A DNA stretch of 64,000 bases from Fibrobacterota bacterium (GTDB lineage: Bacteria; Fibrobacterota; Fibrobacteria; UBA11236), in the NCBI GenBank assembly GCA_019509785.1, contig JAEKLQ010000051.1, positions 1 through 64,000 of the forward strand, written 5' to 3'. The first letter of the stretch is position 1; each line of letters starts with the position of its first letter. The notes under the pieces were generated by a model. That model was not told the origin of the DNA, ran no database searches, and saw nothing but the letters and a program-made list of their open reading frames with translations. Of this stretch, positions 1-64,000 are shown one piece after another. The translations under genes were made by a program, and so were the position numbers.

Positions 1-720
1 TGCATTTATACGGGCGAATCCTCGCGCACCGACGTGAGCGCGCCGATATTCGTCCCGGCCGCCATGAAAACCCATCCGGTGATGGAAGGGATCAGTTTCA
101 ACGGCAAGGACACCACCGTGGTTCAGCAGGGGGAGTTCCATACCTTCCAGAAGCTGATTAACACGGTCCGGCCGGATGCCGAGATTTTGATGCGGATGGA
201 CGGTACGAAGTGCACCAAGGGCGGGACCGGAACCAATTGCGGATTGAATTATCCGAATTACAGCACTCCGGGCGGCTATCCTATCGCATGGACCTTCAAG
301 GCCACCAAGGGCACGGTGGGCTATTTCATGGAAGGCCATGACCTGTTCACCATGCAGGCCATGACCCAGGCCGTATGGGACAAGTTCTTCAAGCAATTCA
401 TGTATTACATGGCCGGCTATGATAGCACCCTCATAATCCCCGAAGGAGTTCATAAGGGCGGATCGATTCCCCAAGCCATGGAAAAGTCCGGCATCACCTT
501 CCACGACGGACAGGACGCCGGCGTGCTCATCACCCGTTCCGGGAACCACCTGGTCTCCCTGTACGATATGACGGGACGGCAATTGTACCAGGACCATGGG
601 ACCCAAGCGCCCATGGACTATGACGTGAATGAGAAGCTGCACGGCGTGCGGCCGGGCATTTACGTGCTGCGGGTGGCGGTGCCTGGCGCGGTGCGGTCCA
701 AGCGTATCTTGATTCGATAG
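1..720 (+). CDS. ThuA-like secreted protein, C-terminal part, with C-terminal sorting-like domain (5' truncated)
   Basis: The frame is open to the left window edge without a stop, so the gene begins upstream; a GTG at 34 is only an internal candidate start. The first 150 or so visible residues resemble the end of a ThuA/trehalose-utilisation domain (class I amidotransferase-like fold): a 'HPVMEGISF' stretch, a substrate-side region, then 'PIAWTF' and 'GYFMEGHD', which match the conserved P-x-x-W and G-H positions of that family. The last 70 residues ('LVSLYDMTGRQLY ... GIYVLRV ... KRILIR') are a beta-sandwich tail like the C-terminal sorting domains of type IX secretion substrates. Secretion by that route is inferred. 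A hairpin terminator follows at 747. The enzymatic role is unknown; many relatives act in carbohydrate metabolism. Confidence 0.6.
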   Translation, partial: CIYTGESSRTDVSAPIFVPAAMKTHPVMEGISFNGKDTTVVQQGEFHTFQKLINTVRPDAEILMRMDGTKCTKGGTGTNCGLNYPNYSTPGGYPIAWTFKATKGTVGYFMEGHDLFTMQAMTQAVWDKFFKQFMYYMAGYDSTLIIPEGVHKGGSIPQAMEKSGITFHDGQDAGVLITRSGNHLVSLYDMTGRQLYQDHGTQAPMDYDVNEKLHGVRPGIYVLRVAVPGAVRSKRILIR

Positions 721-746
721 AGAGATTTGGATAGAGGAAATGTAGA

Positions 747-768
747 GGTCGTCCAACGGGCGGCCTTT
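747..768 (+). terminator. Probable Rho-independent terminator of the ThuA-like gene
   Basis: GGTCGTCC (747-754), loop aac, GGGCGGCC (758-765). In RNA this is an 8-bp stem with two G-U pairs, followed by TTTAATTATT. It lies 27 bases after the stop codon and before the convergent modC end. Confidence 0.55.
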
Positions 769-844
769 AATTATTGGTACGCCCGGCAGGGGGCACCGAA
801 TCCAGCCGTGGTTCCGGGAGAGGCAAATTACTCCACCCGGACTT

Positions 845-1720
845 CTAGTCCGTCCGGAACACCATCGGATTGAAAGCCTTCGCCGCCAGGAACACCTTGT
901 CGCCAACCTTCAGCCCTTCCACGTCATCGGGCAGCGCGGTCACCCGCACCACATCTCCTCCTACCAACACGGTCAAGACCCGCACCACGCCCGCCTCTTT
1001 GATCTCCAACAGCACCCCGGTCAGGCGAAGCTTGTTGCTGATGCGGCCGGCTCCGAACACCTCGGACGGGGAACCCTGGCGCGCGATGCGGCCGTCTTCC
1101 AGGCAATAGACCCGGCCCGCCATGCGGTGCACTTCGGCCACATCGTGGCTGACCAATATGGCGGCTATGGAAAAGCGCCTTTGCAGCGCGAGGATCTCGT
1201 CCTGTAGGCGGGCGCGCATGGCCGGGTCCAAGGCGGAGAGGGGCTCATCCAGGAGCAATAAACTTGGTTCTGAAACGAGGGCGCGGGCCAGCGCGACCCG
1301 CTGCTTCTGGCCTCCGGAAAGCGTGTCCGGCCGCCGCAGGGCCAGTTCGGTGAGATGCGTGGCCTCCAGGATCGCGTCCACGCGCTCGCCTTGGCCCCGG
1401 TCCTGCAATGCGAACTCCAGGTTCCCGCGCACCGTCATGTTGGGGAATAGGGCATAGTCCTGGAAAACCATACCGACCCGGCGCCGTTGCGGGGAAAGGT
1501 CGATGCCCGCGGCGGAGTCGTACCAGGTTTCACCGTTCACCTCGATGCGGCCTCCGTCCGGGCGGGTCAGTCCGGCCAGCATGCGCAACAAGGTGGTCTT
1601 GCCCGCGCCGGATGGCCCGTACAAGGCGATGAATTCCCCCGGCCCGATATCCATGGCGGTGTCCAGTTCCAGGTCGCCGCGCGCGGTATGCAAGCGCTTG
1701 CGTAGAGATAGGCGGATCAT
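845..1720 (-). CDS. modC: Molybdate ABC transporter ATP-binding protein
   Basis: ATPase subunit that powers molybdate import through ModB. The 291 residues show a Walker A GPSGAGKT at 35-42, the ABC signature LSGGQKQRVALARA near residue 133 and the Walker B/D-loop LLLLDEPLSALD near 155. A C-terminal TOBE (molybdate-binding) domain runs from about 225 to the end. That domain and the adjacent modB and modA separate ModC from other import ATPases. Its ATG overlaps the modB stop by one base (TAATG), so the two are translationally coupled. It is the last gene of the minus-strand operon modA, di-Mop, modB, modC. Confidence 0.9.
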   Translation of the reverse strand: MIRLSLRKRLHTARGDLELDTAMDIGPGEFIALYGPSGAGKTTLLRMLAGLTRPDGGRIEVNGETWYDSAAGIDLSPQRRRVGMVFQDYALFPNMTVRGNLEFALQDRGQGERVDAILEATHLTELALRRPDTLSGGQKQRVALARALVSEPSLLLLDEPLSALDPAMRARLQDEILALQRRFSIAAILVSHDVAEVHRMAGRVYCLEDGRIARQGSPSEVFGAGRISNKLRLTGVLLEIKEAGVVRVLTVLVGGDVVRVTALPDDVEGLKVGDKVFLAAKAFNPMVFRTD

Positions 1721-2394
1721 TAGAACGGTTTCACCTTCTTGCGGTTGACGGCGAACAGGGTGATGAGGATGGCGAAGGACAAGACGAACAGGATGAGGGC
1801 GTGCACGTGGGCGTTCCCGAAGCGCAGGGATTCCACTTCATCGAAGACGGCGATGGAGGCGACCTTGGTGACTCCGGGGATCTTGCCGCCGATCATAAGG
1901 ACCACCCCGAACTCGCCCATGGTATGCGCAAAGGTGAGGGCGATGCCGCTCAAGAGCGCCGGTTTCAGGTTGGGCAGAGAGACGCGCAGCAAGGTGGTCC
2001 AACGCGATTTGCCCAGCACGTAGGCGGCTTCGGTCAGGCTGGGGGGCAGGCCGTCGAAACCGGACAGCAAGGGGTTGACCATGAAGGGCAGGCTGAAAAT
2101 CACCGAGCCGATCACGAGCCCGGTGAAGGTGAAGGCGATGGAGAGATGGAGCCGGGTTTTGAGGAAATGCCCGAAAGCGTTCTCCGGGCTGAAGGCGACC
2201 AGCAGGTAGAAGCCCAGCACCGAAGGCGGCAGCACCAGCGGCATGGAGACCAGGGCATGCAAAGGCAGGCGCCATCGCGCAGGCGCTTGCGCCAACCCCC
2301 ATGCCAAGGGCACGGCCAGCAGGATAAGGATGGCGCAGGTGGCGGCGGACAGTTTGAGGGTGAGCCAGATCGGCTCCAGGTCAAGGCTGGACAT
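1720..2394 (-). CDS. modB: Molybdate ABC transporter permease
   Basis: Inner-membrane permease of the ModABC importer, 224 residues, about five hydrophobic segments. It carries the EAA loop that docks to the ATPase ('EAAYVLGKSRWTTLLRVSLP', near residue 115-135). Length and the run of segments fit ModB rather than the larger CysT/W permeases. Its start overlaps the end of the di-Mop gene by 14 bases and its stop overlaps the modC start, so the three are tightly packed. I see nothing abnormal in it. Confidence 0.9.
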   Translation of the reverse strand: MSSLDLEPIWLTLKLSAATCAILILLAVPLAWGLAQAPARWRLPLHALVSMPLVLPPSVLGFYLLVAFSPENAFGHFLKTRLHLSIAFTFTGLVIGSVIFSLPFMVNPLLSGFDGLPPSLTEAAYVLGKSRWTTLLRVSLPNLKPALLSGIALTFAHTMGEFGVVLMIGGKIPGVTKVASIAVFDEVESLRFGNAHVHALILFVLSFAILITLFAVNRKKVKPF

Positions 2395-2794
2395 GGCCCT
2401 CCGCCAGCCCGACTTCGGTGGCTTTGATCAGGGCGTATACGGCCGCGCCCGGGCTCAGCTCCAGCTCCCGCGCGGCCCGCGTGCTGATGAGGGCGTGCAA
2501 ACGGGTTTCCGCGAACGCCAAAACCACATGCGCCAATATGCCGCCTTCGGCGAGGGAAACCACTCGGCATGGGAGTCGGTTGCGGATGCTGATGCGGGGC
2601 AAGGGCCCCACCGCCAGGGAGACTTCCGATTCCTTGAAGAGGACGGTGATGGGATTGCCGGGCGCGAGGTAAGCCGCGGAGGTGGCGGATTCGAGAACGA
2701 GGGAAGTGAGTCGCGTGCCGGCTACGTCGATGCCGACCAGGGAGAATTCCCCTTCGCTTTCGAGTTCCAATACGGTTCCGAATAATCGATTCAT
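2381..2794 (-). CDS. Di-Mop (TOBE) molybdate-binding protein, ModG-like
   Basis: 137 residues forming two consecutive Mop/TOBE units. The second is clearest: 'ISIRNRLPCRVVSLAEGG' opens it and 'GAAVYALIKATEVGLA' closes it, matching the usual R-N-x-L ... V-Y-A-L-I-K-A pattern of molybdenum-pterin-binding proteins. The first unit ('MNRLFGTVLELESEGEF' to 'VLFKESEVSLAVG') is more diverged. Known di-Mop proteins (ModG) are cytoplasmic and store or buffer molybdate. Lying between modA and modB in the same operon, it probably does the same here. No helix-turn-helix is present, so it is not a ModE regulator. Confidence 0.8.
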   Translation of the reverse strand: MNRLFGTVLELESEGEFSLVGIDVAGTRLTSLVLESATSAAYLAPGNPITVLFKESEVSLAVGPLPRISIRNRLPCRVVSLAEGGILAHVVLAFAETRLHALISTRAARELELSPGAAVYALIKATEVGLAEGHVQP

Positions 2795-2909
2795 CGTCCG
2801 CGGCCTTGCTACTTCGCGCCCATGATGTTAGGGACTCCAAGCCAGGAGGAAAGCTAACAATAGCCCGCATCCGCCTGGCTGGCGGGGCTGCAGGGCGTGG
2901 AACGGGGCT

Positions 2910-3683
2910 TCAGGGTAGTAGGTAGCCGTATTTGGCCAGGATGATCCTGGCTGGGGCGGAGTACAGGTATTCCAGGAACTTGGCCGACGGGCCGGGATTG
3001 TTCTCGGCGCCGTACTTGCAGATGACCGCGCCTTGCGCGATGGGATCGTAGGCCGTGCTATCCACATCGGCCCACTTGCCCTTGCCGCGCATATCCGCCG
3101 CGAGGACAACCGATTTGGCCGTAATGCCGATATCCGCCGTGCCCAGCAGGACGTATTGGTTCACTTGGGAAATGCTTTCCCCGAAGACCAGCTTCTTCTT
3201 AACGCGGTCATAATAACCGGACTTCTTGAGCGCCTTGACGGCTTCGCGGCCGTAGGGGGCCCGCTCCGAATCGGCCAGGGCGATCTTTTCCACGCCCGCT
3301 TCGGCCAGCAGGGAAAGGCCCTTGGAAGGATCCGAATCCCGCATCGTCCACAAGACCAATTTCCCGTAGGCATAGGGCTTCGGCTTAGCCGAGGCATAAC
3401 CCCATTTCGCCAGGGAGTCGGGGAAATCCATATCGGCGGAGATGAAGACGTCGAAGGGGGCGCCGTTCTTGATCTGGGCCGCGAGCTTGCCGGAAGAGCC
3501 GTAGACGGTTTTGACTTCGACGCCGGCCGACTTCTTGAAATCCGCCTTCAACTCTTCCATGGCGAATTGCACGTTGGCCGCCACGGCGGCGGTAAATTGA
3601 GGCGCATCCTTGCCCCAGACCGGGCGGAGCGCGGAAGAAAGGGAAAATAAAATGAACAGGAATATTGGTTGATATTTTCGCAT
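2910..3683 (-). CDS. modA: Molybdate-binding periplasmic protein
   Basis: Substrate-binding protein of the molybdate importer, 257 residues. I chose the ATG at 3683, not the longer frame opening at 3809, because it starts directly at a signal peptide (MRKYQPIFLFILFSLSSA, then a VWGKDAPQ region). The upstream extension is Arg/Pro/Ser rich and unlike a leader. ModA hallmarks follow: 'LTAAVAANVQFAMEEL'-type start, 'YGSSGKLAAQI', 'PFDVFISAD' and 'GTADIGITAKS'. No strong Shine-Dalgarno is visible at this ATG. A gap of 115 bases separates it from the di-Mop gene, the only sizeable gap in the operon. Confidence 0.88.
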   Translation of the reverse strand: MRKYQPIFLFILFSLSSALRPVWGKDAPQFTAAVAANVQFAMEELKADFKKSAGVEVKTVYGSSGKLAAQIKNGAPFDVFISADMDFPDSLAKWGYASAKPKPYAYGKLVLWTMRDSDPSKGLSLLAEAGVEKIALADSERAPYGREAVKALKKSGYYDRVKKKLVFGESISQVNQYVLLGTADIGITAKSVVLAADMRGKGKWADVDSTAYDPIAQGAVICKYGAENNPGPSAKFLEYLYSAPARIILAKYGYLLP

Positions 3684-3800
3684 GGTCGGGAAAGATTTTT
3701 TCCGAGCCGTCTTCTGCGGCGATTGCCGGGAGGAGGTCGCCTCGCCCCGGTCCCCGCCGAGTCCGGCTCTGAGCCCGGAATCCCTTTCCGGATCCGCGTC

Positions 3801-3818
3801 GGAAAACATATATTTTCC
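3801..3818. promoter_or_regulatory. Inverted repeat in the modA/gntK divergent region
   Basis: GGAAAA-N6-TTTTCC with an AT-rich centre, in the 155-bp divergent region, 20 bases before the gluconokinase ATG. It resembles an operator. It does not obviously match the ModE box. Which gene it would control is unknown. Confidence 0.3.
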
Positions 3819-3838
3819 TTCCGGCTGAACGGCCTCCC

Positions 3839-4348
3839 ATGAACTCGGATAAACGCTCCCAAGGCATACTCATCCTGATGGGGGTTTCCGGCTCCGGCAA
3901 GACCACCGTGGGAAAACTGCTATCCGCCAAGCTGGGCTGGCCCTTCTACGATGCCGACGATTTCCAGCCCAAGGACAACCTGGCAGAGATGGCCCAGGGA
4001 TTGCCCCTCAATGATCGGGACCGGCGACCCTGGCTATTGGCCATCCACGATTTGCTGGTTGGCCTGGCCGCGCGGCGCGGCAAGGCGATCATCGCCTGCT
4101 CCGCGCTCAAGCGGGATTACCGGGATCTGCTCTGCGCGGGAGTCGGCGGCGCCCGCTTCGTGTACCTGAAGGGCGAATTCGCCATCTTGCGCGAACGTCT
4201 GGAGCGGAGGCAGGGCCATTTTTTCAAGGCGGCCTTGCTGGGCAGCCAATTCGAACTCATCGAGGAGCCGGAGGATGCGCTGGTGGTGAACGTGGACAAT
4301 CCTCCGGAGGCGGTTATGGAAAGTATATTGACGGGCCTAGGACTATGA
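3839..4348 (+). CDS. gntK: Gluconokinase
   Basis: Phosphorylates D-gluconate to 6-phosphogluconate with ATP, feeding the pentose phosphate or Entner-Doudoroff route. The 169 residues are the normal length for the GntK/thermoresistant family. Visible motifs are a P-loop GVSGSGKT (15-22), 'FYDADDFQPKDNLAEMAQG' after it, 'PLNDRDRRPWL', 'IIACSALKRDYRDLL' and 'VYLKGEF', all characteristic of the family. Its last four bases overlap the start of the next lipoprotein gene (ATGA), so the two are probably co-translated, though no functional link is evident. Confidence 0.9.
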   Translation: MNSDKRSQGILILMGVSGSGKTTVGKLLSAKLGWPFYDADDFQPKDNLAEMAQGLPLNDRDRRPWLLAIHDLLVGLAARRGKAIIACSALKRDYRDLLCAGVGGARFVYLKGEFAILRERLERRQGHFFKAALLGSQFELIEEPEDALVVNVDNPPEAVMESILTGLGL

Positions 4349-4857
4349 AAATGAAAATACGACCGTTCTTCGCCATGCTCTGCGCCATCCTGGCCACGGG
4401 ATGCGCCTCCATCAAGTATCGGAACGCTCCCGTCGTGGAAGCGCGCGGATCCGTCTACGTCGCGCCCCTGGTCGTGCCCGCCGCCGTGGATTCCTTGCTG
4501 GCCCCGCTCGGATGGACCCAGGGCCGTTTCGCGACCGAGCTCGCCAAGGAGATCCGCTTCCAGCTCAACCGCAAAGGCGTGGCCACGCCGCAGGACTCGA
4601 CCGGCGTAACCTCCCGCCTGGAGATCCAGGTGGATCATTATGATCCGACGGATTTCGCCATCAAGGGGCATCTGACCACGCCCGCCGGCGCGCGGGACAT
4701 CGAGTTCAAGAAGCAGAGCGGGGCCGCGGAACGCGAGGATCCCACCATCGACAATATCCGCCTCATGGCCGAGAACCTGTCGGAGAAGGCCCGCACCGAT
4801 CCGAGCCATCGCAGGACCAATACCCAAGCTCCCGTGCTGATGTTGATCCCCCTTTGA
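4345..4857 (+). CDS. Putative lipoprotein, conserved-type envelope protein
   Basis: 170 residues beginning with a lipoprotein signal peptide (MKMKIRPFFAMLCAILATGC, lipobox LATGC). The mature part has 'VYVAPLVVPAAVDSLLAPLGW' and 'FATELAKEIRFQLNRKG', reminiscent of outer-membrane lipoproteins that assemble with secretion or LPS-type machines, but I do not recognise a named family. The start overlaps gntK by four bases. A strong hairpin follows at 4891-4918. Function unknown. Confidence 0.7.
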   Translation: MKMKIRPFFAMLCAILATGCASIKYRNAPVVEARGSVYVAPLVVPAAVDSLLAPLGWTQGRFATELAKEIRFQLNRKGVATPQDSTGVTSRLEIQVDHYDPTDFAIKGHLTTPAGARDIEFKKQSGAAEREDPTIDNIRLMAENLSEKARTDPSHRRTNTQAPVLMLIPL

Positions 4858-4890
4858 TGCGCGCGGCGGATCGCGGATTATGCTAATTTT

Positions 4891-4918
4891 TACCCGCAAA
4901 CGGGGCGTTTCGCGGGTA
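4891..4918. terminator. Strong stem-loop between the lipoprotein and the Yej operon
   Basis: TACCCGCAAACG pairs with CGTTT-c-GCGGGTA around a short GGG loop (12 bp, one bulged C). It lies 34 bases after the lipoprotein stop and 30 before the yejA-like start. No T-run follows on the plus strand, so it may be a terminator, a transcript-end protector or a leader hairpin. Confidence 0.4.
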
Positions 4919-4947
4919 GACGGCGGATATATAGCGGGAGGGCAGGG

Positions 4948-6750
4948 ATGATGGGACGGGTCTCAGCTTACTTGATCACGACCTTCGCGTTGGCTCTCCT
5001 CACAAGCGGCTGCCGCAAGACCGATCAGGCCGGTGGCAATCGCGAAGGCGGCCGGCCCCAAGTCGAGGACAAGGCCGTCGCGGTCGATTCCGCGGGCGAG
5101 GCCGACCCCATCGCCAACCCGGCCGCCGTGAAGGGCGGGTCCTACGCCACCTGGCAGGGCGGTTTCCCGAAATCCCTCAACTACTGGTTGGAGAATTCCA
5201 CCGCGGCCCAGGAAATCAGCGGCATGCTTTTCGAGCCGCTGATCGATATGCATTCCACGCAGGACAAGCCCATCCCCGAATTGGCCGACTCCTGGACCAT
5301 TTCCGACGACAAGAAGACCTTCACGGTGCACATCGATCCGCGGGCGCGCTGGAGCGACGGCCATCCGGTCACCGCCGAGGACGTCCGCTTCTATTGGGAC
5401 GTCATCATGAATCCCAAGAACCTGACCTCGATGTACCGCATCGGCATGGGCCGTTTCGATCGGCCCGAGCTGAAGGACAGCCTCACCTTGGTGTTCCATG
5501 CCAAGAACGTGCACTGGGGGAACTTCTGGGAAATCGCGGCCATGGTGGCATTCCCCAAGCATCTCTGGGAGAAGGTGGATTTCAACGAGCAGAACTTCGA
5601 GTTCCCGGTGGTGTACGGCCCTTATCGCCTCTACGAGGTGAAGAAGGAACGTTCGGTGGTTTTGCAACGCCGCAACGATTGGTGGGGCCTGGCCCGCAAA
5701 TGGAACCAGCACAAGTACAACTTCGACTACCTGAAGTACGTCTACATCGAGGATCAGATCAAGACCCTGGAAGCTTTCAAGAAGGGGGACATCGACGTAT
5801 ACCCCATCTACACCGCGGCCATATGGGCCGAGAAGACGAAGTTCGACCAGGTGCAGAAGGGATGGATCGCGCGCCAGCGCGTCTATAACCGCGAGCCGAA
5901 GGCCTTTCAGGGTATCGCACTCAACATGCGGCGGCCGCAATTCCAGGACGTGCGCGTGCGCGAGGCGCTGGCCCGGCTCATCAACCGCAACCTGATGAAT
6001 GAGAAGCTGATGTTCAACGAGTACTTCATGTTGAACAGCTATTTCCCTAGCCTTTATCCCGACAATAAGAATCCGCATTTCCCCATGCTGGAGTACGATC
6101 CCGCCAAGGCGCGCGCGCTATTGACCGCCGCGGGCTGGAAGCCGGGAGCGGACGGCATCCTGAAAAAAGACGGCAAGCCTTTCACGGCGGTGCTCTTGAC
6201 CAGCAGCCCCGATATGCGCCATCTGAACGTGTACGTCGAGGATCTGAAGGCGGTGGGCGTGGACGCGAAAATCGACCAGGTTTCCTATTCGAGCTTGGTG
6301 AAGCGCATGGACCATCAGGATTTCGATATGTACTGGGCGGCCTTCGCCTACGATCGCCTTATCGATCCGGAAGCGGCATGGGGTTCGAAGAGCGTCGACG
6401 AAGTGGCGAGCAACAATTATCCCGGCGTGAAGGACAAGGCTATCGACAGCCTGATCGAATTGCAGAAAGGCGAATTCGACATGGAGAAGCAACACGCCAT
6501 CCTGCGGCAAATCGACGACCGCCTGCTCCGCATCATGCCTTACGCCCTCCTGTGGCAGGCCGATCATACCCGTCTGCTCTATTGGCGCCGCTTCGGCACC
6601 CCCAAGTACGTCCTCGATAAGTACCATCGCGAGAATTCCATCCCGGAATACTGGTGGAGCGATCCGGCCCAGTCCAAGGCCTTGGACGAAGCCATGGCCG
6701 GGGGGAAATCCCTGCCGCCCGCGGAAACCGACATCCACTACCAGGAATAG
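4948..6750 (+). CDS. yejA: Peptide ABC transporter substrate-binding lipoprotein, YejA-like
   Basis: Family 5 extracellular solute-binding protein, 600 residues, anchored as a lipoprotein (leader ending LLTSGC). The body has 'KGGSYATW', 'ELADSWTISDDKKTFTVHI', 'RWSDGHPVTAEDVRFYWD' and 'DWWG', standard for oligopeptide-binding proteins. The neighbouring permeases are clearly YejB and YejE, which points to the Yej subfamily; in Enterobacteria this imports microcin C and other peptides. The ATG-ATG start follows a purine-rich GGGAGGGCAGGG ribosome site. The lipid anchor fits an FCB or monoderm-like arrangement rather than a soluble periplasmic YejA. Substrate here is unknown. Confidence 0.85.
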   Translation: MMGRVSAYLITTFALALLTSGCRKTDQAGGNREGGRPQVEDKAVAVDSAGEADPIANPAAVKGGSYATWQGGFPKSLNYWLENSTAAQEISGMLFEPLIDMHSTQDKPIPELADSWTISDDKKTFTVHIDPRARWSDGHPVTAEDVRFYWDVIMNPKNLTSMYRIGMGRFDRPELKDSLTLVFHAKNVHWGNFWEIAAMVAFPKHLWEKVDFNEQNFEFPVVYGPYRLYEVKKERSVVLQRRNDWWGLARKWNQHKYNFDYLKYVYIEDQIKTLEAFKKGDIDVYPIYTAAIWAEKTKFDQVQKGWIARQRVYNREPKAFQGIALNMRRPQFQDVRVREALARLINRNLMNEKLMFNEYFMLNSYFPSLYPDNKNPHFPMLEYDPAKARALLTAAGWKPGADGILKKDGKPFTAVLLTSSPDMRHLNVYVEDLKAVGVDAKIDQVSYSSLVKRMDHQDFDMYWAAFAYDRLIDPEAAWGSKSVDEVASNNYPGVKDKAIDSLIELQKGEFDMEKQHAILRQIDDRLLRIMPYALLWQADHTRLLYWRRFGTPKYVLDKYHRENSIPEYWWSDPAQSKALDEAMAGGKSLPPAETDIHYQE

Positions 6751-6758
6751 GGCACGGC

Positions 6759-7769
6759 TTGAAAGCCTACCTGATCCGCCGCATCCTGCTGATGATCCCG
6801 ACCTTGTTCGGGATCAGCCTGGTATGCTTTACCCTCATCCAGTTCGTTCCGGGCGGCCCGGTGGAAGAGCTCATCTCGCGCATGCGCCAGGTCTCCTCCC
6901 AGCGCGGCATGTCGTCGAAGTCCATTTCCCCGCAGGAGGTGGAAAACATCAAGGCCTACTTCGGCTTCGATAAGCCGCCCGCGGTCCGCTACGTGAAATG
7001 GATGGGCAACGTGGCGCGCGGCGATCTGGGCCGATCGTATACCTACCATGAGCCGGTCCTGAAACTGATCTTCTCCAAGATGCCCATCTCCCTTTTCTTC
7101 GGGCTCACCTCCTTCCTCCTGTCCTACATCGTGTGCGTGCCTTTGGGGATGGCCAAAGCCATGAAGCACAATTCCTGGTTCGATATGATTTCCAGCGTAC
7201 TCATCTTTTCCGGCTACGTGATGCCGGGATACGCCCTGGGCATCGTGCTGATCATATTCCTGGGGGGCGGCAGCTACCTGAACCTGTTCCCCATCTCGGG
7301 CGTGATCTCGGACGAGTTCGAATCGTTGAGTCTGCTGGGGAAGAGCTTGGACTTCATGCACCATATGGTGCTGCCCATGGTCTGCTATATGATCGGCGAA
7401 TTCGCCTTCCTGACCATGCTGATGAAGAACAGCCTGCTGGACGAGGTGGGGAAGGATTACATGCGCACGGCCCTGGTGAAAGGGTCCACCTTTCCCCAGG
7501 CGGTGCGGCGGCATGCCTTGCGCAACGCGCTCATTCCCATCGCCACGCGGGCCAGCGAAATCTTCACCCTCATGTTCGCCGGTTCCATCCTCATCGAACG
7601 CGTGTTCGATATCGACGGTATGGGCCTGTTGGTGTTCAATTCCACCGTCAACCGCGACTACAACGTGGTGCTGGGGGTGATCTTGCTTTCCAGCGTCATG
7701 ACCCTGTTGGGCCGGCTCTTCGCGGACATCCTCTACGTGATCGTCGATCCCCGGATCCGCTTCCAATGA
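6759..7769 (+). CDS. yejB: Peptide ABC transporter permease, YejB-like
   Basis: Inner-membrane permease, 336 residues, about six transmembrane segments. The probable start is TTG at 6759, giving (M)KAYLIRRILLMIPTLFG, the canonical beginning of DppB/YejB proteins. The frame extends upstream, but only through the antisense-like end of yejA. 'IQFVPGGPVEELI' with the long following insert (residues 35-65) is typical of YejB rather than DppB. The EAA region reads 'YMRTALVKGSTFPQAVRRHALRNALIP'-like around residues 230-255. It ends in an ATGA overlap with yejE. Confidence 0.88.
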   Translation: MKAYLIRRILLMIPTLFGISLVCFTLIQFVPGGPVEELISRMRQVSSQRGMSSKSISPQEVENIKAYFGFDKPPAVRYVKWMGNVARGDLGRSYTYHEPVLKLIFSKMPISLFFGLTSFLLSYIVCVPLGMAKAMKHNSWFDMISSVLIFSGYVMPGYALGIVLIIFLGGGSYLNLFPISGVISDEFESLSLLGKSLDFMHHMVLPMVCYMIGEFAFLTMLMKNSLLDEVGKDYMRTALVKGSTFPQAVRRHALRNALIPIATRASEIFTLMFAGSILIERVFDIDGMGLLVFNSTVNRDYNVVLGVILLSSVMTLLGRLFADILYVIVDPRIRFQ

Positions 7770-8818
7770 TCGTGCGGCGGCGCGCCTTCTTTTCGGAATT
7801 GACCCTGGAGCGCCTGCGCCGCTTCCGCCGCATCCGCCGCGCTTGGGTCTCCCTGCTGATCCTGGGCGGCGCTTTCCTGATTTCGCTTTTCTCCGAATTC
7901 ATCGCCAACGACAAACCGCTCTGGCTACGCTACCAGGGCCATACCTATCTTCCCATCGTCCATTTCTATCCTGGCACCTTGTTCGGAGGGCCTTACTCCA
8001 CCGAGCCCGATTACTTGAAACTGAAGGACGATCCGGCATTCGCAACGGCGGGCGGCTCCATGGTTTTCCCCGTCATCCCCTATGGGCCCTTGCGCGCCAA
8101 CCTGGACATGGAAGGCACCCCGCCGCATCCGCCTTCGCGCCGGCACTGGCTCGGCACGGACAATACCGCCCGCGACGTGCTGGCGCGCCTCATCTACGGG
8201 TTCCGCATCTGCATGATGTTCGGACTGTGCCTGGCCCTATCCGATGCGGTCCTCGGCATCCTGATCGGCGGCATCCAAGGCTATCTCGGCGGCAAGGTTG
8301 ATCTCGGCGTGCAACGCCTGATCGAAATCTGGAGCGCCTTGCCTTTCCTCTACGTGGTCATCCTGCTGGGATCGATCTATGGCCAGGGATTCTGGATCCT
8401 GCTGCTCGTGCTGGCCCTGTTCGAATGGATCAGCTTGTCGTACTACATGCGCGGCGAGTTCTACCGATTGAAAGGGATGAATTACGTGAAGGCGGCGAAG
8501 GCCTCCGGCTTCGGCCCGGGGCGCATCTTCTTCAAGGAGATCCTCCCCAACGCCCTCACCCCGGTCATCACCATCCTCCCCTTCACCGTGGTCAGCGGCA
8601 TCGGATCCTTGACGGCCCTCGACTTCCTCGGCTTCGGCTTGCCGCCCCCTACGCCTTCCTGGGGCGAAATGCTGACCCAGGGACTGCAAAACCTGCAGGC
8701 CCCCTGGATCGCCGTCTCCAGCGTGGCGGCGTTGTTCGCCACCCTACTGTTGGCGACCTTCATCGGCGAAGGCGTGCGGGAAGCGTTCGATCCCAAGGCG
8801 TTCTCCCGCATCGAGTGA
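7766..8818 (+). CDS. yejE: Peptide ABC transporter permease, YejE-like
   Basis: Second permease of the Yej importer, 350 residues. The ATG at 7766 overlaps the yejB stop (ATGA). Residues 40-75 contain 'FSEFIANDKPLWLRYQG' and the long periplasmic insert with 'FGGPYSTEPDYLKL', a YejE signature absent from plain DppC. Further on are 'HWLGTDNTARDVLARLIYGFR' (split across the family motif) and the EAA loop 'KAAKASGFGPGRIFFKEILP'. The ATPases are not next: an opposite-strand VWA gene lies between yejE and the two ATPase genes. Confidence 0.88.
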   Translation: MIVRRRAFFSELTLERLRRFRRIRRAWVSLLILGGAFLISLFSEFIANDKPLWLRYQGHTYLPIVHFYPGTLFGGPYSTEPDYLKLKDDPAFATAGGSMVFPVIPYGPLRANLDMEGTPPHPPSRRHWLGTDNTARDVLARLIYGFRICMMFGLCLALSDAVLGILIGGIQGYLGGKVDLGVQRLIEIWSALPFLYVVILLGSIYGQGFWILLLVLALFEWISLSYYMRGEFYRLKGMNYVKAAKASGFGPGRIFFKEILPNALTPVITILPFTVVSGIGSLTALDFLGFGLPPPTPSWGEMLTQGLQNLQAPWIAVSSVAALFATLLLATFIGEGVREAFDPKAFSRIE

Positions 8819-8820
8819 TG

Positions 8821-8838
8821 GGTAACCCGAGGGTTACC
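8821..8838. terminator. Perfect hairpin between convergent genes, also a copy of the dispersed palindrome
   Basis: GGTAACCC-GA-GGGTTACC, an 8-bp perfect inverted repeat in the 74-bp gap between convergent yejE and the VWA gene. It could serve as a bidirectional terminator, but no T-run follows. It also fits GTAAC-N6-GTTAC, found elsewhere in coding DNA. A one-mismatch copy (TTAAC-N6-GTTAC) follows at 8870-8885. Confidence 0.4.
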
Positions 8839-8892
8839 TCCAATGGATTCCCCTCTGTTCGCCTTCGGGTTAACCGGGGGGTTACGGGGACC

Positions 8893-10929
8893 TCAGGATC
8901 CCCACCCGGCGGTATTCCGTCGTCTCCGCGTTATCCCGGCGACGCCGGGAACGGGCAGAAGACGCACCGTGGTCTTGACGATGTAAGCGCCGGTCGCGAC
9001 CGGGTTTCCCGCCTGGCTGCGGCCATCCCAGAGCACGCGCAGAAGCCGGGTGTGCCCGGCCGGCCCGGCGGAGAGCTTTTCGAATTCGCCTTGGGTCACG
9101 GCGAACTCCAGCCGGTCCACGAAAGTCCCCAGGTTGGAAAACACGTTCATATCGACGGAGAAGGCGCGGGAAGCGGTGACGGTCAGGCTCGCGTAGCGCT
9201 CGGTCTCTTGCGCGGACGGGGCGGGATCGAGCCGCCATTGATCGCCGGGCCCCCGCGGCGCCGGCCGGAACGCCTGCGGAGCCACCAGTACGAAGGCGGG
9301 CCCCCTGGGATCGGGCGGGCGGAAGAAAGGCCGCACCAGGCCGTTCTCATGGGCCACCTTCAGAAGCGAGGGGGCGCCGAAGTAGGGATAGGCCCGCCGC
9401 ACGCGGTCCAAGGGGTTCTCCGGATTCACGAACTCTACGATGATGCTGTCGGAAGGCGTGTTCTGCAAGCGTCCGTCCCCGGGCACCGGAGCGGCGCTTT
9501 CCTCCCGGTCGAAGACGCCGGCCAGGTAACCCGAGGCCGCGCTCAAGGTCAGGCTTTCGCTATCATGGAAGCGGCTCGCCGATACCTTGAGGCCGCAACC
9601 CTTGCAGTCCAGGCTTTCGGGCGGGGTAAGGCGCGCTTCCAAGCGGATATCGTCCACGGTGACGGCGGTGATGGGTTGCCCGTCGCGATACAGCCCTACT
9701 TGGGCTTGATCGCGGCAGGATCCCCCGAGGCCCGCCGGTATCGGGCCCGCCGCGCGTACGATGGTGAGGGGGTAGGGTACGATTACCTCCTTCGCGGTGG
9801 CGCCGCCATTGCTACTGTCGATATAGGTGTAAGCGTAATCCAGGACCATCCGCGTGGTGTCGGCTTGCAGGTTCAGACGGTGCGTGAACACGAATCCCTT
9901 GTCGTCCCGCGCGGCGGCGTGGAAGGTGGAATCGCCGCTGGCGAGAACCAAATCTTTCGGCTTCGCCGGCACCGAGAGGACGTTCCCCACCACGTTGTTC
10001 CGCAGAACCTCCTCCAATTGCGTCCCGGGTTGGTTCACCGCCCAGTATCCGCTTTTCGAATTCGCGCTGCTGTACCCGTTGGCGCGTATGTTCGCCGTCA
10101 TTTGCACGATGGTGGCGGGCGCCACCGGGCGGATGTCCTGGGTATCGAAGAAGACCGTGAAGGTGGCGGGGACCCCGGCGCCGGCGGTGAATTCGTCCAC
10201 GCTCGCCTCCCGGCCGTAATCCGGCGTGGAGGGCGCGCCATCGGAAAGGAAGACGATGAAGCGCTCCGCGGAATCGGATTTGGAATCGCGCATCGCCTCC
10301 TTGGCGGCCAGGAATCCCAGGGAGATATCCGTGCCGTTGCGGGTGTCCAGGCGGTTCATCACCGGATTGGCGCGCGAGGCCGGCAATCGGGTCGCGTAGA
10401 TGAGGTTCCCCTCCGAGTCATGCTTGAGCAGGGACTTCAAGGTATCCAACCCGGTGCGCCCGTTCGCGAAGGCCTTGTCGAGCGGGGTGAGAGGCGCGAA
10501 GGAATCGTGCTGGGAGGTGTCCCGCGGGAAGGCGGTGCGGAAGAATGCGTTCTCCCGATGATCGAAGGAAAGCCGCCGCGTGAAGACCACCAGGCCCACC
10601 GCGGCGGAGGGTTCCGCGTTGCGGATGTCGTCGAGCAGGGAGGCGACCACGTTGAAGCGGGCTGCCGTGGGATCGTTCTCGTTCATGCTGCCCGAATTGT
10701 CGATGACGAAGACGATGGAGGGAGGCTTGGGGTTGCCGCCGGCGAGACGGATGAACTCGTCGCAATGGGGCACGCGCAGGTCGAGGCGGATGTATTCGGG
10801 AGGGACCTTGATGACGCCGCCGGCCAAGGCGCGCGGGCAACCGTCGAAAGCCAGATCGCAAACCTGGCCGGAATGGGCGACTGACGCCAGGGCCATCATG
10901 ACCGCCAATGCCCTGCTACGCCGTTTCAC
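8893..10929 (-). CDS. Secreted VWA-domain protein with C-terminal FlgD-like Ig fold
   Basis: 678 residues. I chose GTG at 10929 because it has an AAAGGA ribosome site seven bases upstream and starts a signal peptide (VKRRSRALAVMMALASVAHSG); the frame continues upstream without such features. A von Willebrand A domain spans about 70-290, with an intact MIDAS 'FVIDNSGSMNEND' near residues 73-85 and 'FLSDGAPSTPD' further on. Middle and C-terminal parts are beta-rich. The end 'LWDGRSQAGNPVATGAYIV' matches the FlgD-like/C-terminal Ig pattern of FCB secreted proteins. VWA proteins of this type bind proteins or surfaces through a metal ion; the partner is unknown. It is the paralog of the frameshifted gene at 13761-15789, nearly the same length. 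Confidence 0.75.
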   Translation of the reverse strand: MKRRSRALAVMMALASVAHSGQVCDLAFDGCPRALAGGVIKVPPEYIRLDLRVPHCDEFIRLAGGNPKPPSIVFVIDNSGSMNENDPTAARFNVVASLLDDIRNAEPSAAVGLVVFTRRLSFDHRENAFFRTAFPRDTSQHDSFAPLTPLDKAFANGRTGLDTLKSLLKHDSEGNLIYATRLPASRANPVMNRLDTRNGTDISLGFLAAKEAMRDSKSDSAERFIVFLSDGAPSTPDYGREASVDEFTAGAGVPATFTVFFDTQDIRPVAPATIVQMTANIRANGYSSANSKSGYWAVNQPGTQLEEVLRNNVVGNVLSVPAKPKDLVLASGDSTFHAAARDDKGFVFTHRLNLQADTTRMVLDYAYTYIDSSNGGATAKEVIVPYPLTIVRAAGPIPAGLGGSCRDQAQVGLYRDGQPITAVTVDDIRLEARLTPPESLDCKGCGLKVSASRFHDSESLTLSAASGYLAGVFDREESAAPVPGDGRLQNTPSDSIIVEFVNPENPLDRVRRAYPYFGAPSLLKVAHENGLVRPFFRPPDPRGPAFVLVAPQAFRPAPRGPGDQWRLDPAPSAQETERYASLTVTASRAFSVDMNVFSNLGTFVDRLEFAVTQGEFEKLSAGPAGHTRLLRVLWDGRSQAGNPVATGAYIVKTTVRLLPVPGVAGITRRRRNTAGWGS

Positions 10930-11112
10930 ATCCAATCCTTTCAGGTGCCCTTGAATATACGGGCAAGGGCCTGCAATCGCTGGGGAAATCAGGTTATCCG
11001 GACGCCTCGCAAACCCACCCGCCACACTTTCCCAAAGCGGCTCCTGGGAGAATCCTGGGCGGGTCCGCGCGAGGAAGCGGCCCCGGCATGGCCGGATTAG
11101 TAAATTACCGGA

Positions 11113-12174
11113 ATGGAGAACCCATCCCCTCCGCTGCTGGACGTCCAAAACCTGTCCATCGGCTTCGACGGGGACGCGGCCGCCGTCGCCATTACCGACC
11201 AGGTTTCTTTCCGCATCCGCGCCGGCGAATGCTACGGCCTGGTGGGGGAATCCGGTTGCGGCAAATCCGTCACCTGCCTGTCCTTATTGAAACTTCTGCC
11301 TTCCCCCGGCGGGCGGGTCCTCTCCGGCCGCGTCCTGTTCCAGGGCCGGGATATGCTGACCATGCCCAAGGAGGAGTTGCGCAGTTTGAGGGGCGGGGCC
11401 ATCGCGATGATCTTCCAGGAGCCCGGAGCGGCCTTGAATCCGCTCTGGCCCATCCGCCGGCAACTGCTGGAGCCGTTCCACTTCCATTCCTTCCAGGGCG
11501 ATCCCGAAAAGCGCATCCGCGGCCTGCTCGATCGCGTCGGCATCGCCGATCCGGACCGGGTGCTGGCGGCCTATCCCCATCAGTTGTCGGGCGGCATGCT
11601 GCAACGGGTGATGATCGCCATGGCCCTGTGCCTCAACCCTTCCCTGCTCATCGCCGACGAGCCCACCACGGCGCTGGACGTAACCGTGCAGGCGCAGATC
11701 ATGGAATTGATCGAGGAGTTGCGCCGCGAATCGGGGATGGCCGTGCTGATGGTGACGCATAACCTGAATCTGGTCGCCCAGTACGCCGATCGCGTGGGGG
11801 TGATGTACGCGGGACGCATCGTGGAGGAAAGCCCGGTGGGCGATTTCTTGCGGCGTCCCTTGCACCCTTACGCCGAGGGCCTGCTGGGCGCCTTGCCGAA
11901 GCTGGGCGCCAGCGGCCGCGAGACCATGCGGCCCATTCCCGGGCAGGTGCCGCGCCCCGCCGATTACCTGCCGGGCTGCCGTTTCCGCGATCGTTGCCCC
12001 CGTGCCTTCGATCGCTGCCCGGCCAAGCCCGACTTGTTCCCCGCCGGCGAAGGCCATACGGTAGCCTGTTTCCTGTATGAACCGGGCGGACCAAACGAAC
12101 CGGGTCGGGGAAAAGCGGGCGCGGGCAACCGCGGCCCCGATTCCGTCCCGGGCCCCGTGGAGGCCGCCCGATGA
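11113..12174 (+). CDS. Peptide ABC transporter ATP-binding protein (OppD/YejF N-half-like)
   Basis: 353-residue ATPase of the oligopeptide family. Walker A GESGCGKS is near residue 45, the signature is [15 protein letters not shown], and Walker B/D-loop is [19 protein letters not shown]. The C-terminal oligopeptide/HPY extension has '[15 protein letters not shown]', the cysteine cluster of DppD-type subunits. In Enterobacteria YejF is one polypeptide with two ATPase halves; here the halves are two genes joined by an ATGA overlap at 12171. Start ATG 11113 is favoured as it begins directly with the ATPase fold. The window suggests it serves the yejABE genes upstream, although an inverted VWA gene separates them. 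Confidence 0.85.
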
Positions 12175-13205
12175 CCGCCCCCGCGTCCGCTGCTTCCGGA
12201 GAGGGTAACGCAGCGGTTACTGCCTCCGCCGCGCCCCTGCTCGCCGTCCGCAATTTGAAGGCCTGGTTCCCGGTGACCGGCGGGGTGCTGAAGAAGACCG
12301 TAGGCCACGTGAAGGCAGTCAACGACGTGAGTTTTTCCATGCATGCCGGCGAAGTGCTGGCGGTGGTGGGCGAATCGGGATGCGGGAAAAGCACCTTGGG
12401 CTATTCGGTTCTGGGCCTGGTCGCGCCCACCGGCGGGGAATTGGAGCTGAACGGGAACCGCATCGATATCAAGCGGCCGTCGGCTTGGAATCCCTACCGC
12501 AAGGACTTCCAAATCATCTTCCAGGATCCCTATACTTCGCTCAACCCGCGGCATACCCTTTTCGAAATCCTGGCCGAGCCCATGCGGGTGCATGCCATCG
12601 CGCCCGAGCGCGAACTACACGATCGCGTCGCCGGCCTTCTGGCCAAGGTGGGCCTTTCGCCCGACTACATGCATCGTTTCCCGCACGCCTTCTCCGGCGG
12701 GCAGCGGCAACGCATCGGCATTGCCCGCGCCCTGGCCTTGAGTCCCAAGCTCATCGTCTGCGACGAGGTAGTGGCGGCCCTGGACGTTTCCGTGCAGGCC
12801 CAAATCATCAACTTGTTGATGGATCTGAAAAGCGAGTTCGGCCTGTCCCTGCTCTTCATCTCCCATGATCTTTCCCTGGTGAAAGCGATCAGCGACAAGG
12901 TGCTGGTGATGTACCTGGGGAAGATCGCGGAGGAAGCCGCCGCGGCCGATCTTTTCGCGGCCCCGCGCCATCCCTATACGGCCGCCTTGCTGGAATCGAT
13001 CCCGACCCTGGACCGCTCGCGAAGGCCGAAACTATTGGGCGGCGAAATCCCCTCTCCGGTCAATTTGCCGCCGGGATGTTCCTTCGCGGGCCGTTGCCCC
13101 AAGGTCCAAGATCGCTGCCGCCGCGAGACGCCAGCGCTGTATCCGGCGGGCGCAAGCCGGGCGGCCTGTTTTTATCCGAATGGATTACCGGAAGCGGGCG
13201 TTTAG
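12171..13205 (+). CDS. Peptide ABC transporter ATP-binding protein (OppF/YejF C-half-like)
   Basis: 344 residues, the second ATPase. Walker A GESGCGKS is near residue 68, the signature FSGGQRQRIGIARAL, and the 'FAGRCPKVQDRC' cysteine cluster near the end. One oddity: Walker B/D-loop reads 'VCDEVVAALDVSVQAQI', with Val-Val-Ala where the family has Pro-(Val/Thr)-Ser; the catalytic Asp-Glu is kept. The first 30 residues are a low-complexity Ala/Ser/Thr stretch before the fold starts, and that stretch contains a perfect GTAAC-N6-GTTAC palindrome (12205-12220). Confidence 0.85.
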   Translation: MTAPASAASGEGNAAVTASAAPLLAVRNLKAWFPVTGGVLKKTVGHVKAVNDVSFSMHAGEVLAVVGESGCGKSTLGYSVLGLVAPTGGELELNGNRIDIKRPSAWNPYRKDFQIIFQDPYTSLNPRHTLFEILAEPMRVHAIAPERELHDRVAGLLAKVGLSPDYMHRFPHAFSGGQRQRIGIARALALSPKLIVCDEVVAALDVSVQAQIINLLMDLKSEFGLSLLFISHDLSLVKAISDKVLVMYLGKIAEEAAAADLFAAPRHPYTAALLESIPTLDRSRRPKLLGGEIPSPVNLPPGCSFAGRCPKVQDRCRRETPALYPAGASRAACFYPNGLPEAGV

Positions 13206-13310
13206 GTTTAGTTCGTACAGGATTTCCATCGCGGGAAATTCATTACCCAACGAACGCAAGCGTTTGGGGCGGATGCTGGTTGAAAAACAAGCGCGGAGGT
13301 TTAGCAAGAA
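13206..13310. other. AT-richer intergenic segment after the ATPase genes
   Basis: Base composition drops sharply here compared with both sides and stays low through the next gene to about 13740. No terminator with a T-run or clear promoter was recognised. A start-proximal AAGAAATG lies just before the next coding region. Confidence 0.4.
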
Positions 13311-13691
13311 ATGATTAATCCTGGTATCAGGTTGATTCCATTATTAATCATGACTTCCTTGTTCAGCGCATGCGGGGTTATAGGAAATTCATGGAGCCCT
13401 TTTCGGGCAAAGGAGGTTTTGCAGATCCGTGTCGACTTGGCGGATACCAATGTCATAACTGTCCAGTTAAATAAAATCAAAAACATCGATAGGGTAAGCT
13501 CGAATGGCGGAAATATGGTTACCGCTGCTATAGCTGATCCGTCCTTGTTGCAAGCCGACCCCGAGAAGTCATTATTGAGGCGAGAATTGCGCGAAAGGTT
13601 TAACCAAACAAAGCTTTTCCATACCGGAGAGATTAGGCTTAAAATCGATTTTGCTGATGGTAGTGATTTAGATAAGTGTCGGATAGGATAA
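13311..13691 (+). CDS. Small putative lipoprotein in an AT-rich island
   Basis: 126 residues with a lipoprotein signal (leader MINPGIRLIPLLIMTSLFSAC, lipobox LFSAC). The mature part has no family I recognise; it is predicted mixed alpha/beta, with 'ADLADTNVITVQLNKIKN'-type alternating hydrophobic stretches. Codon use is clearly different from neighbours, with many A/T third positions (ATT, AAA, TTA), which suggests recent transfer or weak selection. It is convergent with the following VWA gene. A real gene is likely because the signal peptide and lipobox are intact. Confidence 0.6.
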   Translation: MINPGIRLIPLLIMTSLFSACGVIGNSWSPFRAKEVLQIRVDLADTNVITVQLNKIKNIDRVSSNGGNMVTAAIADPSLLQADPEKSLLRRELRERFNQTKLFHTGEIRLKIDFADGSDLDKCRIG

Positions 13692-13760
13692 CCGAACAGA
13701 TCAAGGCGATGGCGGAGGAGGGGCTCAACGCCTCCGTGAACCCTTCCCAAGCCCGCAGTC

Positions 13761-15789
13761 TTACCGGATATACCCGAACCGATTCGTAAACGTCTTCGTC
13801 GCCGCCGTCACCCGCGCCGGCCGCCCCACATCCTGGCGCACGTCCACGTGGGTAGTGATGGTGGCCCGCAGGATGTAAACCCCCGTGCCGAAGCGATGGC
13901 CCTCCTTCGAGACCGGCAGGATGCTGAAGGCGCAGGCCAGGGAGTCCGCGCCGCCGCGTAGTTGTTCCCACTTCAAGGAATCCACCGCCCCCTCCTTGGA
14001 ATTCAGGAATTGGCCCAGGCCATCGTAGATGGAAATGGAGTAGGAGAAAGGCGCGGCGGTCTTGAACACGAAGGTGGGCGTGTGGTTCGGGTCCAGGATT
14101 TCCCCGCTGATCTTATTGGGATTGTTCAAGTCCCCCTTGCTGGTGAGGACGGCGGAACCGCCTTTCTGCACCAGGGTCACGCCGCCGCGGATGACCACCG
14201 GATCGGTCACCACAGGCAGGTCCACTCCATGCGGGGCGTCCACGGCGCGAATGACGTCGATAAAGCCCTGGGTGGTCGAGATGCTCTTGCCCGGCAGGCG
14301 GTAGGTGGCGATCTCGCGCGGGTCGCGCGGATGCTGCCAAGTGAGGGTAACGGAGCCTCCCGGGCCGGGAGCGGCATCCAGGGTATTATCGCCTTTGGTG
14401 GCGGTCGCGGCCGAACCGTTCAAGGGATAATTGTTCTTCAGATTCACGGTGGTGCCGCCGGCCGCGGAGGCCTCGGGCAGGATGATATGTTCCTCATCGC
14501 CCCAACCGGGCCGGGTGGTATCGCTGGAGGTAGCGGTCACGATCACTTGCTTCAGATCGGAAGTGGCTCGCGTGAGGCGCACGTTATACTGCGTCGTCGC
14601 GGCGGTATAGGCGGAGTCCACGCCGCCGGCCTTGTTCAACAGGGTCAAGGTGGGCATGGCGTAACAGGAAAGGCTCTGGCCGGATGCGGCTGCGACGGGC
14701 CCGTCGGCCTGGACCTTTACGGTGTAATTGCGGACGTCGTTGTCGGACATGGTGACCTTCACCGTCAAGACGTTGGCGCCCTTGTTGAGGGCCAGAATGC
14801 TATCCATCACCGGGGTGATGCTGCTGTCGGCATTGCGGTTCATCCCGGTGGAGCGGCTCACCTGGGGCGGGGCGAGGGAGGTGTTGGTGACTTCGATGGA
14901 GCGGGGTATGGTGGGCACGGTAATAGCCTGGATGATCTGCTGCATCACCACGTTCATACGGACAAGATCTTTGGGAGAGACGCGGTAGAAGACGCCTCCG
15001 GTCTGGGTGGACATATCCTGCATGCGGGTGAACGGCGCGGTGGAATCCCCCAAGGCGATGGTGTAGATGGGGATGTCTTTGTTGGCGTTGATCCAGGTCG
15101 TGACCGCATTGGCGTCATTGGGCTGCCCGTCCGAGATGAAGACGATGGCCTGCTTGGCGGTATTGGTGAGCGAGGTATCCCGCAACCATTTGGCCGCCAA
15201 CTTCAGGGGGGGACCGTACTGGGTATCGGGGATCGAATCGATTTGCAGGGATGCCTTGATCAAGGCCGGATTGCCGGCTACGGACAGGAGAAGGGGCGGG
15301 CGGACGTGGCCCGTATCGGCCGCGAAGGCGATGGATCCCACGGTGGAATTCGGGGAATTGTTCGTCAAGTAGTCGATGGCTTGGGAGATGACGCTGGTCC
15401 GCGCGAAGTAAAGAGGTATCCCCCTTGGCGGCGTTGATCTTGGCCCAATGCGACCACATGCTGCCGCTATTGTCGTAGATGAAGACGATGTCCGCACCCG
15501 CGGGCTTGCTCACCTCGAAGGCGTTCTTGCAAAGCTTGAACCCGTCGACGGAAATGCGGGTGGCGTTATTAGCGGTGACGATGGGCGCCCCGCCGTTCTG
15601 GAGGGCCACCAAGTCGAGGCAAGCCGACCCCGCGGCGGCCCCGGGAGTGGAGGTCAGCTGCAAGTCGCAACGCAGCGGCGCCTGGGCGGCGGCCGGGCCG
15701 AAGGCGAACAGGGCCGCGCAGGCGGCGGCCGGGGAAATCCACGCTGCCGAGAGGAAACGAATCCGGAAACCGTTATCCGTGCAGGCCAT
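13761..15789 (-). pseudogene. Second VWA-domain secreted protein, split by a single-base frameshift
   Basis: Two overlapping minus-strand frames make one protein. The first runs from ATG 15789 (AGAGG ribosome site; signal peptide MACTDNGFRIRFLSAAWISP) through the MIDAS 'DIVFIYDNSGSMWSHW' to about 15425. The rest ('LYFARTSVISQAIDYL' onward) is one base out of phase. The break falls in a run of five C (15420-15424, G5 on the coding strand). Removing one G reads A-A-K-G-I-P-L-Y-F and restores about 675 residues, against 678 for the paralog at 8893-10929. That near-identity favours a sequencing or assembly error, or a recent mutation, over long decay. The C-terminal Ig-like 'GTGVYILRATI' is intact. 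Confidence 0.7.
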
Positions 15790-16089
15790 GGCGATACCTC
15801 TGGTTGGTGAAATCAATCCATTTCCCGTCCCAAGAACCCATGCGGGCCCCAAACCAAGTCGAACAGGACTGCCGATCGTCCATCGGCATTGAGCCCCCGT
15901 CGGGAACTCTTACGGATAGGAAGTTAAATCAGGGGCCGAACCAGCGCATCAAGATTCTCCACGCAATCCCGATGCTAGATGCGCTTTTGCGTACCGTTCG
16001 GAACAATCGGCCCGTCAAACCGGCGTTCCGCGCCAGACCGCCGATTTCAGTAGTGGTAAATCGGCCGATTCCGCCTAGTAACTTCCGCG
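15790..16089. other. Intergenic region between OmpA-type and VWA genes
   Basis: 300 bases, both flanking genes minus strand. It holds a hairpin near the OmpA stop (16040-16065), a shorter hairpin GCCGAT-cgtcc-ATCGGC (15871-15887) and a 12-bp palindrome AATCGGCCGATT (16059-16070). The promoter of the VWA gene should lie here, but I could not identify a -35/-10 pair. One dispersed palindrome copy (16078-16093) straddles the OmpA stop. Confidence 0.5.
16040..16065 (-). terminator. Probable terminator hairpin of the OmpA-type gene
   Basis: GCCGATTT and AAATCGGC (8 bp perfect) flank a 10-base loop, 25 bases beyond the stop codon in the direction of transcription. No T-run follows on the minus strand, so intrinsic termination is uncertain. 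Confidence 0.4.
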
Positions 16090-17634
16090 CTACTCGTATT
16101 CCTTGAGCGCATCCTTGTTGAGGACGGTAATCTCGACGCGCCGGTTGATTTGCCGGCCGTCGGCGGTCTTATTGCTCGTTTTCGGCTGGCTGCTTCCGTA
16201 CCCATGGGCCGTGAGATGGCCGTTCAGGTCCGGATAGCCCGCGGTCAGGTATAGCCGCACGGCATCGGCGCGGTCCTGGCTCAGCTTCATGTTGGCGGCC
16301 GCCCCGCCCACGTTGTCGGTATGGCCGGCGATCTCCATCTGCAGCTTGGGGTACTTCGCGAGCATCTTGCCCACCAGGTTCAAGTAAGGCTTGGAGTTGA
16401 TGGAGATCACAGCCCGGCCGGTCTCGAAGTAGAGGGCTTCGAGATTGAGCACGCCGGTGCGCAGGAATTCCTTCTCCCAATCGGTGCGATGGCTGCGCTC
16501 TTCTTCCAGGCGCCGTTGCGCGTCGAGCAAGGCGAGGGAATCCTGCTTGGCCTTGACGGCCAGGGAATCGGCCCGGCGCTTGGCGACCGCGTTGCTGTCC
16601 GCCTGGGCCAGGGAATCCTCGCGGGCCTTGCGGGTGAGGCTGTCCGCCAGGGCCTGGGAGCGGCGGGCCTGGTCTTCCAGGCGGGCGCGTGCGAGGGAGT
16701 CCTCGCGGGCTTTGGCCGCGTCGCGGGCACGGCCGGGATAGGGATTGTAGGACCAGGTCAGGGCGCCGAACATGCGCCAGGGTTCCAGGGCCCGGTCGGG
16801 AGTGGGGCGCGACTGCGACATGCTGATCTCGGATCCCACTTGCAGATTCAGATGATTGGGCGCGCTCCGGAATTCGAAGGACGGGGCGAACCAGAAGGGG
16901 TCGCTGCCGGTATAATCCTTGAGGACGGAGCGGGAATGGAATTCGGCCCCGAGCACGAAGGACGGGGCGGGGGCGAACTCCACCCCGATCCCTTGCAGCA
17001 AGAGCGACTCCTTGCCGGATTGCAGCGAAGCCACCACGCCCTCGTTGAAATGCAAGCGGAAGGAGAGCAGGCTTTTCCATACGATGGATTGGGTGAGCTT
17101 GAAGGAAAAATCGGTACCGGTGCGGGATTCGAAGTAAGCGTAACCGTCGGCGCGGTTGGAATCGATCTGGGTTCCCGAATTGCCGGACAACACGGCAAGC
17201 TGGAAACCCAGCCGCCCCGGGATGCTCTCCGAGAAGGGGATGCTTCCCTGCACGCCGCCCAGCACCGTTCCCAGGCCCGTGCTTTTGCCGGCCGGGACAT
17301 TGCCAACGTTATAGAGATTCGCGGCGGCGAACACGTCCATGTAGGGATTGGCGCCGAATCCGATCCCGAAAGTGCCCGTGGTGATTTGCGCGTCCTTGGC
17401 CGGCGCGCCGGGGAAATCCTTGGCTTGCAGGTAAAGGTTACCGCGCGCCGTAACCGTCAGGCGTCCCTGGCCCATCGGCTCCGCCGATACGATTTGGCCC
17501 AAGCCGAGGGTGCCGTTGATGTTGGCCGAGGGCTCCATATCGTCGATGGAGGCCGCTCCCGCCGGAAGCGCGGCTAGGGCGCAAAAAAGTGCGGTGAAAA
17601 GCGCGCTGGCGCGGCTCGTGCAGATAGGACGCAT
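16090..17634 (-). CDS. Outer-membrane beta-barrel protein with C-terminal OmpA peptidoglycan-binding domain
   Basis: 514 residues. A signal peptide (MRPICTSRASALFTALFCAL, cut near PAGAAS) is followed by a barrel-like region to about 290. A charged coiled coil built on 'DSLA' heptads (about 298-395) comes next, then an OmpA domain. The latter has 'LYFETGRAVISINSK', 'EIAGHTDNVGG', 'LSQDRADAVRLYLT' and 'NRRVEITVLN', including the D and R that contact diaminopimelate in the family. It likely tethers the outer membrane to peptidoglycan. The coiled-coil spacer is a common feature of FCB OmpA proteins. A dispersed-palindrome copy overlaps its 3' end. Confidence 0.85.
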   Translation of the reverse strand: MRPICTSRASALFTALFCALAALPAGAASIDDMEPSANINGTLGLGQIVSAEPMGQGRLTVTARGNLYLQAKDFPGAPAKDAQITTGTFGIGFGANPYMDVFAAANLYNVGNVPAGKSTGLGTVLGGVQGSIPFSESIPGRLGFQLAVLSGNSGTQIDSNRADGYAYFESRTGTDFSFKLTQSIVWKSLLSFRLHFNEGVVASLQSGKESLLLQGIGVEFAPAPSFVLGAEFHSRSVLKDYTGSDPFWFAPSFEFRSAPNHLNLQVGSEISMSQSRPTPDRALEPWRMFGALTWSYNPYPGRARDAAKAREDSLARARLEDQARRSQALADSLTRKAREDSLAQADSNAVAKRRADSLAVKAKQDSLALLDAQRRLEEERSHRTDWEKEFLRTGVLNLEALYFETGRAVISINSKPYLNLVGKMLAKYPKLQMEIAGHTDNVGGAAANMKLSQDRADAVRLYLTAGYPDLNGHLTAHGYGSSQPKTSNKTADGRQINRRVEITVLNKDALKEYE

Positions 17635-17747
17635 GGATGGACCCTTTCCCCGGGATCGCGCCCCAAGGTAACAAAGGGATTCCCGAAAGCCAGGGACTTG
17701 TGGAGGGGTTAACCGGGGAGTTTCTCCCTTCTTGCTATTTTAACCTC

Positions 17748-18563
17748 ATGCGCTTGATCCGCTTTCGCTGCGCCGGACGCACTTTGAAGGGCCGCCTCAA
17801 TTCGGACGGGACGGCTTCGCCCTTGCTCAACTCCGCTCCCGACGATCCCTACTTCCCCCTGGAACTGGCTTTCGGCCCGGAGCGGCTTCCCGTCGAGCGC
17901 TTGCTGGCCCCCATCGTACCGGCGGATATCCTCGGCATCGGATTGAACTATCGCGAGCATGCGCGCGAAGGCAAATCGGAAACCCCTCCGGTGCCTTTGC
18001 TCTTCATCAAGGCGGGCAACTCCCTGTCGGGTCCGGGGGACGTCATCCCGCTACCGCGCCTTTCGCAGCAGATCGATTACGAAGGCGAACTGGCCGTGGT
18101 CATCGGGCGATCGGCCAAGGATGTTCCGCGCGCCAAGGCCTTGGAATACGTGCTCGGCTACACGGTGGCCAACGACGTGACCGCCCGGGATTGGCAGCGG
18201 GACAAACAACTGGGCGGCGGCCAATTCGCGCGCGGCAAAAGCTTCGACGGCTTCTGCCCGCTAGGTCCCTGGATCACGACCGCCGACGAGGTTCCCGATC
18301 CGGGCGCCCTGTGGATCAAAACCTGGGTGAACGGATCCCTGCGCCAGGATCAAGGCACCGCCGACATGATTTTCGACGTTCCCGCCCTCATCGAATCGCT
18401 TTCGTCGACCATGACCCTGCGCCCGGGAGCGGTTATCCTCACGGGAACGCCCGCCGGCGTAGGCTTCGCCCGCACCCCGCCGCTCTGGCTGCAGCCGGGC
18501 GATCATGTACGCATCGAGATTTCCGGGATTGGCGTTTTGGAAAATCCCGTGGGGTCGGCCTGA
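17748..18563 (+). CDS. Fumarylacetoacetate hydrolase family protein
   Basis: 271 residues from ATG 17748; the frame continues further upstream but only the domain from MRLIRFRC onward is FAH-like. Family motifs: 'ILGIGLNYREHA', 'PLLFIKAGNSLSGPGDVI', 'YEGELAVVIGR', 'GYTVANDVTARD', 'GKSFDGFCPLGPW' and 'TGTPAGVGF'. Acidic residues in those blocks bind the divalent metal in known members. Family reactions include C-C hydrolysis of acylpyruvates, 2-hydroxyhepta-diene-dioate isomerisation and oxaloacetate decarboxylation. The window gives no pathway neighbours, so substrate is open. The stop overlaps the next gene's ATG (TGATG). Confidence 0.88.
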   Translation: MRLIRFRCAGRTLKGRLNSDGTASPLLNSAPDDPYFPLELAFGPERLPVERLLAPIVPADILGIGLNYREHAREGKSETPPVPLLFIKAGNSLSGPGDVIPLPRLSQQIDYEGELAVVIGRSAKDVPRAKALEYVLGYTVANDVTARDWQRDKQLGGGQFARGKSFDGFCPLGPWITTADEVPDPGALWIKTWVNGSLRQDQGTADMIFDVPALIESLSSTMTLRPGAVILTGTPAGVGFARTPPLWLQPGDHVRIEISGIGVLENPVGSA

Positions 18564-18967
18564 TGTTCCTGTTGCATGAACCCCTATGGTGGGTCTTCCT
18601 CTCCGGCGCCATCGGATACTTCTGCGGCTGGGGCAAAGGCCGCCCTGGAGCCGGCCTGCTCCTCGGCCTCATCCTCGGCCCCCTGGGTTGCCTTGCCATT
18701 ATGCTTTTGCCCCCCGCCGCCCGCCGCCCGCGCGCGCCAGGAGGAATTTTCGGAGGGACCTATGCCGGCACCGCTTCCGGGCCTTTCGGCGGTTCCGCCA
18801 ACGGCCCCTTCACCAGTTCTTCCGCCGGCCCCTTCGACGGCCAATCCCGGCAACGCCCCGAACTAGGCCCGACCTGCCCCCGCTGCCAAAAGCCCGTGGC
18901 CCGCAGCGCCCGCGCCTGCCCCCATTGCGGCAACGTACTGATGCCCATCCGCTACGCCGTCGAATAA
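18563..18967 (+). CDS. Small membrane protein with C-terminal zinc ribbon
   Basis: 134 residues, starting at the ATG inside the previous stop codon (TGATG). Two hydrophobic segments (about 5-20 and 28-50, 'GAGLLLGLILGPLGCLAIML') precede a Gly/Ser/Phe-rich linker with repeated 'GPFGG/GPFDG' units. The C-terminal zinc ribbon is 'CPRCQKPVARSARACPHCG'. The layout resembles small zinc-ribbon membrane proteins of unknown role. Coupling with the FAH gene may be incidental. Confidence 0.7.
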   Translation: MFLLHEPLWWVFLSGAIGYFCGWGKGRPGAGLLLGLILGPLGCLAIMLLPPAARRPRAPGGIFGGTYAGTASGPFGGSANGPFTSSSAGPFDGQSRQRPELGPTCPRCQKPVARSARACPHCGNVLMPIRYAVE

Positions 18968-19394
18968 TTTTCCGCTCCGCCTGCCCCGCTTCTCTCCGTC
19001 GGCCTTTCCGACACAATTGGGCGCCGCCACGAAGTGGTGCGCCGGGACTCACGCGCGCCACAACGGAACGGGTGCCGCGACAGAACCAAGTGCCGGGGTG
19101 GGCCGGGCGCCGGGGCGGGTCGCAGGCGGGTCCGCGCCGAGTTCAAGGCGCTCGCCCTCTTTTTGCCGCATCCGCCCTCAACGCAATAACAGTCGGCGTA
19201 GTAGCCACTATTTACCCCCGAGTACGCCGACGTCGCGGCAAAAAGAGGGCGTAAAGACCATCTAAACGGAAAGCCTTGTCCGCAGGCGAGGCCCCGCCGG
19301 CGCCCCGCACCGGCGCAAGCTACACGCCGGCCAAAGATTCCCGTCGCCCAGCGCCCGCTCCGAATTTTCTTTCACCAAGTAGGAGGACGCAACC
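18968..19394. other. Structured non-coding region with strong stem-loops
   Basis: 427 bases without a credible gene. It contains a hairpin GGCGCCGCCAC-gaa-GTGGTGCGCC (19020-19043) and the 99-base nested inverted repeat at 19153-19251, followed by a GC-rich lead-in to the hemerythrin gene with ribosome site AGGAGG (19381-19386). RNase P, SRP, 6S and tmRNA landmarks were looked for and not found. Confidence 0.5.
19153..19251. repeat. Long nested inverted repeat, 99 bases (candidate MITE-like or structured RNA element)
   Basis: CGCCCTCTTTTTGCCGC (19153-19169) is perfectly complementary to GCGGCAAAAAGAGGGCG (19235-19251). Inside, GTCGGCGTA (19192-19200) pairs with TACGCCGAC (19223-19231). No target-site duplication is evident. 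It resembles a small palindromic element or a structured RNA upstream of the hemerythrin gene at 19395. Neither identity can be proved from one copy. Confidence 0.6.
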
Positions 19395-19850
19395 ATGGAT
19401 CTCTACAAGCTGCTGCACGAAGATCATCAAAAAGTGAAATCCCTGCTCAATGAGCTGGAAGACACCACCGAGCGAGCGGAGAAGTCCCGCGAGCGCCTGA
19501 TCAAGGAGGTGGAGATGGAATTGACAATCCATTCCGAAGCGGAGGAAAAATTCTTTTATCCCCGCTTGCGGGAGATGTCCGAGACCAAGGATTTGGCTTA
19601 TGAGGCCCTGGAGGAACACAAGGTGGTGAAGACCTTGCTGACCGAGTTGGTCTCCGAACCCAAGGGAACGGACGAATGGACCGCCAAGCTATCGGTGCTC
19701 AAGGAAAACGTGGAGCACCATATCGAAGAGGAAGAAGGCCCGCTGTTCTCGAAGGCCAAGCGCTCCCTCGCGCGCGAGGATGCGGAGATGATCGGGGACT
19801 CGATCATGGCGTACAAGGAGGAGCACGCGGAAGTGGAAGCCGAAGGGTAA
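19395..19850 (+). CDS. Hemerythrin-like HHE domain protein
   Basis: 151 residues, all-helical and rich in Glu. The HHE motifs sit at 'LLHEDHQKVKSLL' (residues 6-18), 'IHSEAEEKFFYPRL' (about 45-58), 'EEHKVVKTLL' and 'EHHIEEEEGPLF' near 110. This supplies the His/Glu ligands of a di-iron site. Such proteins sense or bind oxygen or nitric oxide, or protect against them. AGGAGG eight bases before ATG 19395 fixes the start. The long structured upstream region may carry regulation. Confidence 0.82.
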   Translation: MDLYKLLHEDHQKVKSLLNELEDTTERAEKSRERLIKEVEMELTIHSEAEEKFFYPRLREMSETKDLAYEALEEHKVVKTLLTELVSEPKGTDEWTAKLSVLKENVEHHIEEEEGPLFSKAKRSLAREDAEMIGDSIMAYKEEHAEVEAEG

Positions 19851-19866
19851 TCAACCCTTCGACCCA

Positions 19867-21732
19867 TTAAGTCGCCAACAGCCCTTGCGCCGAAGGCAGG
19901 GAGGACGCGGGCATCCGGGATACGCCCGAATTGCCGCGGGCCGCAACAGGAATAGGCGCAGGTGTCGCGACCGGTGCGGGTAGGGCGACCGGCGCGCGCG
20001 CCAACATGGCGGCCATCGCGGGAGACTCCAGGATTTCCTTGACCGGGCCGAAGGCATGCGCCTTCAGGAGACGGCTGAGCTTTCCCGCCGCGCCATTCAG
20101 GCCCACGTAATGCTGGAAAGACTCGAGGGCCCCGGCCGCCACGCGCGGCTGCTGGGTATCGATTTCCCAAGGATGCAGGTAAACCATGGCCGGCTCTCCC
20201 TGGCGGTTCCGATGCCGGATGAAACGGTCCGTCATCGCCAAGGGGTAGAGGCGAAGATATCCGCCGCCCGCGATGGGCAGGGTACGCCCGCCGATTTCGG
20301 CCACGGACATGGGGATCTCCTTGATGGTCCGGCCTCCGCCGAGATCGACCAGATGGGGCATGCGGTTGGGATAGTCCGGGATGCCGTAGCGTTTGCGCTT
20401 CGCGGGGAAGATGCTGGAATCGTATTCGATCCCGTAGCGGGCCAGGATGTCGAGGGCCCACATGCTGGATTCCACGATGCTGAAGTTGGACGCCCGGTGT
20501 CCCACTACTTTCTGGCCGCTTAGGCGCGCCAAGGCGTTAAGCGAACGGTCCAGGTCGCGTTCGAATTCGTAGGGCCCCATGGCCGTAACCAGTTCATGGC
20601 TGTAGCCGTGGGTGCCGATCTCGTGCCCGGCGATGTCGATCATCCGCACCACCTCCGGAAACCGATCGGCCACGTAACCCAGCAGGAAGAAGGTGGCTTT
20701 GGCCCGATGCACCGCCAGCATATCGAGGATGCGGAGGACGTTGGCCGCCACACGGGACTGGCTGGCGTCCCATTGGGATCGGGGGATGGCGAGGTTATGC
20801 GCATGGAACCAGCATTCCACGTCCACGGTGAAAAAATTACGGACGGGTTCACCGTTCCCTTGGGACCCGGGACGCGCATCCTGGGACCGGAGAAGGGCGG
20901 AAACCGCATTCTTGCCGCCGCGGGCCCGATCCTGCGATTCGGAGCTGGAGGCCAGCACCAAGGTCGGGCGCATTTGGCCGCGATGGCGGACCATGGCCAC
21001 GCGCGGCTCCCCGAGGGATCCGGAAGCGAGCCCGGCCATGGCGAGACCCGCTTTCGCCTCGGTGAGCGGCGCGCGCTGCAGCAAGTAACGCAGGGTGTTG
21101 CAAAGCACCCAGGCTTCCATGCGCAGCCAGGACCCGAGAGAGGACATGGAGGTGCGGTAGGCCAAATCGAAATGCGTCTTGCGGGCCACGCTTTCCAGGG
21201 AATCGTCGTAACCGAGCACGATCTGGGATAGGCCGGTGATGCCGGGCTTCAGCCCGCGGGTCCGCTCGCGATACAAGGGGATCTCGCGGAAGTACTTCAC
21301 CGTGAAATGGGGCCGCTCGGGACGGGGGCCGATGAAGCTCATGTCGCCCTTGAGCACGCTCCAGAACTGCGGCAGCTCATCCAGATGGGTCGAACGCAAG
21401 ATACGCCCGATGCGGGTCACCCGCGGATCCCCCCCTTTATCGAAAAGCTGCGGCCCGTTCTTCTCCGCGTCCCGTCCCATGGTGCGGAACTTGCAGATGA
21501 TGAAGGGCTTCCCGCCCACGTCGGTCACCCGGCGGGAATCGCCCATGCGTCCCAGGGACGTCCGCGAGTCGCGGCCCACGCGCGTCTGGCGATAGATCAC
21601 CGGGCCGGGCGATTCCAGCTTGATGAGCAGGGCCAGCACGGGATACGCCACCAGGTATATCGTCGTTCCGATCAAGCCTACCGCGACATCCAAGGTCCTC
21701 TTCAGCGTCGCTACCGTCTTGCTCGTTCTCAT
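19867..21732 (-). CDS. Fusion: bacterial sugar transferase plus polysaccharide deacetylase
   Basis: 621 residues from ATG 21732, which has a GGAGGAAAC ribosome site (the frame opens 51 bases further upstream). The N-terminal third (about 1-225) is a polyprenyl-phosphate sugar phosphotransferase: a hydrophobic hairpin 'IYLVAYPVLALLIKL', then 'YRQTRVGRD', 'KFRTMGRDAE', 'HLDELPQFWSVLKGDMSFIGPRPE'-type motifs and 'GLKPGITGLSQI'. After a linker, about 295-560 is a DUF3473/XrtA-type NodB deacetylase: 'FFTVDVECWFH', 'GHEIGTHGYSHE', 'VGHRASNFSI', 'YLHPWEID'. These are normally separate proteins of exopolysaccharide assembly. The fusion would tie priming of a lipid-linked glycan to its de-N-acetylation. 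Confidence 0.85.
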   Translation of the reverse strand: MRTSKTVATLKRTLDVAVGLIGTTIYLVAYPVLALLIKLESPGPVIYRQTRVGRDSRTSLGRMGDSRRVTDVGGKPFIICKFRTMGRDAEKNGPQLFDKGGDPRVTRIGRILRSTHLDELPQFWSVLKGDMSFIGPRPERPHFTVKYFREIPLYRERTRGLKPGITGLSQIVLGYDDSLESVARKTHFDLAYRTSMSSLGSWLRMEAWVLCNTLRYLLQRAPLTEAKAGLAMAGLASGSLGEPRVAMVRHRGQMRPTLVLASSSESQDRARGGKNAVSALLRSQDARPGSQGNGEPVRNFFTVDVECWFHAHNLAIPRSQWDASQSRVAANVLRILDMLAVHRAKATFFLLGYVADRFPEVVRMIDIAGHEIGTHGYSHELVTAMGPYEFERDLDRSLNALARLSGQKVVGHRASNFSIVESSMWALDILARYGIEYDSSIFPAKRKRYGIPDYPNRMPHLVDLGGGRTIKEIPMSVAEIGGRTLPIAGGGYLRLYPLAMTDRFIRHRNRQGEPAMVYLHPWEIDTQQPRVAAGALESFQHYVGLNGAAGKLSRLLKAHAFGPVKEILESPAMAAMLARAPVALPAPVATPAPIPVAARGNSGVSRMPASSLPSAQGLLAT

Positions 21733-22064
21733 GTTTCCTCCGCCCCTCGTGATTCGCTCTCGCCCGGGCGATGTGTCCACCATCGCTTCGGACCTGTGAT
21801 AAGATGTTTTTTATCCGCGGTGATGTCCGTGACCATCCTCACGTGCCGGCATTAGACGAAGGCTCGATTGGGTGGGGTAACCCTATCTCGGGCAGGAAGA
21901 AAAATGCGTGCTCCGGATTGTGAGCAGGTTACATAGGTATTACGGGATGTGAACGCAAGCATATCATGTCCGGCGCCTGATGCTTACGAACTGGGAACTA
22001 TGGCACGGGCACGCTCCGCATGGGCCGGAGTCGAAGCCATTCGTGAAAAGCCGCTTAGCCGGCT
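21733..22064. other. Intergenic region upstream of the glycan fusion gene
   Basis: 332 bases between a minus-strand small gene and the fusion gene (also minus). It must hold the fusion gene's promoter. A stretch ATAAGATGTTTTTTATCC (around 21798-21815) is AT-rich and near the start, but I cannot call a promoter. Its far end carries the hairpin at 22047-22065. I see no further gene. Confidence 0.4.
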
Positions 22065-22065
22065 T
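22047..22065 (-). terminator. Probable terminator of the small gene at 22065
   Basis: On the minus strand AAGCCG-gctaag-CGGCTT is followed by TTC. The short 6-bp stem overlaps the stop codon region of the small gene, so it is only a weak intrinsic terminator. Confidence 0.4.
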
Positions 22066-22385
22066 CAGCAGAAGGGCCAGAGCGGACAGATTTCCTTGGC
22101 CTTGACGAAGGCGCCTTCGCGAATCAGGATGGGCCCGGGAAGCTTGGCGCGCGGATTAGGCATGCGGTTGGCCGCATCGATCATTTGCGCTACCAGGCGC
22201 GACAAGTTGGCGTCCGCCTCATCGAAATCGTGCTCCGAGGTGCGTTTCTCGCGGACCATGTTACGGGTCCCGGCGCGCACGAAGTCGCGGACCACGATAG
22301 CGCAAGGGACCGAATACTCCAGTCCGGCCTCGCGGGCCAGGTAGTTGGCGGTGATCCAAAGGCGTTCTTCCATTTTCAGGCTCAT
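22065..22385 (-). CDS. Small hypothetical cytoplasmic protein
   Basis: 106 residues, no signal peptide, with helical, charged sequence ('MSLKMEERLWITANYLARE', 'DFDEADANLSRLVAQMIDAANR'). No family recognised. The central 'VVRDFVRAGTRNMVREKR' is basic and amphipathic, so nucleic-acid binding is possible, but this is guesswork. Start is uncertain; no strong ribosome site was seen at 22385. A small ORF of this coherence in a 700-base gap is more likely real than not. Confidence 0.45.
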   Translation of the reverse strand: MSLKMEERLWITANYLAREAGLEYSVPCAIVVRDFVRAGTRNMVREKRTSEHDFDEADANLSRLVAQMIDAANRMPNPRAKLPGPILIREGAFVKAKEICPLWPFC

Positions 22386-22408
22386 ATGGGATTGCTAGCT
22401 TTCCGCCC

Positions 22409-23023
22409 GTGATTCCAGGGCTTACCGGGTCGGCATCTCCAGCGGAGAGCGGCGCCGGAAAGATAACAAGCGAGGCGGATCTGGGTAAAGACTGGCGAAG
22501 GCTTTGCGCATGGGGCCTGGTCGTATTCTGCTTGGCCTCGACCGCCCGGGCCGGCGAAGGCTTATGGTCCTTGGGCCTGAGAACCCAGGGCGTGGTGGAC
22601 TTCGAGCCGGGCCAAGACCTCTTCGAAGGCCCCGAGATCGGCTACTCCGACTATAATCTGTTCTCCCATAGCCTGCAATTGCGGGGCGCCTACCTCACCA
22701 ATCGCCTCGAAGCCGCCTTCCGCCCGGCCATCATCCGCCAGGACTATTTCCTCTTTTCGCCCGTTTGGCATTTCCGCCGCCGGGCAATCTTCGATCCCAC
22801 CCTCCAGGCCGATCTCGGGTATTGGCGATACGACACCGAGAGCGAAATCTTCAAGGACCTGGACAATTCCAGTTGGGTGGCGTCCATCCAGGTCGGATTC
22901 GCGCTGAACTTGTTCCAGGGCGAATACGGTCTCTACTACCATTTCGGGTACAATCTCATCACCCCGGATTCGGGGCTGCTGTTCCCCGGCGTGTTCGGGG
23001 TCGGATTCTGGAAAATCATATGA
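22409..23023 (+). CDS. Putative outer-membrane or periplasmic beta-rich protein
   Basis: 204 residues from GTG 22409, or a shorter form. A hydrophobic leader 'LCAWGLVVFCLASTARAG' (about 32-49) precedes aromatic-rich beta strands ('YSDYNLFSHSLQLRG', 'FSPVWHFRRRAIF', 'YGLYYHFGYNL'). The C-terminus ends 'GFWKII', with the terminal aromatic typical of outer-membrane barrels. The length fits a small eight-stranded barrel. Its stop overlaps the next ATG (ATGA), so it is translationally coupled to the lipoprotein hydrolase. Exact start is unsettled. Confidence 0.55.
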   Translation: MIPGLTGSASPAESGAGKITSEADLGKDWRRLCAWGLVVFCLASTARAGEGLWSLGLRTQGVVDFEPGQDLFEGPEIGYSDYNLFSHSLQLRGAYLTNRLEAAFRPAIIRQDYFLFSPVWHFRRRAIFDPTLQADLGYWRYDTESEIFKDLDNSSWVASIQVGFALNLFQGEYGLYYHFGYNLITPDSGLLFPGVFGVGFWKII

Positions 23024-24000
23024 GGCTTGGGACATGCGTGTTGGCCGCCCTGACCGCGGCCCTTTGGTTGCCCGGCTGCCAGTTGGTCGAAACCAAATGC
23101 GATAAGGAATGCGTGGACGGTTGGCTGGACGGCGGGGGCTTCGTCGATTCCTGCCTATTGGATACCGCCAGGCAATGCCGGGTCTCGAGCAGTCTCCTCC
23201 CTCCGACCGACGGAGAAAAGGATAGCCTGGGGATCATCATCGCCGTGCACGGCTTCACCGCCACCTCCTTCGAGTGGCGCGAGTTCGCGGATTTCATAAA
23301 GGATACGGCCCAAGGCTATCCCCAGGTCCGGGTTTCCCGCGTGGTCCTGGGCGGGCACGGCCAAAGCCTGGATGTCTTCCGGTCCAGCACCTGGAAGGAC
23401 TGGGGCAAACCCATCCTGGAGGAATACGATTCCCTCACCAATCGGGGTTACAAGCGCATCAGCTTCGCCTGCTCGTCCACCGGCTGCCCCTTGCTCATGC
23501 AATACATAAGCGCGGGCGATTTCAAGAAGCGGCCCGCCCCGAAATGGATCTTCATGATCGATCCCATCGTGGTGCCCTCGGCGAAAATCCTCTCCTTGGT
23601 GGACGCCCTCGGTCCCATCCTGGGGAATAGCCCAGACCAGGGCGATTCGATAGAGAACCATTATTGGTACGTCAACCGCCCGGAAGAAACCTTGAAGCAA
23701 CTTTACGCGCTGATCAATATCGTGAAGAACCGCCTGGAAGACGGCTTCCGACTGCCGGAGGGGACCCAGGCTTTGGTGCGGAAGTCCAAGCACGATAAGA
23801 GCGCCGACCCGGTGGGGGCTTTGATGATCTATAAGGGGATGCGCAAATCCGACGGAGGCCACGTGGACGTGCAGCTGGTGGATTCCCGTTTGCATGTCTT
23901 CACCCGCCTGGCGGCGCGCTCGAGCACGCCTTCGGCGGCGGACAGCGCTTTGCAACTATCCACCTTCCGGGAAATGGCCGGATTGGCGTCGCAGCCGTGA
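23020..24000 (+). CDS. Alpha/beta-hydrolase lipoprotein
   Basis: 326 residues with a lipoprotein leader (MRLGTCVLAALTAALWLPGC, lipobox LPGC). The body is an alpha/beta-hydrolase: oxyanion 'VHGFTATSFEW' (about 76-86), nucleophile elbow 'FACSSTGCPL' near 151, 'FMIDPIVV' and 'VDSRLHVFTRLA' for Asp and His. The elbow is unusual: the normal G-x-S-x-G reads C-S-S-T-G, so the first Gly is Cys. Activity may still be kept. Start ATG 23020 overlaps the previous stop. Substrate unknown; placement in the envelope suggests ester or lipid turnover. Confidence 0.7.
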   Translation: MRLGTCVLAALTAALWLPGCQLVETKCDKECVDGWLDGGGFVDSCLLDTARQCRVSSSLLPPTDGEKDSLGIIIAVHGFTATSFEWREFADFIKDTAQGYPQVRVSRVVLGGHGQSLDVFRSSTWKDWGKPILEEYDSLTNRGYKRISFACSSTGCPLLMQYISAGDFKKRPAPKWIFMIDPIVVPSAKILSLVDALGPILGNSPDQGDSIENHYWYVNRPEETLKQLYALINIVKNRLEDGFRLPEGTQALVRKSKHDKSADPVGALMIYKGMRKSDGGHVDVQLVDSRLHVFTRLAARSSTPSAADSALQLSTFREMAGLASQP

Positions 24001-24095
24001 GCCTCCGCTCCGTTATGCGCGCTGAAAGCGGCCCGAACGCCCGGCGGCGGTCCCGGTTTGGGATTAATTTCTTGGGAAATCGGAAAGGAGTCCAA

Positions 24096-24674
24096 ATGAG
24101 GGGTCTGGCTTCCATCGTATGCGGCGCCATTGCTTTGATCGCCATCGCCGGCTGCGGCGGGGATGACGTGCGCCTGGAGCGCCGCACGGTTACCTATCCC
24201 AACGGGAGGGATGTGAAGGAGGATTGGACCTTCGCCCGCAAACCCAACGGCGACACCGTGGAGCAGGGGGTCCACAAGAAGTTCTTCCGGAACGGCAATC
24301 CCAGCGAGAGCGTGATTTGGAAGATGGGCAAACGGGACGGATCGGCCCAAGCCTGGTACGAGAACGGCGCCGCGAAGTGGCAGAAGAGCTACGATAACGG
24401 AGAGAAGCAAGGCACCTGGCGGATGTTTTACTCCGATGGAAATCCCTGGATCGTAGCCACCTTCGACAAGGACAAGCTCAAGGGCAAGGTCCAGGTCTGG
24501 GGCAAGACCGGAGGCGATCCCAAGGAAGCGGAATTCGATCAAGGCAACTGCAAGTCCGGCGATTGCGCCCTGCTGGAAGCGCCGACGCCCGCTCCCTCCG
24601 ACACCAGCGCGGCAAGTAAGACGGAAGCCAACCGCACCGGAGCGGCCCTGAAGGATTTCCTGGACCAGGACTGA
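24096..24674 (+). CDS. MORN-variant-repeat lipoprotein
   Basis: 192 residues from ATG 24096, chosen for AAAGGAG six bases upstream and a lipoprotein leader (MRGLASIVCGAIALIAIAGC); the frame extends further but without these. The mature part has MORN-2-like units: 'DVKEDWTFARKPNGDTVEQG', 'RNGNPSESVIWKMGKRDGSA', 'YENGAAKWQKSYDNGEKQG' and 'YSDGNPWIVATF'. Each has the N-G-x3-x(8)-Y/W-G pattern of antitoxin-type MORN repeats. These bind proteins or membranes. Tail is Ala/Ser rich, ending 'KDFLDQD'. Confidence 0.75.
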   Translation: MRGLASIVCGAIALIAIAGCGGDDVRLERRTVTYPNGRDVKEDWTFARKPNGDTVEQGVHKKFFRNGNPSESVIWKMGKRDGSAQAWYENGAAKWQKSYDNGEKQGTWRMFYSDGNPWIVATFDKDKLKGKVQVWGKTGGDPKEAEFDQGNCKSGDCALLEAPTPAPSDTSAASKTEANRTGAALKDFLDQD

Positions 24675-24754
24675 TCGGGAATCCCGGGTCCCCGCCGGCC
24701 GGAGCCCGCGTAGACAGGCGGCCCGGGACCCGTCCTTTGAATTCGCGAGGCAGC

Positions 24755-26014
24755 ATGGACGTGACCGGCCTTCCCCTCTTCTATCGCGTAAAACGCAGCC
24801 TGCAAGGCAGGCCCCCTATCGAACCCGCCGCCGCCGTGGACGCGGAATGGAATCGCCTGGGCCTGGACGCGGTCCTGGCCGAACGATCCCGGGCCCTGGC
24901 GCGGCCGCCCAGCGTAGCCTTAGGCGTCGGCAGCCGCGGGATCACCGGGCTAACCGTCCTGGTCCGCCGCATCATCGACCGTCTCAAGGCCGCCGGGGCC
25001 GAGCCCTTCATCGTCCCGGCCATGGGCAGCCATGGCGGCGCCACCCCGGAGGGCCAGCTCGAAGTGCTGGCGTCGCTGGGGATCACCGAAGCGGCCATGG
25101 GCTGCCCGTTGCGGGCCACCATGGACACGGTTGTCCTAGGGCATACCGCCGGTGGGCTGCCGGCCCATTTCGACGCCTACGCCGCCGCCGCCGACGGGGT
25201 CATGCTGGCGAACCGGATCAAGATACATACCAGTTTCCATGGTTATTTGGAAAGCGGCCTGCACAAGATGCTCTCCATCGGGATGGGGAAAGAGAGGGCC
25301 GCCACCCTGTTGCATAGCCGCGGGCCCGACGGCCTGCGGGACGATATGCCCGAGGTGGCCCGCGTCCTGTTGGCGAAGGTCCCCTTCCTGGCCGGCTTCG
25401 GCGTGGTGGAGGACGGCACCCATCGTCCCGTGGCCCTGCGCGGCCTTTCCGCCGCCGAGCTGGAAGCGGGCGAACGGGAATTGCTGAACCTGGCCCGCAG
25501 CCTGTCCCCGGCCCTGCCTTTCGCCGACCTCGACGTGCTGGTGGTCGACCGCATGGGCAAGGACATCAGCGGGACCGGGATGGATACGAACGTGATCGGC
25601 CGGCTCCGCATCCCCGGGCAGCCGGAGCCCGCCTCGCCTCGCATCCGGGCCATCGTCGCCTGCGATCTCACCGAGACCACCCACGGGAACGCCCTCGGCA
25701 TGGGCCTGGCGGATTTCACCACCCGCGCCCTGGCCGCCAAGGTGGACTTCCATCTGACCGCGAAGAACGTGCTGGCCAGCGGTTTCCTGGAGCGCGGCCG
25801 CCTTCCCTTGGTCATGGACGATGCCGCCGCGGCCCTGCGGGCCGCCATCGCCCACGTCTTCCGCGATCGTCCGCAGGACATGGGAGGCGCGCGCGTGGCG
25901 GCCATCGGCAGCACCCTGGAGCTGGAGGAGTTCCGGGTCTCGGAGAACCTGATCGGCGAGGCCCGGAAACTTCCGGGTTACCTTAGCGACGCGGGCCCAG
26001 AACGGTTCGGATAA
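24755..26014 (+). CDS. LarA-like (DUF2088) protein
   Basis: 419 residues beginning MDVTGLPLFYR; GAGG lies nine bases upstream of ATG 24755. Motifs 'VALGVGSRGI', 'PFIVPAMGSHGGATPEGQ', 'NRIKIHTSFHGYLESGLHK', 'MGKERAATLLH' and 'RMGKDISGTGMDTNVIGR' define a subgroup of nickel-dependent lactate-racemase-like proteins. LarA needs a nickel pincer cofactor attached to Lys; the second Lys/His pair of that chemistry is visible in 'KIHTSFHG'. No cofactor genes (larB, larC, larE) are next to it, so its substrate is unclear. It is probably not lactate racemase itself. Confidence 0.75.
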   Translation: MDVTGLPLFYRVKRSLQGRPPIEPAAAVDAEWNRLGLDAVLAERSRALARPPSVALGVGSRGITGLTVLVRRIIDRLKAAGAEPFIVPAMGSHGGATPEGQLEVLASLGITEAAMGCPLRATMDTVVLGHTAGGLPAHFDAYAAAADGVMLANRIKIHTSFHGYLESGLHKMLSIGMGKERAATLLHSRGPDGLRDDMPEVARVLLAKVPFLAGFGVVEDGTHRPVALRGLSAAELEAGERELLNLARSLSPALPFADLDVLVVDRMGKDISGTGMDTNVIGRLRIPGQPEPASPRIRAIVACDLTETTHGNALGMGLADFTTRALAAKVDFHLTAKNVLASGFLERGRLPLVMDDAAAALRAAIAHVFRDRPQDMGGARVAAIGSTLELEEFRVSENLIGEARKLPGYLSDAGPERFG

Positions 26015-26276
26015 CCTTGGGCCCGCCGTTCGGCTGCTTCGGCAAGGTCCTTCGGGCTTTCGGCGAAACCTGTCTCGGCGAAGAAGATCCAATGTATAGG
26101 AAGGCGGATTTCCATTCCCTGGCGCGAAACCTTTCGGGATTCGCGCCCTGGCCGCGGAAATACCGGAAGCGGAATGCGGGCATCCCGCCTAAGTTTAGGC
26201 TTCTGAGGGGGTTCCTGCCCGGGCCCGTTTTCCGTTGCAGTTGAGGCCTCCGCGCTATGGGGGGTTAGGAGTTTTT
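26015..26276. other. Intergenic region before the esterase gene
   Basis: 262 bases, GC-rich. No promoter, riboswitch or coding frame was recognised; a short in-frame-looking stretch at 26092 has no supporting start signal. A near-copy (GAAAC-N6-GTTAC) of the dispersed palindrome sits at 25966-25981, at the end of the preceding gene. Confidence 0.4.
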
Positions 26277-27401
26277 ATGCACACCCTGATTCGCCGCGTC
26301 TTGTGTTCATCTCTCTTGTTGGCATTCGCCTTCAACCCGAGCCGGGCCGCTTCCGGGGACAGCAAGAAGATGCTGGATAAAACTTTCCAGTCCACCCAGG
26401 GCGCCATTAAGTACCTGCTTTTCGTACCCAAGGGATATAGCGCGACCGGGACCCAGAGATATCCCCTGGTGGTTTGCCTGCGAGGGGCGGGCAACACCTA
26501 TACCGGCGCCACGGACAACTTCGATCAGGCCCATCCCTGGATCGAAGACAGCATCCAGGCCCGCGTGCCGCATTTCGTCCTCGTCCCCGAATGCATTTCC
26601 GATAGCTGGGGCGGCATGAGCGTGGGGGGCGGGCCGGGCGCAACCGTCCTGGCGGCCCCGTCGGTAGCCGTCGTCGAGGTGATTGAGGATCTGAAGAAGC
26701 AGTATTCCCTGGATACCAACCGTTTCATCATCCACGGATTCTCCATCGGCGGGGCGGGAACCTATCATCTGATCGAATTCAAACCCAACTATTTCGCCGC
26801 GGCCATACCCTGCTCGGCGGGAGGGGATTCCACGAAAATCGATCTCATCGCCAAGACGCCCATCTGGCATCATCAGGGGCTGAGTGACAACGCCGGGGGC
26901 GCAGGCATCCGCATGGAGGCCGCCTTGGAATCCCACCATTACAAAACGGTGAAGGTGACCGTCACCTACAATATCAATACTTCCGCCGGCTGGGCCAGCG
27001 CCGTCGCGGGCAACGCCAAGCCCGAAGACATCATCTTCAAGGGCATCCAAGCCCCGGTCACCCTGGACTCCCTCAAGCGCGCCATCGCAGGCGGCGCGAA
27101 CTACATCAACACCTTCATGACCGGCGGAACCCATGAAGCCGGCTTTATCGGCGCCGCCCATAATCCTTTGCTCGCGATCTGGGCCTTCTCGAAGGTGCGG
27201 GGCGGGTCGGCGGTTTCCATAGCCCCCAAGGCCGCGGGCGGCTGGACCAAGCGGAGCGGGGCGACGCTCGCCTTCGGCGGCCTGGACGACAAGGCCGGCG
27301 CGATCTTCACGCTAACGGGCCAACGCCTGATGGGCCAGGCCCAATCCGCGGAGCGGATCGGGCAACAGGCCCTGATCCTCCGCGCAGACCCGAACCGCTA
27401 A
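26277..27401 (+). CDS. Secreted alpha/beta-hydrolase (esterase/PHB-depolymerase-like) with C-terminal sorting-like tail
   Basis: 374 residues from ATG 26277, preceded by GGGGTTAGGAG. A signal peptide 'MHTLIRRVLCSSLLLAFAF' precedes a CE1-like hydrolase: 'YLLFVPKGYSATGTQRYPLVV', nucleophile elbow 'IIHGFSIGGAGTYHL' (about 150-164) with an intact G-x-S-x-G, and His in 'TGGTHEAGF' (about 285). The last 70 residues ('SKVRGGSAVSI ... GAIFTLTGQRLMGQ ... ILRADPNR') are beta-rich with a T-G-Q-R turn, like sorting-type C-terminal domains. A role in plant-polymer or storage-ester hydrolysis is plausible. Confidence 0.75.
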   Translation: MHTLIRRVLCSSLLLAFAFNPSRAASGDSKKMLDKTFQSTQGAIKYLLFVPKGYSATGTQRYPLVVCLRGAGNTYTGATDNFDQAHPWIEDSIQARVPHFVLVPECISDSWGGMSVGGGPGATVLAAPSVAVVEVIEDLKKQYSLDTNRFIIHGFSIGGAGTYHLIEFKPNYFAAAIPCSAGGDSTKIDLIAKTPIWHHQGLSDNAGGAGIRMEAALESHHYKTVKVTVTYNINTSAGWASAVAGNAKPEDIIFKGIQAPVTLDSLKRAIAGGANYINTFMTGGTHEAGFIGAAHNPLLAIWAFSKVRGGSAVSIAPKAAGGWTKRSGATLAFGGLDDKAGAIFTLTGQRLMGQAQSAERIGQQALILRADPNR

Positions 27402-27455
27402 CTAAGCGCTCGCGCCGCGTGGTAAGCGGCCGGAGACTTGCCCCGGCCGCGCGCG

Positions 27456-28778
27456 TTAAGCGGTCAGCTCCTTCGAAGCCTTAAAGACATTCTCGAACAG
27501 TTTTTCCAGCTTGCCGGTCGGCGTCGCCGAGAAGGCCAGCCGGAGAATGCCGCCGAAATTGATGGTCCCGGTCGAGTAATCCTTCAACAACTTCTGGCGC
27601 AACTTCTCCGAATCCGCCTTGGGCCGGATGCACATGAAATATCCCGAGTTGAAAGGCAGGGCGGTGAACTGTTCCTGATACTCGGGATGGGCGGCCAGGA
27701 TGCGCTTCACCTCGTCGTACCGCTTCTTCAGGAGGTCGAACTTCTGCTTTTTCTCGGCGGAATATTCGGCCGAGGACCAGGAGCGCAGCAATAGGGATTG
27801 CGCGGGATTGGACGAGTTGGAGATGTTCCCGCGGATGGCGCCGCCGGTCTTGGCCTCCAGGGCCTCGTAAAGGGCGGGCGTGCCGCCCTTGATGCCGTAG
27901 GTGAGGAAGCCCACCCGGAAGCCCCACACGTAGTCTTCCTTGGTGGCCCCGTCGATCTTCACGGCCAATACGTTGGGATGCAGATCGCAGAGATCGCAGA
28001 AGATGGATTGCTTGTAGACGCCGTCCTCGAACACCAGCCCGAAATAGGCGTCGTCGATGAGCATCACCACCTTCTCGCCGCGCTCGGCGGCGGCCTTGAC
28101 GGCGGCGGCGATGGCTTGCACTTCTTCGGGATAGGGCGTATAGCCGGAAGGGTTGTTGGGGAAATTCAGCAGCACGATCTTCTTGCCGCCCTTGGAAGGC
28201 GCGTCCAGCTTGGCCTTCAGGCCCGCTATGTTGAATCGTCCCTTACCGGAACCGGCTTTGCCTTCGCCCGTATAGGTCGGGAAGGTGTCCAGGGCGGCGC
28301 CGTAGGCATGCGTGAAGATGAGGCCGTAATTCTCCCAGAACAGATCGGGCAGGATGACGGTATCGCCCGGGTCGCAGAAAAGGTATCCGGCCATGCTGAG
28401 GCCATGGGTTAACGCCGAGGTTACCACGGGATTGCTGAAGATCCTGCCCGCCAGGCCCGGATTCTTCTTCCCCAGCATTTCCTTCCACAGCTTGCGCAAG
28501 TCCGCCCGGCCGGGGCTAGGCGCGTAAGTATAAGCGTCATTCCCGGGCAGGTTCAGGTTCTTGACGATGCTCGGCAGGGCCACCGGGGAGCCGTCGTCCT
28601 CGAGGGCGATGCCGATGGTGGCGTTGATATCTTTCCCGTTGGCTTCCGCCGACTGGGCCAGGATGCCCAGCTTGGGGAAGAAGATGGCCTTGCCCTTGGC
28701 GGACAGCATGTCCAGCACGGCAGGGTTCAAGGCTTTGATGGCGTCGTTCAGGCTTACGGCCTGGCTGTCCAGTTCCAT
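27456..28778 (-). CDS. Class I/II pyridoxal-phosphate aminotransferase
   Basis: 440 residues. Fold type I features: 'NFPNNPSGYTPYPEEV' (the N-P-x-x-P-x-G/T substrate motif), 'MLIDDAYFGLVFE' with the Asp that holds the pyridine nitrogen, 'KIDGATKEDYVWGFRVGF' with the Schiff-base Lys and the phosphate-binding Arg, and a C-terminal 'GGILRLAFS' Arg for the substrate carboxylate. It resembles aspartate/aromatic transaminases with an N-terminal extension (first 70 residues). Substrate cannot be settled from sequence. It carries a TTAAC-N6-GTTAC copy at 28409. Confidence 0.85.
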   Translation of the reverse strand: MELDSQAVSLNDAIKALNPAVLDMLSAKGKAIFFPKLGILAQSAEANGKDINATIGIALEDDGSPVALPSIVKNLNLPGNDAYTYAPSPGRADLRKLWKEMLGKKNPGLAGRIFSNPVVTSALTHGLSMAGYLFCDPGDTVILPDLFWENYGLIFTHAYGAALDTFPTYTGEGKAGSGKGRFNIAGLKAKLDAPSKGGKKIVLLNFPNNPSGYTPYPEEVQAIAAAVKAAAERGEKVVMLIDDAYFGLVFEDGVYKQSIFCDLCDLHPNVLAVKIDGATKEDYVWGFRVGFLTYGIKGGTPALYEALEAKTGGAIRGNISNSSNPAQSLLLRSWSSAEYSAEKKQKFDLLKKRYDEVKRILAAHPEYQEQFTALPFNSGYFMCIRPKADSEKLRQKLLKDYSTGTINFGGILRLAFSATPTGKLEKLFENVFKASKELTA

Positions 28779-28853
28779 GATCGAAATCCTCGCGATAGGG
28801 GCCAGAGGGGAAAAGTAGTTAAGCGGGTGAATAAGAGCCCCGCCCAGTGAAGG

Positions 28854-30239
28854 CTACTTAAGGGCGCGGGCCACCGTGCGGACGAGGCCATTGCCGAGAC
28901 GGAATCCGGGCAATTCATGGTAGAAAGGCTCGCGTAAGGCTTTGGCCGGGGCGGTCGATCGGCGCATCAAGCGGTAAATGGCGCCTGCCAGGATCAGGCG
29001 TAAGGCTGCGGAGAGCAGGAAAAGGCTTTGCAGCCGCCAGGTGGCGATGATGGGTAGGCGCGTAGCCAGGAATCCTCCCGTGAGGGAAAACGCGAAACCG
29101 ATCAGGCCGACCACCAGGGACGAATACGCCAGGTAATGGCTGCGATGCCTTTGGTCCGTGGCCGCCAGGGTCTGGTTGAAGTTGGCCAGGTTGTAGCCGC
29201 CCCACGAGGCGCCGCTGTAAAAGCAACTGGCCCACAGCACGAAGCGATTCGCGGTGAGGACGTACGGGATCGGGACCAGGGCGGCGAGCAAAGCCGCCGC
29301 CCATAGCACCCGACCCGCGCCGTAGGCGTCGACCAGGCGGCCCCAGAAGAGCGCGAAGGTGATGGAGCCGAGCACGGTGAGGGAGAGGGCGATGGCGATG
29401 AAGAGGTAATTGAAATGCAGATCGCGCAGGTACCAGACCGTGAAGAAGGGGCCCGACATGCTGGCCGCCCCTTGGTAGAGGCCGGTGGCCAGGCAGTAGC
29501 GCGAAAAGTCGCGGCCCGGGCGGAAACGGAAGGGCGCGAAGGCGGCGTGGGCGCCGTGCTGCGGCGGTTCGTATTGCCGCGATAGGAAGAAGCAGGAAAT
29601 GCCGCGCAGGGCGGCGGCGGCCGAGAACACCCCGAAGAAGAGCATCCAAGGAGCGTTGGCGGAGCCGAAACGGCGCGATAGTACGCCCGCCGTGAGCGAA
29701 CAGCAGAGGTACATCCACGAGAAGAACATGCTGCGCCAGGCGAAATGCCGGCCGCGCGTCTCGCCCGGCATGAGGTCGCCCATCCACGAGATCCAGAAAG
29801 GCCCGGTGAGGTTGGTGCTCAAGGTGGCGGCCGCGAAGCAGGCGACGAAGGCCCAAGGCGCCATGGAAGACGGGAGCCATCCGGACAGGGCCGCGAGGAA
29901 AAGGAAGAATGCCTGGCCCGCCACGCCCGCGAGCACCAGCGGCTTTCGTCCTTTGGAAGGGTGGGTCAACAATGGGGAGAAATATTGGCTGATCGCGCCC
30001 AGCAGGGACGGGATGGAGGTCATGAGGGCGATGCCCATGGAAGTGGCGCGCAAGGCCACCGCCGCCGCGACCGAGAAAGTCTCGTTCAGGGCCAACATGC
30101 CGTTGGAGGCGATCCCGTCCAGCAGGCTGTTGAACAGCGCGTTGCGTATTAACGGGGAGCCGACAAAGACGCCGCCCAAATGGGTTTTGGGAATATCCGC
30201 CGCGGGCCTGGCGGAGGAATCGCCTTGATCATCGTACAT
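28854..30239 (-). CDS. MFS transporter
   Basis: 461 residues, about twelve hydrophobic segments (for example 'AVALRATSMGIALMTSIPSL', 'LVLAGVAGQAFFLFLAALS' and 'APWMLFFGVFSAAAALRG'). The cytoplasmic loop after helix two has 'HPSKGRKPLVL' and a matching 'DAYGAGRVLWAA' in the second half, the usual MFS A motifs. N-terminal 30 residues are soluble and low-complexity. No substrate-specific motif was recognised. It is a single gene with no partner. Confidence 0.8.
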   Translation of the reverse strand: MYDDQGDSSARPAADIPKTHLGGVFVGSPLIRNALFNSLLDGIASNGMLALNETFSVAAAVALRATSMGIALMTSIPSLLGAISQYFSPLLTHPSKGRKPLVLAGVAGQAFFLFLAALSGWLPSSMAPWAFVACFAAATLSTNLTGPFWISWMGDLMPGETRGRHFAWRSMFFSWMYLCCSLTAGVLSRRFGSANAPWMLFFGVFSAAAALRGISCFFLSRQYEPPQHGAHAAFAPFRFRPGRDFSRYCLATGLYQGAASMSGPFFTVWYLRDLHFNYLFIAIALSLTVLGSITFALFWGRLVDAYGAGRVLWAAALLAALVPIPYVLTANRFVLWASCFYSGASWGGYNLANFNQTLAATDQRHRSHYLAYSSLVVGLIGFAFSLTGGFLATRLPIIATWRLQSLFLLSAALRLILAGAIYRLMRRSTAPAKALREPFYHELPGFRLGNGLVRTVARALK

Positions 30240-30317
30240 GGAATTTACGGGTCCTGGGAAGAATATATCACCGGCCGGGGCCCGGAGGAAAGGCGCCTCC
30301 GGGGGGTGAACCCTATT

Positions 30318-31745
30318 TTATGGTTTGCGGACCGGTTTCAAGCCCAGTATCTTCGCGGCCTGGGCCAATTGTCGGGCCACGGATTGGCTGCCGGTGCCGC
30401 CCTGGATGTTCCGGCGCTCGGCGGAGTAGGCGAAGGTCAATCGCTTCCGGAAGGCTTTTCCCTCGGGGATCTCCGCCCAATCGGATTCGGGCAAATCGAG
30501 GAAGGAGACGCCGGCCGCCTCGGCTTTGCCCACCATGCGGCCCACGATGTGATGCGCATCGCGGAAGGGTATGCCCTTCCCGACCAGGTAATCGGCCAAA
30601 TCCGTGGCCAGCATGCCGGGATGCATTTTGCGGGCGATCTCATCGAGACGGAACTTGAGGGTCCCCATGGCCTCGGTCATGACCATGAGGCAAATCTCCA
30701 GCGTTTCCACGGAATCGAAGATCGGCTCCTTATCTTCTTGCAGATCGCGATCGTAAGCGTGGGGAAGGCCTTTCATGACGGTGAAGAGCCGGGTGAAGTT
30801 CCCCAGCAAGCGGCCGGCCTTGCCGCGGATCAATTCCATCGAATCCGGATTTTTCTTCTGCGGCATCATGCTCGAGCCCGAGGTGAAAGCCTCCCCGAGC
30901 TCGATGTAGGCGAATTCCTGCGTGGACCAGAGCACGAAGTCCTCGGCGTAACCGGAAAGGATGACGCCCAGCACGGAGCAGGCCCCCAGGAACTCCAGGG
31001 CGAAATCGCGATGCGCGGTGGCGTCGATACTGTTGGGCGAGAGCCGCGGGAAGCCCAAGCGGGCGGCCACCAGCTCGCGCTTGTAAGGGAAGGCGGAGCC
31101 CGCCAGCGCGCCCGAGCCCAAGGGCATCTCGGCGGCCGAATCCGCGGCGTGGCGGAGGCGGGACTTGTCGCGCTCCAGGGCGAAGAAAAAGGAAAGCAGG
31201 TAATGGGCGATGTAGATGGGCTGCGCCTGCTGCACGTGGGTGTAACCCGGCATCAATTGCGAGCGGTACTCGATCGCTTTCAGGTAGATGGCTTTCTGCA
31301 AGGCGGCCACGGCCGTTTCCAGCCCCGCGGCCCGGCGGCGCACGTACAGTTTCACGTCGGTGGCGACCTGATCGTTGCGGCTGCGGCCCGTATGCAGCTT
31401 CTTGCCCAAGGCCCCGATGCGCTCGCTGAGGACGCGCTCGACCGCCATGTGGATGTCTTCATCCGAAGGCTGGAACAGGTCCTTACCGGCTTCGAGATCC
31501 GCCTGGATTTTCGCGAGGCCCGCCAGCATCCGCTTCAGCTCGGGCCCGGTCAATACGCCCGCGGCCTTGAGGCCATGGGCATGGGCCATGCTGCCTTCGA
31601 TGTCCTCGCGGAACAGTTTCCGATCGAAGTGGAGGCTTAGGGAAAGCCGTTCCATCGACGAGGCCATGCCTCCCTGGAAGCGGCCCTGCCATAGCGTTCC
31701 CTTACCCTTGCTCTTTGCCTTCGCCTGCGCGCGTTTCGCGGCCAT
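30318..31745 (-). CDS. argH: Argininosuccinate lyase
   Basis: Splits argininosuccinate to arginine and fumarate, last step of arginine synthesis. I chose ATG 31745 (475 residues), which follows GGGAGAGG; an ATG 18 bases upstream is also open. The signature 'GSSMMPQKKNPDSMELIRGK' contains the family lysines and the catalytic Ser of the mobile loop. 'HTGRSRNDQVATDVKLY', 'PGYTHVQQAQP' and 'SPNSIDATAHRDFALEFL' complete the conserved blocks. The lysine-rich first 20 residues are an unusual extension. No other arg genes are in the window. Confidence 0.92.
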   Translation of the reverse strand: MAAKRAQAKAKSKGKGTLWQGRFQGGMASSMERLSLSLHFDRKLFREDIEGSMAHAHGLKAAGVLTGPELKRMLAGLAKIQADLEAGKDLFQPSDEDIHMAVERVLSERIGALGKKLHTGRSRNDQVATDVKLYVRRRAAGLETAVAALQKAIYLKAIEYRSQLMPGYTHVQQAQPIYIAHYLLSFFFALERDKSRLRHAADSAAEMPLGSGALAGSAFPYKRELVAARLGFPRLSPNSIDATAHRDFALEFLGACSVLGVILSGYAEDFVLWSTQEFAYIELGEAFTSGSSMMPQKKNPDSMELIRGKAGRLLGNFTRLFTVMKGLPHAYDRDLQEDKEPIFDSVETLEICLMVMTEAMGTLKFRLDEIARKMHPGMLATDLADYLVGKGIPFRDAHHIVGRMVGKAEAAGVSFLDLPESDWAEIPEGKAFRKRLTFAYSAERRNIQGGTGSQSVARQLAQAAKILGLKPVRKP

Positions 31746-31808
31746 CGCCTCTCCCGGTTGCAAGAGGGTGTCGGCCTCATGCCGTGAGGAAGAGTAGGAA
31801 TTTCCGGG

Positions 31809-32078
31809 TTAGCGGGGGCCCCGGCGCAGGATGCGGACCAAGGCGTATTCGCATTTCTTGATCATCTGCAGCTTGGTTTCTTCCGCGCTGCATCCCGTGC
31901 GGACCTGGAACCCGACCTTCGAGTTCTCGATGACCTCATCGATTTCCTCGTCTTCCAGCCATGAGGAGAAGTAGCGGATCAGGCCCTTGAGATTGGTGAA
32001 GGTGTAATTGTCCGTTCGCCGCTCATCCAATTGATAGGCGCCGAAGTTGCCGGACCGATGGCGCGACGAAGCATCCAT
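31809..32078 (-). CDS. Small acidic hypothetical protein
   Basis: 89 residues from ATG 32078; the frame continues upstream to 32282 (ATG candidates 32180, 32282), but the N-terminal part is low-quality Pro/Ser/Arg sequence. The kept part has 'LDERRTDNYTFTNLKGLIRYFSSWLEDEEIDEVIENSKVGF' (read as two pieces), acidic and helical, and a Cys in 'RTGCSAEETK'. No family recognised, no ribosome site visible. It may be longer than annotated. Confidence 0.4.
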   Translation of the reverse strand: MDASSRHRSGNFGAYQLDERRTDNYTFTNLKGLIRYFSSWLEDEEIDEVIENSKVGFQVRTGCSAEETKLQMIKKCEYALVRILRRGPR

Positions 32079-32223
32079 ATCCAATGATAGGGGCCGGAGC
32101 AAGGCCCCAGTCAACCGCGGCGCTCCCCCGATCCCTGTAGTTTTGGGGCTTTTTTCGGGAAAATCAGCGTAAAATCCCATCGCGCGCTTAGGTGAATCGC
32201 AGGCGATGATGGGGAGCGCCGAC

Positions 32224-33648
32224 TCAATGGACGAGGTGGAAGAAGTCCTTGGTGGTCGCGACCAGGGTCGTATCGACGGCATCGGTTACGCGGAGCAGGC
32301 AGCGATCCGACACCCCGAGATCTATTGATGGGGTCCAGGCATAGATCGGTAAGCTGTCCGGGGACGTATAATGGCTTTCCAACACGATCCATCTCTCGCC
32401 GCCGGTTGTCGAAACCGCGAGGGTATACGGGCCTTTCCCCTGCATTTGCCATTGCACGTTGTAGGTCTTCGCGAGGTGCAAGGATTCGGCCGGGGCCGGG
32501 TGGATCACGGCGGGCTCGGGCGGCGGCAAATGGCGGACCGAAACCACCACGCTATCGGACCGGGTGCGGGAACCCAGTTTGGCGGAGACCAGAAACCGAA
32601 ATACGCCATCGCCGTGGAAACGGACCTCGGTACGCAACGAAGTCGGAGAAAGGATTTCGGCCAAAGGCGGGGGCTGGGGATCCGCCGAATGCAGATCCGG
32701 GGCGAGCGAATCCGCCCGATGGGTCGAATCGGGAAGCCACTTCCAAAGCACGGACAAGCGCGGATCGGTGGCGGAAATCCCGATGACCTTGGCTTCCAAA
32801 TAGGTATGCCCTTCCACGAAGGTTTCGAATGCAGGCGGGGCCGCGATTTGGAAATCCGGAAGGGAATCGCCGGAGGGGACGGTATCGATGGAGCCGGATG
32901 GCGTGATTGAGGGATGATACACCCGATTGGAATCGGCGGTATTCAGGGAATCGGGGACAGGATAGATTTTCCCGTCCGAACCGATCAGGCGCAATGGCAG
33001 CACGCCTTGGGGCAGGTCCACGAACGCGAATTCGCTGTCCACCAAGGTGGCGAGATAAGGCGTTCCCGGCACGTAGATGCGGCAATCCTCCCCGTGCACG
33101 GGCTCTTTGGCTATGCGCGCCTGGTAGCGGATCAAAGGTTTGGTTTCAAGCGCGACGGACTTCACGGAAGAATCCCGCCGCGTGAATGCGCGCGCGGCCG
33201 AATCGTAGACCAGGTTGAGCGCGATGCCGCCGTTCTTGTCCTGGGTCGTGAGCACCAGGTTGAAAAGGGTGCGATCCTCGGCGCCTACGGTTTCGCCGGC
33301 GGCCGCGCGTTTGGCGGCCGTCTGCTGGGCGCGGCGGAAGTCGTCGCCGGTAAGCACGGTGAAGGCGGAGTTCTTGATCTTGATGGTGGCGAGCGGCTCG
33401 GGATCGATCGCGGGGTTCTGATCGGCGGTGTAAACGTTGAGATCGCCGGTGACGCGGGCGGCCGTGCCGGAAGAGGCGAAGCTGACCGTAAGGGAGGGGT
33501 TGTCGACGCCGGAGCTGGTGCCCGCGACCTGGTTATCCGAACAAGAGGCGGCGAAAAGGCCCAGCGCGCCGAGCATGGCGGCCCAGGCCGTCGCGCGATT
33601 GCGGGCCAAGGAGCGGAGCGGATGGGCGGGGAAACGGTAAAGCGGCAT
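32224..33648 (-). CDS. Large lipoprotein with Ig-like domains, next to a TIGR02147 gene
   Basis: 474 residues; leader ends GLFAASC (lipobox AASC), followed by a Ser/Thr-rich 'NQVAGTSSGVDNPSLTV' linker common in Fibrobacter lipoproteins. Residues about 50-330 alternate beta strands and short repeats. The last 95 residues ('LHLAKTYNVQWQMQG', 'GPYTLAVSTTGGERW', 'IYAWTPSIDLGV') are an Ig/GPI-anchored-type domain (Kre9/KNH1-like fold) found in many FCB surface proteins. It ends 68 bases before the TIGR02147 gene and both read minus strand, so the two may be co-transcribed with the regulator first. Function unknown. Confidence 0.7.
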   Translation of the reverse strand: MPLYRFPAHPLRSLARNRATAWAAMLGALGLFAASCSDNQVAGTSSGVDNPSLTVSFASSGTAARVTGDLNVYTADQNPAIDPEPLATIKIKNSAFTVLTGDDFRRAQQTAAKRAAAGETVGAEDRTLFNLVLTTQDKNGGIALNLVYDSAARAFTRRDSSVKSVALETKPLIRYQARIAKEPVHGEDCRIYVPGTPYLATLVDSEFAFVDLPQGVLPLRLIGSDGKIYPVPDSLNTADSNRVYHPSITPSGSIDTVPSGDSLPDFQIAAPPAFETFVEGHTYLEAKVIGISATDPRLSVLWKWLPDSTHRADSLAPDLHSADPQPPPLAEILSPTSLRTEVRFHGDGVFRFLVSAKLGSRTRSDSVVVSVRHLPPPEPAVIHPAPAESLHLAKTYNVQWQMQGKGPYTLAVSTTGGERWIVLESHYTSPDSLPIYAWTPSIDLGVSDRCLLRVTDAVDTTLVATTKDFFHLVH

Positions 33649-33716
33649 AGCTTAATGGTCCGGGGAAAGGATTCTCCCGGCAGCAATAGTATTAATTTCC
33701 CGAGGCGCGGCCCGCT

Positions 33717-34589
33717 TCACGAAGGCACCTTGGTATTGGGGAACAACTGCAAGGTCAGGGAATAGACCCTGTCCTCATTGCGGTCGCGGTCGATGATCTC
33801 GCGCAATTCCTCTTGGAAGGATCGGATGCGATCCTTGATGGCCTGGAACCCGTCCTTCGATATCGAGAACATGAGGGCGTTATATTGCCGCTGCTCGGCC
33901 GGGAGATCGGGGAAAACCGCGGCCGCCATGGACATTAGCTCCTGGATATGCTGGCGGGCGGCCATGGCCTGCACGTTCTTCTCCGTGTAGATGTGCCGTT
34001 CGGCCACCGCGTAGCCGCTGGCCGTCTTCTTGATGAGGCCCAATTCCAAGAGCAATTGCACGGATTCTTCGGCCTGGGACGGGGTAATCGGCGGCAGGAT
34101 GTTGGCGGCGATGGCGCCGGGATGGCGCGTCTTCTGGTCGATGCCGAAGTAGTTCCAGACCGCCGAGTAATACCACTTGGAGAAGAAGCGGTATTGGGTT
34201 TCGCCCACGATGCGGGCGCGCGAAGAGCGGAACTTGGCCAATTGCGCGAAGAAGAAGTTCTTCTCGGTCATGCCCTTGGCCTGGTTGAATTGCACCAGCA
34301 GATCGAAATAGCGGTTTTCGCGCTCCCCCAGCCTAAGGGCCTTCCCGAACTTGACGCGCAAGTTCTGGGACAGCTGGCGGCGGCCGCGGATGACCGCGGG
34401 CAAAAGGCTCGAGCAGGATGCGGGCAGGGCGGCTTCGCGGGCGAAGGCGCGTTGGGAGAATTCCGGATCCACGGATTTACGATGCGCGTAATAGTCGCGC
34501 AGGAAATCGCGATAGTCGAGGTACTGAAGCAGTTGCGGGGCGGGGCCCGTCCACTTCGCCTCGGTAGCCGGCTCGGCTTCGGCATCCAT
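33717..34589 (-). CDS. TIGR02147 family protein, probable regulator
   Basis: 290 residues beginning with 'LLQYLDYRDFLRDYYAHRK' and 'FSQRAFAREAALPASCSSLL', the conserved N-terminal block of this family, followed by 'ANILPPITPSQAEESVQLLLELGLIKKT', a winged-helix-like segment, and a C-terminal helical bundle. The family was defined from paralogs in Fibrobacter succinogenes. Members commonly sit beside lipoprotein or surface genes; a DNA-binding role is inferred, not proven. Downstream on the same strand is the lipoprotein gene 32224-33648; divergently lie the C-x27-C lipoproteins. Confidence 0.85.
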   Translation of the reverse strand: MDAEAEPATEAKWTGPAPQLLQYLDYRDFLRDYYAHRKSVDPEFSQRAFAREAALPASCSSLLPAVIRGRRQLSQNLRVKFGKALRLGERENRYFDLLVQFNQAKGMTEKNFFFAQLAKFRSSRARIVGETQYRFFSKWYYSAVWNYFGIDQKTRHPGAIAANILPPITPSQAEESVQLLLELGLIKKTASGYAVAERHIYTEKNVQAMAARQHIQELMSMAAAVFPDLPAEQRQYNALMFSISKDGFQAIKDRIRSFQEELREIIDRDRNEDRVYSLTLQLFPNTKVPS

Positions 34590-34899
34590 ATCCCAAGTAT
34601 ACTACGCCGACCCGGCCGCGAGGCCCGATTACTCATCAATCGGGTGAGGACAAATAATCCCCTCTTAAAACGGCATTTTCACGACCTTATGACCGGAAGG
34701 AACTAGGGGCTTTTTAGGCAAATATGACTTTGAGGCCGGTTTGGAGGGCCTTTTGTCCGATCGGCCTCCGGAGCGAACGCGATTCGCCGCTTGCGGAGCG
34801 AGGACAAACCATCCTCGCTTTTGGACCCATATTCTTTCCGTTCTTCCATTCCAATCGTTATCCTATGGAGCAAGGCACTGTTCGCCTTACGGAGGAACC
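34590..34899. promoter_or_regulatory. Divergent control region between the TIGR02147 gene and the first C-x27-C lipoprotein
   Basis: 310 bases. It holds a hairpin AGCGAGGA-N7-TCCTCGCT (34797-34819) followed by TTTT, and a second GC-rich hairpin GGAGG...CCTCC (about 34743-34769). These lie in the leader of the plus-strand gene, so transcription attenuation is possible. AT-rich blocks near 34650-34730 are candidate promoters, but none could be assigned. Confidence 0.4.
34797..34822 (+). terminator. Terminator-like hairpin in the lipoprotein leader
   Basis: AGCGAGGA (34797-34804) and TCCTCGCT (34812-34819) with a 7-base loop, then TTTT. It is 78 bases upstream of the ATG at 34900. It could be an attenuator, or a terminator of an unrecognised small transcript. 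Confidence 0.5.
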
Positions 34900-35973
34900 A
34901 TGAAATTCAACTTCCCCAATTTGCGCATCGCCGCGGCCCTGGGGCTGGCTGCCGGAATGATGATCGGGTGCCAGGACCTTCTGAATCCCGGCAAGACGGC
35001 CTCCGACCCGGGCGCGACGAGCGTCGATCAAACCGGTTCTTTAAGCCTGTCCATCCGGAACGACAGCACTTGCATGGGCGAATGGCATGCCATCCTGGAT
35101 GCGCGCAGCGCGGGCCATCCGGATAGCGCCTCCGAGTCGGCCTTCCTGGCGTCTTGCGTGACCGAAGTGAAGCCCGAGAAGGACAAGCCCGTCCCCGTGA
35201 TCCCGCCCCCGTTGCTCCCCGATTCAGGCACGCGTTGCAAATGGATCGTGGCCCAGATCGAAGGCGGCCGGGATTCCCTATCCGTATCGTACCGGAAATA
35301 TTGCCCGGACGATTGCCGTAAGCTCGAGGCCACGGATTCGGCTTCCCATGAGAAATTGTGCCTTGAACCGAAGCCGCATACGGATAGCCTGCCTCCCAAG
35401 CCCCACGATGACGATAGCTTGCCTCCTCGCACGAACCCCGAAGACGATACCTGCAAGATGCTGCTCGTCAAATTGGGAACCGTGAAGCCCGGAGAACCCG
35501 GCCGCGCCGATCTTGAACACCAATACACCGCGCGCTGCCACGAACCCGTGCCGCATGATTCGACTCCCGTGCCGCCCCCGCCCCCGACGGTGAATTGCGA
35601 TGAGTTGCGCAAGAAGATCGCTCTCTTGGATAGCGGTTCCGCCGACTACGCCAGCCTGGTGGTCACCCTGAAGGCGCATTGCCCAGAGAAGCCGCCGGTG
35701 ACGGATACCACCAAAATCCCGCCTCAGCCTCCGGTATCGGATTCGGTTTGCATGGCCCTGAAGCTGCAACTGGCGAATACGCCGGCGGGCACCGCGGGTC
35801 GGTCCGATCTGGAAGCGGCTTTCAAGGCCAAGTGCTCGGAGCCCGTTCCCGTCACGGCTCCGATAGTGAATTGCGACGAACTGCGCGCCAAGCGCGCCGC
35901 CTTGGATCCGGCGTCGGCCGATTACGCGCAACTGACCGCTTTGATGAAGGGGCATTGCCCGGACGTTCCCTAA
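34900..35973 (+). CDS. Lipoprotein with repeated C-x27-C modules
   Basis: 357 residues from ATG 34900 (ribosome site GGAGGAA). Lipobox LGLAAGMMIGC, anchor Cys24. The mature part has modules whose two Cys are always 27 residues apart: C58-C86, C185-C213, C233-C261, C284-C312 and C325-C353. Two further Cys pairs (C113-C135, C139-C154) break the rule. Consensus: C-D-x-L-x(6)-x-L-D-x2-S-A-D-Y-A-x-L-x(6)-C. Pro/Asp-rich spacers separate them. Each module is probably a disulfide-clamped helical hairpin on the outer surface. No family recognised. The neighbouring lipoprotein has three copies of the same module. Confidence 0.75.
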   Translation: MKFNFPNLRIAAALGLAAGMMIGCQDLLNPGKTASDPGATSVDQTGSLSLSIRNDSTCMGEWHAILDARSAGHPDSASESAFLASCVTEVKPEKDKPVPVIPPPLLPDSGTRCKWIVAQIEGGRDSLSVSYRKYCPDDCRKLEATDSASHEKLCLEPKPHTDSLPPKPHDDDSLPPRTNPEDDTCKMLLVKLGTVKPGEPGRADLEHQYTARCHEPVPHDSTPVPPPPPTVNCDELRKKIALLDSGSADYASLVVTLKAHCPEKPPVTDTTKIPPQPPVSDSVCMALKLQLANTPAGTAGRSDLEAAFKAKCSEPVPVTAPIVNCDELRAKRAALDPASADYAQLTALMKGHCPDVP

Positions 35974-36208
35974 GGTAATCCGAAGCAGGGGAGGGGATTC
36001 CGACACGGCCATCGAACCGCCGGGCATCGGAATGGAAGCGGGGGGCCTATGGTCTCCCGCTTTTCGCGTTCGTTCGACCCTCTTTCGGGGGGTGTCCCAA
36101 TCGGTACACGCAAACGGGGACATTCTATCCCTGTTTTCCGCCCCTAGATTCCGCATCCAGGCCTACGCGGCATTTATCCTATTCGTACCACCTATCCTTG
36201 GAGGATCT

Positions 36209-36859
36209 ATGAACAGGAAAACGACGACGATTTCGGCGCTGGCGGGAGCAGGGCTCGTAGCCGCGTTCTTCTTGGGCTGCCAGAATCCGGGGCAAAGCGC
36301 CGCAGGTAACACGCAAGATACCCAGGCCTCCCTACTTTCCCTGGCGGTGAAGGACTCCGGCGATTGCCGCTCCCTGCACGCGCGCTGCGCCATCGCCCAC
36401 GACGCGGGCAAGGATTCGGCTGTTTTAACCGATAGCCTGGTTGGCGCCTGTATCATCGATACGGCCAAGGCGCGGCGGATATTGGAAGGGGGCGGCTTCG
36501 GCGGCGACCGCCATGGCCGGCATGGAGATAACGACAGCGACGGCCCCGGCCGCCTCGACTCAGCCGCCCGGGCCGGTATGTGCGATTCGCTGACCAAGGT
36601 CGTGGCCGGCATGGATTCGACCGACTCCGGCTACGCCGCCGCTAAGGCACATGCGGCTTTTGCCTGTTTCGTACCTCCGGCTCGCCTGGATTCCGCGGCC
36701 CGCGCGGCGCGGTGCGATTCCCTTAAGACCAAGCTGGCTTCCGCGGATTCATCCTCCGCGGATTATGCCATCCTCTCCCATGCTACCCATGAAGCCTGCG
36801 AAGAGCTCCATCCGCCCAAGATCGGACGCGGCTTTCGCCCCTGGCATCGTCATAGGTAA
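36209..36859 (+). CDS. Lipoprotein with three C-x27-C modules
   Basis: 216 residues from ATG 36209 (GGAGG ten bases upstream). Leader MNRKTTTISALAGAGLVAAF, lipobox FLGC, Cys24. It has C53-C81, C125-C153 and C169-C197, all 27 apart, with 'CDSLTKVV' and 'CDSLKTKL' starts and 'SADYAILSHATHEAC' in the third. A Gly/His/Asp-rich linker ('GFGGDRHGRHGDNDSDG') divides the first module from the others, and the tail is Arg/His rich. It is the second gene in the pair beginning at 34900; a 235-base gap separates them, so separate promoters are possible. A GTAAC-N6-GATAC copy is at 36306. Confidence 0.72.
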   Translation: MNRKTTTISALAGAGLVAAFFLGCQNPGQSAAGNTQDTQASLLSLAVKDSGDCRSLHARCAIAHDAGKDSAVLTDSLVGACIIDTAKARRILEGGGFGGDRHGRHGDNDSDGPGRLDSAARAGMCDSLTKVVAGMDSTDSGYAAAKAHAAFACFVPPARLDSAARAARCDSLKTKLASADSSSADYAILSHATHEACEELHPPKIGRGFRPWHRHR

Positions 36860-36888
36860 GAAGAGCCCTACGGCGGGATTCCGGAGGC

Positions 36889-36921
36889 GTAACCTGGGAG
36901 AGACCGTTTCTTCCAGGTTAC
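36889..36921 (+). terminator. Probable terminator hairpin after the second C-x27-C gene
   Basis: GTAACCTGG (36889-36897) pairs perfectly with CCAGGTTAC (36913-36921), loop of 15 bases, 30 bases after the stop. No T-run follows. Confidence 0.4.
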
Positions 36922-36994
36922 CCTATCCGGTGGCATACAACGGTCGCCCTCCCCCCCGGCGGAGAATCGAGACGCCGCCAATGTGAAGAATCGT

Positions 36995-37072
36995 CCGGGT
37001 TGGGAACCCGGATCTGTAAAAATCCCCAACACCCCCGCGACGACCAGGCACGAATTTCCCGTTCGCGGGGGT
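36995..37072 (+). terminator. Two strong hairpins upstream of the pseudo-receiver gene
   Basis: CCGGGTT-ggg-AACCCGG (36995-37011) and, 20 bases on, ACCCCCGCGA (37031-37040) pairing perfectly with TCGCGGGGGT (37063-37072), followed by TTCC. The second is a strong 10-bp stem just 35 bases before ATG 37107. Either a terminator for upstream transcription or a leader attenuator. Confidence 0.5.
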
Positions 37073-37106
37073 TTCCATTCTTTGCGACGTTATCTCTCTT
37101 TGAGGC

Positions 37107-38006
37107 ATGCCTTTCGGCTTGAACCCTCGTTTCACCTTCTATGCCTGCTTGTTGTTGGGGATGTCGCTCATCCTCATCGCCGTTTTGCTGAAGCGGCAGC
37201 AACGCCGTCAGCGCCTCTCGCGGACCCGGAGCGAAGGCCACGTCGGGGAAAAATCTGTGGTCCTGCTCGGCCGCGGCGAGAAGATCATCGAAAGCGGCAT
37301 CGCCGGGGTTTTCGTTTCCTTGGAGAAGTTCCTCCGGGACATCGGCTTCCAGGTGGAGGCGACCGCCGACTTGCGGCGCTTCGAGGCAATCTTACGGAAA
37401 GGGGCCCCGGTGATCCTGGGCATCGATTGCGGCCTGGGACCGAAGGCGCTGCGGAGGATCGACGCCGCCTGCCGGGCCTGCTTCGAAATGCGCGCCTCCG
37501 TGGTCTTCTTCTATAACGCGGCCCGGCCCGAAACCCTCAAGCCCCCGGCCAGCCTTCCCCAGGCCACCTACCTGGGCGAAAACTTCGCGGGCCTGCACGT
37601 GCTCGAAATCATTTCCTACGCCATCTCCCTGGAAGATAACGCTCCCCGCCCCGCCGCGGCATTACGCGAAGGCTCGACGCTGGAAGGCAAGAATGTCGGC
37701 CATGCCCTTCCGGAGATCCTCCAGTTCCTGGAAGCGGGGAGCCGGACCGGCCTGCTGAGCCTGGAGGACGGCAAGCCCGCGGGCATCATCGGCTTCGAGC
37801 AAGGCGCCATTACCTTCGCCCAGACGCGGCTCGCCGAGGGCCTGGAAGCCATCATGGAGGTCCTATCGGTGACCGGAGGTACATTCCATTTCTTCGATCA
37901 TAAGCGGGTGATGCAAAGCAATTGCCGAATCATGCCCCAGGAAGCGCTGATGCAATGGGCCTGCCGGCTGGACGAGAACGATCAGGTTCTCCCTCATCAG
38001 CCATAA
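37107..38006 (+). CDS. Membrane-anchored pseudo-receiver/DUF4388 protein
   Basis: 299 residues. One N-terminal membrane segment ('FYACLLLGMSLILIAVLL', about 11-28), then a CheY-like region (about 50-175): 'VVLLGRGEKIIESGIAG', 'VILGIDCGLG', 'ASVVFFYNAARPE'. The normal acidic cluster and the Thr/Lys switch residues are not conserved, so it is probably a pseudo-receiver that is not phosphorylated. The C-terminal domain (about 190-270), with 'EILQFLEAGSRTGLLSLEDG', 'GIIGFEQGAITFAQT' and 'GTFHFF', is DUF4388/PatA-N-like. It has a longer paralog immediately downstream at 38152; the two probably arose by tandem duplication. Role unknown, perhaps a scaffold in signalling. Confidence 0.72.
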   Translation: MPFGLNPRFTFYACLLLGMSLILIAVLLKRQQRRQRLSRTRSEGHVGEKSVVLLGRGEKIIESGIAGVFVSLEKFLRDIGFQVEATADLRRFEAILRKGAPVILGIDCGLGPKALRRIDAACRACFEMRASVVFFYNAARPETLKPPASLPQATYLGENFAGLHVLEIISYAISLEDNAPRPAAALREGSTLEGKNVGHALPEILQFLEAGSRTGLLSLEDGKPAGIIGFEQGAITFAQTRLAEGLEAIMEVLSVTGGTFHFFDHKRVMQSNCRIMPQEALMQWACRLDENDQVLPHQP

Positions 38007-38151
38007 GGCTTCCTAAGGATCCTTCCGATCCCCATGGGGCCTGAAACAGCATCGCAATGTTACCTTGAGCGATACCCGTCCCCAATTTCCTAACCTTCCG
38101 ACCTCGCAATGGGCGGTCTTTCGTAAGCGAAGGCGCCCGTAAGGAGGCTGT

Positions 38152-39471
38152 ATGGCAACCGGAGCCGGAATCATGCTCGCCGCGATTTTCGCGGCGACAG
38201 CCCCACTCGCCGCCGAGACGGCATCGGAGAAGGCGGCCTTACGCCTTGAAGCCGCCGATTCCCTGACCATCAATTATTTCGCGAAGGTCTTCCTCTTGCC
38301 CTCGGAGGATGCGCCCCTGATGGGCCTCGCCGAGGACGGGCTTCGGCTTGCCGTATTCAGGCGCAAGGAAGGTTGGGCCCAAGTCGGCTTCCGCCGCGCC
38401 ACCGGATGGATCCGGACCGCGCCGCCTCCCCAGGGTAACATTCCAGTTACGGTTGGCTTTCCGATCGCCGATGGGAAAGGTAGCCCGAATAGCGCGATGG
38501 GAGGAAGCGAAACGGCCCTGGCGTCCGCCCTTGCGCGCGCTTCCGTTGTCCGACTGCCCCGGCGCTTGGGTATCGCGCTGGCTTTAGGCCTCGCCGGCAG
38601 CGCCTGCGCCCTCATGGCCGCGATGTTGGCTTCCCGACGCGGCCGTCGCAAGACGCGCCGCCCGGGTCCCCCTGTTCCCGCCGGCCGGCGGGCCTTGTTG
38701 CTAGCCCCGCGCCAGAAGGTTATCGAAAGCCATTTACCGGGAGTGTTCATCCCCCTGGGACAGGCCCTGCGGGATCTTGGATTCGCGGTCGAGCACTCGG
38801 ATACCCTGGCGCGCTGCGCGATGCGTTTCCGGAAAGGGGATGTCCCCGCCGTGCTCGGGCTGGACGTCCGGCTGGGCAGGCGGGCGACGGCTGGGGCCTT
38901 GGACCTGTGCCGACGCGCGGGCCGGGCCCCCGTCATGATCTTCCTGTATAATTCCGATGATCCGGAAGCCATCCGTCCGCCGGCGGATCTGCCGCAAGTG
39001 CATTACCTCAACGGGCGCTTTTCTAGCCGGCACGTGATGGAATTGCTGGCGCCCCTCTATCATGCCCGGCCCGCCGCGGAAGGCGACGAAGCCGTGCCGG
39101 CCGTACCCTGTTCCTTGGAAGGCCGCATCGAGACGGCAGGCTTGTCGGACATCTTGCAGTTCCTGGAAGTGGGTCGCCGCAGCGGCATGCTCAGCATCGA
39201 GGACGGCCCGCCCGCCGGCGTTCTCAACTTCGCCAACGGCATCATTACTTTCGCGCAAACGCGCACCGCCGAGGGCGCCGATGCGGTCCTGGAAATCCTT
39301 TCCCTGGTCCAAGGCGGGTTCAGATTCTACCTGGATAAGCGGATCGATCAGTGCAATTGCCGGCTATCCGCGTTCGAAGTCGCCTTGCGTTGGGCCCATC
39401 GCCATGACGAGACCGTGAAGATGGCCCAGGGACGCGAATACGCCTGGGCCCATGGCCCGGTCTCAGCGTAG
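38152..39471 (+). CDS. Periplasmic-domain pseudo-receiver/DUF4388 protein
   Basis: 439 residues; AAGGAGG seven bases before ATG 38152. Signal peptide 'MATGAGIMLAAIFAATAPLA', an SH3-like periplasmic domain ('FAKVFLLPSEDAP', 'RKEGWAQVGFRRATGWIR'; about 40-85), then a membrane span ('LGIALALGLAGSACALMAAM', about 140-160). Cytoplasmic pseudo-receiver (about 178-300) and DUF4388 (about 315-395: 'DILQFLEVGRRSGMLSIEDG', 'GVLNFANGIITFAQT') complete it. The SH3-like domain suggests binding to wall glycan. Paralog of the gene upstream. Its end overlaps the convergent PstS-OmpA gene by nine bases. A perfect palindrome copy is at 38435. Confidence 0.72.
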   Translation: MATGAGIMLAAIFAATAPLAAETASEKAALRLEAADSLTINYFAKVFLLPSEDAPLMGLAEDGLRLAVFRRKEGWAQVGFRRATGWIRTAPPPQGNIPVTVGFPIADGKGSPNSAMGGSETALASALARASVVRLPRRLGIALALGLAGSACALMAAMLASRRGRRKTRRPGPPVPAGRRALLLAPRQKVIESHLPGVFIPLGQALRDLGFAVEHSDTLARCAMRFRKGDVPAVLGLDVRLGRRATAGALDLCRRAGRAPVMIFLYNSDDPEAIRPPADLPQVHYLNGRFSSRHVMELLAPLYHARPAAEGDEAVPAVPCSLEGRIETAGLSDILQFLEVGRRSGMLSIEDGPPAGVLNFANGIITFAQTRTAEGADAVLEILSLVQGGFRFYLDKRIDQCNCRLSAFEVALRWAHRHDETVKMAQGREYAWAHGPVSA

Positions 39472-40830
39472 ATCGGCCGCGGCCAGATCGGCGTTGCACG
39501 CCAGCCAAACCTCGATGCGACGGTTCTTCTGCCGCCCGGCCTCCACGGAATTGTCCGCCACCGGCAGGGCGCTACCGAACCCTTCCACCCGTGCCGCCGG
39601 CAGGCGATAATCTTTTTCCAGGACCGACGCCACGCCGCGCACGCGTTGCAGAGACAGATCCCGATTCCTGTCCTGCGACCCCAAGTTGTCGCAGAACCCC
39701 AAGAGCTTGAGTTGGCAAGGGCGCAGCCGTTCCTGATCTACGAAGCGGGCCAGGCGGGCGAGATCGTCGCGGGCCTTGCCGTCCAGTTCCGCGCTCCCCG
39801 GCCGAAAGCGGAAGTCCACCGACAAACGCACTGCATCGCGAACCTCGTCGGCATAGGCGGCAGGCGCCCCCGCGGGCAAGGGCGGCCGGGCGGCGCGCAG
39901 GTTCTGGGCCACGAAGCCGCATTCTTCCACCCGGACCTGGCCCGCATCGGACTGGGCGTAGGCGATGAAGTCGGCCACCTCGGGATTGGCAGACCGGGAC
40001 GCCGTATAGAAGAAGAGACGGCGAGAGAGGGCGTAATCCTCGGTGGCGATGGCGGTCTTGGTGGGAGGCAGGGCCGGGGCTTCCCCGCCCGCGATGGCCA
40101 GGGCCTTGGCGGTCCCCAGGGCGCCTACGGGAACATATCCGATACCCTGCTGATCGGCGGCGACGGCCGCGGCTAATTGCTGGTTGCCCTCGCAGACGCG
40201 GGCGGAATCGGAAATGCGCGCGCCCCCCAGGACCTCTTGGCGGAACACGTCGAAGGTCCCGGAATTATGGTCGCGGGTATATAAATGCACGGGGCCCCGG
40301 GCCCCGCCCCGTAGCCGGTCCCACGAGCCCACCCGGCCAGCGAAGAGGGACGCGGCTTCGGCGACGGAAAGGCTCGCGAGCGGGTTGCCGGGATTCACGA
40401 TCAAGGCGATGCCGTCCAATCCGATCACGTGCTCGCATTCGGCCGATCGCATATCGCCCAAGGCCGCCAAACGCTGCGCCGTCTCCGCGTCGATGGGCTT
40501 GCTCGATAATGCGATATCGCATTTGCCCCATGTCAGATCGTCGAACCCCGTGTTCGATCCATGGGACCAGATTTCCACCACGCGTTCTCGCCCTCCCAAT
40601 CGCGCGTGTACGCTGGCCTCTTCCGCGTTGGCGCCCGCCACGTCCCAAACGCTATCCGCGCCGCGCGCCTTGAACCATGCGCGCGCGAAGGCTGGCGCCA
40701 ATTTCGCGCCGATGGTATTGGACCCATGCAGCCGGAGCAAGGTTTCGGGCCCGGACCCGGAATAGCCGCCGAATTTGCATCCCGACAGCAGCGCAGTTAT
40801 AGCGGCGATCGCGATTCTTCTTTTACCCAC
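39463..40830 (-). CDS. Phosphate-binding-like (PstS family) domain fused to an OmpA domain
   Basis: 455 residues from GTG 40830 (GGGAGG upstream); the frame extends 95 codons further but without a leader. Signal/lipobox 'AITALLSGC' (leader GKRRIAIAAITALLSGC). A PstS-like binding domain follows: 'LRLHGSNTIGAKLAPAF', 'VEIWSHGSNTGFDDL', 'CDIALSSKPID', 'YTRDHNSGTFDVFRQEVL'. The OmpA domain begins near 335: 'VDFRFRPGSAELDGKARDD', 'LLGFCDNLGS' and 'NRRIEVWLA'. It joins ligand binding to peptidoglycan attachment. Related fusions are known in other Gram-negatives. Its 3' end overlaps the convergent gene at 39471. Confidence 0.8.
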   Translation of the reverse strand: MGKRRIAIAAITALLSGCKFGGYSGSGPETLLRLHGSNTIGAKLAPAFARAWFKARGADSVWDVAGANAEEASVHARLGGRERVVEIWSHGSNTGFDDLTWGKCDIALSSKPIDAETAQRLAALGDMRSAECEHVIGLDGIALIVNPGNPLASLSVAEAASLFAGRVGSWDRLRGGARGPVHLYTRDHNSGTFDVFRQEVLGGARISDSARVCEGNQQLAAAVAADQQGIGYVPVGALGTAKALAIAGGEAPALPPTKTAIATEDYALSRRLFFYTASRSANPEVADFIAYAQSDAGQVRVEECGFVAQNLRAARPPLPAGAPAAYADEVRDAVRLSVDFRFRPGSAELDGKARDDLARLARFVDQERLRPCQLKLLGFCDNLGSQDRNRDLSLQRVRGVASVLEKDYRLPAARVEGFGSALPVADNSVEAGRQKNRRIEVWLACNADLAAADLR

Positions 40831-40905
40831 GCAAAACCTCCCGTCCTCGGTATGCCCCGCGCAAATAGCAAAGGGAGATTTCAAAGTCGTTGCTACCTTG
40901 GGATC

Positions 40906-41244
40906 ATGGCCGTGAAACCCTTCTTCGAGGATTCCGGATCCTCCCATTTCGACCCCCATGGACGTCCCCTGCGTCCCGGCATCTACGAGTTCCGCCGCAC
41001 CGACGGGATGAAGCTGCTGTACACCCTCGATTGGATGGAGCGGGAGGAAGGCGAAGAGCCTCGCCTGCGCGTGGTGCATTGCAACCGCATCTCCGAATTC
41101 CCGTCGCCGGCCCATGCCCTGAAGAACCTCGACGGGTCCTGGGTGCGCTGGCTGGGGCCGAGGGAGGCGGGGGCGCTACCTGGGGATGCCTCTCCGGAGG
41201 CGGGCGACGGGGGAACTCCCAAGGAAGGTCCGGATCCATCATGA
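40906..41244 (+). CDS. Small hypothetical protein, coupled to the Asp-box gene
   Basis: 112 residues from ATG 40906; no signal peptide. The first 80 residues ('GRPLRPGIYEFRRTDG', 'LLYTLDWMEREEGEEPRLRVVHC') are beta-rich and compact with several Trp; the end is low-complexity Gly/Pro/Glu. No family recognised. It ends in ATGA overlapping the next gene start (41241). The upstream ATG extensions are not supported. Confidence 0.55.
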   Translation: MAVKPFFEDSGSSHFDPHGRPLRPGIYEFRRTDGMKLLYTLDWMEREEGEEPRLRVVHCNRISEFPSPAHALKNLDGSWVRWLGPREAGALPGDASPEAGDGGTPKEGPDPS

Positions 41245-42452
41245 TGCTTCGACTCGCTTTTGGAATGGCGATGATCCTTTCGGCCGCCTTTCCGGTCCTG
41301 GCCGATTGGACGCAAATCAAGCTGCCCGAGGCGGATAATGTTTACTGCTTCGCGGTCAACGGGAACACCCTGTTCGCCGGAGCCGTGAACGGCTTGTACC
41401 GCTCTCGGGATAAAGGCGGCACTTGGACGCGCGTCAATGACAACCGATTCGCGTACACCGTCTTAACCCTCGCCGTAAACGGATCCGCCCTTTTCGCGGG
41501 CATGGCCGGCGGGTCGCTCTACCGTACCTTGGACAACGGCGATACCTGGGTAGAGATGGGCGCCGGTTTGAACTTCGGCGGTTCGCTTCCGCTGGCGGTG
41601 AGCGGTACCGATCTCTTCGCGGGATCCGGAGGCCGGGGCGTATACCGTTCCGGGGACAATGGGGATGACTGGACCCAGATCAATAATGGCTTGACGGAGA
41701 GCTATGTCCGCAGCCTGGCGGTCAAAGGCTCTACCCTTTTCGCCGGAACCATCGCTTCCGCCGGGAACACCGGCAACGTATTCCGCTCCCGGGACCATGG
41801 GGAATCATGGACGAAGGTCAACCTCAACGTGCGGATTGGCGATCCCCAATCCCTGGCCGTTAGCGAGACCGGTTTGTTCGTCGGGGTCTGGAACGATTAC
41901 TACGGCGTCTACCGTTCCCCGGATGAAGGCGAGACCTGGACGCAAAACCGGGTCGGGTTAACGCAATACGACGTGAATTGCTTGCTGATGGCCGGCTCGA
42001 CCCTGATTGCCGGAACCGAAAGCGGCGGCGTGTTCGTTTCCCGGGAAGGGATCGATCCTTGGGCGCAGATCAATAAGGGTTTGATGAGTACTCCCGTCTA
42101 TTCGCTGGCGATCATGGATTCGACCCTCCTCGTCGGATCCGACGGCGCCATATGGGAACGCGCTTTGTCGGAAATCACCGGCGTCCATCCCGCCGCCCCT
42201 TCAGCGGGTTTCGGACTCGCGCCGGGAACCTTATTCCGTCCGGGAGAGAGCATCTCCTTCTTCATCGCGCATAGGGCTCCCGCCCGGTTGTCTTTGTACG
42301 ATGCCTTGGGCAAAGAAACCGTCCTGTCGTCCGGGGTGCTGGATGAAGGCGGCCATTCCGCACTTCTGCGGAAGGATTTGCCCAAGGGCGTGTATTCGCT
42401 GCGCCTAGTATCCGGAAGGGAGAGCCGGACGCGTCGGGTGGCGGTCTATTGA
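41241..42452 (+). CDS. Secreted Asp-box (BNR) beta-propeller protein with sorting-like tail
   Basis: 403 residues from ATG 41241. Signal peptide (MMLRLAFGMAMILSAAFPVLA). Six or so Asp-box repeats: 'GLYRSRDKGGTWTRVN', 'SLYRTLDNGDTWVEMG', 'GVYRSGDNGDDWTQIN', 'NVFRSRDHGESWTKVN', 'GVYRSPDEGETWTQNR' and a degenerate 'GVFVSREGIDPWAQIN', with 'NGNTLFAG' strands between them. That suggests a single six/seven-bladed propeller. The last 90 residues ('RLSLYDALGKETVLSSG', 'LPKGVYSLRLVSG', 'RRVAVY') match sorting-type C-terminal domains. The Asp-box gives no substrate; sialidase catalytic residues are not seen, so binding rather than hydrolysis is likely. Confidence 0.75.
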   Translation: MMLRLAFGMAMILSAAFPVLADWTQIKLPEADNVYCFAVNGNTLFAGAVNGLYRSRDKGGTWTRVNDNRFAYTVLTLAVNGSALFAGMAGGSLYRTLDNGDTWVEMGAGLNFGGSLPLAVSGTDLFAGSGGRGVYRSGDNGDDWTQINNGLTESYVRSLAVKGSTLFAGTIASAGNTGNVFRSRDHGESWTKVNLNVRIGDPQSLAVSETGLFVGVWNDYYGVYRSPDEGETWTQNRVGLTQYDVNCLLMAGSTLIAGTESGGVFVSREGIDPWAQINKGLMSTPVYSLAIMDSTLLVGSDGAIWERALSEITGVHPAAPSAGFGLAPGTLFRPGESISFFIAHRAPARLSLYDALGKETVLSSGVLDEGGHSALLRKDLPKGVYSLRLVSGRESRTRRVAVY

Positions 42453-42498
42453 AAAGGAATCCCTGACGACCGTCGCCGTCGACAACCGCAGCCATCGA

Positions 42499-44862
42499 CT
42501 AGCGCCATAACGTGAAGGTGGTCGATGCCCCCCAGATATCCGTCGACCAAGGCTCCGGCCGTAAGCCCGCTTCCTTGCCTTCGGGGTCGCGGTAAAGCAA
42601 GGCCCCGAACCCGCCCAGGGTAACCGGCGTGATACGTACCGGCCCGAACCCGAGGCGCTCCGCGCGGGCCTCGAGATGGAGCGTCCCTTGGCGCACCTCG
42701 GCGGAAAAGCGGTAGACCGTGCGCGCGCCTTCCCGGTAGGCGAAGGTCTCCCCATCGTCGCAGGCGTATACGCCTTCGGCCTTGCCCCGGAAGTCCGGCG
42801 GCAGCACCAGCAGCAATTCGATTTCCTTCAGGTTCTTCCCGTTGTCCTTGGGAATCCCGGTTTGCATGGGGATGAGGGCGCCTTCCCTCAGGAATAGGGG
42901 GGTGGAAGCCTCGACGCGGCGCACCTTCAGCTTCGCGGGCCCCTCGACCCATCCCGGGCGATCGGCGCGCCACCAGCGCGCGGCCGGCAACGCGACTTCG
43001 CGTTCGGCGGGGCCTTCGAAGGTGAACGGCGCCTGCATGATGGAAGGGCCGACGAGGAATTGATCATTCACGTGCGAAAGCGGCAGGCGCTTGCTGTCCT
43101 CGAAGTCGTAGAACAAGGGCCTTAGGATGGCCTCGCCCTCGTCCTCGTGGCGGATGAAAAGATTGTACAGGTAGGGCAGCAGCTTGTAGCGCAGGCGCAC
43201 GTAGCGGCGCACGATGGCGAACGCCTCTTTGGGGAAGACCCAGGGTTCCTGCCGACGCGAGGTGCGCATGCAGTGGTTGCGGAGGAAGGGGAACAGGAAG
43301 CCCGCCTTGTACCAATCGACGAAGAGGGCCGGTTTGGCGTTTCCGCCGAAGCCGGGCACGTCCGGGCCGTTGAAGGCGATCCCCGAGAGCGCCAGGTTGA
43401 GCGATTTGCCGATCGACATATGCAGATGATGGTAGTTGGACCAATTGTCCCCGGTCCAATGGGCGGAATAACGTTGGCCGCCGGTGAAGCCGGAGCGGGA
43501 AATGAGGAAGGGCCGCTTATCCGGCCTGGCCGCCAAGAAGCCGCGCCGGGTGGCCTCGGCCATCAGCGAGGCGTATTGGTTATGGTAGTCGGCATGGGCG
43601 GCTTTGCCGTCCTGGAAAAGCATTTCGTTGCAATCGACCGGGCCGGTGGAAGGATCGTTCATGTCCAGCCAAACCCCGTCGGGACCGAGCTTGGCGAATT
43701 CCGCCACCTGCTCCGCCCACCAGGCCTGGGTCTTCTCCAGGGAGAAATCGGGAAACACCGTATAGCCCGGCCAGACGATGCCGGTGAACTCGGTTCCCGC
43801 GGGATTCTTGCAGAAGACGCCGGCCGCATGCCCGCTCTCGTATACGCTAAAGCCGCTCTCCTTCTTCACTCCCGGATCGAGGATGGGCACCACCTTGAAG
43901 CCCTTGGCTTGGATGGACGCCAGATCCTTGGCGGCGTTGCGGAAATGCTTATCGGACCAGGTGAATACGCGGTACCCATCCATGTAATCGATGTCCAGCC
44001 ACAAGCCATCGTTAGGGAACTCATGCTTGGCGAAATTCCCGGCGAGGGATTCCAGGTCCTCGATGCCTTGATAGCCCCAACGGCATTGGTGATGGCCCAA
44101 GGCCCAGAGCGGAGGCAATGGAGTTGAGCCCGCGAGCTTCTGCAGCTTGCGCGTGAGCTCGGGCAGGGAAGGGCCGAAAAGCAGGTACAGGCCGGGCGGA
44201 CCGTTCTCGCAACCCAGGAAGAAATACGGTTCCTCGTCGGAGGTGGCCATCATCTGGTTGGCCACGTTGAGCCGGGGGGAAACGGAGATGATGGACGCGC
44301 CCGGATTATCGATCAGAAGGCCCGCGTAGGTATTCCCCCGCTTGACGATGACGTAGGGAACGGAGATGTAATCGGGATCGTAAGCATGGTCCTTGGCCCG
44401 CGAGGTCCCGTGATCGGCCCAGACATCGGTGTTCCAAAAGCGATGGGAGCGATCCGACTTCTCGAAAGGGGTGCTCTTTTCCCCCATGCCGTAGAACTGC
44501 ATGTCCGGCCGCAGGCGGAATTGGAACATCCAAGCCTGCCCGGAAACCCCGAAGCCCGCGCCGGGCAAGGAGCCCAGGAAGGTGCGGCCCAGGGCCCCGG
44601 CCTTGAGCGCCATCTCCCCGTCGCGGGAGATTTCCAGCCGCGCTTTTTGGCGTACGCCTTCGCTGCGCTCCTCCGCGTGCAATCCCGAGCGGCAATGATC
44701 GATGGGCCAGCGCGGATGGCGGATACGCAAAGCCCACATATCGTCGCCCACGGCCTTGGCGTCCAAGCCGAAGGTCTCTTCGCCGATCCGGTAGGCGTTC
44801 CCGTCGAAGGCATCCGCGAAGCGGAAGTTACGCGGGCTGAAGTATTTGCTGAAAAGGTACAC
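42499..44862 (-). CDS. Glycoside hydrolase family 31 alpha-glucosidase
   Basis: 787 residues. GH31 landmarks: 'FYGMGEKSTPFEKSDRSHRF', 'PLPPLWALGHHQCRWGYQGI', 'GLWLDIDYMDGYRVFTW', the nucleophile block 'GPDGVWLDMNDPSTG' near residue 400 and the acid/base block 'YSAHWTGDNWSNYHHLHMSI' near 470. No signal peptide was found, so it may act in the cytoplasm on maltodextrin-type sugars. The C-terminal part is beta-rich, as in the family. A GTAAC-N6-GATAC copy is at 42620. Transcribed away from the ankyrin gene. Confidence 0.88.
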   Translation of the reverse strand: MYLFSKYFSPRNFRFADAFDGNAYRIGEETFGLDAKAVGDDMWALRIRHPRWPIDHCRSGLHAEERSEGVRQKARLEISRDGEMALKAGALGRTFLGSLPGAGFGVSGQAWMFQFRLRPDMQFYGMGEKSTPFEKSDRSHRFWNTDVWADHGTSRAKDHAYDPDYISVPYVIVKRGNTYAGLLIDNPGASIISVSPRLNVANQMMATSDEEPYFFLGCENGPPGLYLLFGPSLPELTRKLQKLAGSTPLPPLWALGHHQCRWGYQGIEDLESLAGNFAKHEFPNDGLWLDIDYMDGYRVFTWSDKHFRNAAKDLASIQAKGFKVVPILDPGVKKESGFSVYESGHAAGVFCKNPAGTEFTGIVWPGYTVFPDFSLEKTQAWWAEQVAEFAKLGPDGVWLDMNDPSTGPVDCNEMLFQDGKAAHADYHNQYASLMAEATRRGFLAARPDKRPFLISRSGFTGGQRYSAHWTGDNWSNYHHLHMSIGKSLNLALSGIAFNGPDVPGFGGNAKPALFVDWYKAGFLFPFLRNHCMRTSRRQEPWVFPKEAFAIVRRYVRLRYKLLPYLYNLFIRHEDEGEAILRPLFYDFEDSKRLPLSHVNDQFLVGPSIMQAPFTFEGPAEREVALPAARWWRADRPGWVEGPAKLKVRRVEASTPLFLREGALIPMQTGIPKDNGKNLKEIELLLVLPPDFRGKAEGVYACDDGETFAYREGARTVYRFSAEVRQGTLHLEARAERLGFGPVRITPVTLGGFGALLYRDPEGKEAGLRPEPWSTDIWGASTTFTLWR

Positions 44863-45232
44863 GCGGCTTCCCCCGTCCGGTTCGGTTAGGCAATGGCTTC
44901 TATAGGTAATCTTTTTCGGGGCGGACCAGCAAGCGGGTTTCCGTTCGGAAGGGGTAACATGCGTGCTACGGGGGCCGGATTCCGCGGCGACGCTCCCGGA
45001 GTATTCGATTAGCCTCGAAGGGGGAGAAAGGAATCCTTCCCATGCAGTTTGGCGCTAAATGGGGCTAAAAGTTCCGAAAAAGCACAAACTTCATGACAAC
45101 CGCAAATTACCCAATTAGTTTTTGAGACGTCGCGCGACGCGCAGACTGGAACCCTTCCTTTCCGAAGCGAGCCCGGCCCAGGCCCGGGATGGATAGGGCT
45201 TTGTCCGGTCGGAAAGTAGGGTGGGGGAAATC
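44863..45232. other. Divergent intergenic region with a palindrome copy
   Basis: 370 bases between the GH31 gene (minus) and the ankyrin lipoprotein (plus). It contains GTAAC-N6-GCTAC (44954-44969), one of the few copies outside coding DNA, and a short palindrome CGTCGCGCGACG (45128-45139). AT-rich stretches near 45080-45120 are candidate promoter positions. No gene seen. Confidence 0.4.
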
Positions 45233-45502
45233 ATGGGTAAGGCAGGGATCGCGTTCGCAGTCGGCTTGACTTGGATGGGATGCGCGACGTCCAGGACCAA
45301 GGACCGTCTCAGCCAGGATTTGATCGAAGCCTCGCGCCGAGGGGACGCAACGGTGGTGGACCAACTCATCCGGGCGGGCGCCGATGTCAACGCGGTGGAT
45401 GCGGAGGGGTGGACGCCTTATCTGGCGGCCGCGGTCGAGGGAAATTGGAAGGTCATGAAAATGCTGCAAGCGAAAGGCTGTAAAACCGATCCGGGATTCT
45501 GA
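45233..45502 (+). CDS. Small ankyrin-repeat lipoprotein
   Basis: 89 residues from ATG 45233 (a GTG at 45221 is in frame). Lipoprotein leader 'MGKAGIAFAVGLTWMGC'. One full ankyrin-like repeat and part of another: 'LIEASRRGDATVVDQLIRAG' then 'ADVNAVDAEGWTPYLAAAVE' and 'GNWKVMKMLQAKG'. A single ankyrin unit is short for stable binding, so it may dimerise or be an N-terminal remnant, but the signal is intact. Function unknown. Confidence 0.65.
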   Translation: MGKAGIAFAVGLTWMGCATSRTKDRLSQDLIEASRRGDATVVDQLIRAGADVNAVDAEGWTPYLAAAVEGNWKVMKMLQAKGCKTDPGF

Positions 45503-45512
45503 GCGACGGCGG

Positions 45513-45977
45513 TTACTCCTCCAGAAACGATTCGCAATACTTCAGGACGCCGCGCCAATCGAGTTCCAGTTCAATCCCCAGATCCCGGAAGAACGTGACG
45601 CGTTGCCCCCAGCCCTCTTCGCTCGGGCGTTTAAGGAAGGCGCCCAACTCCCAACCGATCTTCGCTTCCAGCGCATCCACGTCCGGCGCATGCTCCAGGC
45701 GGGCCCGCACGCGGCGGGCCACTTCCAGGAAGGATAAAGGGGGAACCTCGTCGGGCAGGATCGCCCCGGTGAGCAGAAAACCCATCCCCACGTGAAGGAG
45801 CACGGCCAACTTGCGGAGCTGGGCCAGATCGAGTCCGTCCTCGAGTTCGCCGGGCTCGCTTTCCAGGTCCTCGTACCACGCCGGCGAAATGCCGATCTGA
45901 TCGGCGATGCCTTCGGGATCCAATCCCGCCTTCAGCCGCAGCTCTTTCAGCCTTTCGGCCATCGTCTTCTCGTGCAT
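45513..45977 (-). CDS. XRE-like helix-turn-helix protein
   Basis: 154 residues. The N-terminal 70 form a lambda-repressor-type HTH ('MAERLKELRLKAGLDPEGIA', 'IGISPAWYEDLESEPGE', 'DLAQLRKLAVLLHVGMGFLL'). The rest ('LEHAPDVDALEAKIGWELGA', 'RVTFFRDLGIELELDW') is an unrecognised helical part. Short-range regulation is likely; the target is unknown. Divergent from the HrpA gene by 43 bases, so it might control its own region. Confidence 0.65.
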   Translation of the reverse strand: MHEKTMAERLKELRLKAGLDPEGIADQIGISPAWYEDLESEPGELEDGLDLAQLRKLAVLLHVGMGFLLTGAILPDEVPPLSFLEVARRVRARLEHAPDVDALEAKIGWELGAFLKRPSEEGWGQRVTFFRDLGIELELDWRGVLKYCESFLEE

Positions 45978-46020
45978 GCCCCGCCGCTTCCCGGAAAACG
46001 GATAAATCTAATTTGCTTGC

Positions 46021-49000
46021 GTGCCTTATACTTTCGCCTATCCCGAGCTCCCCATCCTGGCCCGCAAGGACGATATCCTCAAGGCCCTGCGGGAAAACCA
46101 GACGCTTGTCGTGCAAGGCGGAACGGGGTCGGGAAAGACCACGCAATTGCCCAAGTTCCTCTTGGAAGCCGGCTTGGGGGAATCGGACCTCGATGCCGTC
46201 CCGGACTCCACCGCGACCGTAGCCCTGCCTCCCTGGCCGACCTCGGGCCTGATCGGGGTGACCCAGCCGCGACGCATCGCGGCATTGACCATCGCCGATC
46301 GCTTGCGCCAGGAGACGGGCCGGCCGGAACTGATCGGCGCCAAGATCCGTTTCCATGAGGACGTGCCCGAGGGTTGCCGCGTCAAGGTCATGACCGACGG
46401 CATCCTGCTCCAGGAGTTCCGTCGCGATCCGCTGCTACGGCGCTACGCCGGCATCGTGCTGGACGAGGCCCACGAGCGCTCGCTGAACGTGGACATCCTG
46501 CTGGGGATCTTCAAGCAACTGCTGCCGCGTCGCCCGGAATTCCGCCTCATCGTAACCTCCGCGACCCTGGACGCCGATCGCTTCGCGGCCTATCTGGGCG
46601 CGCCGCTTGGCGGAGGGCTTCCGGACGCCCCGCCTTATGGCGCAAGGTCCGGAGGCGCGCCGTCGCCAGGCGCGCCATCTGCGGGCTCATCAAAGGCGGC
46701 GCCGGAGCCTAAAGCGCCCGTCATCGAGGTGGAGGGCCGCCAGTTTCCCGTGCACCTGGAATATTGGGATATCTCCGGCAAAGAGGCGGCGGAAGAGGGG
46801 GATGAGGGCGCGGAAGGCGTTCCGGCGCGGGCCTTTCCGCCTGTGGAAGCGGCTGCCATCGCCATCCGAGAACTGCAAGGCCGCAAGCGCGACAACCTGC
46901 TCGCCTTCCTGCCCACCGAAAAGGAAATCAACGAGCTGCAACGCGAATTGGAAAAGGACCTGGGCCGGGATTTCCTCATCCTGCCGCTCTATAGCCGGCT
47001 GGCGCCCGGGGATCAGAAACGCGTTTTCGAGGAAAGCGATCGGCCCAAGATCATCCTGGCCACCAACATCGCCGAGACTTCCTTGACCATCCCCGGCATC
47101 GGTTACGTGGTGGACACGGGGCTGGCGCGCGTCGCGCGTTACCATGCGCAGACCAAGATCCAGGGCCTGCCTATCGAACGGGTGTCGCAGGCCAGCGCCC
47201 GCCAACGCGCGGGCAGAGCCGGGCGCGTGAAGCCGGGCACCTGCGTGCGCCTCTACTCCGAGGCCGATTTCAACGAGCGCCCGACCTTCACCGAACCCGA
47301 AGTCTTGCGCAGCAACCTGGCCAACGTGGCCTTGCAGTTATTGGCCCTGGGGCTCGACGTGGGATCTTTCCCCTTCCCCGATCCGCCCGCGCCGGCGATC
47401 CTGAAAGGCGCCTTCCGGCAATTGCATGAGTTGGGGGCCGTGGACGGGCCCGGGCTCGACGCGCGCCTCACTCCCGAAGGCCGGCGCATGAGCAAATTGC
47501 CGGTGGACGTGGCCCTGGGGAAAATCCTGCTCAAGGCGGCCGATTATAACGTGCTCGAGTTGGCCGTGGTCGTCGCGGCGGGCATCACGGTGCAGGACCC
47601 GCGCTTCCTTCCGCGCGAGGAACCGGATCGCGGGAAGGCGGCCGGCTTGCATAAGCGCTTCGAGGATCCGCGCTCCGATTTCCTGGGCGTGTTGGCCTTG
47701 TGGATTTGGATCCATCGCAATTGGGGCGAGCGTTGGACCCAACGCAAGCTACGCGTCCTGTGCGCCGAGAGTTTCCTTTCCTACAACCGCGTGCGCGAAT
47801 GGATGGACTTGGCGGATCAATTCTCGCGTCTCCTGAAAATCGAACTCGATCCCGCCAAGCTGAAGCTGGAGGAAGCGGCGACCGATGGCTTGCATAAGGC
47901 CATCCTGGCGGGTTTCCTGGCTTTCCTGGGCCGGCGCAAACCGGAAGATACCGCCTACCGCCTGGCCGGGGACAAGGAGGCGCATATCCATCCCGGATCG
48001 GCGCTGGCCAAGCGGCGGCCCGAATGGATCGTGGCCGGCGAGGTGCGCCAGACTTCGCGAACCTTCATCTATCGCGCCGCCGAGATCAAGCCGGCCTGGG
48101 TGGAGGAAGTCGCCCCGGAGATGTGCAAGAAAGCTTACGGTAACGTGGCCTGGAATCCCGAGCGCGGCTTCGTGGAAGCCGTCGAACGCATCACCTTCAA
48201 AGGCTTCGCCCTCCGCCAGGATCGCCGCGTAAATTACGAGGCGGTGGCCCCGGAGGAATGCGCGGAGATTTTCTGGCGCGAAGGCGTGATCCGCGGCGGC
48301 GCCGGCGCGCCCTTACCCTTCCGCGAAGCCAACCAACGGGTGCTTGCCTCCCTGGCGGCCTTGGAAACCAAGGCCCGTATGCGCGGCCTGGTTCCTGACG
48401 AGGATGCCTTGGCACATTGGTACCGGTCGCGCGCGCCCGAAGTGGCTTCGCGCATCGGATTGGAACGCTTCCTGAAAGCGGCGCCCGAACGGATCCTGGA
48501 ATTCGGCCATCGCGACTGGGCGGGGGGCTTGGAGGGCGGGGAATGGAATGCGTGGGACGAAGCTGCGGGCGGCGATGGCGCGGAAAAAACCGCCCGACCC
48601 GACCATGTCCTCCATCGCCTGTACCCCGATCGGCTTACCCATGCCGGTCATACGTATCGTCTAAGTTACCGGTTCGACTACGGCGATCCCCAGGATGGGA
48701 TCGCCTTGGAGACCGATGCCGCCGGGCTGGCCGCGCTCACGATTCCCGCGCTGTTGCGGGGACTCCGCGGCTGGCGCAAATGGATTTGGGACTATGCCCT
48801 GGAACGCTTGGGCGCGAAGGCCGCCGAAGCCGCCCGCCCCCGCGCCGCCCACCTGGCGGCCGCCTGGGATCGTTTGGCGGCGGACTGGAGCCAAGCCCCC
48901 GGCGAAGCCTCTCCGGCCGCTTTCTTGGCCCGGGCCCTGGCAGCCGAGGACGCCATCGGCGCGCCGTCCTTTCCCGTTACCTGGCCATCCTACCTGCAGA

Positions 49001-50292
49001 TCCACGTGTTCGTTACGAGCCCGACGGGCCGGCGTTTCCTGCTGCACGTCGATCCGTCTTGGGGAGAGGCCGATCTCTTTCTGGCCGCCCGCAAGCTCCT
49101 CTTCGGAGCGGCGGAAAAGCCCTGGGCGGAATGGCTTCCCGGGCATCTGGCGGATTGGGGAGGGGTAGCGCCTCCGTTACCCTGGCGCGGCTTCGCCTTC
49201 GGCCCCGATCCCCTGGGGGCGGCCTCATCGCGGGGTACGGGCGGCGCGCAGGGGTCGGGCGGGGGCTCGCTCGGGAAAGCCTCTTCCGGGGGATCCGCGG
49301 GTAAATCCCCGCCCGCATGCGGATGGTTCGCATCGATAGCGGAGGCTGCATTCCAGCATAGGCTGGCCGCGGAAATCATCCCGGCGGGCTCCTCGGCCTT
49401 GCCCGGCTTTTTCGCCAAACGCTTGCAGGCGTTGCTGGACGCCTGGTCCGTGCCCCCGGAGGCCCGCGCGGCCACCGCTACGGCACGGGAATTCCTCGCG
49501 GGCCGCATCCTCTCCCGTTATTGGCAGGAGGCCTTCGGGGCCGATGCTTTGGCGCGCGCGGAAAAGGATTTGCCGCCGCCGCGTCCTCCCGTCCTCGCCA
49601 AGGCGGGCTCGCAGGTGAAGTCATTGGCGGCCTTGGGGCAGGCCGTGCATAAGGGCGGCGGTAGCAACGGATGGGCGGGGGCCGCGCTGGTCCTGGGCGC
49701 GGGATTCGTTTCGCGTGAATGCTTTACCGCCTGGTTCCGCGTTTTCACCCAACCATCGGCGGAAGCCAAGCAAGCCGTTGCCGATCTGCTGGCGCGGGCC
49801 TCCGCCCTTCCGGATTGGGACGCTTTGCTTGTCTCCCCATTCGCAGCGGCCCGGTTCGCCGAGGCGTGGGCTTCCGCCTTGCCGGGAGCCGATCCGATCT
49901 CGGCCCGGGATCGGCCGCCTGCATCCGCCGGGGCCGTTGCCCTTGCCGAAGCGGAAGCCGCCCGGGACCGTGCCGAGGCCGTCCGTAAAGGCGCCAAGGC
50001 CTTGCGCGACCGCATCTGCGCGCGCCTCGCGGGCCTGGGGCAAAGCGTGGCGGGATTGCCTAAGGAACCGCGTGCCGCCTTGGATGCGCTGGATCAAAAC
50101 CTGCCATGGCCGCGCAAGCTCGAAGCCCAGATGGAATTGGAAGCGATGCTCCTGCGCCAGAACGCGAAGGCGGGCCCGGCGAAAGCGGCGGCCGGCGGGA
50201 CCGGTGCAAGCGGTCCGGAAGCGGCGGCGCAGGGCTTGGCGCGTCCCGATCAGATCCTGAAGAACCTGAGCGGCCGTTTCAAGAAATTGTAA
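46021..50292 (+). CDS. hrpA: ATP-dependent DEAH RNA helicase, HrpA family
   Basis: 1423 residues from GTG 46021. Walker A 'GGTGSGKTTQLPK' (33-45), DEAH box 'VLDEAHERSLN' near 150, 'VTSATLDADRF', 'LLAFLPTEKEIN', 'ATNIAETSLTIPGIG' and 'ASARQRAGRAGRVKPG' give motifs I, II, III, V and VI. The large C-terminal DUF3418 part is present (e.g. 'LRRLYPDRL'-like, 'YRLSYRFDYGDPQDG'). Two Gly/Ser/Ala/Pro-rich insertions look like linkers: about 200-235 and about 1060-1100. HrpA acts on mRNA and ribosomes. Palindrome copies lie at 48654 and 49165. Usual lengths are near 1300, so inserts explain the excess. Confidence 0.9.
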   Translation: MPYTFAYPELPILARKDDILKALRENQTLVVQGGTGSGKTTQLPKFLLEAGLGESDLDAVPDSTATVALPPWPTSGLIGVTQPRRIAALTIADRLRQETGRPELIGAKIRFHEDVPEGCRVKVMTDGILLQEFRRDPLLRRYAGIVLDEAHERSLNVDILLGIFKQLLPRRPEFRLIVTSATLDADRFAAYLGAPLGGGLPDAPPYGARSGGAPSPGAPSAGSSKAAPEPKAPVIEVEGRQFPVHLEYWDISGKEAAEEGDEGAEGVPARAFPPVEAAAIAIRELQGRKRDNLLAFLPTEKEINELQRELEKDLGRDFLILPLYSRLAPGDQKRVFEESDRPKIILATNIAETSLTIPGIGYVVDTGLARVARYHAQTKIQGLPIERVSQASARQRAGRAGRVKPGTCVRLYSEADFNERPTFTEPEVLRSNLANVALQLLALGLDVGSFPFPDPPAPAILKGAFRQLHELGAVDGPGLDARLTPEGRRMSKLPVDVALGKILLKAADYNVLELAVVVAAGITVQDPRFLPREEPDRGKAAGLHKRFEDPRSDFLGVLALWIWIHRNWGERWTQRKLRVLCAESFLSYNRVREWMDLADQFSRLLKIELDPAKLKLEEAATDGLHKAILAGFLAFLGRRKPEDTAYRLAGDKEAHIHPGSALAKRRPEWIVAGEVRQTSRTFIYRAAEIKPAWVEEVAPEMCKKAYGNVAWNPERGFVEAVERITFKGFALRQDRRVNYEAVAPEECAEIFWREGVIRGGAGAPLPFREANQRVLASLAALETKARMRGLVPDEDALAHWYRSRAPEVASRIGLERFLKAAPERILEFGHRDWAGGLEGGEWNAWDEAAGGDGAEKTARPDHVLHRLYPDRLTHAGHTYRLSYRFDYGDPQDGIALETDAAGLAALTIPALLRGLRGWRKWIWDYALERLGAKAAEAARPRAAHLAAAWDRLAADWSQAPGEASPAAFLARALAAEDAIGAPSFPVTWPSYLQIHVFVTSPTGRRFLLHVDPSWGEADLFLAARKLLFGAAEKPWAEWLPGHLADWGGVAPPLPWRGFAFGPDPLGAASSRGTGGAQGSGGGSLGKASSGGSAGKSPPACGWFASIAEAAFQHRLAAEIIPAGSSALPGFFAKRLQALLDAWSVPPEARAATATAREFLAGRILSRYWQEAFGADALARAEKDLPPPRPPVLAKAGSQVKSLAALGQAVHKGGGSNGWAGAALVLGAGFVSRECFTAWFRVFTQPSAEAKQAVADLLARASALPDWDALLVSPFAAARFAEAWASALPGADPISARDRPPASAGAVALAEAEAARDRAEAVRKGAKALRDRICARLAGLGQSVAGLPKEPRAALDALDQNLPWPRKLEAQMELEAMLLRQNAKAGPAKAAAGGTGASGPEAAAQGLARPDQILKNLSGRFKKL

Positions 50293-50402
50293 CGGCGCAG
50301 GCCTCGATTCCATCACGGGCCGACCCTTCTTGGAAAAAACGTTTCCCGCCCCGTCCCCGGGAGTGTTTTTTCGGATCATCGCTCCTGACCCGCGAGGCCG
50401 AC

Positions 50403-53400
50403 ATGATTCCTATTCGCGCCCGTCTCTTCCTGGCATTTTCCGCCTGCGTTTGGATATCCGGATGTAATCTCACCGATCGTCCCGGCCTGTCCAATGAACC
50501 CGCTGATCATCCGGACGACTCCACCGCCCCGCCGACTTCCGGTGGGCCGCGCCCCAACCATGCGCCGACCTTAGGGCTGGGGGTCCATGACTTAAGCATG
50601 CTGGAAGGCGAATCCAAGGTAGTGGTACTCCGGGCCAGGGACGAGGATGGCGATCCATTGACCTTCTCCATCCCCGATCTCGACAGCTTGCGCGCCTTGT
50701 TCCCCGACGGCGACCGGGCCATATCGGTCGTGAGCGGCGGCGATTCGCTGAAGATCGCCTTCTCCCCCGGCTCCCGGAAAGGCAATTACCGCTTCCGCAT
50801 CGTGGTGGCTGATACCGCCGGCGGCATCGAAGAACAGATCCTCACCATTTCCGTCGGACACGTGAACCGCCCCCCGGCGGTTTCTTTCGCCTCTCCCGCC
50901 ACGGGAACGGCCTTCCGCGTGCGCGAAGGCGCCACCTTAAAATTCACCGTGGCCGTCAGCGATCCCGATGGGGATCCCACTAGCCTGCTTAGCCTGGACA
51001 ATCCCCCTTGGCCGAGATGCGGGCAGGGAAGCTACGACACCCGTAGCGGGCAGGTTACCTTCTCCCCGTCCTTCCAATGCGTAGCCGCGGGCGAGACCAC
51101 CTTCGCGGACCTCGTGTTCCGGGCCCAGGACGGGGGCGCCCCCGCGGAGACCGGGCAAATCTCCGCGCGCATCACCGTGATCGACTCCAATAGCGCCCCC
51201 CAATGGAAGACGGCGACCACGTCCTTGACCGGCAAGGAAGGTTTGCCCATAGTCCTTGATCTCAAACCCCTTTTCGCCGGGGACGGGGAAGGCGACGCGG
51301 TTTCATTTTCCTCCGCTTGCGGGAGCATCGATTCCGGGTCCCTGCGCTGGACCTTCGTCCCCGGCTTCCGCGACGCGGGCCATCGCGAATGCGCTGTCAC
51401 CGCCTCCGACTCCCATCATCCGCCCGCCACCGCCGCCCTCGACGTGGTCCTCGACATCGCCGACTCCGTGCGCAAGGTGGACGTGGCCATCCTGTCGCCG
51501 ATATCCGGCAGCCTCGTGAAGGACAGCGTGGTAAAGGTGGATTGGATGGTAGGCGACCAGAAGCAAACCGATCAGACCTCCGAACGACTCCTCAACGAAG
51601 GCCCCAACGTCATCCGGCGGTCCTTCCGGGATTCGCTCGGGAATTCCGGGGCCGATTCGGTGACCGTCATCCGCGATACGCAAGGGCCATTACCGCCCGT
51701 GATCAGCGTACCGGGACTTTTGAATGTCGCGTATCCCCGTTGGACCTGGCATGGCGGAGGCGGGGGCGACGGGCATTTCCGCGTGCGCCTGGATAAAACC
51801 GACCCCGCCGCGACCATGGTCGATTGGGGGGACACCGCCTACGTGCCGTCCCATCCCTTAGCGGAAGGGAGCCATACCTTGTACGTGCAGGAGCGCGATG
51901 CGGCCGGCAACTGGTCGGCCCTGGCAAGCGCCGCCGTGACCCTGGACCTGACCGCGCCGGTGGTCAAGATCATCAGCCCGGCCACCGGCTCCTGGACCAA
52001 CTCCAGCTTGATCGGCGTGCAGTGGACGGTGGATGGCGTTCCGCAGGTGCTGCAAATCCTCGAAGCCCTTCCCGCCGACGGTCCGGTCCGCATCACCCGA
52101 TCCTCCGTGGACGCGGCCGGCAATCGCGGCGCCGACTCCGTCCTGGTCATCAGGCGCACCGCGGCCGGGGCCGCGCCGATCCTCACCGGCACGCCCTCGC
52201 CCACCCGCGCTCCCGTATGGACCTGGACTTCGGGAGGACCCGGAGGCACGGGAACCTTCCGGTTGGGATGGAGCGACGGGATTTGGTTCGCGACCGTGAC
52301 CACCAAGAAGTACGCGGCCGCCGCCGATATCACCGAGGGCACGCAAACGCTCTTCGTCTCCGAATCCGATTCCGCGGGCAATTGGAGCGCTGCGGCCAGC
52401 CTCGCCATCGTTGTCGATCGCACGCCCCCCGTGCTCGCCATCAGCGGCCCCGCGCCGGTCGCGGCCATTACCTCCGCCGATCCCGCCCTCTCCGGCACCC
52501 TGGACGAGGCCAATGGCCCCGTCACCGTGAAATGGTCCGGCCCGGGGCTTACCGCCGGCCAGGCCCAGGTTTCCGGCCCTGCCTGGAACCTTCCCCCGCT
52601 CACGTACCCTGCCGGTGACGTCACCGTCACGTTAACCCCCACGGACGCGGCCGGCAATACCGGTGCGCCCGCCGCCATTACGATCCACAAGCGTCCCGGG
52701 ATCGTATTCGTGCGTTCGGGCCAGGCGGGGAAGGGCACTTCTTGGCAAGACGCTTACGGCGAGGTCTGGCAGGCGGTGTCCGGGGCCGCGGCTGCGGGGG
52801 GCAAGGAAATCTGGGTCAGCGACGGGCAATACGCCGTTTCGCAGGATGGGACGGGAAGCTTGGATATCCCCTCCGGGTTGGCCGTGTATGGAGGGTTCCC
52901 GGCGGACGGCACCGGCCTTACGACCGCGGACCGCACCGTGGCCGATCCCAAGTCCATCCTGGTCTCCACGGGAACCGGCTTCGCGGTGCGCATGGCCGGG
53001 AACGGCTCGACCTTGGACGGGTTCAGCATCGTCGCCGCGGACGGGGGCCTGCAAGGCGATAGCGGAAATGCCGGAAGCAATCTCCTCCTCTCGGCCCCGG
53101 GCGGCGCCTATCCCATCCAAATCGTGACGGGAGACAACGGGAAGACCTTCCAACTGAAGCAGGTACGCGTGGACGGGGCGAAGCAAGCCTTGATGGCGGC
53201 GCTGACGGTGGGTTCCAAGGCCAAGGTGGATCTGGTCGACTGCGCCTTCACCGGGAATTTCGCCAGCGATTCCGGCGGCGGCGGCGGGATATGGTTGGAT
53301 ACCCAGGCCAAATTGACCGCCACCGGCCTCACGCTCTCGGGAAATACCGTGCCGGACACTGCCGGGGCTTTGCCGCGGCAAATGCGGGTGGAGAACAAGG

Positions 53401-53558
53401 CCACGGCCGACGTGAAAGGAACCGTGGAAGGCGATGGGGACGGGATCTACGTCGCGCAAGGCGGTAAGGCCAAGCTCAACGGAGACGACGTGCCGCCGCA
53501 ACCCGCTCCGGACAAGAAAGGCAAGAACGACTCCGGGATCGTCATCGCGGTTCCCTGA
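50403..53558 (+). CDS. Large surface lipoprotein with cadherin/Ig-like repeats and a C-terminal beta-helix
   Basis: 1051 residues from ATG 50403; lipoprotein leader ('MIPIRARLFLAFSACVWISGC'-type, lipobox ISGC). Residues about 50-330 are three cadherin-like/Ig repeats with 'DEDGDPLTFSIPDLD' and 'SDPDGDPTSLLSLDN' calcium-type motifs. Several Big-like repeats follow ('VDAAGNRGADSVLVIRR', 'ATDSAGNWSA', 'SDSAGNWSAAASLAIVV'). The last 250 residues have 'TLDGFSIVAADGG', 'VDLVDCAFTGNFASDSGGGG' and 'KAKLNGDDVPPQP', like a right-handed beta-helix adhesin. A cell-surface adhesin or polysaccharide binder is likely. Palindrome copy (GTAGC-N6-GTTAC) at 51043. Confidence 0.75.
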   Translation: MIPIRARLFLAFSACVWISGCNLTDRPGLSNEPADHPDDSTAPPTSGGPRPNHAPTLGLGVHDLSMLEGESKVVVLRARDEDGDPLTFSIPDLDSLRALFPDGDRAISVVSGGDSLKIAFSPGSRKGNYRFRIVVADTAGGIEEQILTISVGHVNRPPAVSFASPATGTAFRVREGATLKFTVAVSDPDGDPTSLLSLDNPPWPRCGQGSYDTRSGQVTFSPSFQCVAAGETTFADLVFRAQDGGAPAETGQISARITVIDSNSAPQWKTATTSLTGKEGLPIVLDLKPLFAGDGEGDAVSFSSACGSIDSGSLRWTFVPGFRDAGHRECAVTASDSHHPPATAALDVVLDIADSVRKVDVAILSPISGSLVKDSVVKVDWMVGDQKQTDQTSERLLNEGPNVIRRSFRDSLGNSGADSVTVIRDTQGPLPPVISVPGLLNVAYPRWTWHGGGGGDGHFRVRLDKTDPAATMVDWGDTAYVPSHPLAEGSHTLYVQERDAAGNWSALASAAVTLDLTAPVVKIISPATGSWTNSSLIGVQWTVDGVPQVLQILEALPADGPVRITRSSVDAAGNRGADSVLVIRRTAAGAAPILTGTPSPTRAPVWTWTSGGPGGTGTFRLGWSDGIWFATVTTKKYAAAADITEGTQTLFVSESDSAGNWSAAASLAIVVDRTPPVLAISGPAPVAAITSADPALSGTLDEANGPVTVKWSGPGLTAGQAQVSGPAWNLPPLTYPAGDVTVTLTPTDAAGNTGAPAAITIHKRPGIVFVRSGQAGKGTSWQDAYGEVWQAVSGAAAAGGKEIWVSDGQYAVSQDGTGSLDIPSGLAVYGGFPADGTGLTTADRTVADPKSILVSTGTGFAVRMAGNGSTLDGFSIVAADGGLQGDSGNAGSNLLLSAPGGAYPIQIVTGDNGKTFQLKQVRVDGAKQALMAALTVGSKAKVDLVDCAFTGNFASDSGGGGGIWLDTQAKLTATGLTLSGNTVPDTAGALPRQMRVENKATADVKGTVEGDGDGIYVAQGGKAKLNGDDVPPQPAPDKKGKNDSGIVIAVP

Positions 53559-53592
53559 GGTAATGCCGCCAAGCCTGCGCTCCGCATCCACG

Positions 53593-55077
53593 CTAGCGTA
53601 GCCCCGCCGCGAACGCCAACCAGGCCAGCACCGCGGCCAACAGGGTCATCAGCACGTTGGCATGCGGCCCTTGATCGAGGCCGCGACCCGCGGCGTATTC
53701 GCCCCAATACGATTCGAAAACGTTGGCGGCCAAGGAAATGGCCAACAGGATGCCCGCCGCCCCCCAGCCTCCCCAACCCAAAGGCACGATTCCGGCGCAC
53801 ATCAAGGCCGCCGCCGCCAGGCCGGCCAAGGTACCCGCCAAGGAAACCCCGCCTTCGCTTCCCGCGGGCACCGTCCGGAAGCTCCGCAAGGAGATGGTAG
53901 TCCCGCCTACGGCCTTTCCGATCTCCGAAGAGACCGTATCGAAGGCCTTGGCCGCCAGGGGAGCGACGATGACCAGTAACGCCGGTGTTACGTCCCCCCC
54001 GCGCGCCCGCGCCAAATGCGCGAGCGGAGTCATCCACGCGGCCAGGCCCATGGCCCCGAATACCTCGGCCGCCCCCCGCCTGCCGCCGCGGGCTTCGGCG
54101 ATTCCCCGCTCTCGCTTGCCGGCGAAGCCGATGCGGGTGGCCAGATTGCCGAGGACGAAAAACCCGGCCAGGAACGCGAACAGCCAAGGTTCGGCCCGCA
54201 CGAGGAGAAAGGCCATCAAGGCCCCCGCCACGGCTCCGCCCGGGGTCAACAGGCGCGCCGCCCAGGCCAACAATCCGAAGGCGGCGGGGATGCCCACCAG
54301 CAATGCCGTCCCGATTCCGGAACCCGCTTCCGGCCAGATGCCGCCGGCGCCCGCCCCGGCCAGGATGCCGCCTGCCCCGGGCGGCCACAACGGACCGGGA
54401 ACCAGCGGGGCCAATACGCAGACGGTGAAGGGGATGACCACGTTGTCGGCGACGCCGAACCACAAGGTTTCCGCCACCGCCGCCGCGACGAACAGGATCC
54501 CCAATCCCATCCACTCGCGGGCGCCCTGCGGACGCGCCGCCCAATGCGCCAGGGCCAAGCCCGGCAGCGCGGCCAAGGCGCACCCCAGTAACACGCCGGT
54601 TACGGGTTTGCGCCGGTTCCACGGCAAGGACGGGCCGCCGGGGAACGCGCGGCAACATAGGCCGATGGCAGCATCGATGCAGGCCAGGGCGAACCATGCC
54701 GCCCCCAAGGGGAGGTACCATGCGGGTTTCCCCCCCGCCGGATAACCGACCGCCGCCACGCAAGCGCAAAGGGCGGCCGGGTAGAGGATGATTTCGAGCG
54801 CCCCCATCCCGTCGGCTTCGGCGCGATACAGGACCGGCGCGGCCCGCGGCAGAACGAAAAGATTCATCAGCAGAAGCGCGGCGGTTACCCCCATGGCTTG
54901 CAAGGGCGATAACCATGGGAGGAGCAAAGCCGGCCAGAAAGCGGCGGCATGCGCCGCTTTACGCTGCAGTTCCGCGCGGGTGAGGGTAGGCGACCTTGCC
55001 ATCCTGCGAAAGTTAGGAGAAAACGCCTGGATTCCGCGGCCAAACCCAAAATCCAGGAGTTTCTCCGGGATATCCAT
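53593..55077 (-). CDS. Two-domain dolichol-kinase-like/DUF92 membrane protein
   Basis: 494 residues from ATG 55077 (ATG 55002, MARSPTLTRAEL, is an alternative; neither has a strong ribosome site). The N-terminal half ('ELQRKAAHAAAFWPALLLP', 'NRRKPVTGVLLGCALAALP', 'ADNVVIPFTVCVLAPLV') resembles the CTP-dependent dolichol/phytol-kinase family. The C-terminal half ('LLTPGGAVAGALMAFLLV', 'GSEGGVSLAGTLAGLAAAAL') is DUF92, whose plant member phosphorylates phytyl phosphate. The two halves suggest successive phosphorylation of an isoprenoid alcohol. About fourteen membrane segments. Two perfect GTAAC-N6-GTTAC copies (53976, 54588) lie inside the gene. Confidence 0.75.
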   Translation of the reverse strand: MDIPEKLLDFGFGRGIQAFSPNFRRMARSPTLTRAELQRKAAHAAAFWPALLLPWLSPLQAMGVTAALLLMNLFVLPRAAPVLYRAEADGMGALEIILYPAALCACVAAVGYPAGGKPAWYLPLGAAWFALACIDAAIGLCCRAFPGGPSLPWNRRKPVTGVLLGCALAALPGLALAHWAARPQGAREWMGLGILFVAAAVAETLWFGVADNVVIPFTVCVLAPLVPGPLWPPGAGGILAGAGAGGIWPEAGSGIGTALLVGIPAAFGLLAWAARLLTPGGAVAGALMAFLLVRAEPWLFAFLAGFFVLGNLATRIGFAGKRERGIAEARGGRRGAAEVFGAMGLAAWMTPLAHLARARGGDVTPALLVIVAPLAAKAFDTVSSEIGKAVGGTTISLRSFRTVPAGSEGGVSLAGTLAGLAAAALMCAGIVPLGWGGWGAAGILLAISLAANVFESYWGEYAAGRGLDQGPHANVLMTLLAAVLAWLAFAAGLR

Positions 55078-55137
55078 CCAGGGGAATAAAGGATTGCCCC
55101 CTTATCGCCAACTGTTTTGTTCCTGCCCGTAACTATA

Positions 55138-55160
55138 TTTTCCATCGTATCAATAGGAAA
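55138..55160. promoter_or_regulatory. Inverted repeat in the HxlR promoter region (candidate operator)
   Basis: TTTTCC-N12-GGAAA, about 45 bases upstream of the HxlR ATG and within the divergent 127-bp region shared with the DUF92 gene. Such inverted repeats are usual targets of dimeric winged-helix regulators; here it is only a candidate. Confidence 0.35.
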
Positions 55161-55204
55161 GTATCCATAGGACTGCCCCAAGGCGCCCAAGAGAAAACTG
55201 AAGT

Positions 55205-55585
55205 ATGCAAAACACCATGGTTCACTGTCCGGTTACCACCGCTCTCTCCATCATCGGAGGGAAATGGAAGGTCATCATCCTCTGGCACCTGAAGGAAGGC
55301 GGCGTGAAGCGCTTCGGTGAATTGCAGCGCATGGTACGCGGCATCAGCCAGAAGATGCTCACCCAGGAATTGCGCGACCTGGAGGAATCGGGATTGGTGG
55401 CCCGCAAGGTCTATCCCGTAGTACCTCCGAAGGTCGAGTACAGCCTCACCGAGACCGGCTGGTCCTTGAAGCCCCTGTTGGAGCAATTGTGCGAGTGGGG
55501 CCTGGAATACCGTAAGAACCGCGGCGAACTCGTCGAGGGCGACGTCGCGACCGAACCGCGCGCCTTGGCAACCGTCGCGAATTGA
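55205..55585 (+). CDS. HxlR-family winged-helix regulator
   Basis: 126 residues. The family block 'CPVTTALSIIGGKWKVIILWHLKE', read as two parts around residue 8-30, is followed by 'RFGELQRMVRGISQKMLTQELRDLEESGLVARKVYP' and 'PPKVEYSLTETGWSL', all standard HxlR. The Cys at residue 8 is conserved in redox-sensing members, so it may respond to aldehydes, quinones or oxidants. The dehydrogenase gene follows 25 bases downstream and is probably co-transcribed and controlled by it. An inverted repeat candidate operator lies upstream at 55138. Confidence 0.85.
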   Translation: MQNTMVHCPVTTALSIIGGKWKVIILWHLKEGGVKRFGELQRMVRGISQKMLTQELRDLEESGLVARKVYPVVPPKVEYSLTETGWSLKPLLEQLCEWGLEYRKNRGELVEGDVATEPRALATVAN

Positions 55586-55610
55586 TTCAGCGAGCACCCG
55601 GGACCGGCAG

Positions 55611-56438
55611 ATGAACGTCGCGGTTTTAGGATTAGGCATCATCGGCGCCGTCTGGGCGCGCAATCTGCAGCAAGACGGCTTGCCGGTGCGGGTTTGGAAC
55701 CGCACCAAGAAGGATTTCCCGGGCTGGTGCGATACCCCGGAAGCCGCTGCCGCCGGTTCCGATCTCATCATCATCGTTGTCTCCGATCCTCCCGCGGTAC
55801 AAGATGTCTTGCGCCGGATCCTGCCCGCCCTCAAGGCCGGGCAGATCGTAATGCAAAGCAGCACCATATCCCCGACCTGGACTTTGGAATTCGCGAAGCA
55901 GGTCAAGGCCACCGGCGCGGATTTCCTGGAAGCCCCGTTCACCGGAAGCAAGATCGCCGCGGAGCAGCGAAAGACCGTGTTCTACATGGGCGGGGACGCG
56001 GCGGTCATCGCCCGCGCACGGCCCGTGGTGGAACGGCAGGCGGCGAAGATCCAGCACGTAGGCGAACTCGGGAAGGGCAGCGCCATCAAGCTGGCCATGA
56101 ACATGAACATCGCCCTGGTGATGGAAGCCTTGAGCGAAAGCCATCGCTTCGCTCTCTCCCAAGGCCTGACCGACGATATTTTTTTCGAAGCCTTGAGCGG
56201 GAACGTATCGCGCTCGGGCGTGAGCGATTTGAAGGAACCGAAATTGCGGAGCCGGGATTTCGCCGCGCAATTCTCCTTGAAGCATATGGATAAGGATCTT
56301 CGTTTGGCCGAAGCCGACGCGAAGGGTTTGCGATTGCCTTTGCTGCAAGCCTTACGGGAGTTTTACCGGGAGGGCATGGAGCGGGGGCTGGGCGATTCGG
56401 ACTTCTCGGTCTTGGATAGCCTGCTCGGTCCCGGTTAA
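55611..56438 (+). CDS. NAD(P)-dependent beta-hydroxyacid dehydrogenase family protein
   Basis: 275 residues. N-terminal Rossmann motif 'VAVLGLGIIGAVWARNLQQDG' (G-x-G-x-x-G at 6-11), then 'VWNRTKKDFPG', 'SDLIIIVVSDPPAVQDVL', 'VMQSSTISPTW', 'FLEAPFTGSKIAAEQ' (substrate-binding block) and the catalytic 'KGSAIKLAMNMNIALVMEAL' region near residue 150-170. These mark the 3-hydroxyisobutyrate/glyoxylate reductase group. The Asn of 'DRS/WNRT' favours NADPH. Linked to the HxlR gene, so probably induced by a reactive carbonyl. Substrate unknown. Confidence 0.85.
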   Translation: MNVAVLGLGIIGAVWARNLQQDGLPVRVWNRTKKDFPGWCDTPEAAAAGSDLIIIVVSDPPAVQDVLRRILPALKAGQIVMQSSTISPTWTLEFAKQVKATGADFLEAPFTGSKIAAEQRKTVFYMGGDAAVIARARPVVERQAAKIQHVGELGKGSAIKLAMNMNIALVMEALSESHRFALSQGLTDDIFFEALSGNVSRSGVSDLKEPKLRSRDFAAQFSLKHMDKDLRLAEADAKGLRLPLLQALREFYREGMERGLGDSDFSVLDSLLGPG

Positions 56439-56467
56439 GGGCCAAAGTGACATTCAAGGGGGCATAA

Positions 56468-56695
56468 ATGTCGGCAAGGAAGAAAATCGTTTTCTATGTG
56501 CATAACCCTGAATTCGCGAACGACAAGATCCTCGGGAAATTCCCTCTCGCAGGCAACCGCTTCGAAGCCCATCCCAGCTTCCTGACCGACCCGGCACGCG
56601 ATTCGGTGGAGGCTGCCCTGCAAGTTCCCCAGACCACCGGTACCGTGACCGACCAATTGGGGGAAGAGGTGCACTGGAAAGTAATCAAGGAGTGA
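56468..56695 (+). CDS. Small hypothetical protein
   Basis: 75 residues from ATG 56468 (purine-rich CAAGGGGGC upstream). No signal peptide, compact mixed alpha/beta sequence: 'MSARKKIVFYVHNPEFANDK', 'RFEAHPSFLTDPARDSVEAAL' and 'VTDQLGEEVHWKVIKE'. No family recognised. Being 29 bases after the dehydrogenase gene, it may belong to the same transcript. Confidence 0.55.
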   Translation: MSARKKIVFYVHNPEFANDKILGKFPLAGNRFEAHPSFLTDPARDSVEAALQVPQTTGTVTDQLGEEVHWKVIKE

Positions 56696-56717
56696 TCCGT
56701 GTGCGCCAAGGAGATCT

Positions 56718-58733
56718 CTATCTCGCTATCTCGAATGGCTCGGCGATTCCCATCCCCGCCGCCGTTAATCCCAGTACATACCGTCCGCGCGCCAGACGAT
56801 CGATGGGGACTTTAATCTCGCGGCCGGCCCAGGCCCACGATTCCATTTCCTTGCCGCCATCGATGGAATAAATCGACACGCGGGTTTTTTGATTTCCCAG
56901 CCGGGAAGGCGGGATGCAAAAAAGATAGGAAGAGGTCAGGCGCAGCGAAAGTTCGCCCCGGGACCGCGGCCGGATCTTAATCGAACTGGAATTTTCCGTG
57001 GCGGTAAGAATGGTGCCCCCGCCACCCACGGCGACGAGTCGCGAACCCGACGCTATCACGCATTTAAGCGATACCGGAACGCCGGCGTTTATGACTGTCC
57101 AAGTGATGCCGTCGGGTGAAGTAGCGATGGTGTTCCCTACGGCTACGAGCTGGGTTCCGGTCCAGATCACGGATTCCAGTTGGGTGGTGGATTGCGTGCC
57201 ACGGGAAGTCCAGGTGCTGCCATCGGGCGAAGTGAGGATGGAACCGAACTTACCTACCGCCACGAACTGCGCTCCCGTCCATGCCACGGAACGTGGATAT
57301 TCCCCCTGGATAGTATTGTGGGAGGTCCAAGCGATGCCGTCGGGAGAGGTGTAGCTTCTTCCGAAGTCGCTCACGGCCAGGAGTTGCGTCCCCGTCCAGG
57401 TCACCGAGATAAGGTTCTCGTTGAATGTACTCGAGCCTCTCTCTGTCCAGGTGATGCCATCGGGTGAAGTACGGATGGCGTTGAAGCTTCCAACGGCGAC
57501 GAGTTGCGAACCCGTCCAAGTCACGGAATACAATTGCTCGGCTGTGCCCGACTTTTGAGGGGTCCAATCGATACCGTCGGGTGAGGTGTAAGTACCTCCG
57601 TAATCGCCCACCGCCACGAGTTGCGCCCCTGTCCAAGCCACGGAGTATAGATGGCGATACGGCCTTAGGCTCAAGTTCCGCGGAGTCCAGGTGATCCCGT
57701 CCGGCGAGGTAAAGATGGTGTCGCCCACGGCCACGAACTGTTTCCCGGTCCAGGCCACGGAGGAGAGGGCAAGCGTTGTCCCCGAGTTCGCGGAAGCCCA
57801 GGCTATGCCGTCTGAAGAGTTGTAAATGGCTCCATCCAACCCGACGGCCACGAGCCTTGTCCCCGTCCACGTCACGGAAAAAAAGGTCTCATCGGTACCC
57901 GAGGTTCTCGCGGTCCAGGCGATTCCATCCTGGGAGGTCATGATTTCGCCATTAGCTCCCACGGCCACGAGTTGAGCGCCCATCCATGTCACGGAGTACT
58001 GGGATCTCGCGGTGCCCGCGGCTTGAGAGGTCCAGCTGGCTCCATCGGGCGAGGCGAGGATGCCGCCGAAGTCGCCTACGGCAATGAACCGCGTTCCCGT
58101 CCACGCCACGGATCGCAGGATGGATGGTGTCGGGGAGGCGCGGCTGAGCCAGGTGATGCCGTCGGGGGAGGTAAGGATCGCGCCCTGCTCACCCACGGCT
58201 ACGAGTTGCGTTCCCGACCAGGTCACGGAGTACAGCTTATTCCAGGAACCTAGGCTTTGGGAAGTCCAGGTGATGCCATCCGGCGAGGTGAAGGCGGAGT
58301 CGCCGCTCCCCACCGCCACGAATCGGGTGCCCGTCCATGCAACCGAGTTCAGATGGGCCTGGGTGCCGGAGTTGCGCTCCGTCCAGTTGCTGCCGTCCGG
58401 CGAAGTGAGGATGGCATCTGCCTGGAAATAACCTAGGTGATATCGCTCTCCCACGGCCACGAGTTGACTTCCCGTCCAGGTCACGGAGAACAGATGAAGA
58501 TCGTCCGTCGTCGGGACGTCCCGGGTGGTCCAGGCAAGGCCGTCCGGTGAGGTGAGTACCGTGCCCGCATATCCCACGGCCACGAAATGGCTACCTGTCC
58601 AGGCTACGGAACAAAGCGCGTTTCCCGTCGGCAAGGGGCTTCTCACCGTCCAGGCCGATTGGGCGGATACGCCCGATAGCATACCCAACAGAAGAAGACC
58701 AATTTTTATTCGGCTTAAACGTATTAGCAACAT
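56718..58733 (-). CDS. Secreted beta-propeller protein of 14 tandem 39-residue repeats
   Basis: 671 residues from ATG 58733 (signal peptide 'MLLIRLSRIKIGLLLLGMLS', cut near VSAQS); an upstream open extension is not leader-like. Thirteen near-exact repeats and one degenerate one share 'YSVTWTGSQLVAVG', 'TSPDGITWTSR' and a variable link. Fourteen equals two seven-bladed propellers. Nucleotide similarity between repeats is high, so repeat number may vary. The last 90 residues ('RVSIYSIDGGKEMESW', 'RLARGRYVLGLTAAG') are a sorting-type C-terminal domain. No ribosome site is clear. Function: probably binding at the surface. Confidence 0.78.
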   Translation of the reverse strand: MLLIRLSRIKIGLLLLGMLSGVSAQSAWTVRSPLPTGNALCSVAWTGSHFVAVGYAGTVLTSPDGLAWTTRDVPTTDDLHLFSVTWTGSQLVAVGERYHLGYFQADAILTSPDGSNWTERNSGTQAHLNSVAWTGTRFVAVGSGDSAFTSPDGITWTSQSLGSWNKLYSVTWSGTQLVAVGEQGAILTSPDGITWLSRASPTPSILRSVAWTGTRFIAVGDFGGILASPDGASWTSQAAGTARSQYSVTWMGAQLVAVGANGEIMTSQDGIAWTARTSGTDETFFSVTWTGTRLVAVGLDGAIYNSSDGIAWASANSGTTLALSSVAWTGKQFVAVGDTIFTSPDGITWTPRNLSLRPYRHLYSVAWTGAQLVAVGDYGGTYTSPDGIDWTPQKSGTAEQLYSVTWTGSQLVAVGSFNAIRTSPDGITWTERGSSTFNENLISVTWTGTQLLAVSDFGRSYTSPDGIAWTSHNTIQGEYPRSVAWTGAQFVAVGKFGSILTSPDGSTWTSRGTQSTTQLESVIWTGTQLVAVGNTIATSPDGITWTVINAGVPVSLKCVIASGSRLVAVGGGGTILTATENSSSIKIRPRSRGELSLRLTSSYLFCIPPSRLGNQKTRVSIYSIDGGKEMESWAWAGREIKVPIDRLARGRYVLGLTAAGMGIAEPFEIAR
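56850..58700 (-). repeat. Tandem about 117-bp repeats coding the propeller blades
   Basis: The 39-residue unit repeats at about 117-base spacing through this region, with recurring DNA words such as GTGATGCCGTCGGG and CCACGGCCACGAGTTG. Such repeats are collapse-prone in assemblies. Confidence 0.65.
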
Positions 58734-58904
58734 GATGAAAAATGATAAGCTTTTATTACTGCCCTGAGAATCCACCCCCGTCTTTTTTAAGCTTTTTTGG
58801 CAGCGGGTCATTTCCCCTGGCTCCGCAACGGCTTGACGCGAGGCGGCCCTCAATCTACAATGGATTATGGTCGGGCGGCCCGCGCCCCAACAACAGAGGC
58901 TCCC

Positions 58905-60347
58905 ATGTCGCGTCGGATCAGGAACCGTTTCATCTTATCCGGGTTGGCCTTCGCATCCTTCTTCGCGGGGAATCCCCGGTCCGCGGAACTTCTCCACATG
59001 GACTTCAACGATTCGGCGAACCTGGGATCGCAGCCTGGAACGCTTCCCCTCGGCATACCCGCCGGCGATACGAAACCATCTTCCGGCTATCCCGGCGCGG
59101 TCGAATTCGGGCCGGCGGGAGGATCGATCCGGGTCCCCGGTTTCCATAGCCCGACCGGGCCGTTTACGGTGGAGGCCCGCTTCCGCATCCACGCCTACGG
59201 TCCGGAAGCCAGCAACTTCATCGCCAATATCCTGAACACGGTCCCCGACGTCCATCAAGGCCTCGCCTTCCGCGTTGGCGGCGGCTACCTCTATCCTCCG
59301 CTGCCCCGCAATGCCTATAAAACCGAATCCGAATGGTCGGCGGCCCAAGCGGGCTTTTCCCCCGTCTCGCGCGAGCGCATCTCCGATTGCTTCCCCGTTT
59401 TCGTCATGGCTGGTTCCCTGGGAAGTTGGAAAGAGGTTTATTCCGATCGTTGCGTCGCGAAGGACGAATGGACGCATTTCGTCGGGACCTGGGACGGCGC
59501 CGACATGCGCATCTACCTGAATGGCAGCGATGCCACCGACTCATGGCGCACCCAAGGACCGGAGGCGACCCCGTTCTTAGGGGGCGAAGTCGATGCTTAT
59601 GTCGGGGCGCGGACCAACGCGGATTTCGATCCGCGCCATCTCGAAGGCGCCATCGATTTCGTGAAGGTGGAAGAAGGGGCGATATCCGAAAACGAGATCC
59701 ACAAACGATACAAGGACAGCTTCGTTCCGGAAGATCGGGACTCCTTATGCAGGGGCGTGGTCATCCCGAAGTACCCCGAAGCGGGGCAGCTATGCGAAGG
59801 GAAGGTGGATTTCGAATTCAAGATCATCAATCACGGCGCTTGCACCGATACTTCGTTTTTGGCGTCCTTCCTGGCCGGCGACAGCGTGGAAGTGGAAATC
59901 TCCAAGGACGCCGCTTTCGCCGATGTGGTTCTGCGCACGGTGGTGACGGTTACTTCCCTGCACCTCGATCCGGATTCCATCCCCGCCTTGGCCGATTACC
60001 ATGGGGCCCTCTACTGGCGGGTGCGCCTTATCCATGCCAAGCCGGCCGCCTTGGCGAAAGCTTCGGCAAGCACGCCCGATGAATGGAGCCTATCCCGGCC
60101 TTTGGTTCTGGACATGCCCGCCGTCGGCCTGATGCGGCCCCGGGCGCCCTCCCTGAGGCCAGTGCTTTTCCGATCCGGGTCGGGCTTCTTCGTGGCCGGG
60201 ACCGCCTCTTCCGCCGCGCCGGTCCTGTTCAACCTCGCAGGTAAGCGACAGGCCTCCCGCTTCCACCGCGTCGCCGGCGGCTGGAGAATGGACCCGGCCC
60301 AAGACGGTCCCTGCGGACTGTTCTTTTTGGAAATGCGACCTAAATAG
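58905..60347 (+). CDS. Secreted LamG-like (concanavalin fold) protein
   Basis: 480 residues from ATG 58905 (AGAGG eight bases upstream; the longer frame has no leader). Signal peptide 'MSRRIRNRFILSGLAFASFF', then 'LLHMDFNDSANLGSQPGTL' and 'GPFTVEARFRIHAYG', 'KDEWTHFVGTWDGADMRIYLNG' and 'EVDAYVGARTNADFDPRHLEG' of a LamG-type fold (about 30-250). A second beta region and a C-terminal 'SAAPVLFNLAGKRQ', 'CGLFFLEMRPK' tail follow. It probably binds carbohydrate at the surface. It is divergent from the propeller gene, with 171 bases between them. Confidence 0.72.
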   Translation: MSRRIRNRFILSGLAFASFFAGNPRSAELLHMDFNDSANLGSQPGTLPLGIPAGDTKPSSGYPGAVEFGPAGGSIRVPGFHSPTGPFTVEARFRIHAYGPEASNFIANILNTVPDVHQGLAFRVGGGYLYPPLPRNAYKTESEWSAAQAGFSPVSRERISDCFPVFVMAGSLGSWKEVYSDRCVAKDEWTHFVGTWDGADMRIYLNGSDATDSWRTQGPEATPFLGGEVDAYVGARTNADFDPRHLEGAIDFVKVEEGAISENEIHKRYKDSFVPEDRDSLCRGVVIPKYPEAGQLCEGKVDFEFKIINHGACTDTSFLASFLAGDSVEVEISKDAAFADVVLRTVVTVTSLHLDPDSIPALADYHGALYWRVRLIHAKPAALAKASASTPDEWSLSRPLVLDMPAVGLMRPRAPSLRPVLFRSGSGFFVAGTASSAAPVLFNLAGKRQASRFHRVAGGWRMDPAQDGPCGLFFLEMRPK

Positions 60348-60360
60348 ATCCCTACGTCGC

Positions 60361-60846
60361 CTACTCTCTTTTGATCGATCGCGCGGCATCCGCCGAAACC
60401 GATCCCGGCCCTACGAGGAGCAGGAACAAGCAGCACATGAATTGGGCATAGTCGGATCGGATTTCATGCAGGACCGCCCAAGGTCCCAGGAATGGCGCCG
60501 CCGCCGGCTTCGGCAAGGGCGAGGTGCCGAAGTAAAGCCCGATTTTGGTGGATAGCACCGCGACGATCATTTCGATGAGGAAGGCGATGGCCACGGGCCG
60601 CGTCATCCATCCCAATATCAGGAGCAGGCCTCCGGCGATTTCCCATACGGCGACGGTATGGGCCAGCTCCGCGGGCATGGGGAAACCCAATTTCGTGAAC
60701 CGTCCCACGCCTTGGTTGGCGTAGACGAATTTCAGGATCCCCTCCCAAAAAAACACCAGCCCCGCCATCATGCGGATGACCACGGTGGCCGCGGGCGCGT
60801 CCAGGGGCGGGAAGAACAACCATTTCAAGGGCTTTTTCGGTTCCAT
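60361..60846 (-). CDS. DoxX family membrane protein
   Basis: 161 residues from ATG 60846 (GGAG upstream). Four hydrophobic segments, with DoxX blocks 'VVIRMMAGLVFFWEGILKF', 'RFTKLGFPMPAELAHTVAVW', 'EIAGGLLLILGWMTRPVAIA', 'AVLSTKIGLYFG'. DoxX proteins are often linked to thiol/redox defence. It lies next to an ECF sigma gene (divergent, 141 bases), so may be in its regulon. Confidence 0.82.
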   Translation of the reverse strand: MEPKKPLKWLFFPPLDAPAATVVIRMMAGLVFFWEGILKFVYANQGVGRFTKLGFPMPAELAHTVAVWEIAGGLLLILGWMTRPVAIAFLIEMIVAVLSTKIGLYFGTSPLPKPAAAPFLGPWAVLHEIRSDYAQFMCCLFLLLVGPGSVSADAARSIKRE

Positions 60847-60987
60847 GCTTGGGTCTCCATTCGAAGGAAGGGGCGGATGCGCCGGAGCGGGCATTCCCCT
60901 TTGCTAGACTTTGGGCAGCGCGGAAATATTCCCGGAAAATTCGGGAGGCCGGGAATAAATCCTCTACCAGGGAAGTCTTCAGCTAGG

Positions 60988-61509
60988 ATGGACAAGCCGA
61001 ACGCGGGAACTTTCGAGAGCCAGGTGCTGCCGCATTTGGATGCCGCTTTCGGGTTGGCGCGCTGGCTGGTCCGCAGCGATACGGATGCGGAGGATCGGGT
61101 GCAGGACGCCTATCTGCGCGCGTGGAAATCCTTCGCCGGCTTCCGGGGAGGCGACGCCAAGGCCTGGCTGCTGGCCATCGTCCGCAATGCCTGCTATACC
61201 TGGCTCAAATCCCGCCGCCTGGAAAACCTGAGCACGCCTTTCGATGAAGAAATCCACGGCCCTTGGGATGCTTCGGACAATCCCCATGCGCGCCTGGCCC
61301 TGGATCGCGATCGCCAGGCGATCCGCCGCGCGGTGGAAGCCTTGCCGGTGGAATTCCGCGAAGTGCTGGTCTTGCGCGAGTGGCAGGGATGCAGCTACCG
61401 CGAGATATCCGAAATCGCGGATATCCCCATCGGAACCGTGATGTCGCGTTTGCTGCGGGCGCGGGAGCGCCTGCATAAGAGCCTGGCCCGCTCGGGTGGG
61501 GAAGGATGA
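60988..61509 (+). CDS. ECF RNA polymerase sigma factor
   Basis: 173 residues from ATG 60988. Sigma2 region: 'HLDAAFGLARWLVRSDTDAEDRVQDAYLRAW' (read as two parts), with the Asp-Asp-x-x-Q core typical of ECF factors, and 'RGGDAKAWLLAIVRNACYTW'. Sigma4 region: 'ALPVEFREVLVLREWQGCSYREISEIADIPIGTVMSRLLRARERL', a helix-turn-helix. It overlaps the anti-sigma gene by four bases. It probably switches on an envelope-stress or redox regulon including its own operon; promoter target not identified. Confidence 0.9.
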   Translation: MDKPNAGTFESQVLPHLDAAFGLARWLVRSDTDAEDRVQDAYLRAWKSFAGFRGGDAKAWLLAIVRNACYTWLKSRRLENLSTPFDEEIHGPWDASDNPHARLALDRDRQAIRRAVEALPVEFREVLVLREWQGCSYREISEIADIPIGTVMSRLLRARERLHKSLARSGGEG

Positions 61510-62306
61510 CCATGGATTGCCCCCGATTCCTGGAACTATTGCATCCCTGGTTGGATGGCGAACTCGATCTGGTGAATGCGCTGGAGATGGAAAGGCATTC
61601 CGATGGTTGCGGCGCCTGTTTGGCCGAAAGCGCGGCGCTGCGCGATCTCAAGGCGCGCCTTTCCCATGGCGCCCTGGCCTTCGCGGCCCCGCCGGGATTG
61701 GCCGCCCGGATACGCGCCTCCCTGCCCGTCGCTTCCCCCGCCTCCGTTCCCCCTGCTCTTCCGGCGTCGGATGGATCGGGCAGCAAAAGATGGAGGCCCT
61801 GGCATAGACCGCGCGCGAGGTTGGGCGCGGCCGGTCTCGTATCTGCTCTCCTCGCCTTGGCCCTAGGCTTCTGGGCTATGAATGCGGGCTTCCGCCGCGA
61901 TGCCTTGGCCGGGGAAATGGTGGCCTGCCATGTCCGCTCGCTCCAAGCCGATCACCTATTCGATGTCGCCTCCACCGATCGGCATACCGTGAAACCCTGG
62001 TTCACGGGCAAGTTGGATTTCTCCCCGCCGGTGGCGGATTTTTCCGAAGAGGGTTTCCCCCTCGTCGGGGGAAGATTGGAATACCTCGGCGGGCATCCCG
62101 TGGCCGCCTTGGTCTATCGGAGGCATCTGCATGTCATCAACGTGTTCTGCTGGCCTGCCGCGAGCGGGGATAATGGCCGGGCAACGCCGAAAACGCTGCA
62201 GGGCTACCACGTCGTATTCTGGAGTCGGGATGGCTTTCGCTTGGGCGCCGTTTCCGATCTGAATGCGGAGGAGTTGGGCCAGTTCGTCGAACTGATGAAA
62301 AGATGA
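61506..62306 (+). CDS. Membrane anti-sigma factor with zinc-finger-like N-terminus
   Basis: 266 residues, ATGA overlap with the sigma gene. The N-terminal 'CPRFLELLHPWLDGEL' and 'MERHSDGCGACLAESAAL' have the H-x3-C-x2-C zinc-binding anti-sigma signature. A single membrane segment lies near 105-125 ('LGAAGLVSALLALALGFWAM'), followed by a periplasmic part ('HTVKPWFTGKLDFSPPVADF', 'LHVINVFCWPA'). This is the typical partner of an ECF factor and releases it when the signal arrives. The presence of Cys and a heme-free, 'HTVKPWFTGKLDF' motif resembles redox-type anti-sigmas. Confidence 0.87.
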   Translation: MTMDCPRFLELLHPWLDGELDLVNALEMERHSDGCGACLAESAALRDLKARLSHGALAFAAPPGLAARIRASLPVASPASVPPALPASDGSGSKRWRPWHRPRARLGAAGLVSALLALALGFWAMNAGFRRDALAGEMVACHVRSLQADHLFDVASTDRHTVKPWFTGKLDFSPPVADFSEEGFPLVGGRLEYLGGHPVAALVYRRHLHVINVFCWPAASGDNGRATPKTLQGYHVVFWSRDGFRLGAVSDLNAEELGQFVELMKR

Positions 62307-62339
62307 GGGGACGAGAACCAACGGAATCGGGAGGGAAGC

Positions 62340-62364
62340 GCGGGCCGCAACGCGTGCGGCCCGC
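62340..62364. terminator. Bidirectional terminator hairpin
   Basis: GCGGGCCGCA-acgcg-TGCGGCCCGC, a perfect 10-bp stem between the convergent anti-sigma and GLUG genes (62307-62372). The plus strand has CTTTTACTT a few bases after it. It probably ends both transcripts. Confidence 0.7.
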
Positions 62365-62372
62365 GCCGGCTT

Positions 62373-63656
62373 TTACTTAGGCTGTACGGTCGGGTTCGGG
62401 ATATTGTGGAGGGTGATGTGTTCAGTGGACGAATTCAGATCCCACTCCAAAGGCGTGTAGGAACATCCGCCGAAACCCCAATCGGTGTCGCTACCGGAAG
62501 CGAGCTTGCATTGGTCGTAGCCTTGGTTGGTGATCATGTCCTGGGTGACAATTTGCCCGACGACGTAGGGCCAGAGCAGTCGGTTCGGATTCGGGTGGGG
62601 GGCCTTAAGCGTCGCGTCGCTCATTCCCGTTTGACAGCCGCCGGCGATGCTGGGCGCAGGCGTCCCCGGGTCCGCGTTCGTGCTCCAATAGGATTCATCG
62701 CAGCGGGAAAACGTCCCTTCCTGGAAGCCGATGACCCCCGCGCGATTGGTGCCCGCTCCCATATCGATGACATTGCCCCGATAGATCATATAACGGATGG
62801 TCGAGGGGGTCGCCCCGTCATTATACGCGGCCCCGATGATGCCGCCTGCCGCAAATTGCCCGCGCACCGGGCCGACGACATTGATGCTGCGGACGTCCGC
62901 TCCCATCAGCGTCCCGATCAGGCCTCCGGCATCGACCTCGGATCCGGCGGGGATGGTGGGATTGACGTTCACGTTCGTGAAGACTTCGTAAATCCCGATG
63001 CGGGGATCATCGTTGAGGGTGATTGGCCCGTCGCTGCTGACCTTTCCGATGAATCCGCCCACGCTCCACCCGGATCCATTGACGGTCCCGGTGGCGTAGC
63101 ATCTTTGGATCAGGCCACGGTTACCGCCGGCGAATCCCACCGCCATGCCCACGTCGGCCGCGGTGCTGGTCCCGGTTACAGTGCCGGTCACGTAGCTATT
63201 CGTCAGATGGGTGGCGTTCCACATGACGCCGACGATGGCTCCGACGATGGAAGAGCCTGAAACGGTCACGTTAGTCAGATGGATCCGGTTCAAGGTCGCG
63301 CCATCGGTTTGGCTGAAAAGGCCGGTATATTTCGTGCCGACGATGTGCAGGTTGTTGATCGTGTAAACGCCGCCGTCGAAACTTCCCGTGAAAGTGCCGA
63401 TAGGCACGAACGGGGCGTTCGCCGTGGCTGAAGCGTCGATGTTACCGCCTAGGACGTAATGCCCCGTCGGCGACATGCTGCGAAGGCCCGCTAAGGTCGT
63501 GATCGTCGTCGTGCCGGCCGTTTGCGCCGCCACGGCGTTTTGGCTCGCATCAGCGCCCGTGGGGCCTTCGTTACAGGCGAGGAGGGCGGAAATGGTGAGT
63601 ATGAATACGGCTTCCTTGGGATGAATGTGGGTTTTCCCCGCCATTGCTTTTTTCAT
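62373..63656 (-). CDS. GLUG-motif lipoprotein
   Basis: 427 residues. Leader MKKAMAGKTHIHPKEAVFIL, lipobox SALLAC. GLUG-type repeats follow a 'FTGSFDGGVYTINNLHI' unit: 'GTKYTGLFSQTDGATLNRIH', 'SGSSIVGAIVGVMWNATHLT', 'GWSVGGFIGKVSSDG', 'DAGGLIGTLMGADVRSINVV' and 'GAAYNDGATPSTIRYM'. The G-L-I/F-G turns are typical of GLUG surface proteins, probably a solenoid/beta-helix. Three or four Cys in the C-terminal part may form disulfides. Surface binding is inferred. Confidence 0.8.
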   Translation of the reverse strand: MKKAMAGKTHIHPKEAVFILTISALLACNEGPTGADASQNAVAAQTAGTTTITTLAGLRSMSPTGHYVLGGNIDASATANAPFVPIGTFTGSFDGGVYTINNLHIVGTKYTGLFSQTDGATLNRIHLTNVTVSGSSIVGAIVGVMWNATHLTNSYVTGTVTGTSTAADVGMAVGFAGGNRGLIQRCYATGTVNGSGWSVGGFIGKVSSDGPITLNDDPRIGIYEVFTNVNVNPTIPAGSEVDAGGLIGTLMGADVRSINVVGPVRGQFAAGGIIGAAYNDGATPSTIRYMIYRGNVIDMGAGTNRAGVIGFQEGTFSRCDESYWSTNADPGTPAPSIAGGCQTGMSDATLKAPHPNPNRLLWPYVVGQIVTQDMITNQGYDQCKLASGSDTDWGFGGCSYTPLEWDLNSSTEHITLHNIPNPTVQPK

Positions 63657-63813
63657 GGATCAAAAACCTCGCTCTTGGTTGAGAGGAAAAATCAGGGAGT
63701 GCGAAAGGGATCCCAGGGGTGAAGGCAATAAATGCAATTACCCGACAAGCCTTAGAAGCTTTCGACCTGAAGTTTGCACCACTTTTTTTAGCGAAGGGAA
63801 AAAAGGCCGATTC

Positions 63814-64000
63814 CTAGACCGTCTTCCATTTCCCCAGGGTGAAAAGCCATAGGGTGAAGAGGCCCACCGAGGTTTCCGAGAAGAAGACCCCCCAGAAGAC
63901 GCCGGAATGCGCCCAACCCATGCGAATGGCAAGGAACCAGGATAGAGGAATCTGGATCATCCAAAAGAACACGATGTTGATGAGGGTGGGCGTGCGCGTA
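63814..64000 (-). CDS. MATE family efflux transporter, C-terminal end (5' truncated by window)
   Basis: Reading the minus strand from the right edge gives 61 residues ending at a TAG at 63814: 'TRTPTLINIVFFWMIQIPLS' then 'WFLAIRMGWAHSGVFWGVFF' and 'SETSVGLFTLWLFTLGKWK'. Two hydrophobic segments and the 'P-x-L-I-N-I-x-F-F-W' block match the last helices of MATE Na+/H+ drug-type antiporters. The gene begins beyond the window. It converges toward nothing else; the GLUG gene lies upstream of it in the same orientation but is separated by 157 bases. Confidence 0.75.
   Translation of the reverse strand, partial: TRTPTLINIVFFWMIQIPLSWFLAIRMGWAHSGVFWGVFFSETSVGLFTLWLFTLGKWKTV

Follow-up and report, generated by a model that had tools for sequence, protein, structure and literature searches.

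Helical hairpins clamped by disulfides are found in CHCH (twin CX9C) domains and in plant alpha-hairpinins, in which two short antiparallel helices bear two cysteines each and are held together by two disulfides. Pairs of helices of about 34 residues are also seen in TPR repeats.

The TIGR02147/DUF4423 (PF14394) family is a large one. The literature that we searched does not name TIGR02147 and gave neither a function nor an operator for the TIGR02147/DUF4423 family; DUF4423 appears in a Bdellovibrio proteomics table (PMC12546842). Here we analyse a stretch of 64,000 nucleotides of a Fibrobacterota genome (the window), in which a full member of this family is encoded divergently from lipoproteins with regularly paired cysteines, and for which, in contrast with the family's literature, we propose a candidate operator and target genes. 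We lean towards the view that the clamped-hairpin lipoproteins, here P1 and P2, and the divergent TIGR02147 gene make up a small regulon with a shared operator.

Two lipoprotein genes with paired cysteines

The genes of the locus are as follows.

32224..33648, minus strand: lipoprotein with a GTSSGVDNP motif, downstream of the TIGR02147 gene on the same strand; a conserved partner of the regulator
33717..34589, minus strand: TIGR02147/DUF4423 gene (290 aa), divergent from P1
34900..35973, plus strand: P1 lipoprotein (357 aa), with lipobox MMIGC24 followed by seven helical hairpins of the disulfide type (C58-C86, C113-C135, C139-C154, C185-C213, C233-C261, C284-C312, C325-C353) and Pro/Asp-rich linkers between them
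36209..36859, plus strand: P2 lipoprotein (216 aa), with lipobox FFLGC24 and hairpins C53-C81, C125-C153 and C169-C197

The GTSSGVDNP lipoprotein has no match in Pfam or NCBIfam. Two adjoining genes further along the window (37107-38006 and 38152-39471) each end in a DUF4388 domain. Because both ATGs are preceded by GGAGG and the orthologues of both proteins show 45–65% identity, P1 and P2 are real genes. As read from the sequence, each starts with a hydrophobic stretch that ends at the lipobox Cys24 and is conserved in the orthologues, and both thus have the signal peptide and lipobox cysteine of putative lipoproteins.

An earlier note on this DNA had listed eight pairs of cysteines separated by 27 residues, and a check of the sequence found all of them at the residues claimed, five in P1 and three in P2. 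Under random placement of the cysteines, P is 5e-5 for the five pairs of P1 and 6.5e-4 for the three of P2; if any one spacing in the range of 6 to 59 is accepted, P is 0.004 and 0.035, respectively. The regularity is thus well above chance expectation. The spacing of exactly 27 is true of the eight modules of the window but not of the family, because 26 to 28 residues separate the cysteines in the modules of relatives. Likewise, the proposed S-A-D-Y-A-x-L middle is exact in the C233 and C325 modules of P1 and the C169 module of P2 but not in the other five, with G-R-[AS]-D-L in its place in the C185 and C284 modules. Two shorter pairs of P1, C113-x21-C135 and C139-x14-C154, had been missed; they are invariant in all five P1 orthologues and, because they add two shorter hairpins, all 14 mature cysteines of P1 are paired. 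Cys60 of P2 (window 36386-36388), an extra cysteine of the C53-C81 hairpin, is conserved in all four P2 orthologues and leaves an odd number of cysteines; it may perhaps form an intermolecular disulfide.

A predicted single-disulfide helical hairpin

We modelled the following module with AlphaFold2, using the alignment of 22 modules.

35578..35697, plus strand: P1 residues 227-266 (C233-C261 with flanks), predicted as helix, loop, helix

The model (mean pLDDT 81) consists of helices at positions 7-16 and 22-34; the cysteines, at 7 and 35, open the first helix and follow the second, respectively. For the whole of P1, model confidence is low (pLDDT 60, pTM 0.28, linkers below 50), and the alignments given to AlphaFold were shallow; in this model each of the seven cysteine pairs frames a pair of helices, with low confidence for the two shortest, and the first hairpin has strands at its sides (49-52 and 87-90). 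A two-helix hairpin, which the earlier note had found to fit the hydrophobic spacing, is thus what AlphaFold2 predicts, with cysteines at the open end, for the module and for all seven pairs of P1. The antiparallel arrangement of the helices, as in disulfide-clamped helical hairpins in general, would place the two cysteines of each hairpin close together.

Apart from the two cysteines, no residue is invariant across the aligned modules, and one disulfide probably clamps each two-helix unit. P1 orthologues have 14, 18, 16 and 12 mature cysteines (9 in genome G004), or 4 to 9 hairpins, and P2 orthologues have 7, 7, 7 and 5, including one conserved odd cysteine. The number of cysteines nearly always changes in twos because hairpins are gained or lost as whole units, and this paired change supports a disulfide between the two cysteines; the odd count in G004 argues against strict pairing. 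The home genome encodes DsbA-type oxidoreductases, and our searches of it found no DsbB or VKOR, which counts against the disulfide explanation. This last result, together with the conserved odd Cys60 of P2, would fit cysteine pairs that serve for metal binding or redox switching and not as permanent clamps. We regard this as improbable, because one cysteine at each hairpin end with nothing else invariant makes a poor metal site, and because end-to-end pairing is kept across hairpins of different lengths.

The earlier note did not recognise the module as a known domain, and we also found no convincing match in Pfam, NCBIfam or the PDB, either by sequence or by fold. First in the PDB fold list was a hairpin of chain F of photosystem I, which we rejected as not significant (E 1.3). 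There was no match in IMG/VR that would indicate a viral origin or spread of the module. With CHCH domains and alpha-hairpinins the module shares two short antiparallel helices held by a disulfide, but it has one cysteine per helix and one disulfide, and contains neither the two CX9C motifs with two disulfides of the former nor the CX3C...CX3C pattern of the latter. Moreover, its disulfide would lie at the open end of the hairpin, and the unit is repeated along a lipoprotein.

Since two paired helices are predicted, and since the middle L-D-P-A-S-A-D-Y-A-x-L resembles the join of two TPR repeats, the modules could be viewed as diverged TPR-like helix pairs in which the cysteines are incidental. 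We find this highly improbable: none of the 22 modules matched a TPR profile in a Pfam scan listed up to E 10, the supposedly incidental cysteines are the invariant positions, and in the low-confidence P1 model the hairpins are set apart by Pro-rich linkers, also of low confidence, an arrangement that argues against stacking into a superhelix. Unlike TPR repeats, the modules would be isolated beads, each clamped by its cysteines.

Distribution and gene order

We searched 168 genomes of the phylum with the module profile, leaving weak matches (E 0.01–0.1) out of the count. Strong matches were confined to the home genus, uncultured, where the module is present in five of six genomes, and to a single protein of the sister-genus genome G009, a Pro-rich lipoprotein with one C-x27-C pair (E 6e-15). 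Orthologues of P1 and P2 exist only within the home genus, both in G002, G003 and G005 and P1 alone in G004; neither was found in G001, where we also found no close orthologue of the TIGR02147 protein. A P2-like match in G006 (E 0.02) was discarded because its frame is interrupted by stops.

The gene order is conserved as well. Within the genus, the GTSSGVDNP lipoprotein and the TIGR02147 gene recur on one strand, and P1 and P2 on the other, with P2 absent from G004. In six genomes the TIGR02147 gene and the lipoprotein are divergently transcribed. In G009 the single-module lipoprotein is divergent from a TIGR02147 gene that is followed by a SSEVDNP lipoprotein, and the flanking genes differ. 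The equivalent place in G006 is occupied by a Pro-rich lipoprotein without modules. The home genome also contains a paralogous locus on contig C35, with a TIGR02147 protein 65% identical to that of the window and a divergent lipoprotein whose cysteine pairs (C118-x26-C145 and C169-x28-C198) look hairpin-like by inspection, although not by profile. A divergent lipoprotein in G002 (contig C85) has cysteines, but no hairpin-like pair and no operator-like site. At several loci, lipoproteins with an N-terminal motif of the GTSSGVDNP type follow TIGR02147 genes on the same strand.

The best conserved stretch of P1 is its N-terminal part, residues 48-157 (75% mean column identity). Taken with a bead number that varies from 4 to 9, this would suit beads that are inert spacers, a stalk for a function located in that part. 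Such a reading is possible but rather unlikely, in that conservation within the bead sequences extends beyond the cysteines, and the sister-genus protein of G009 has a bead and nothing resembling the N-terminal part of P1.

The TIGR02147 protein and operator-like sites

The divergent gene product is a confident member of TIGR02147 (226 bits, the curated cut-off being 50, over profile positions 3-271 of 272) and contains DUF4423 in residues 124-284 (104 bits). Its N-terminal part has no helix-turn-helix match in Pfam. Searching the PDB with the TIGR02147 profile gave as best matches the helix-turn-helix proteins HigA and C.AhdI, with E values (0.3–1.5) that are not significant; the HigA-type and C.AhdI matches align over one stretch, profile positions ca. 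34–87, and the N-terminal part is thus weakly helix-turn-helix-like.

Alignment of the divergent intergenic regions uncovered two conserved copies of an imperfect inverted repeat, and a degenerate copy lies before P2.

34644..34662, plus strand: operator-like site 1, GTGAGGACAAATAATCCCC, 55 bp from the TIGR02147 start codon
34798..34816, plus strand: operator-like site 2, GCGAGGACAAACCATCCTC, starting 102 bp before the P1 ATG
36114..36132, plus strand: degenerate operator-like site, ACGGGGACATTCTATCCCT, 95 bp before the P2 ATG

A perfect inverted repeat, AGCGAGGA-N7-TCCTCGCT, has site 2 as its core. The window contains two exact-pattern sites, against 0.26 expected for up to three mismatches, and the same two come first (32.5 and 26.3 bits, the next being 10.6) when the window is scored with a matrix from which its own sites were left out. 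Upstream of P2, the best place for this matrix is the degenerate site, which is weak (5.0 bits; the next scores -4.6), and clear single sites occur at the P2 position in three relatives (G002, G003 and G005). Site pairs are also present in G002, G003, G004, G005 and G006. When two mismatches at most are allowed, the pattern occurs five times in the home genome, and four of these occurrences form pairs at the P1 locus and at its C35 paralogue. Because these four lie at two TIGR02147-lipoprotein loci, the TIGR02147 protein seems to be a regulator that binds DNA and whose operator is nearly locus-specific, the link between protein and sites being positional. The suggestion of the earlier note that the TIGR02147 gene may control the lipoproteins gains support from the conserved gene order and the duplicated operator-like element, in several genomes and at the paralogous locus.

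The lipoprotein-side sites start 93–107 bp before the ATG of P1, P2 and two related lipoproteins, and a TATCCT/TATTCT-like element follows most sites ca. 43 nt downstream. Class I activators often bind near -67, and if this element were a -10 box, the centre of the site would be near -67. The nearly fixed distance of one copy from the lipoprotein start, and the same orientation of every copy relative to the lipoprotein, could also be expected if GTGAGGACAAATAATCCCC were a promoter element or the site of another regulator, with TIGR02147 merely adjoining. This seems unlikely to us, because the second copy is always near the start of the regulator, which is transcribed in the opposite direction, because pairs also occur at the C35 paralogue and in G006, where the lipoprotein has no modules, and because other TIGR02147 loci have upstream inverted repeats of their own.

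The best of these other repeats, GCTCTC-N5-7-GAGAGC, is located at about -89 to -101 of related TIGR02147 genes in four genomes (loci L118, L119, L120 and L122), and is a candidate for the operator of another TIGR02147 clade. Two more inverted repeats are perfect and have a centre rich in A: GTACACAAAAGTGTAC, found twice, 68 bp apart, upstream of a TIGR02147 gene on contig C68 of the home genome (L006), and GGGCACAAAAAGTGCCC, upstream of one on contig C6 of G005 (L106). In all, the other TIGR02147 upstream regions contain 65 inverted repeats with six-base arms against ca. 18 expected from shuffles, an excess that is only suggestive, since overlapping and terminator-like repeats are counted. 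We do not claim a common operator for the whole family, because a test for repeat pairs in these regions gave a clear pair at few loci only. The home genome (5.4 Mb) has 34 DUF4423/TIGR02147 matches, and 14 control genomes have none.

Discussion

In the explanation that we propose, P1 and P2 would be exported lipoproteins that, once mature, are made up of small beads in a row. Each bead would be a two-helix hairpin with its open end closed by one disulfide and, in P1, would be connected to the next through flexible Pro/Asp-rich linkers. The TIGR02147 protein would probably be a helix-turn-helix DNA-binding dimer; it would bind the imperfect inverted repeat of consensus GTGAGGACAAATAATCCCC at one position near its own start and at one ca. 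100 bp upstream of each lipoprotein start, and would control its own gene and the lipoprotein genes. The strongest parts of this proposal are the architecture of cysteine pairs, its restriction to a single lineage and the conserved pairs of operator-like sites.

The gain and loss of beads as whole units indicates that P1 and P2 are probably extended multivalent binding or spacer proteins of the outer envelope, where they may be surface-exposed. Such a role for the beads is our best guess, suggested by the variation in copy number, the Pro-rich linkers and the lipid anchoring, and it is the weakest step of the explanation.

We would put at about even the chances of the broader conclusion, namely that the beads are a new domain family of single-disulfide, two-helix units, which occur in varying copy number in the lipoproteins of a single uncultured family of Fibrobacterota, and that the sites are the first operator for a TIGR02147 protein, each TIGR02147 clade having its own palindromic operator. 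The bead would then be a simple disulfide module that can be counted genetically and is absent from the family libraries. Fibrobacterota have many TIGR02147 proteins, and a nearly locus-specific inverted repeat before defined lipoprotein genes turns this unexplained paralogous family into the subject of a testable hypothesis, that its members are DNA-binding regulators of their own gene and of nearby exported lipoproteins. If true, the 34 copies of the home genome would be parallel regulators of exported lipoproteins.
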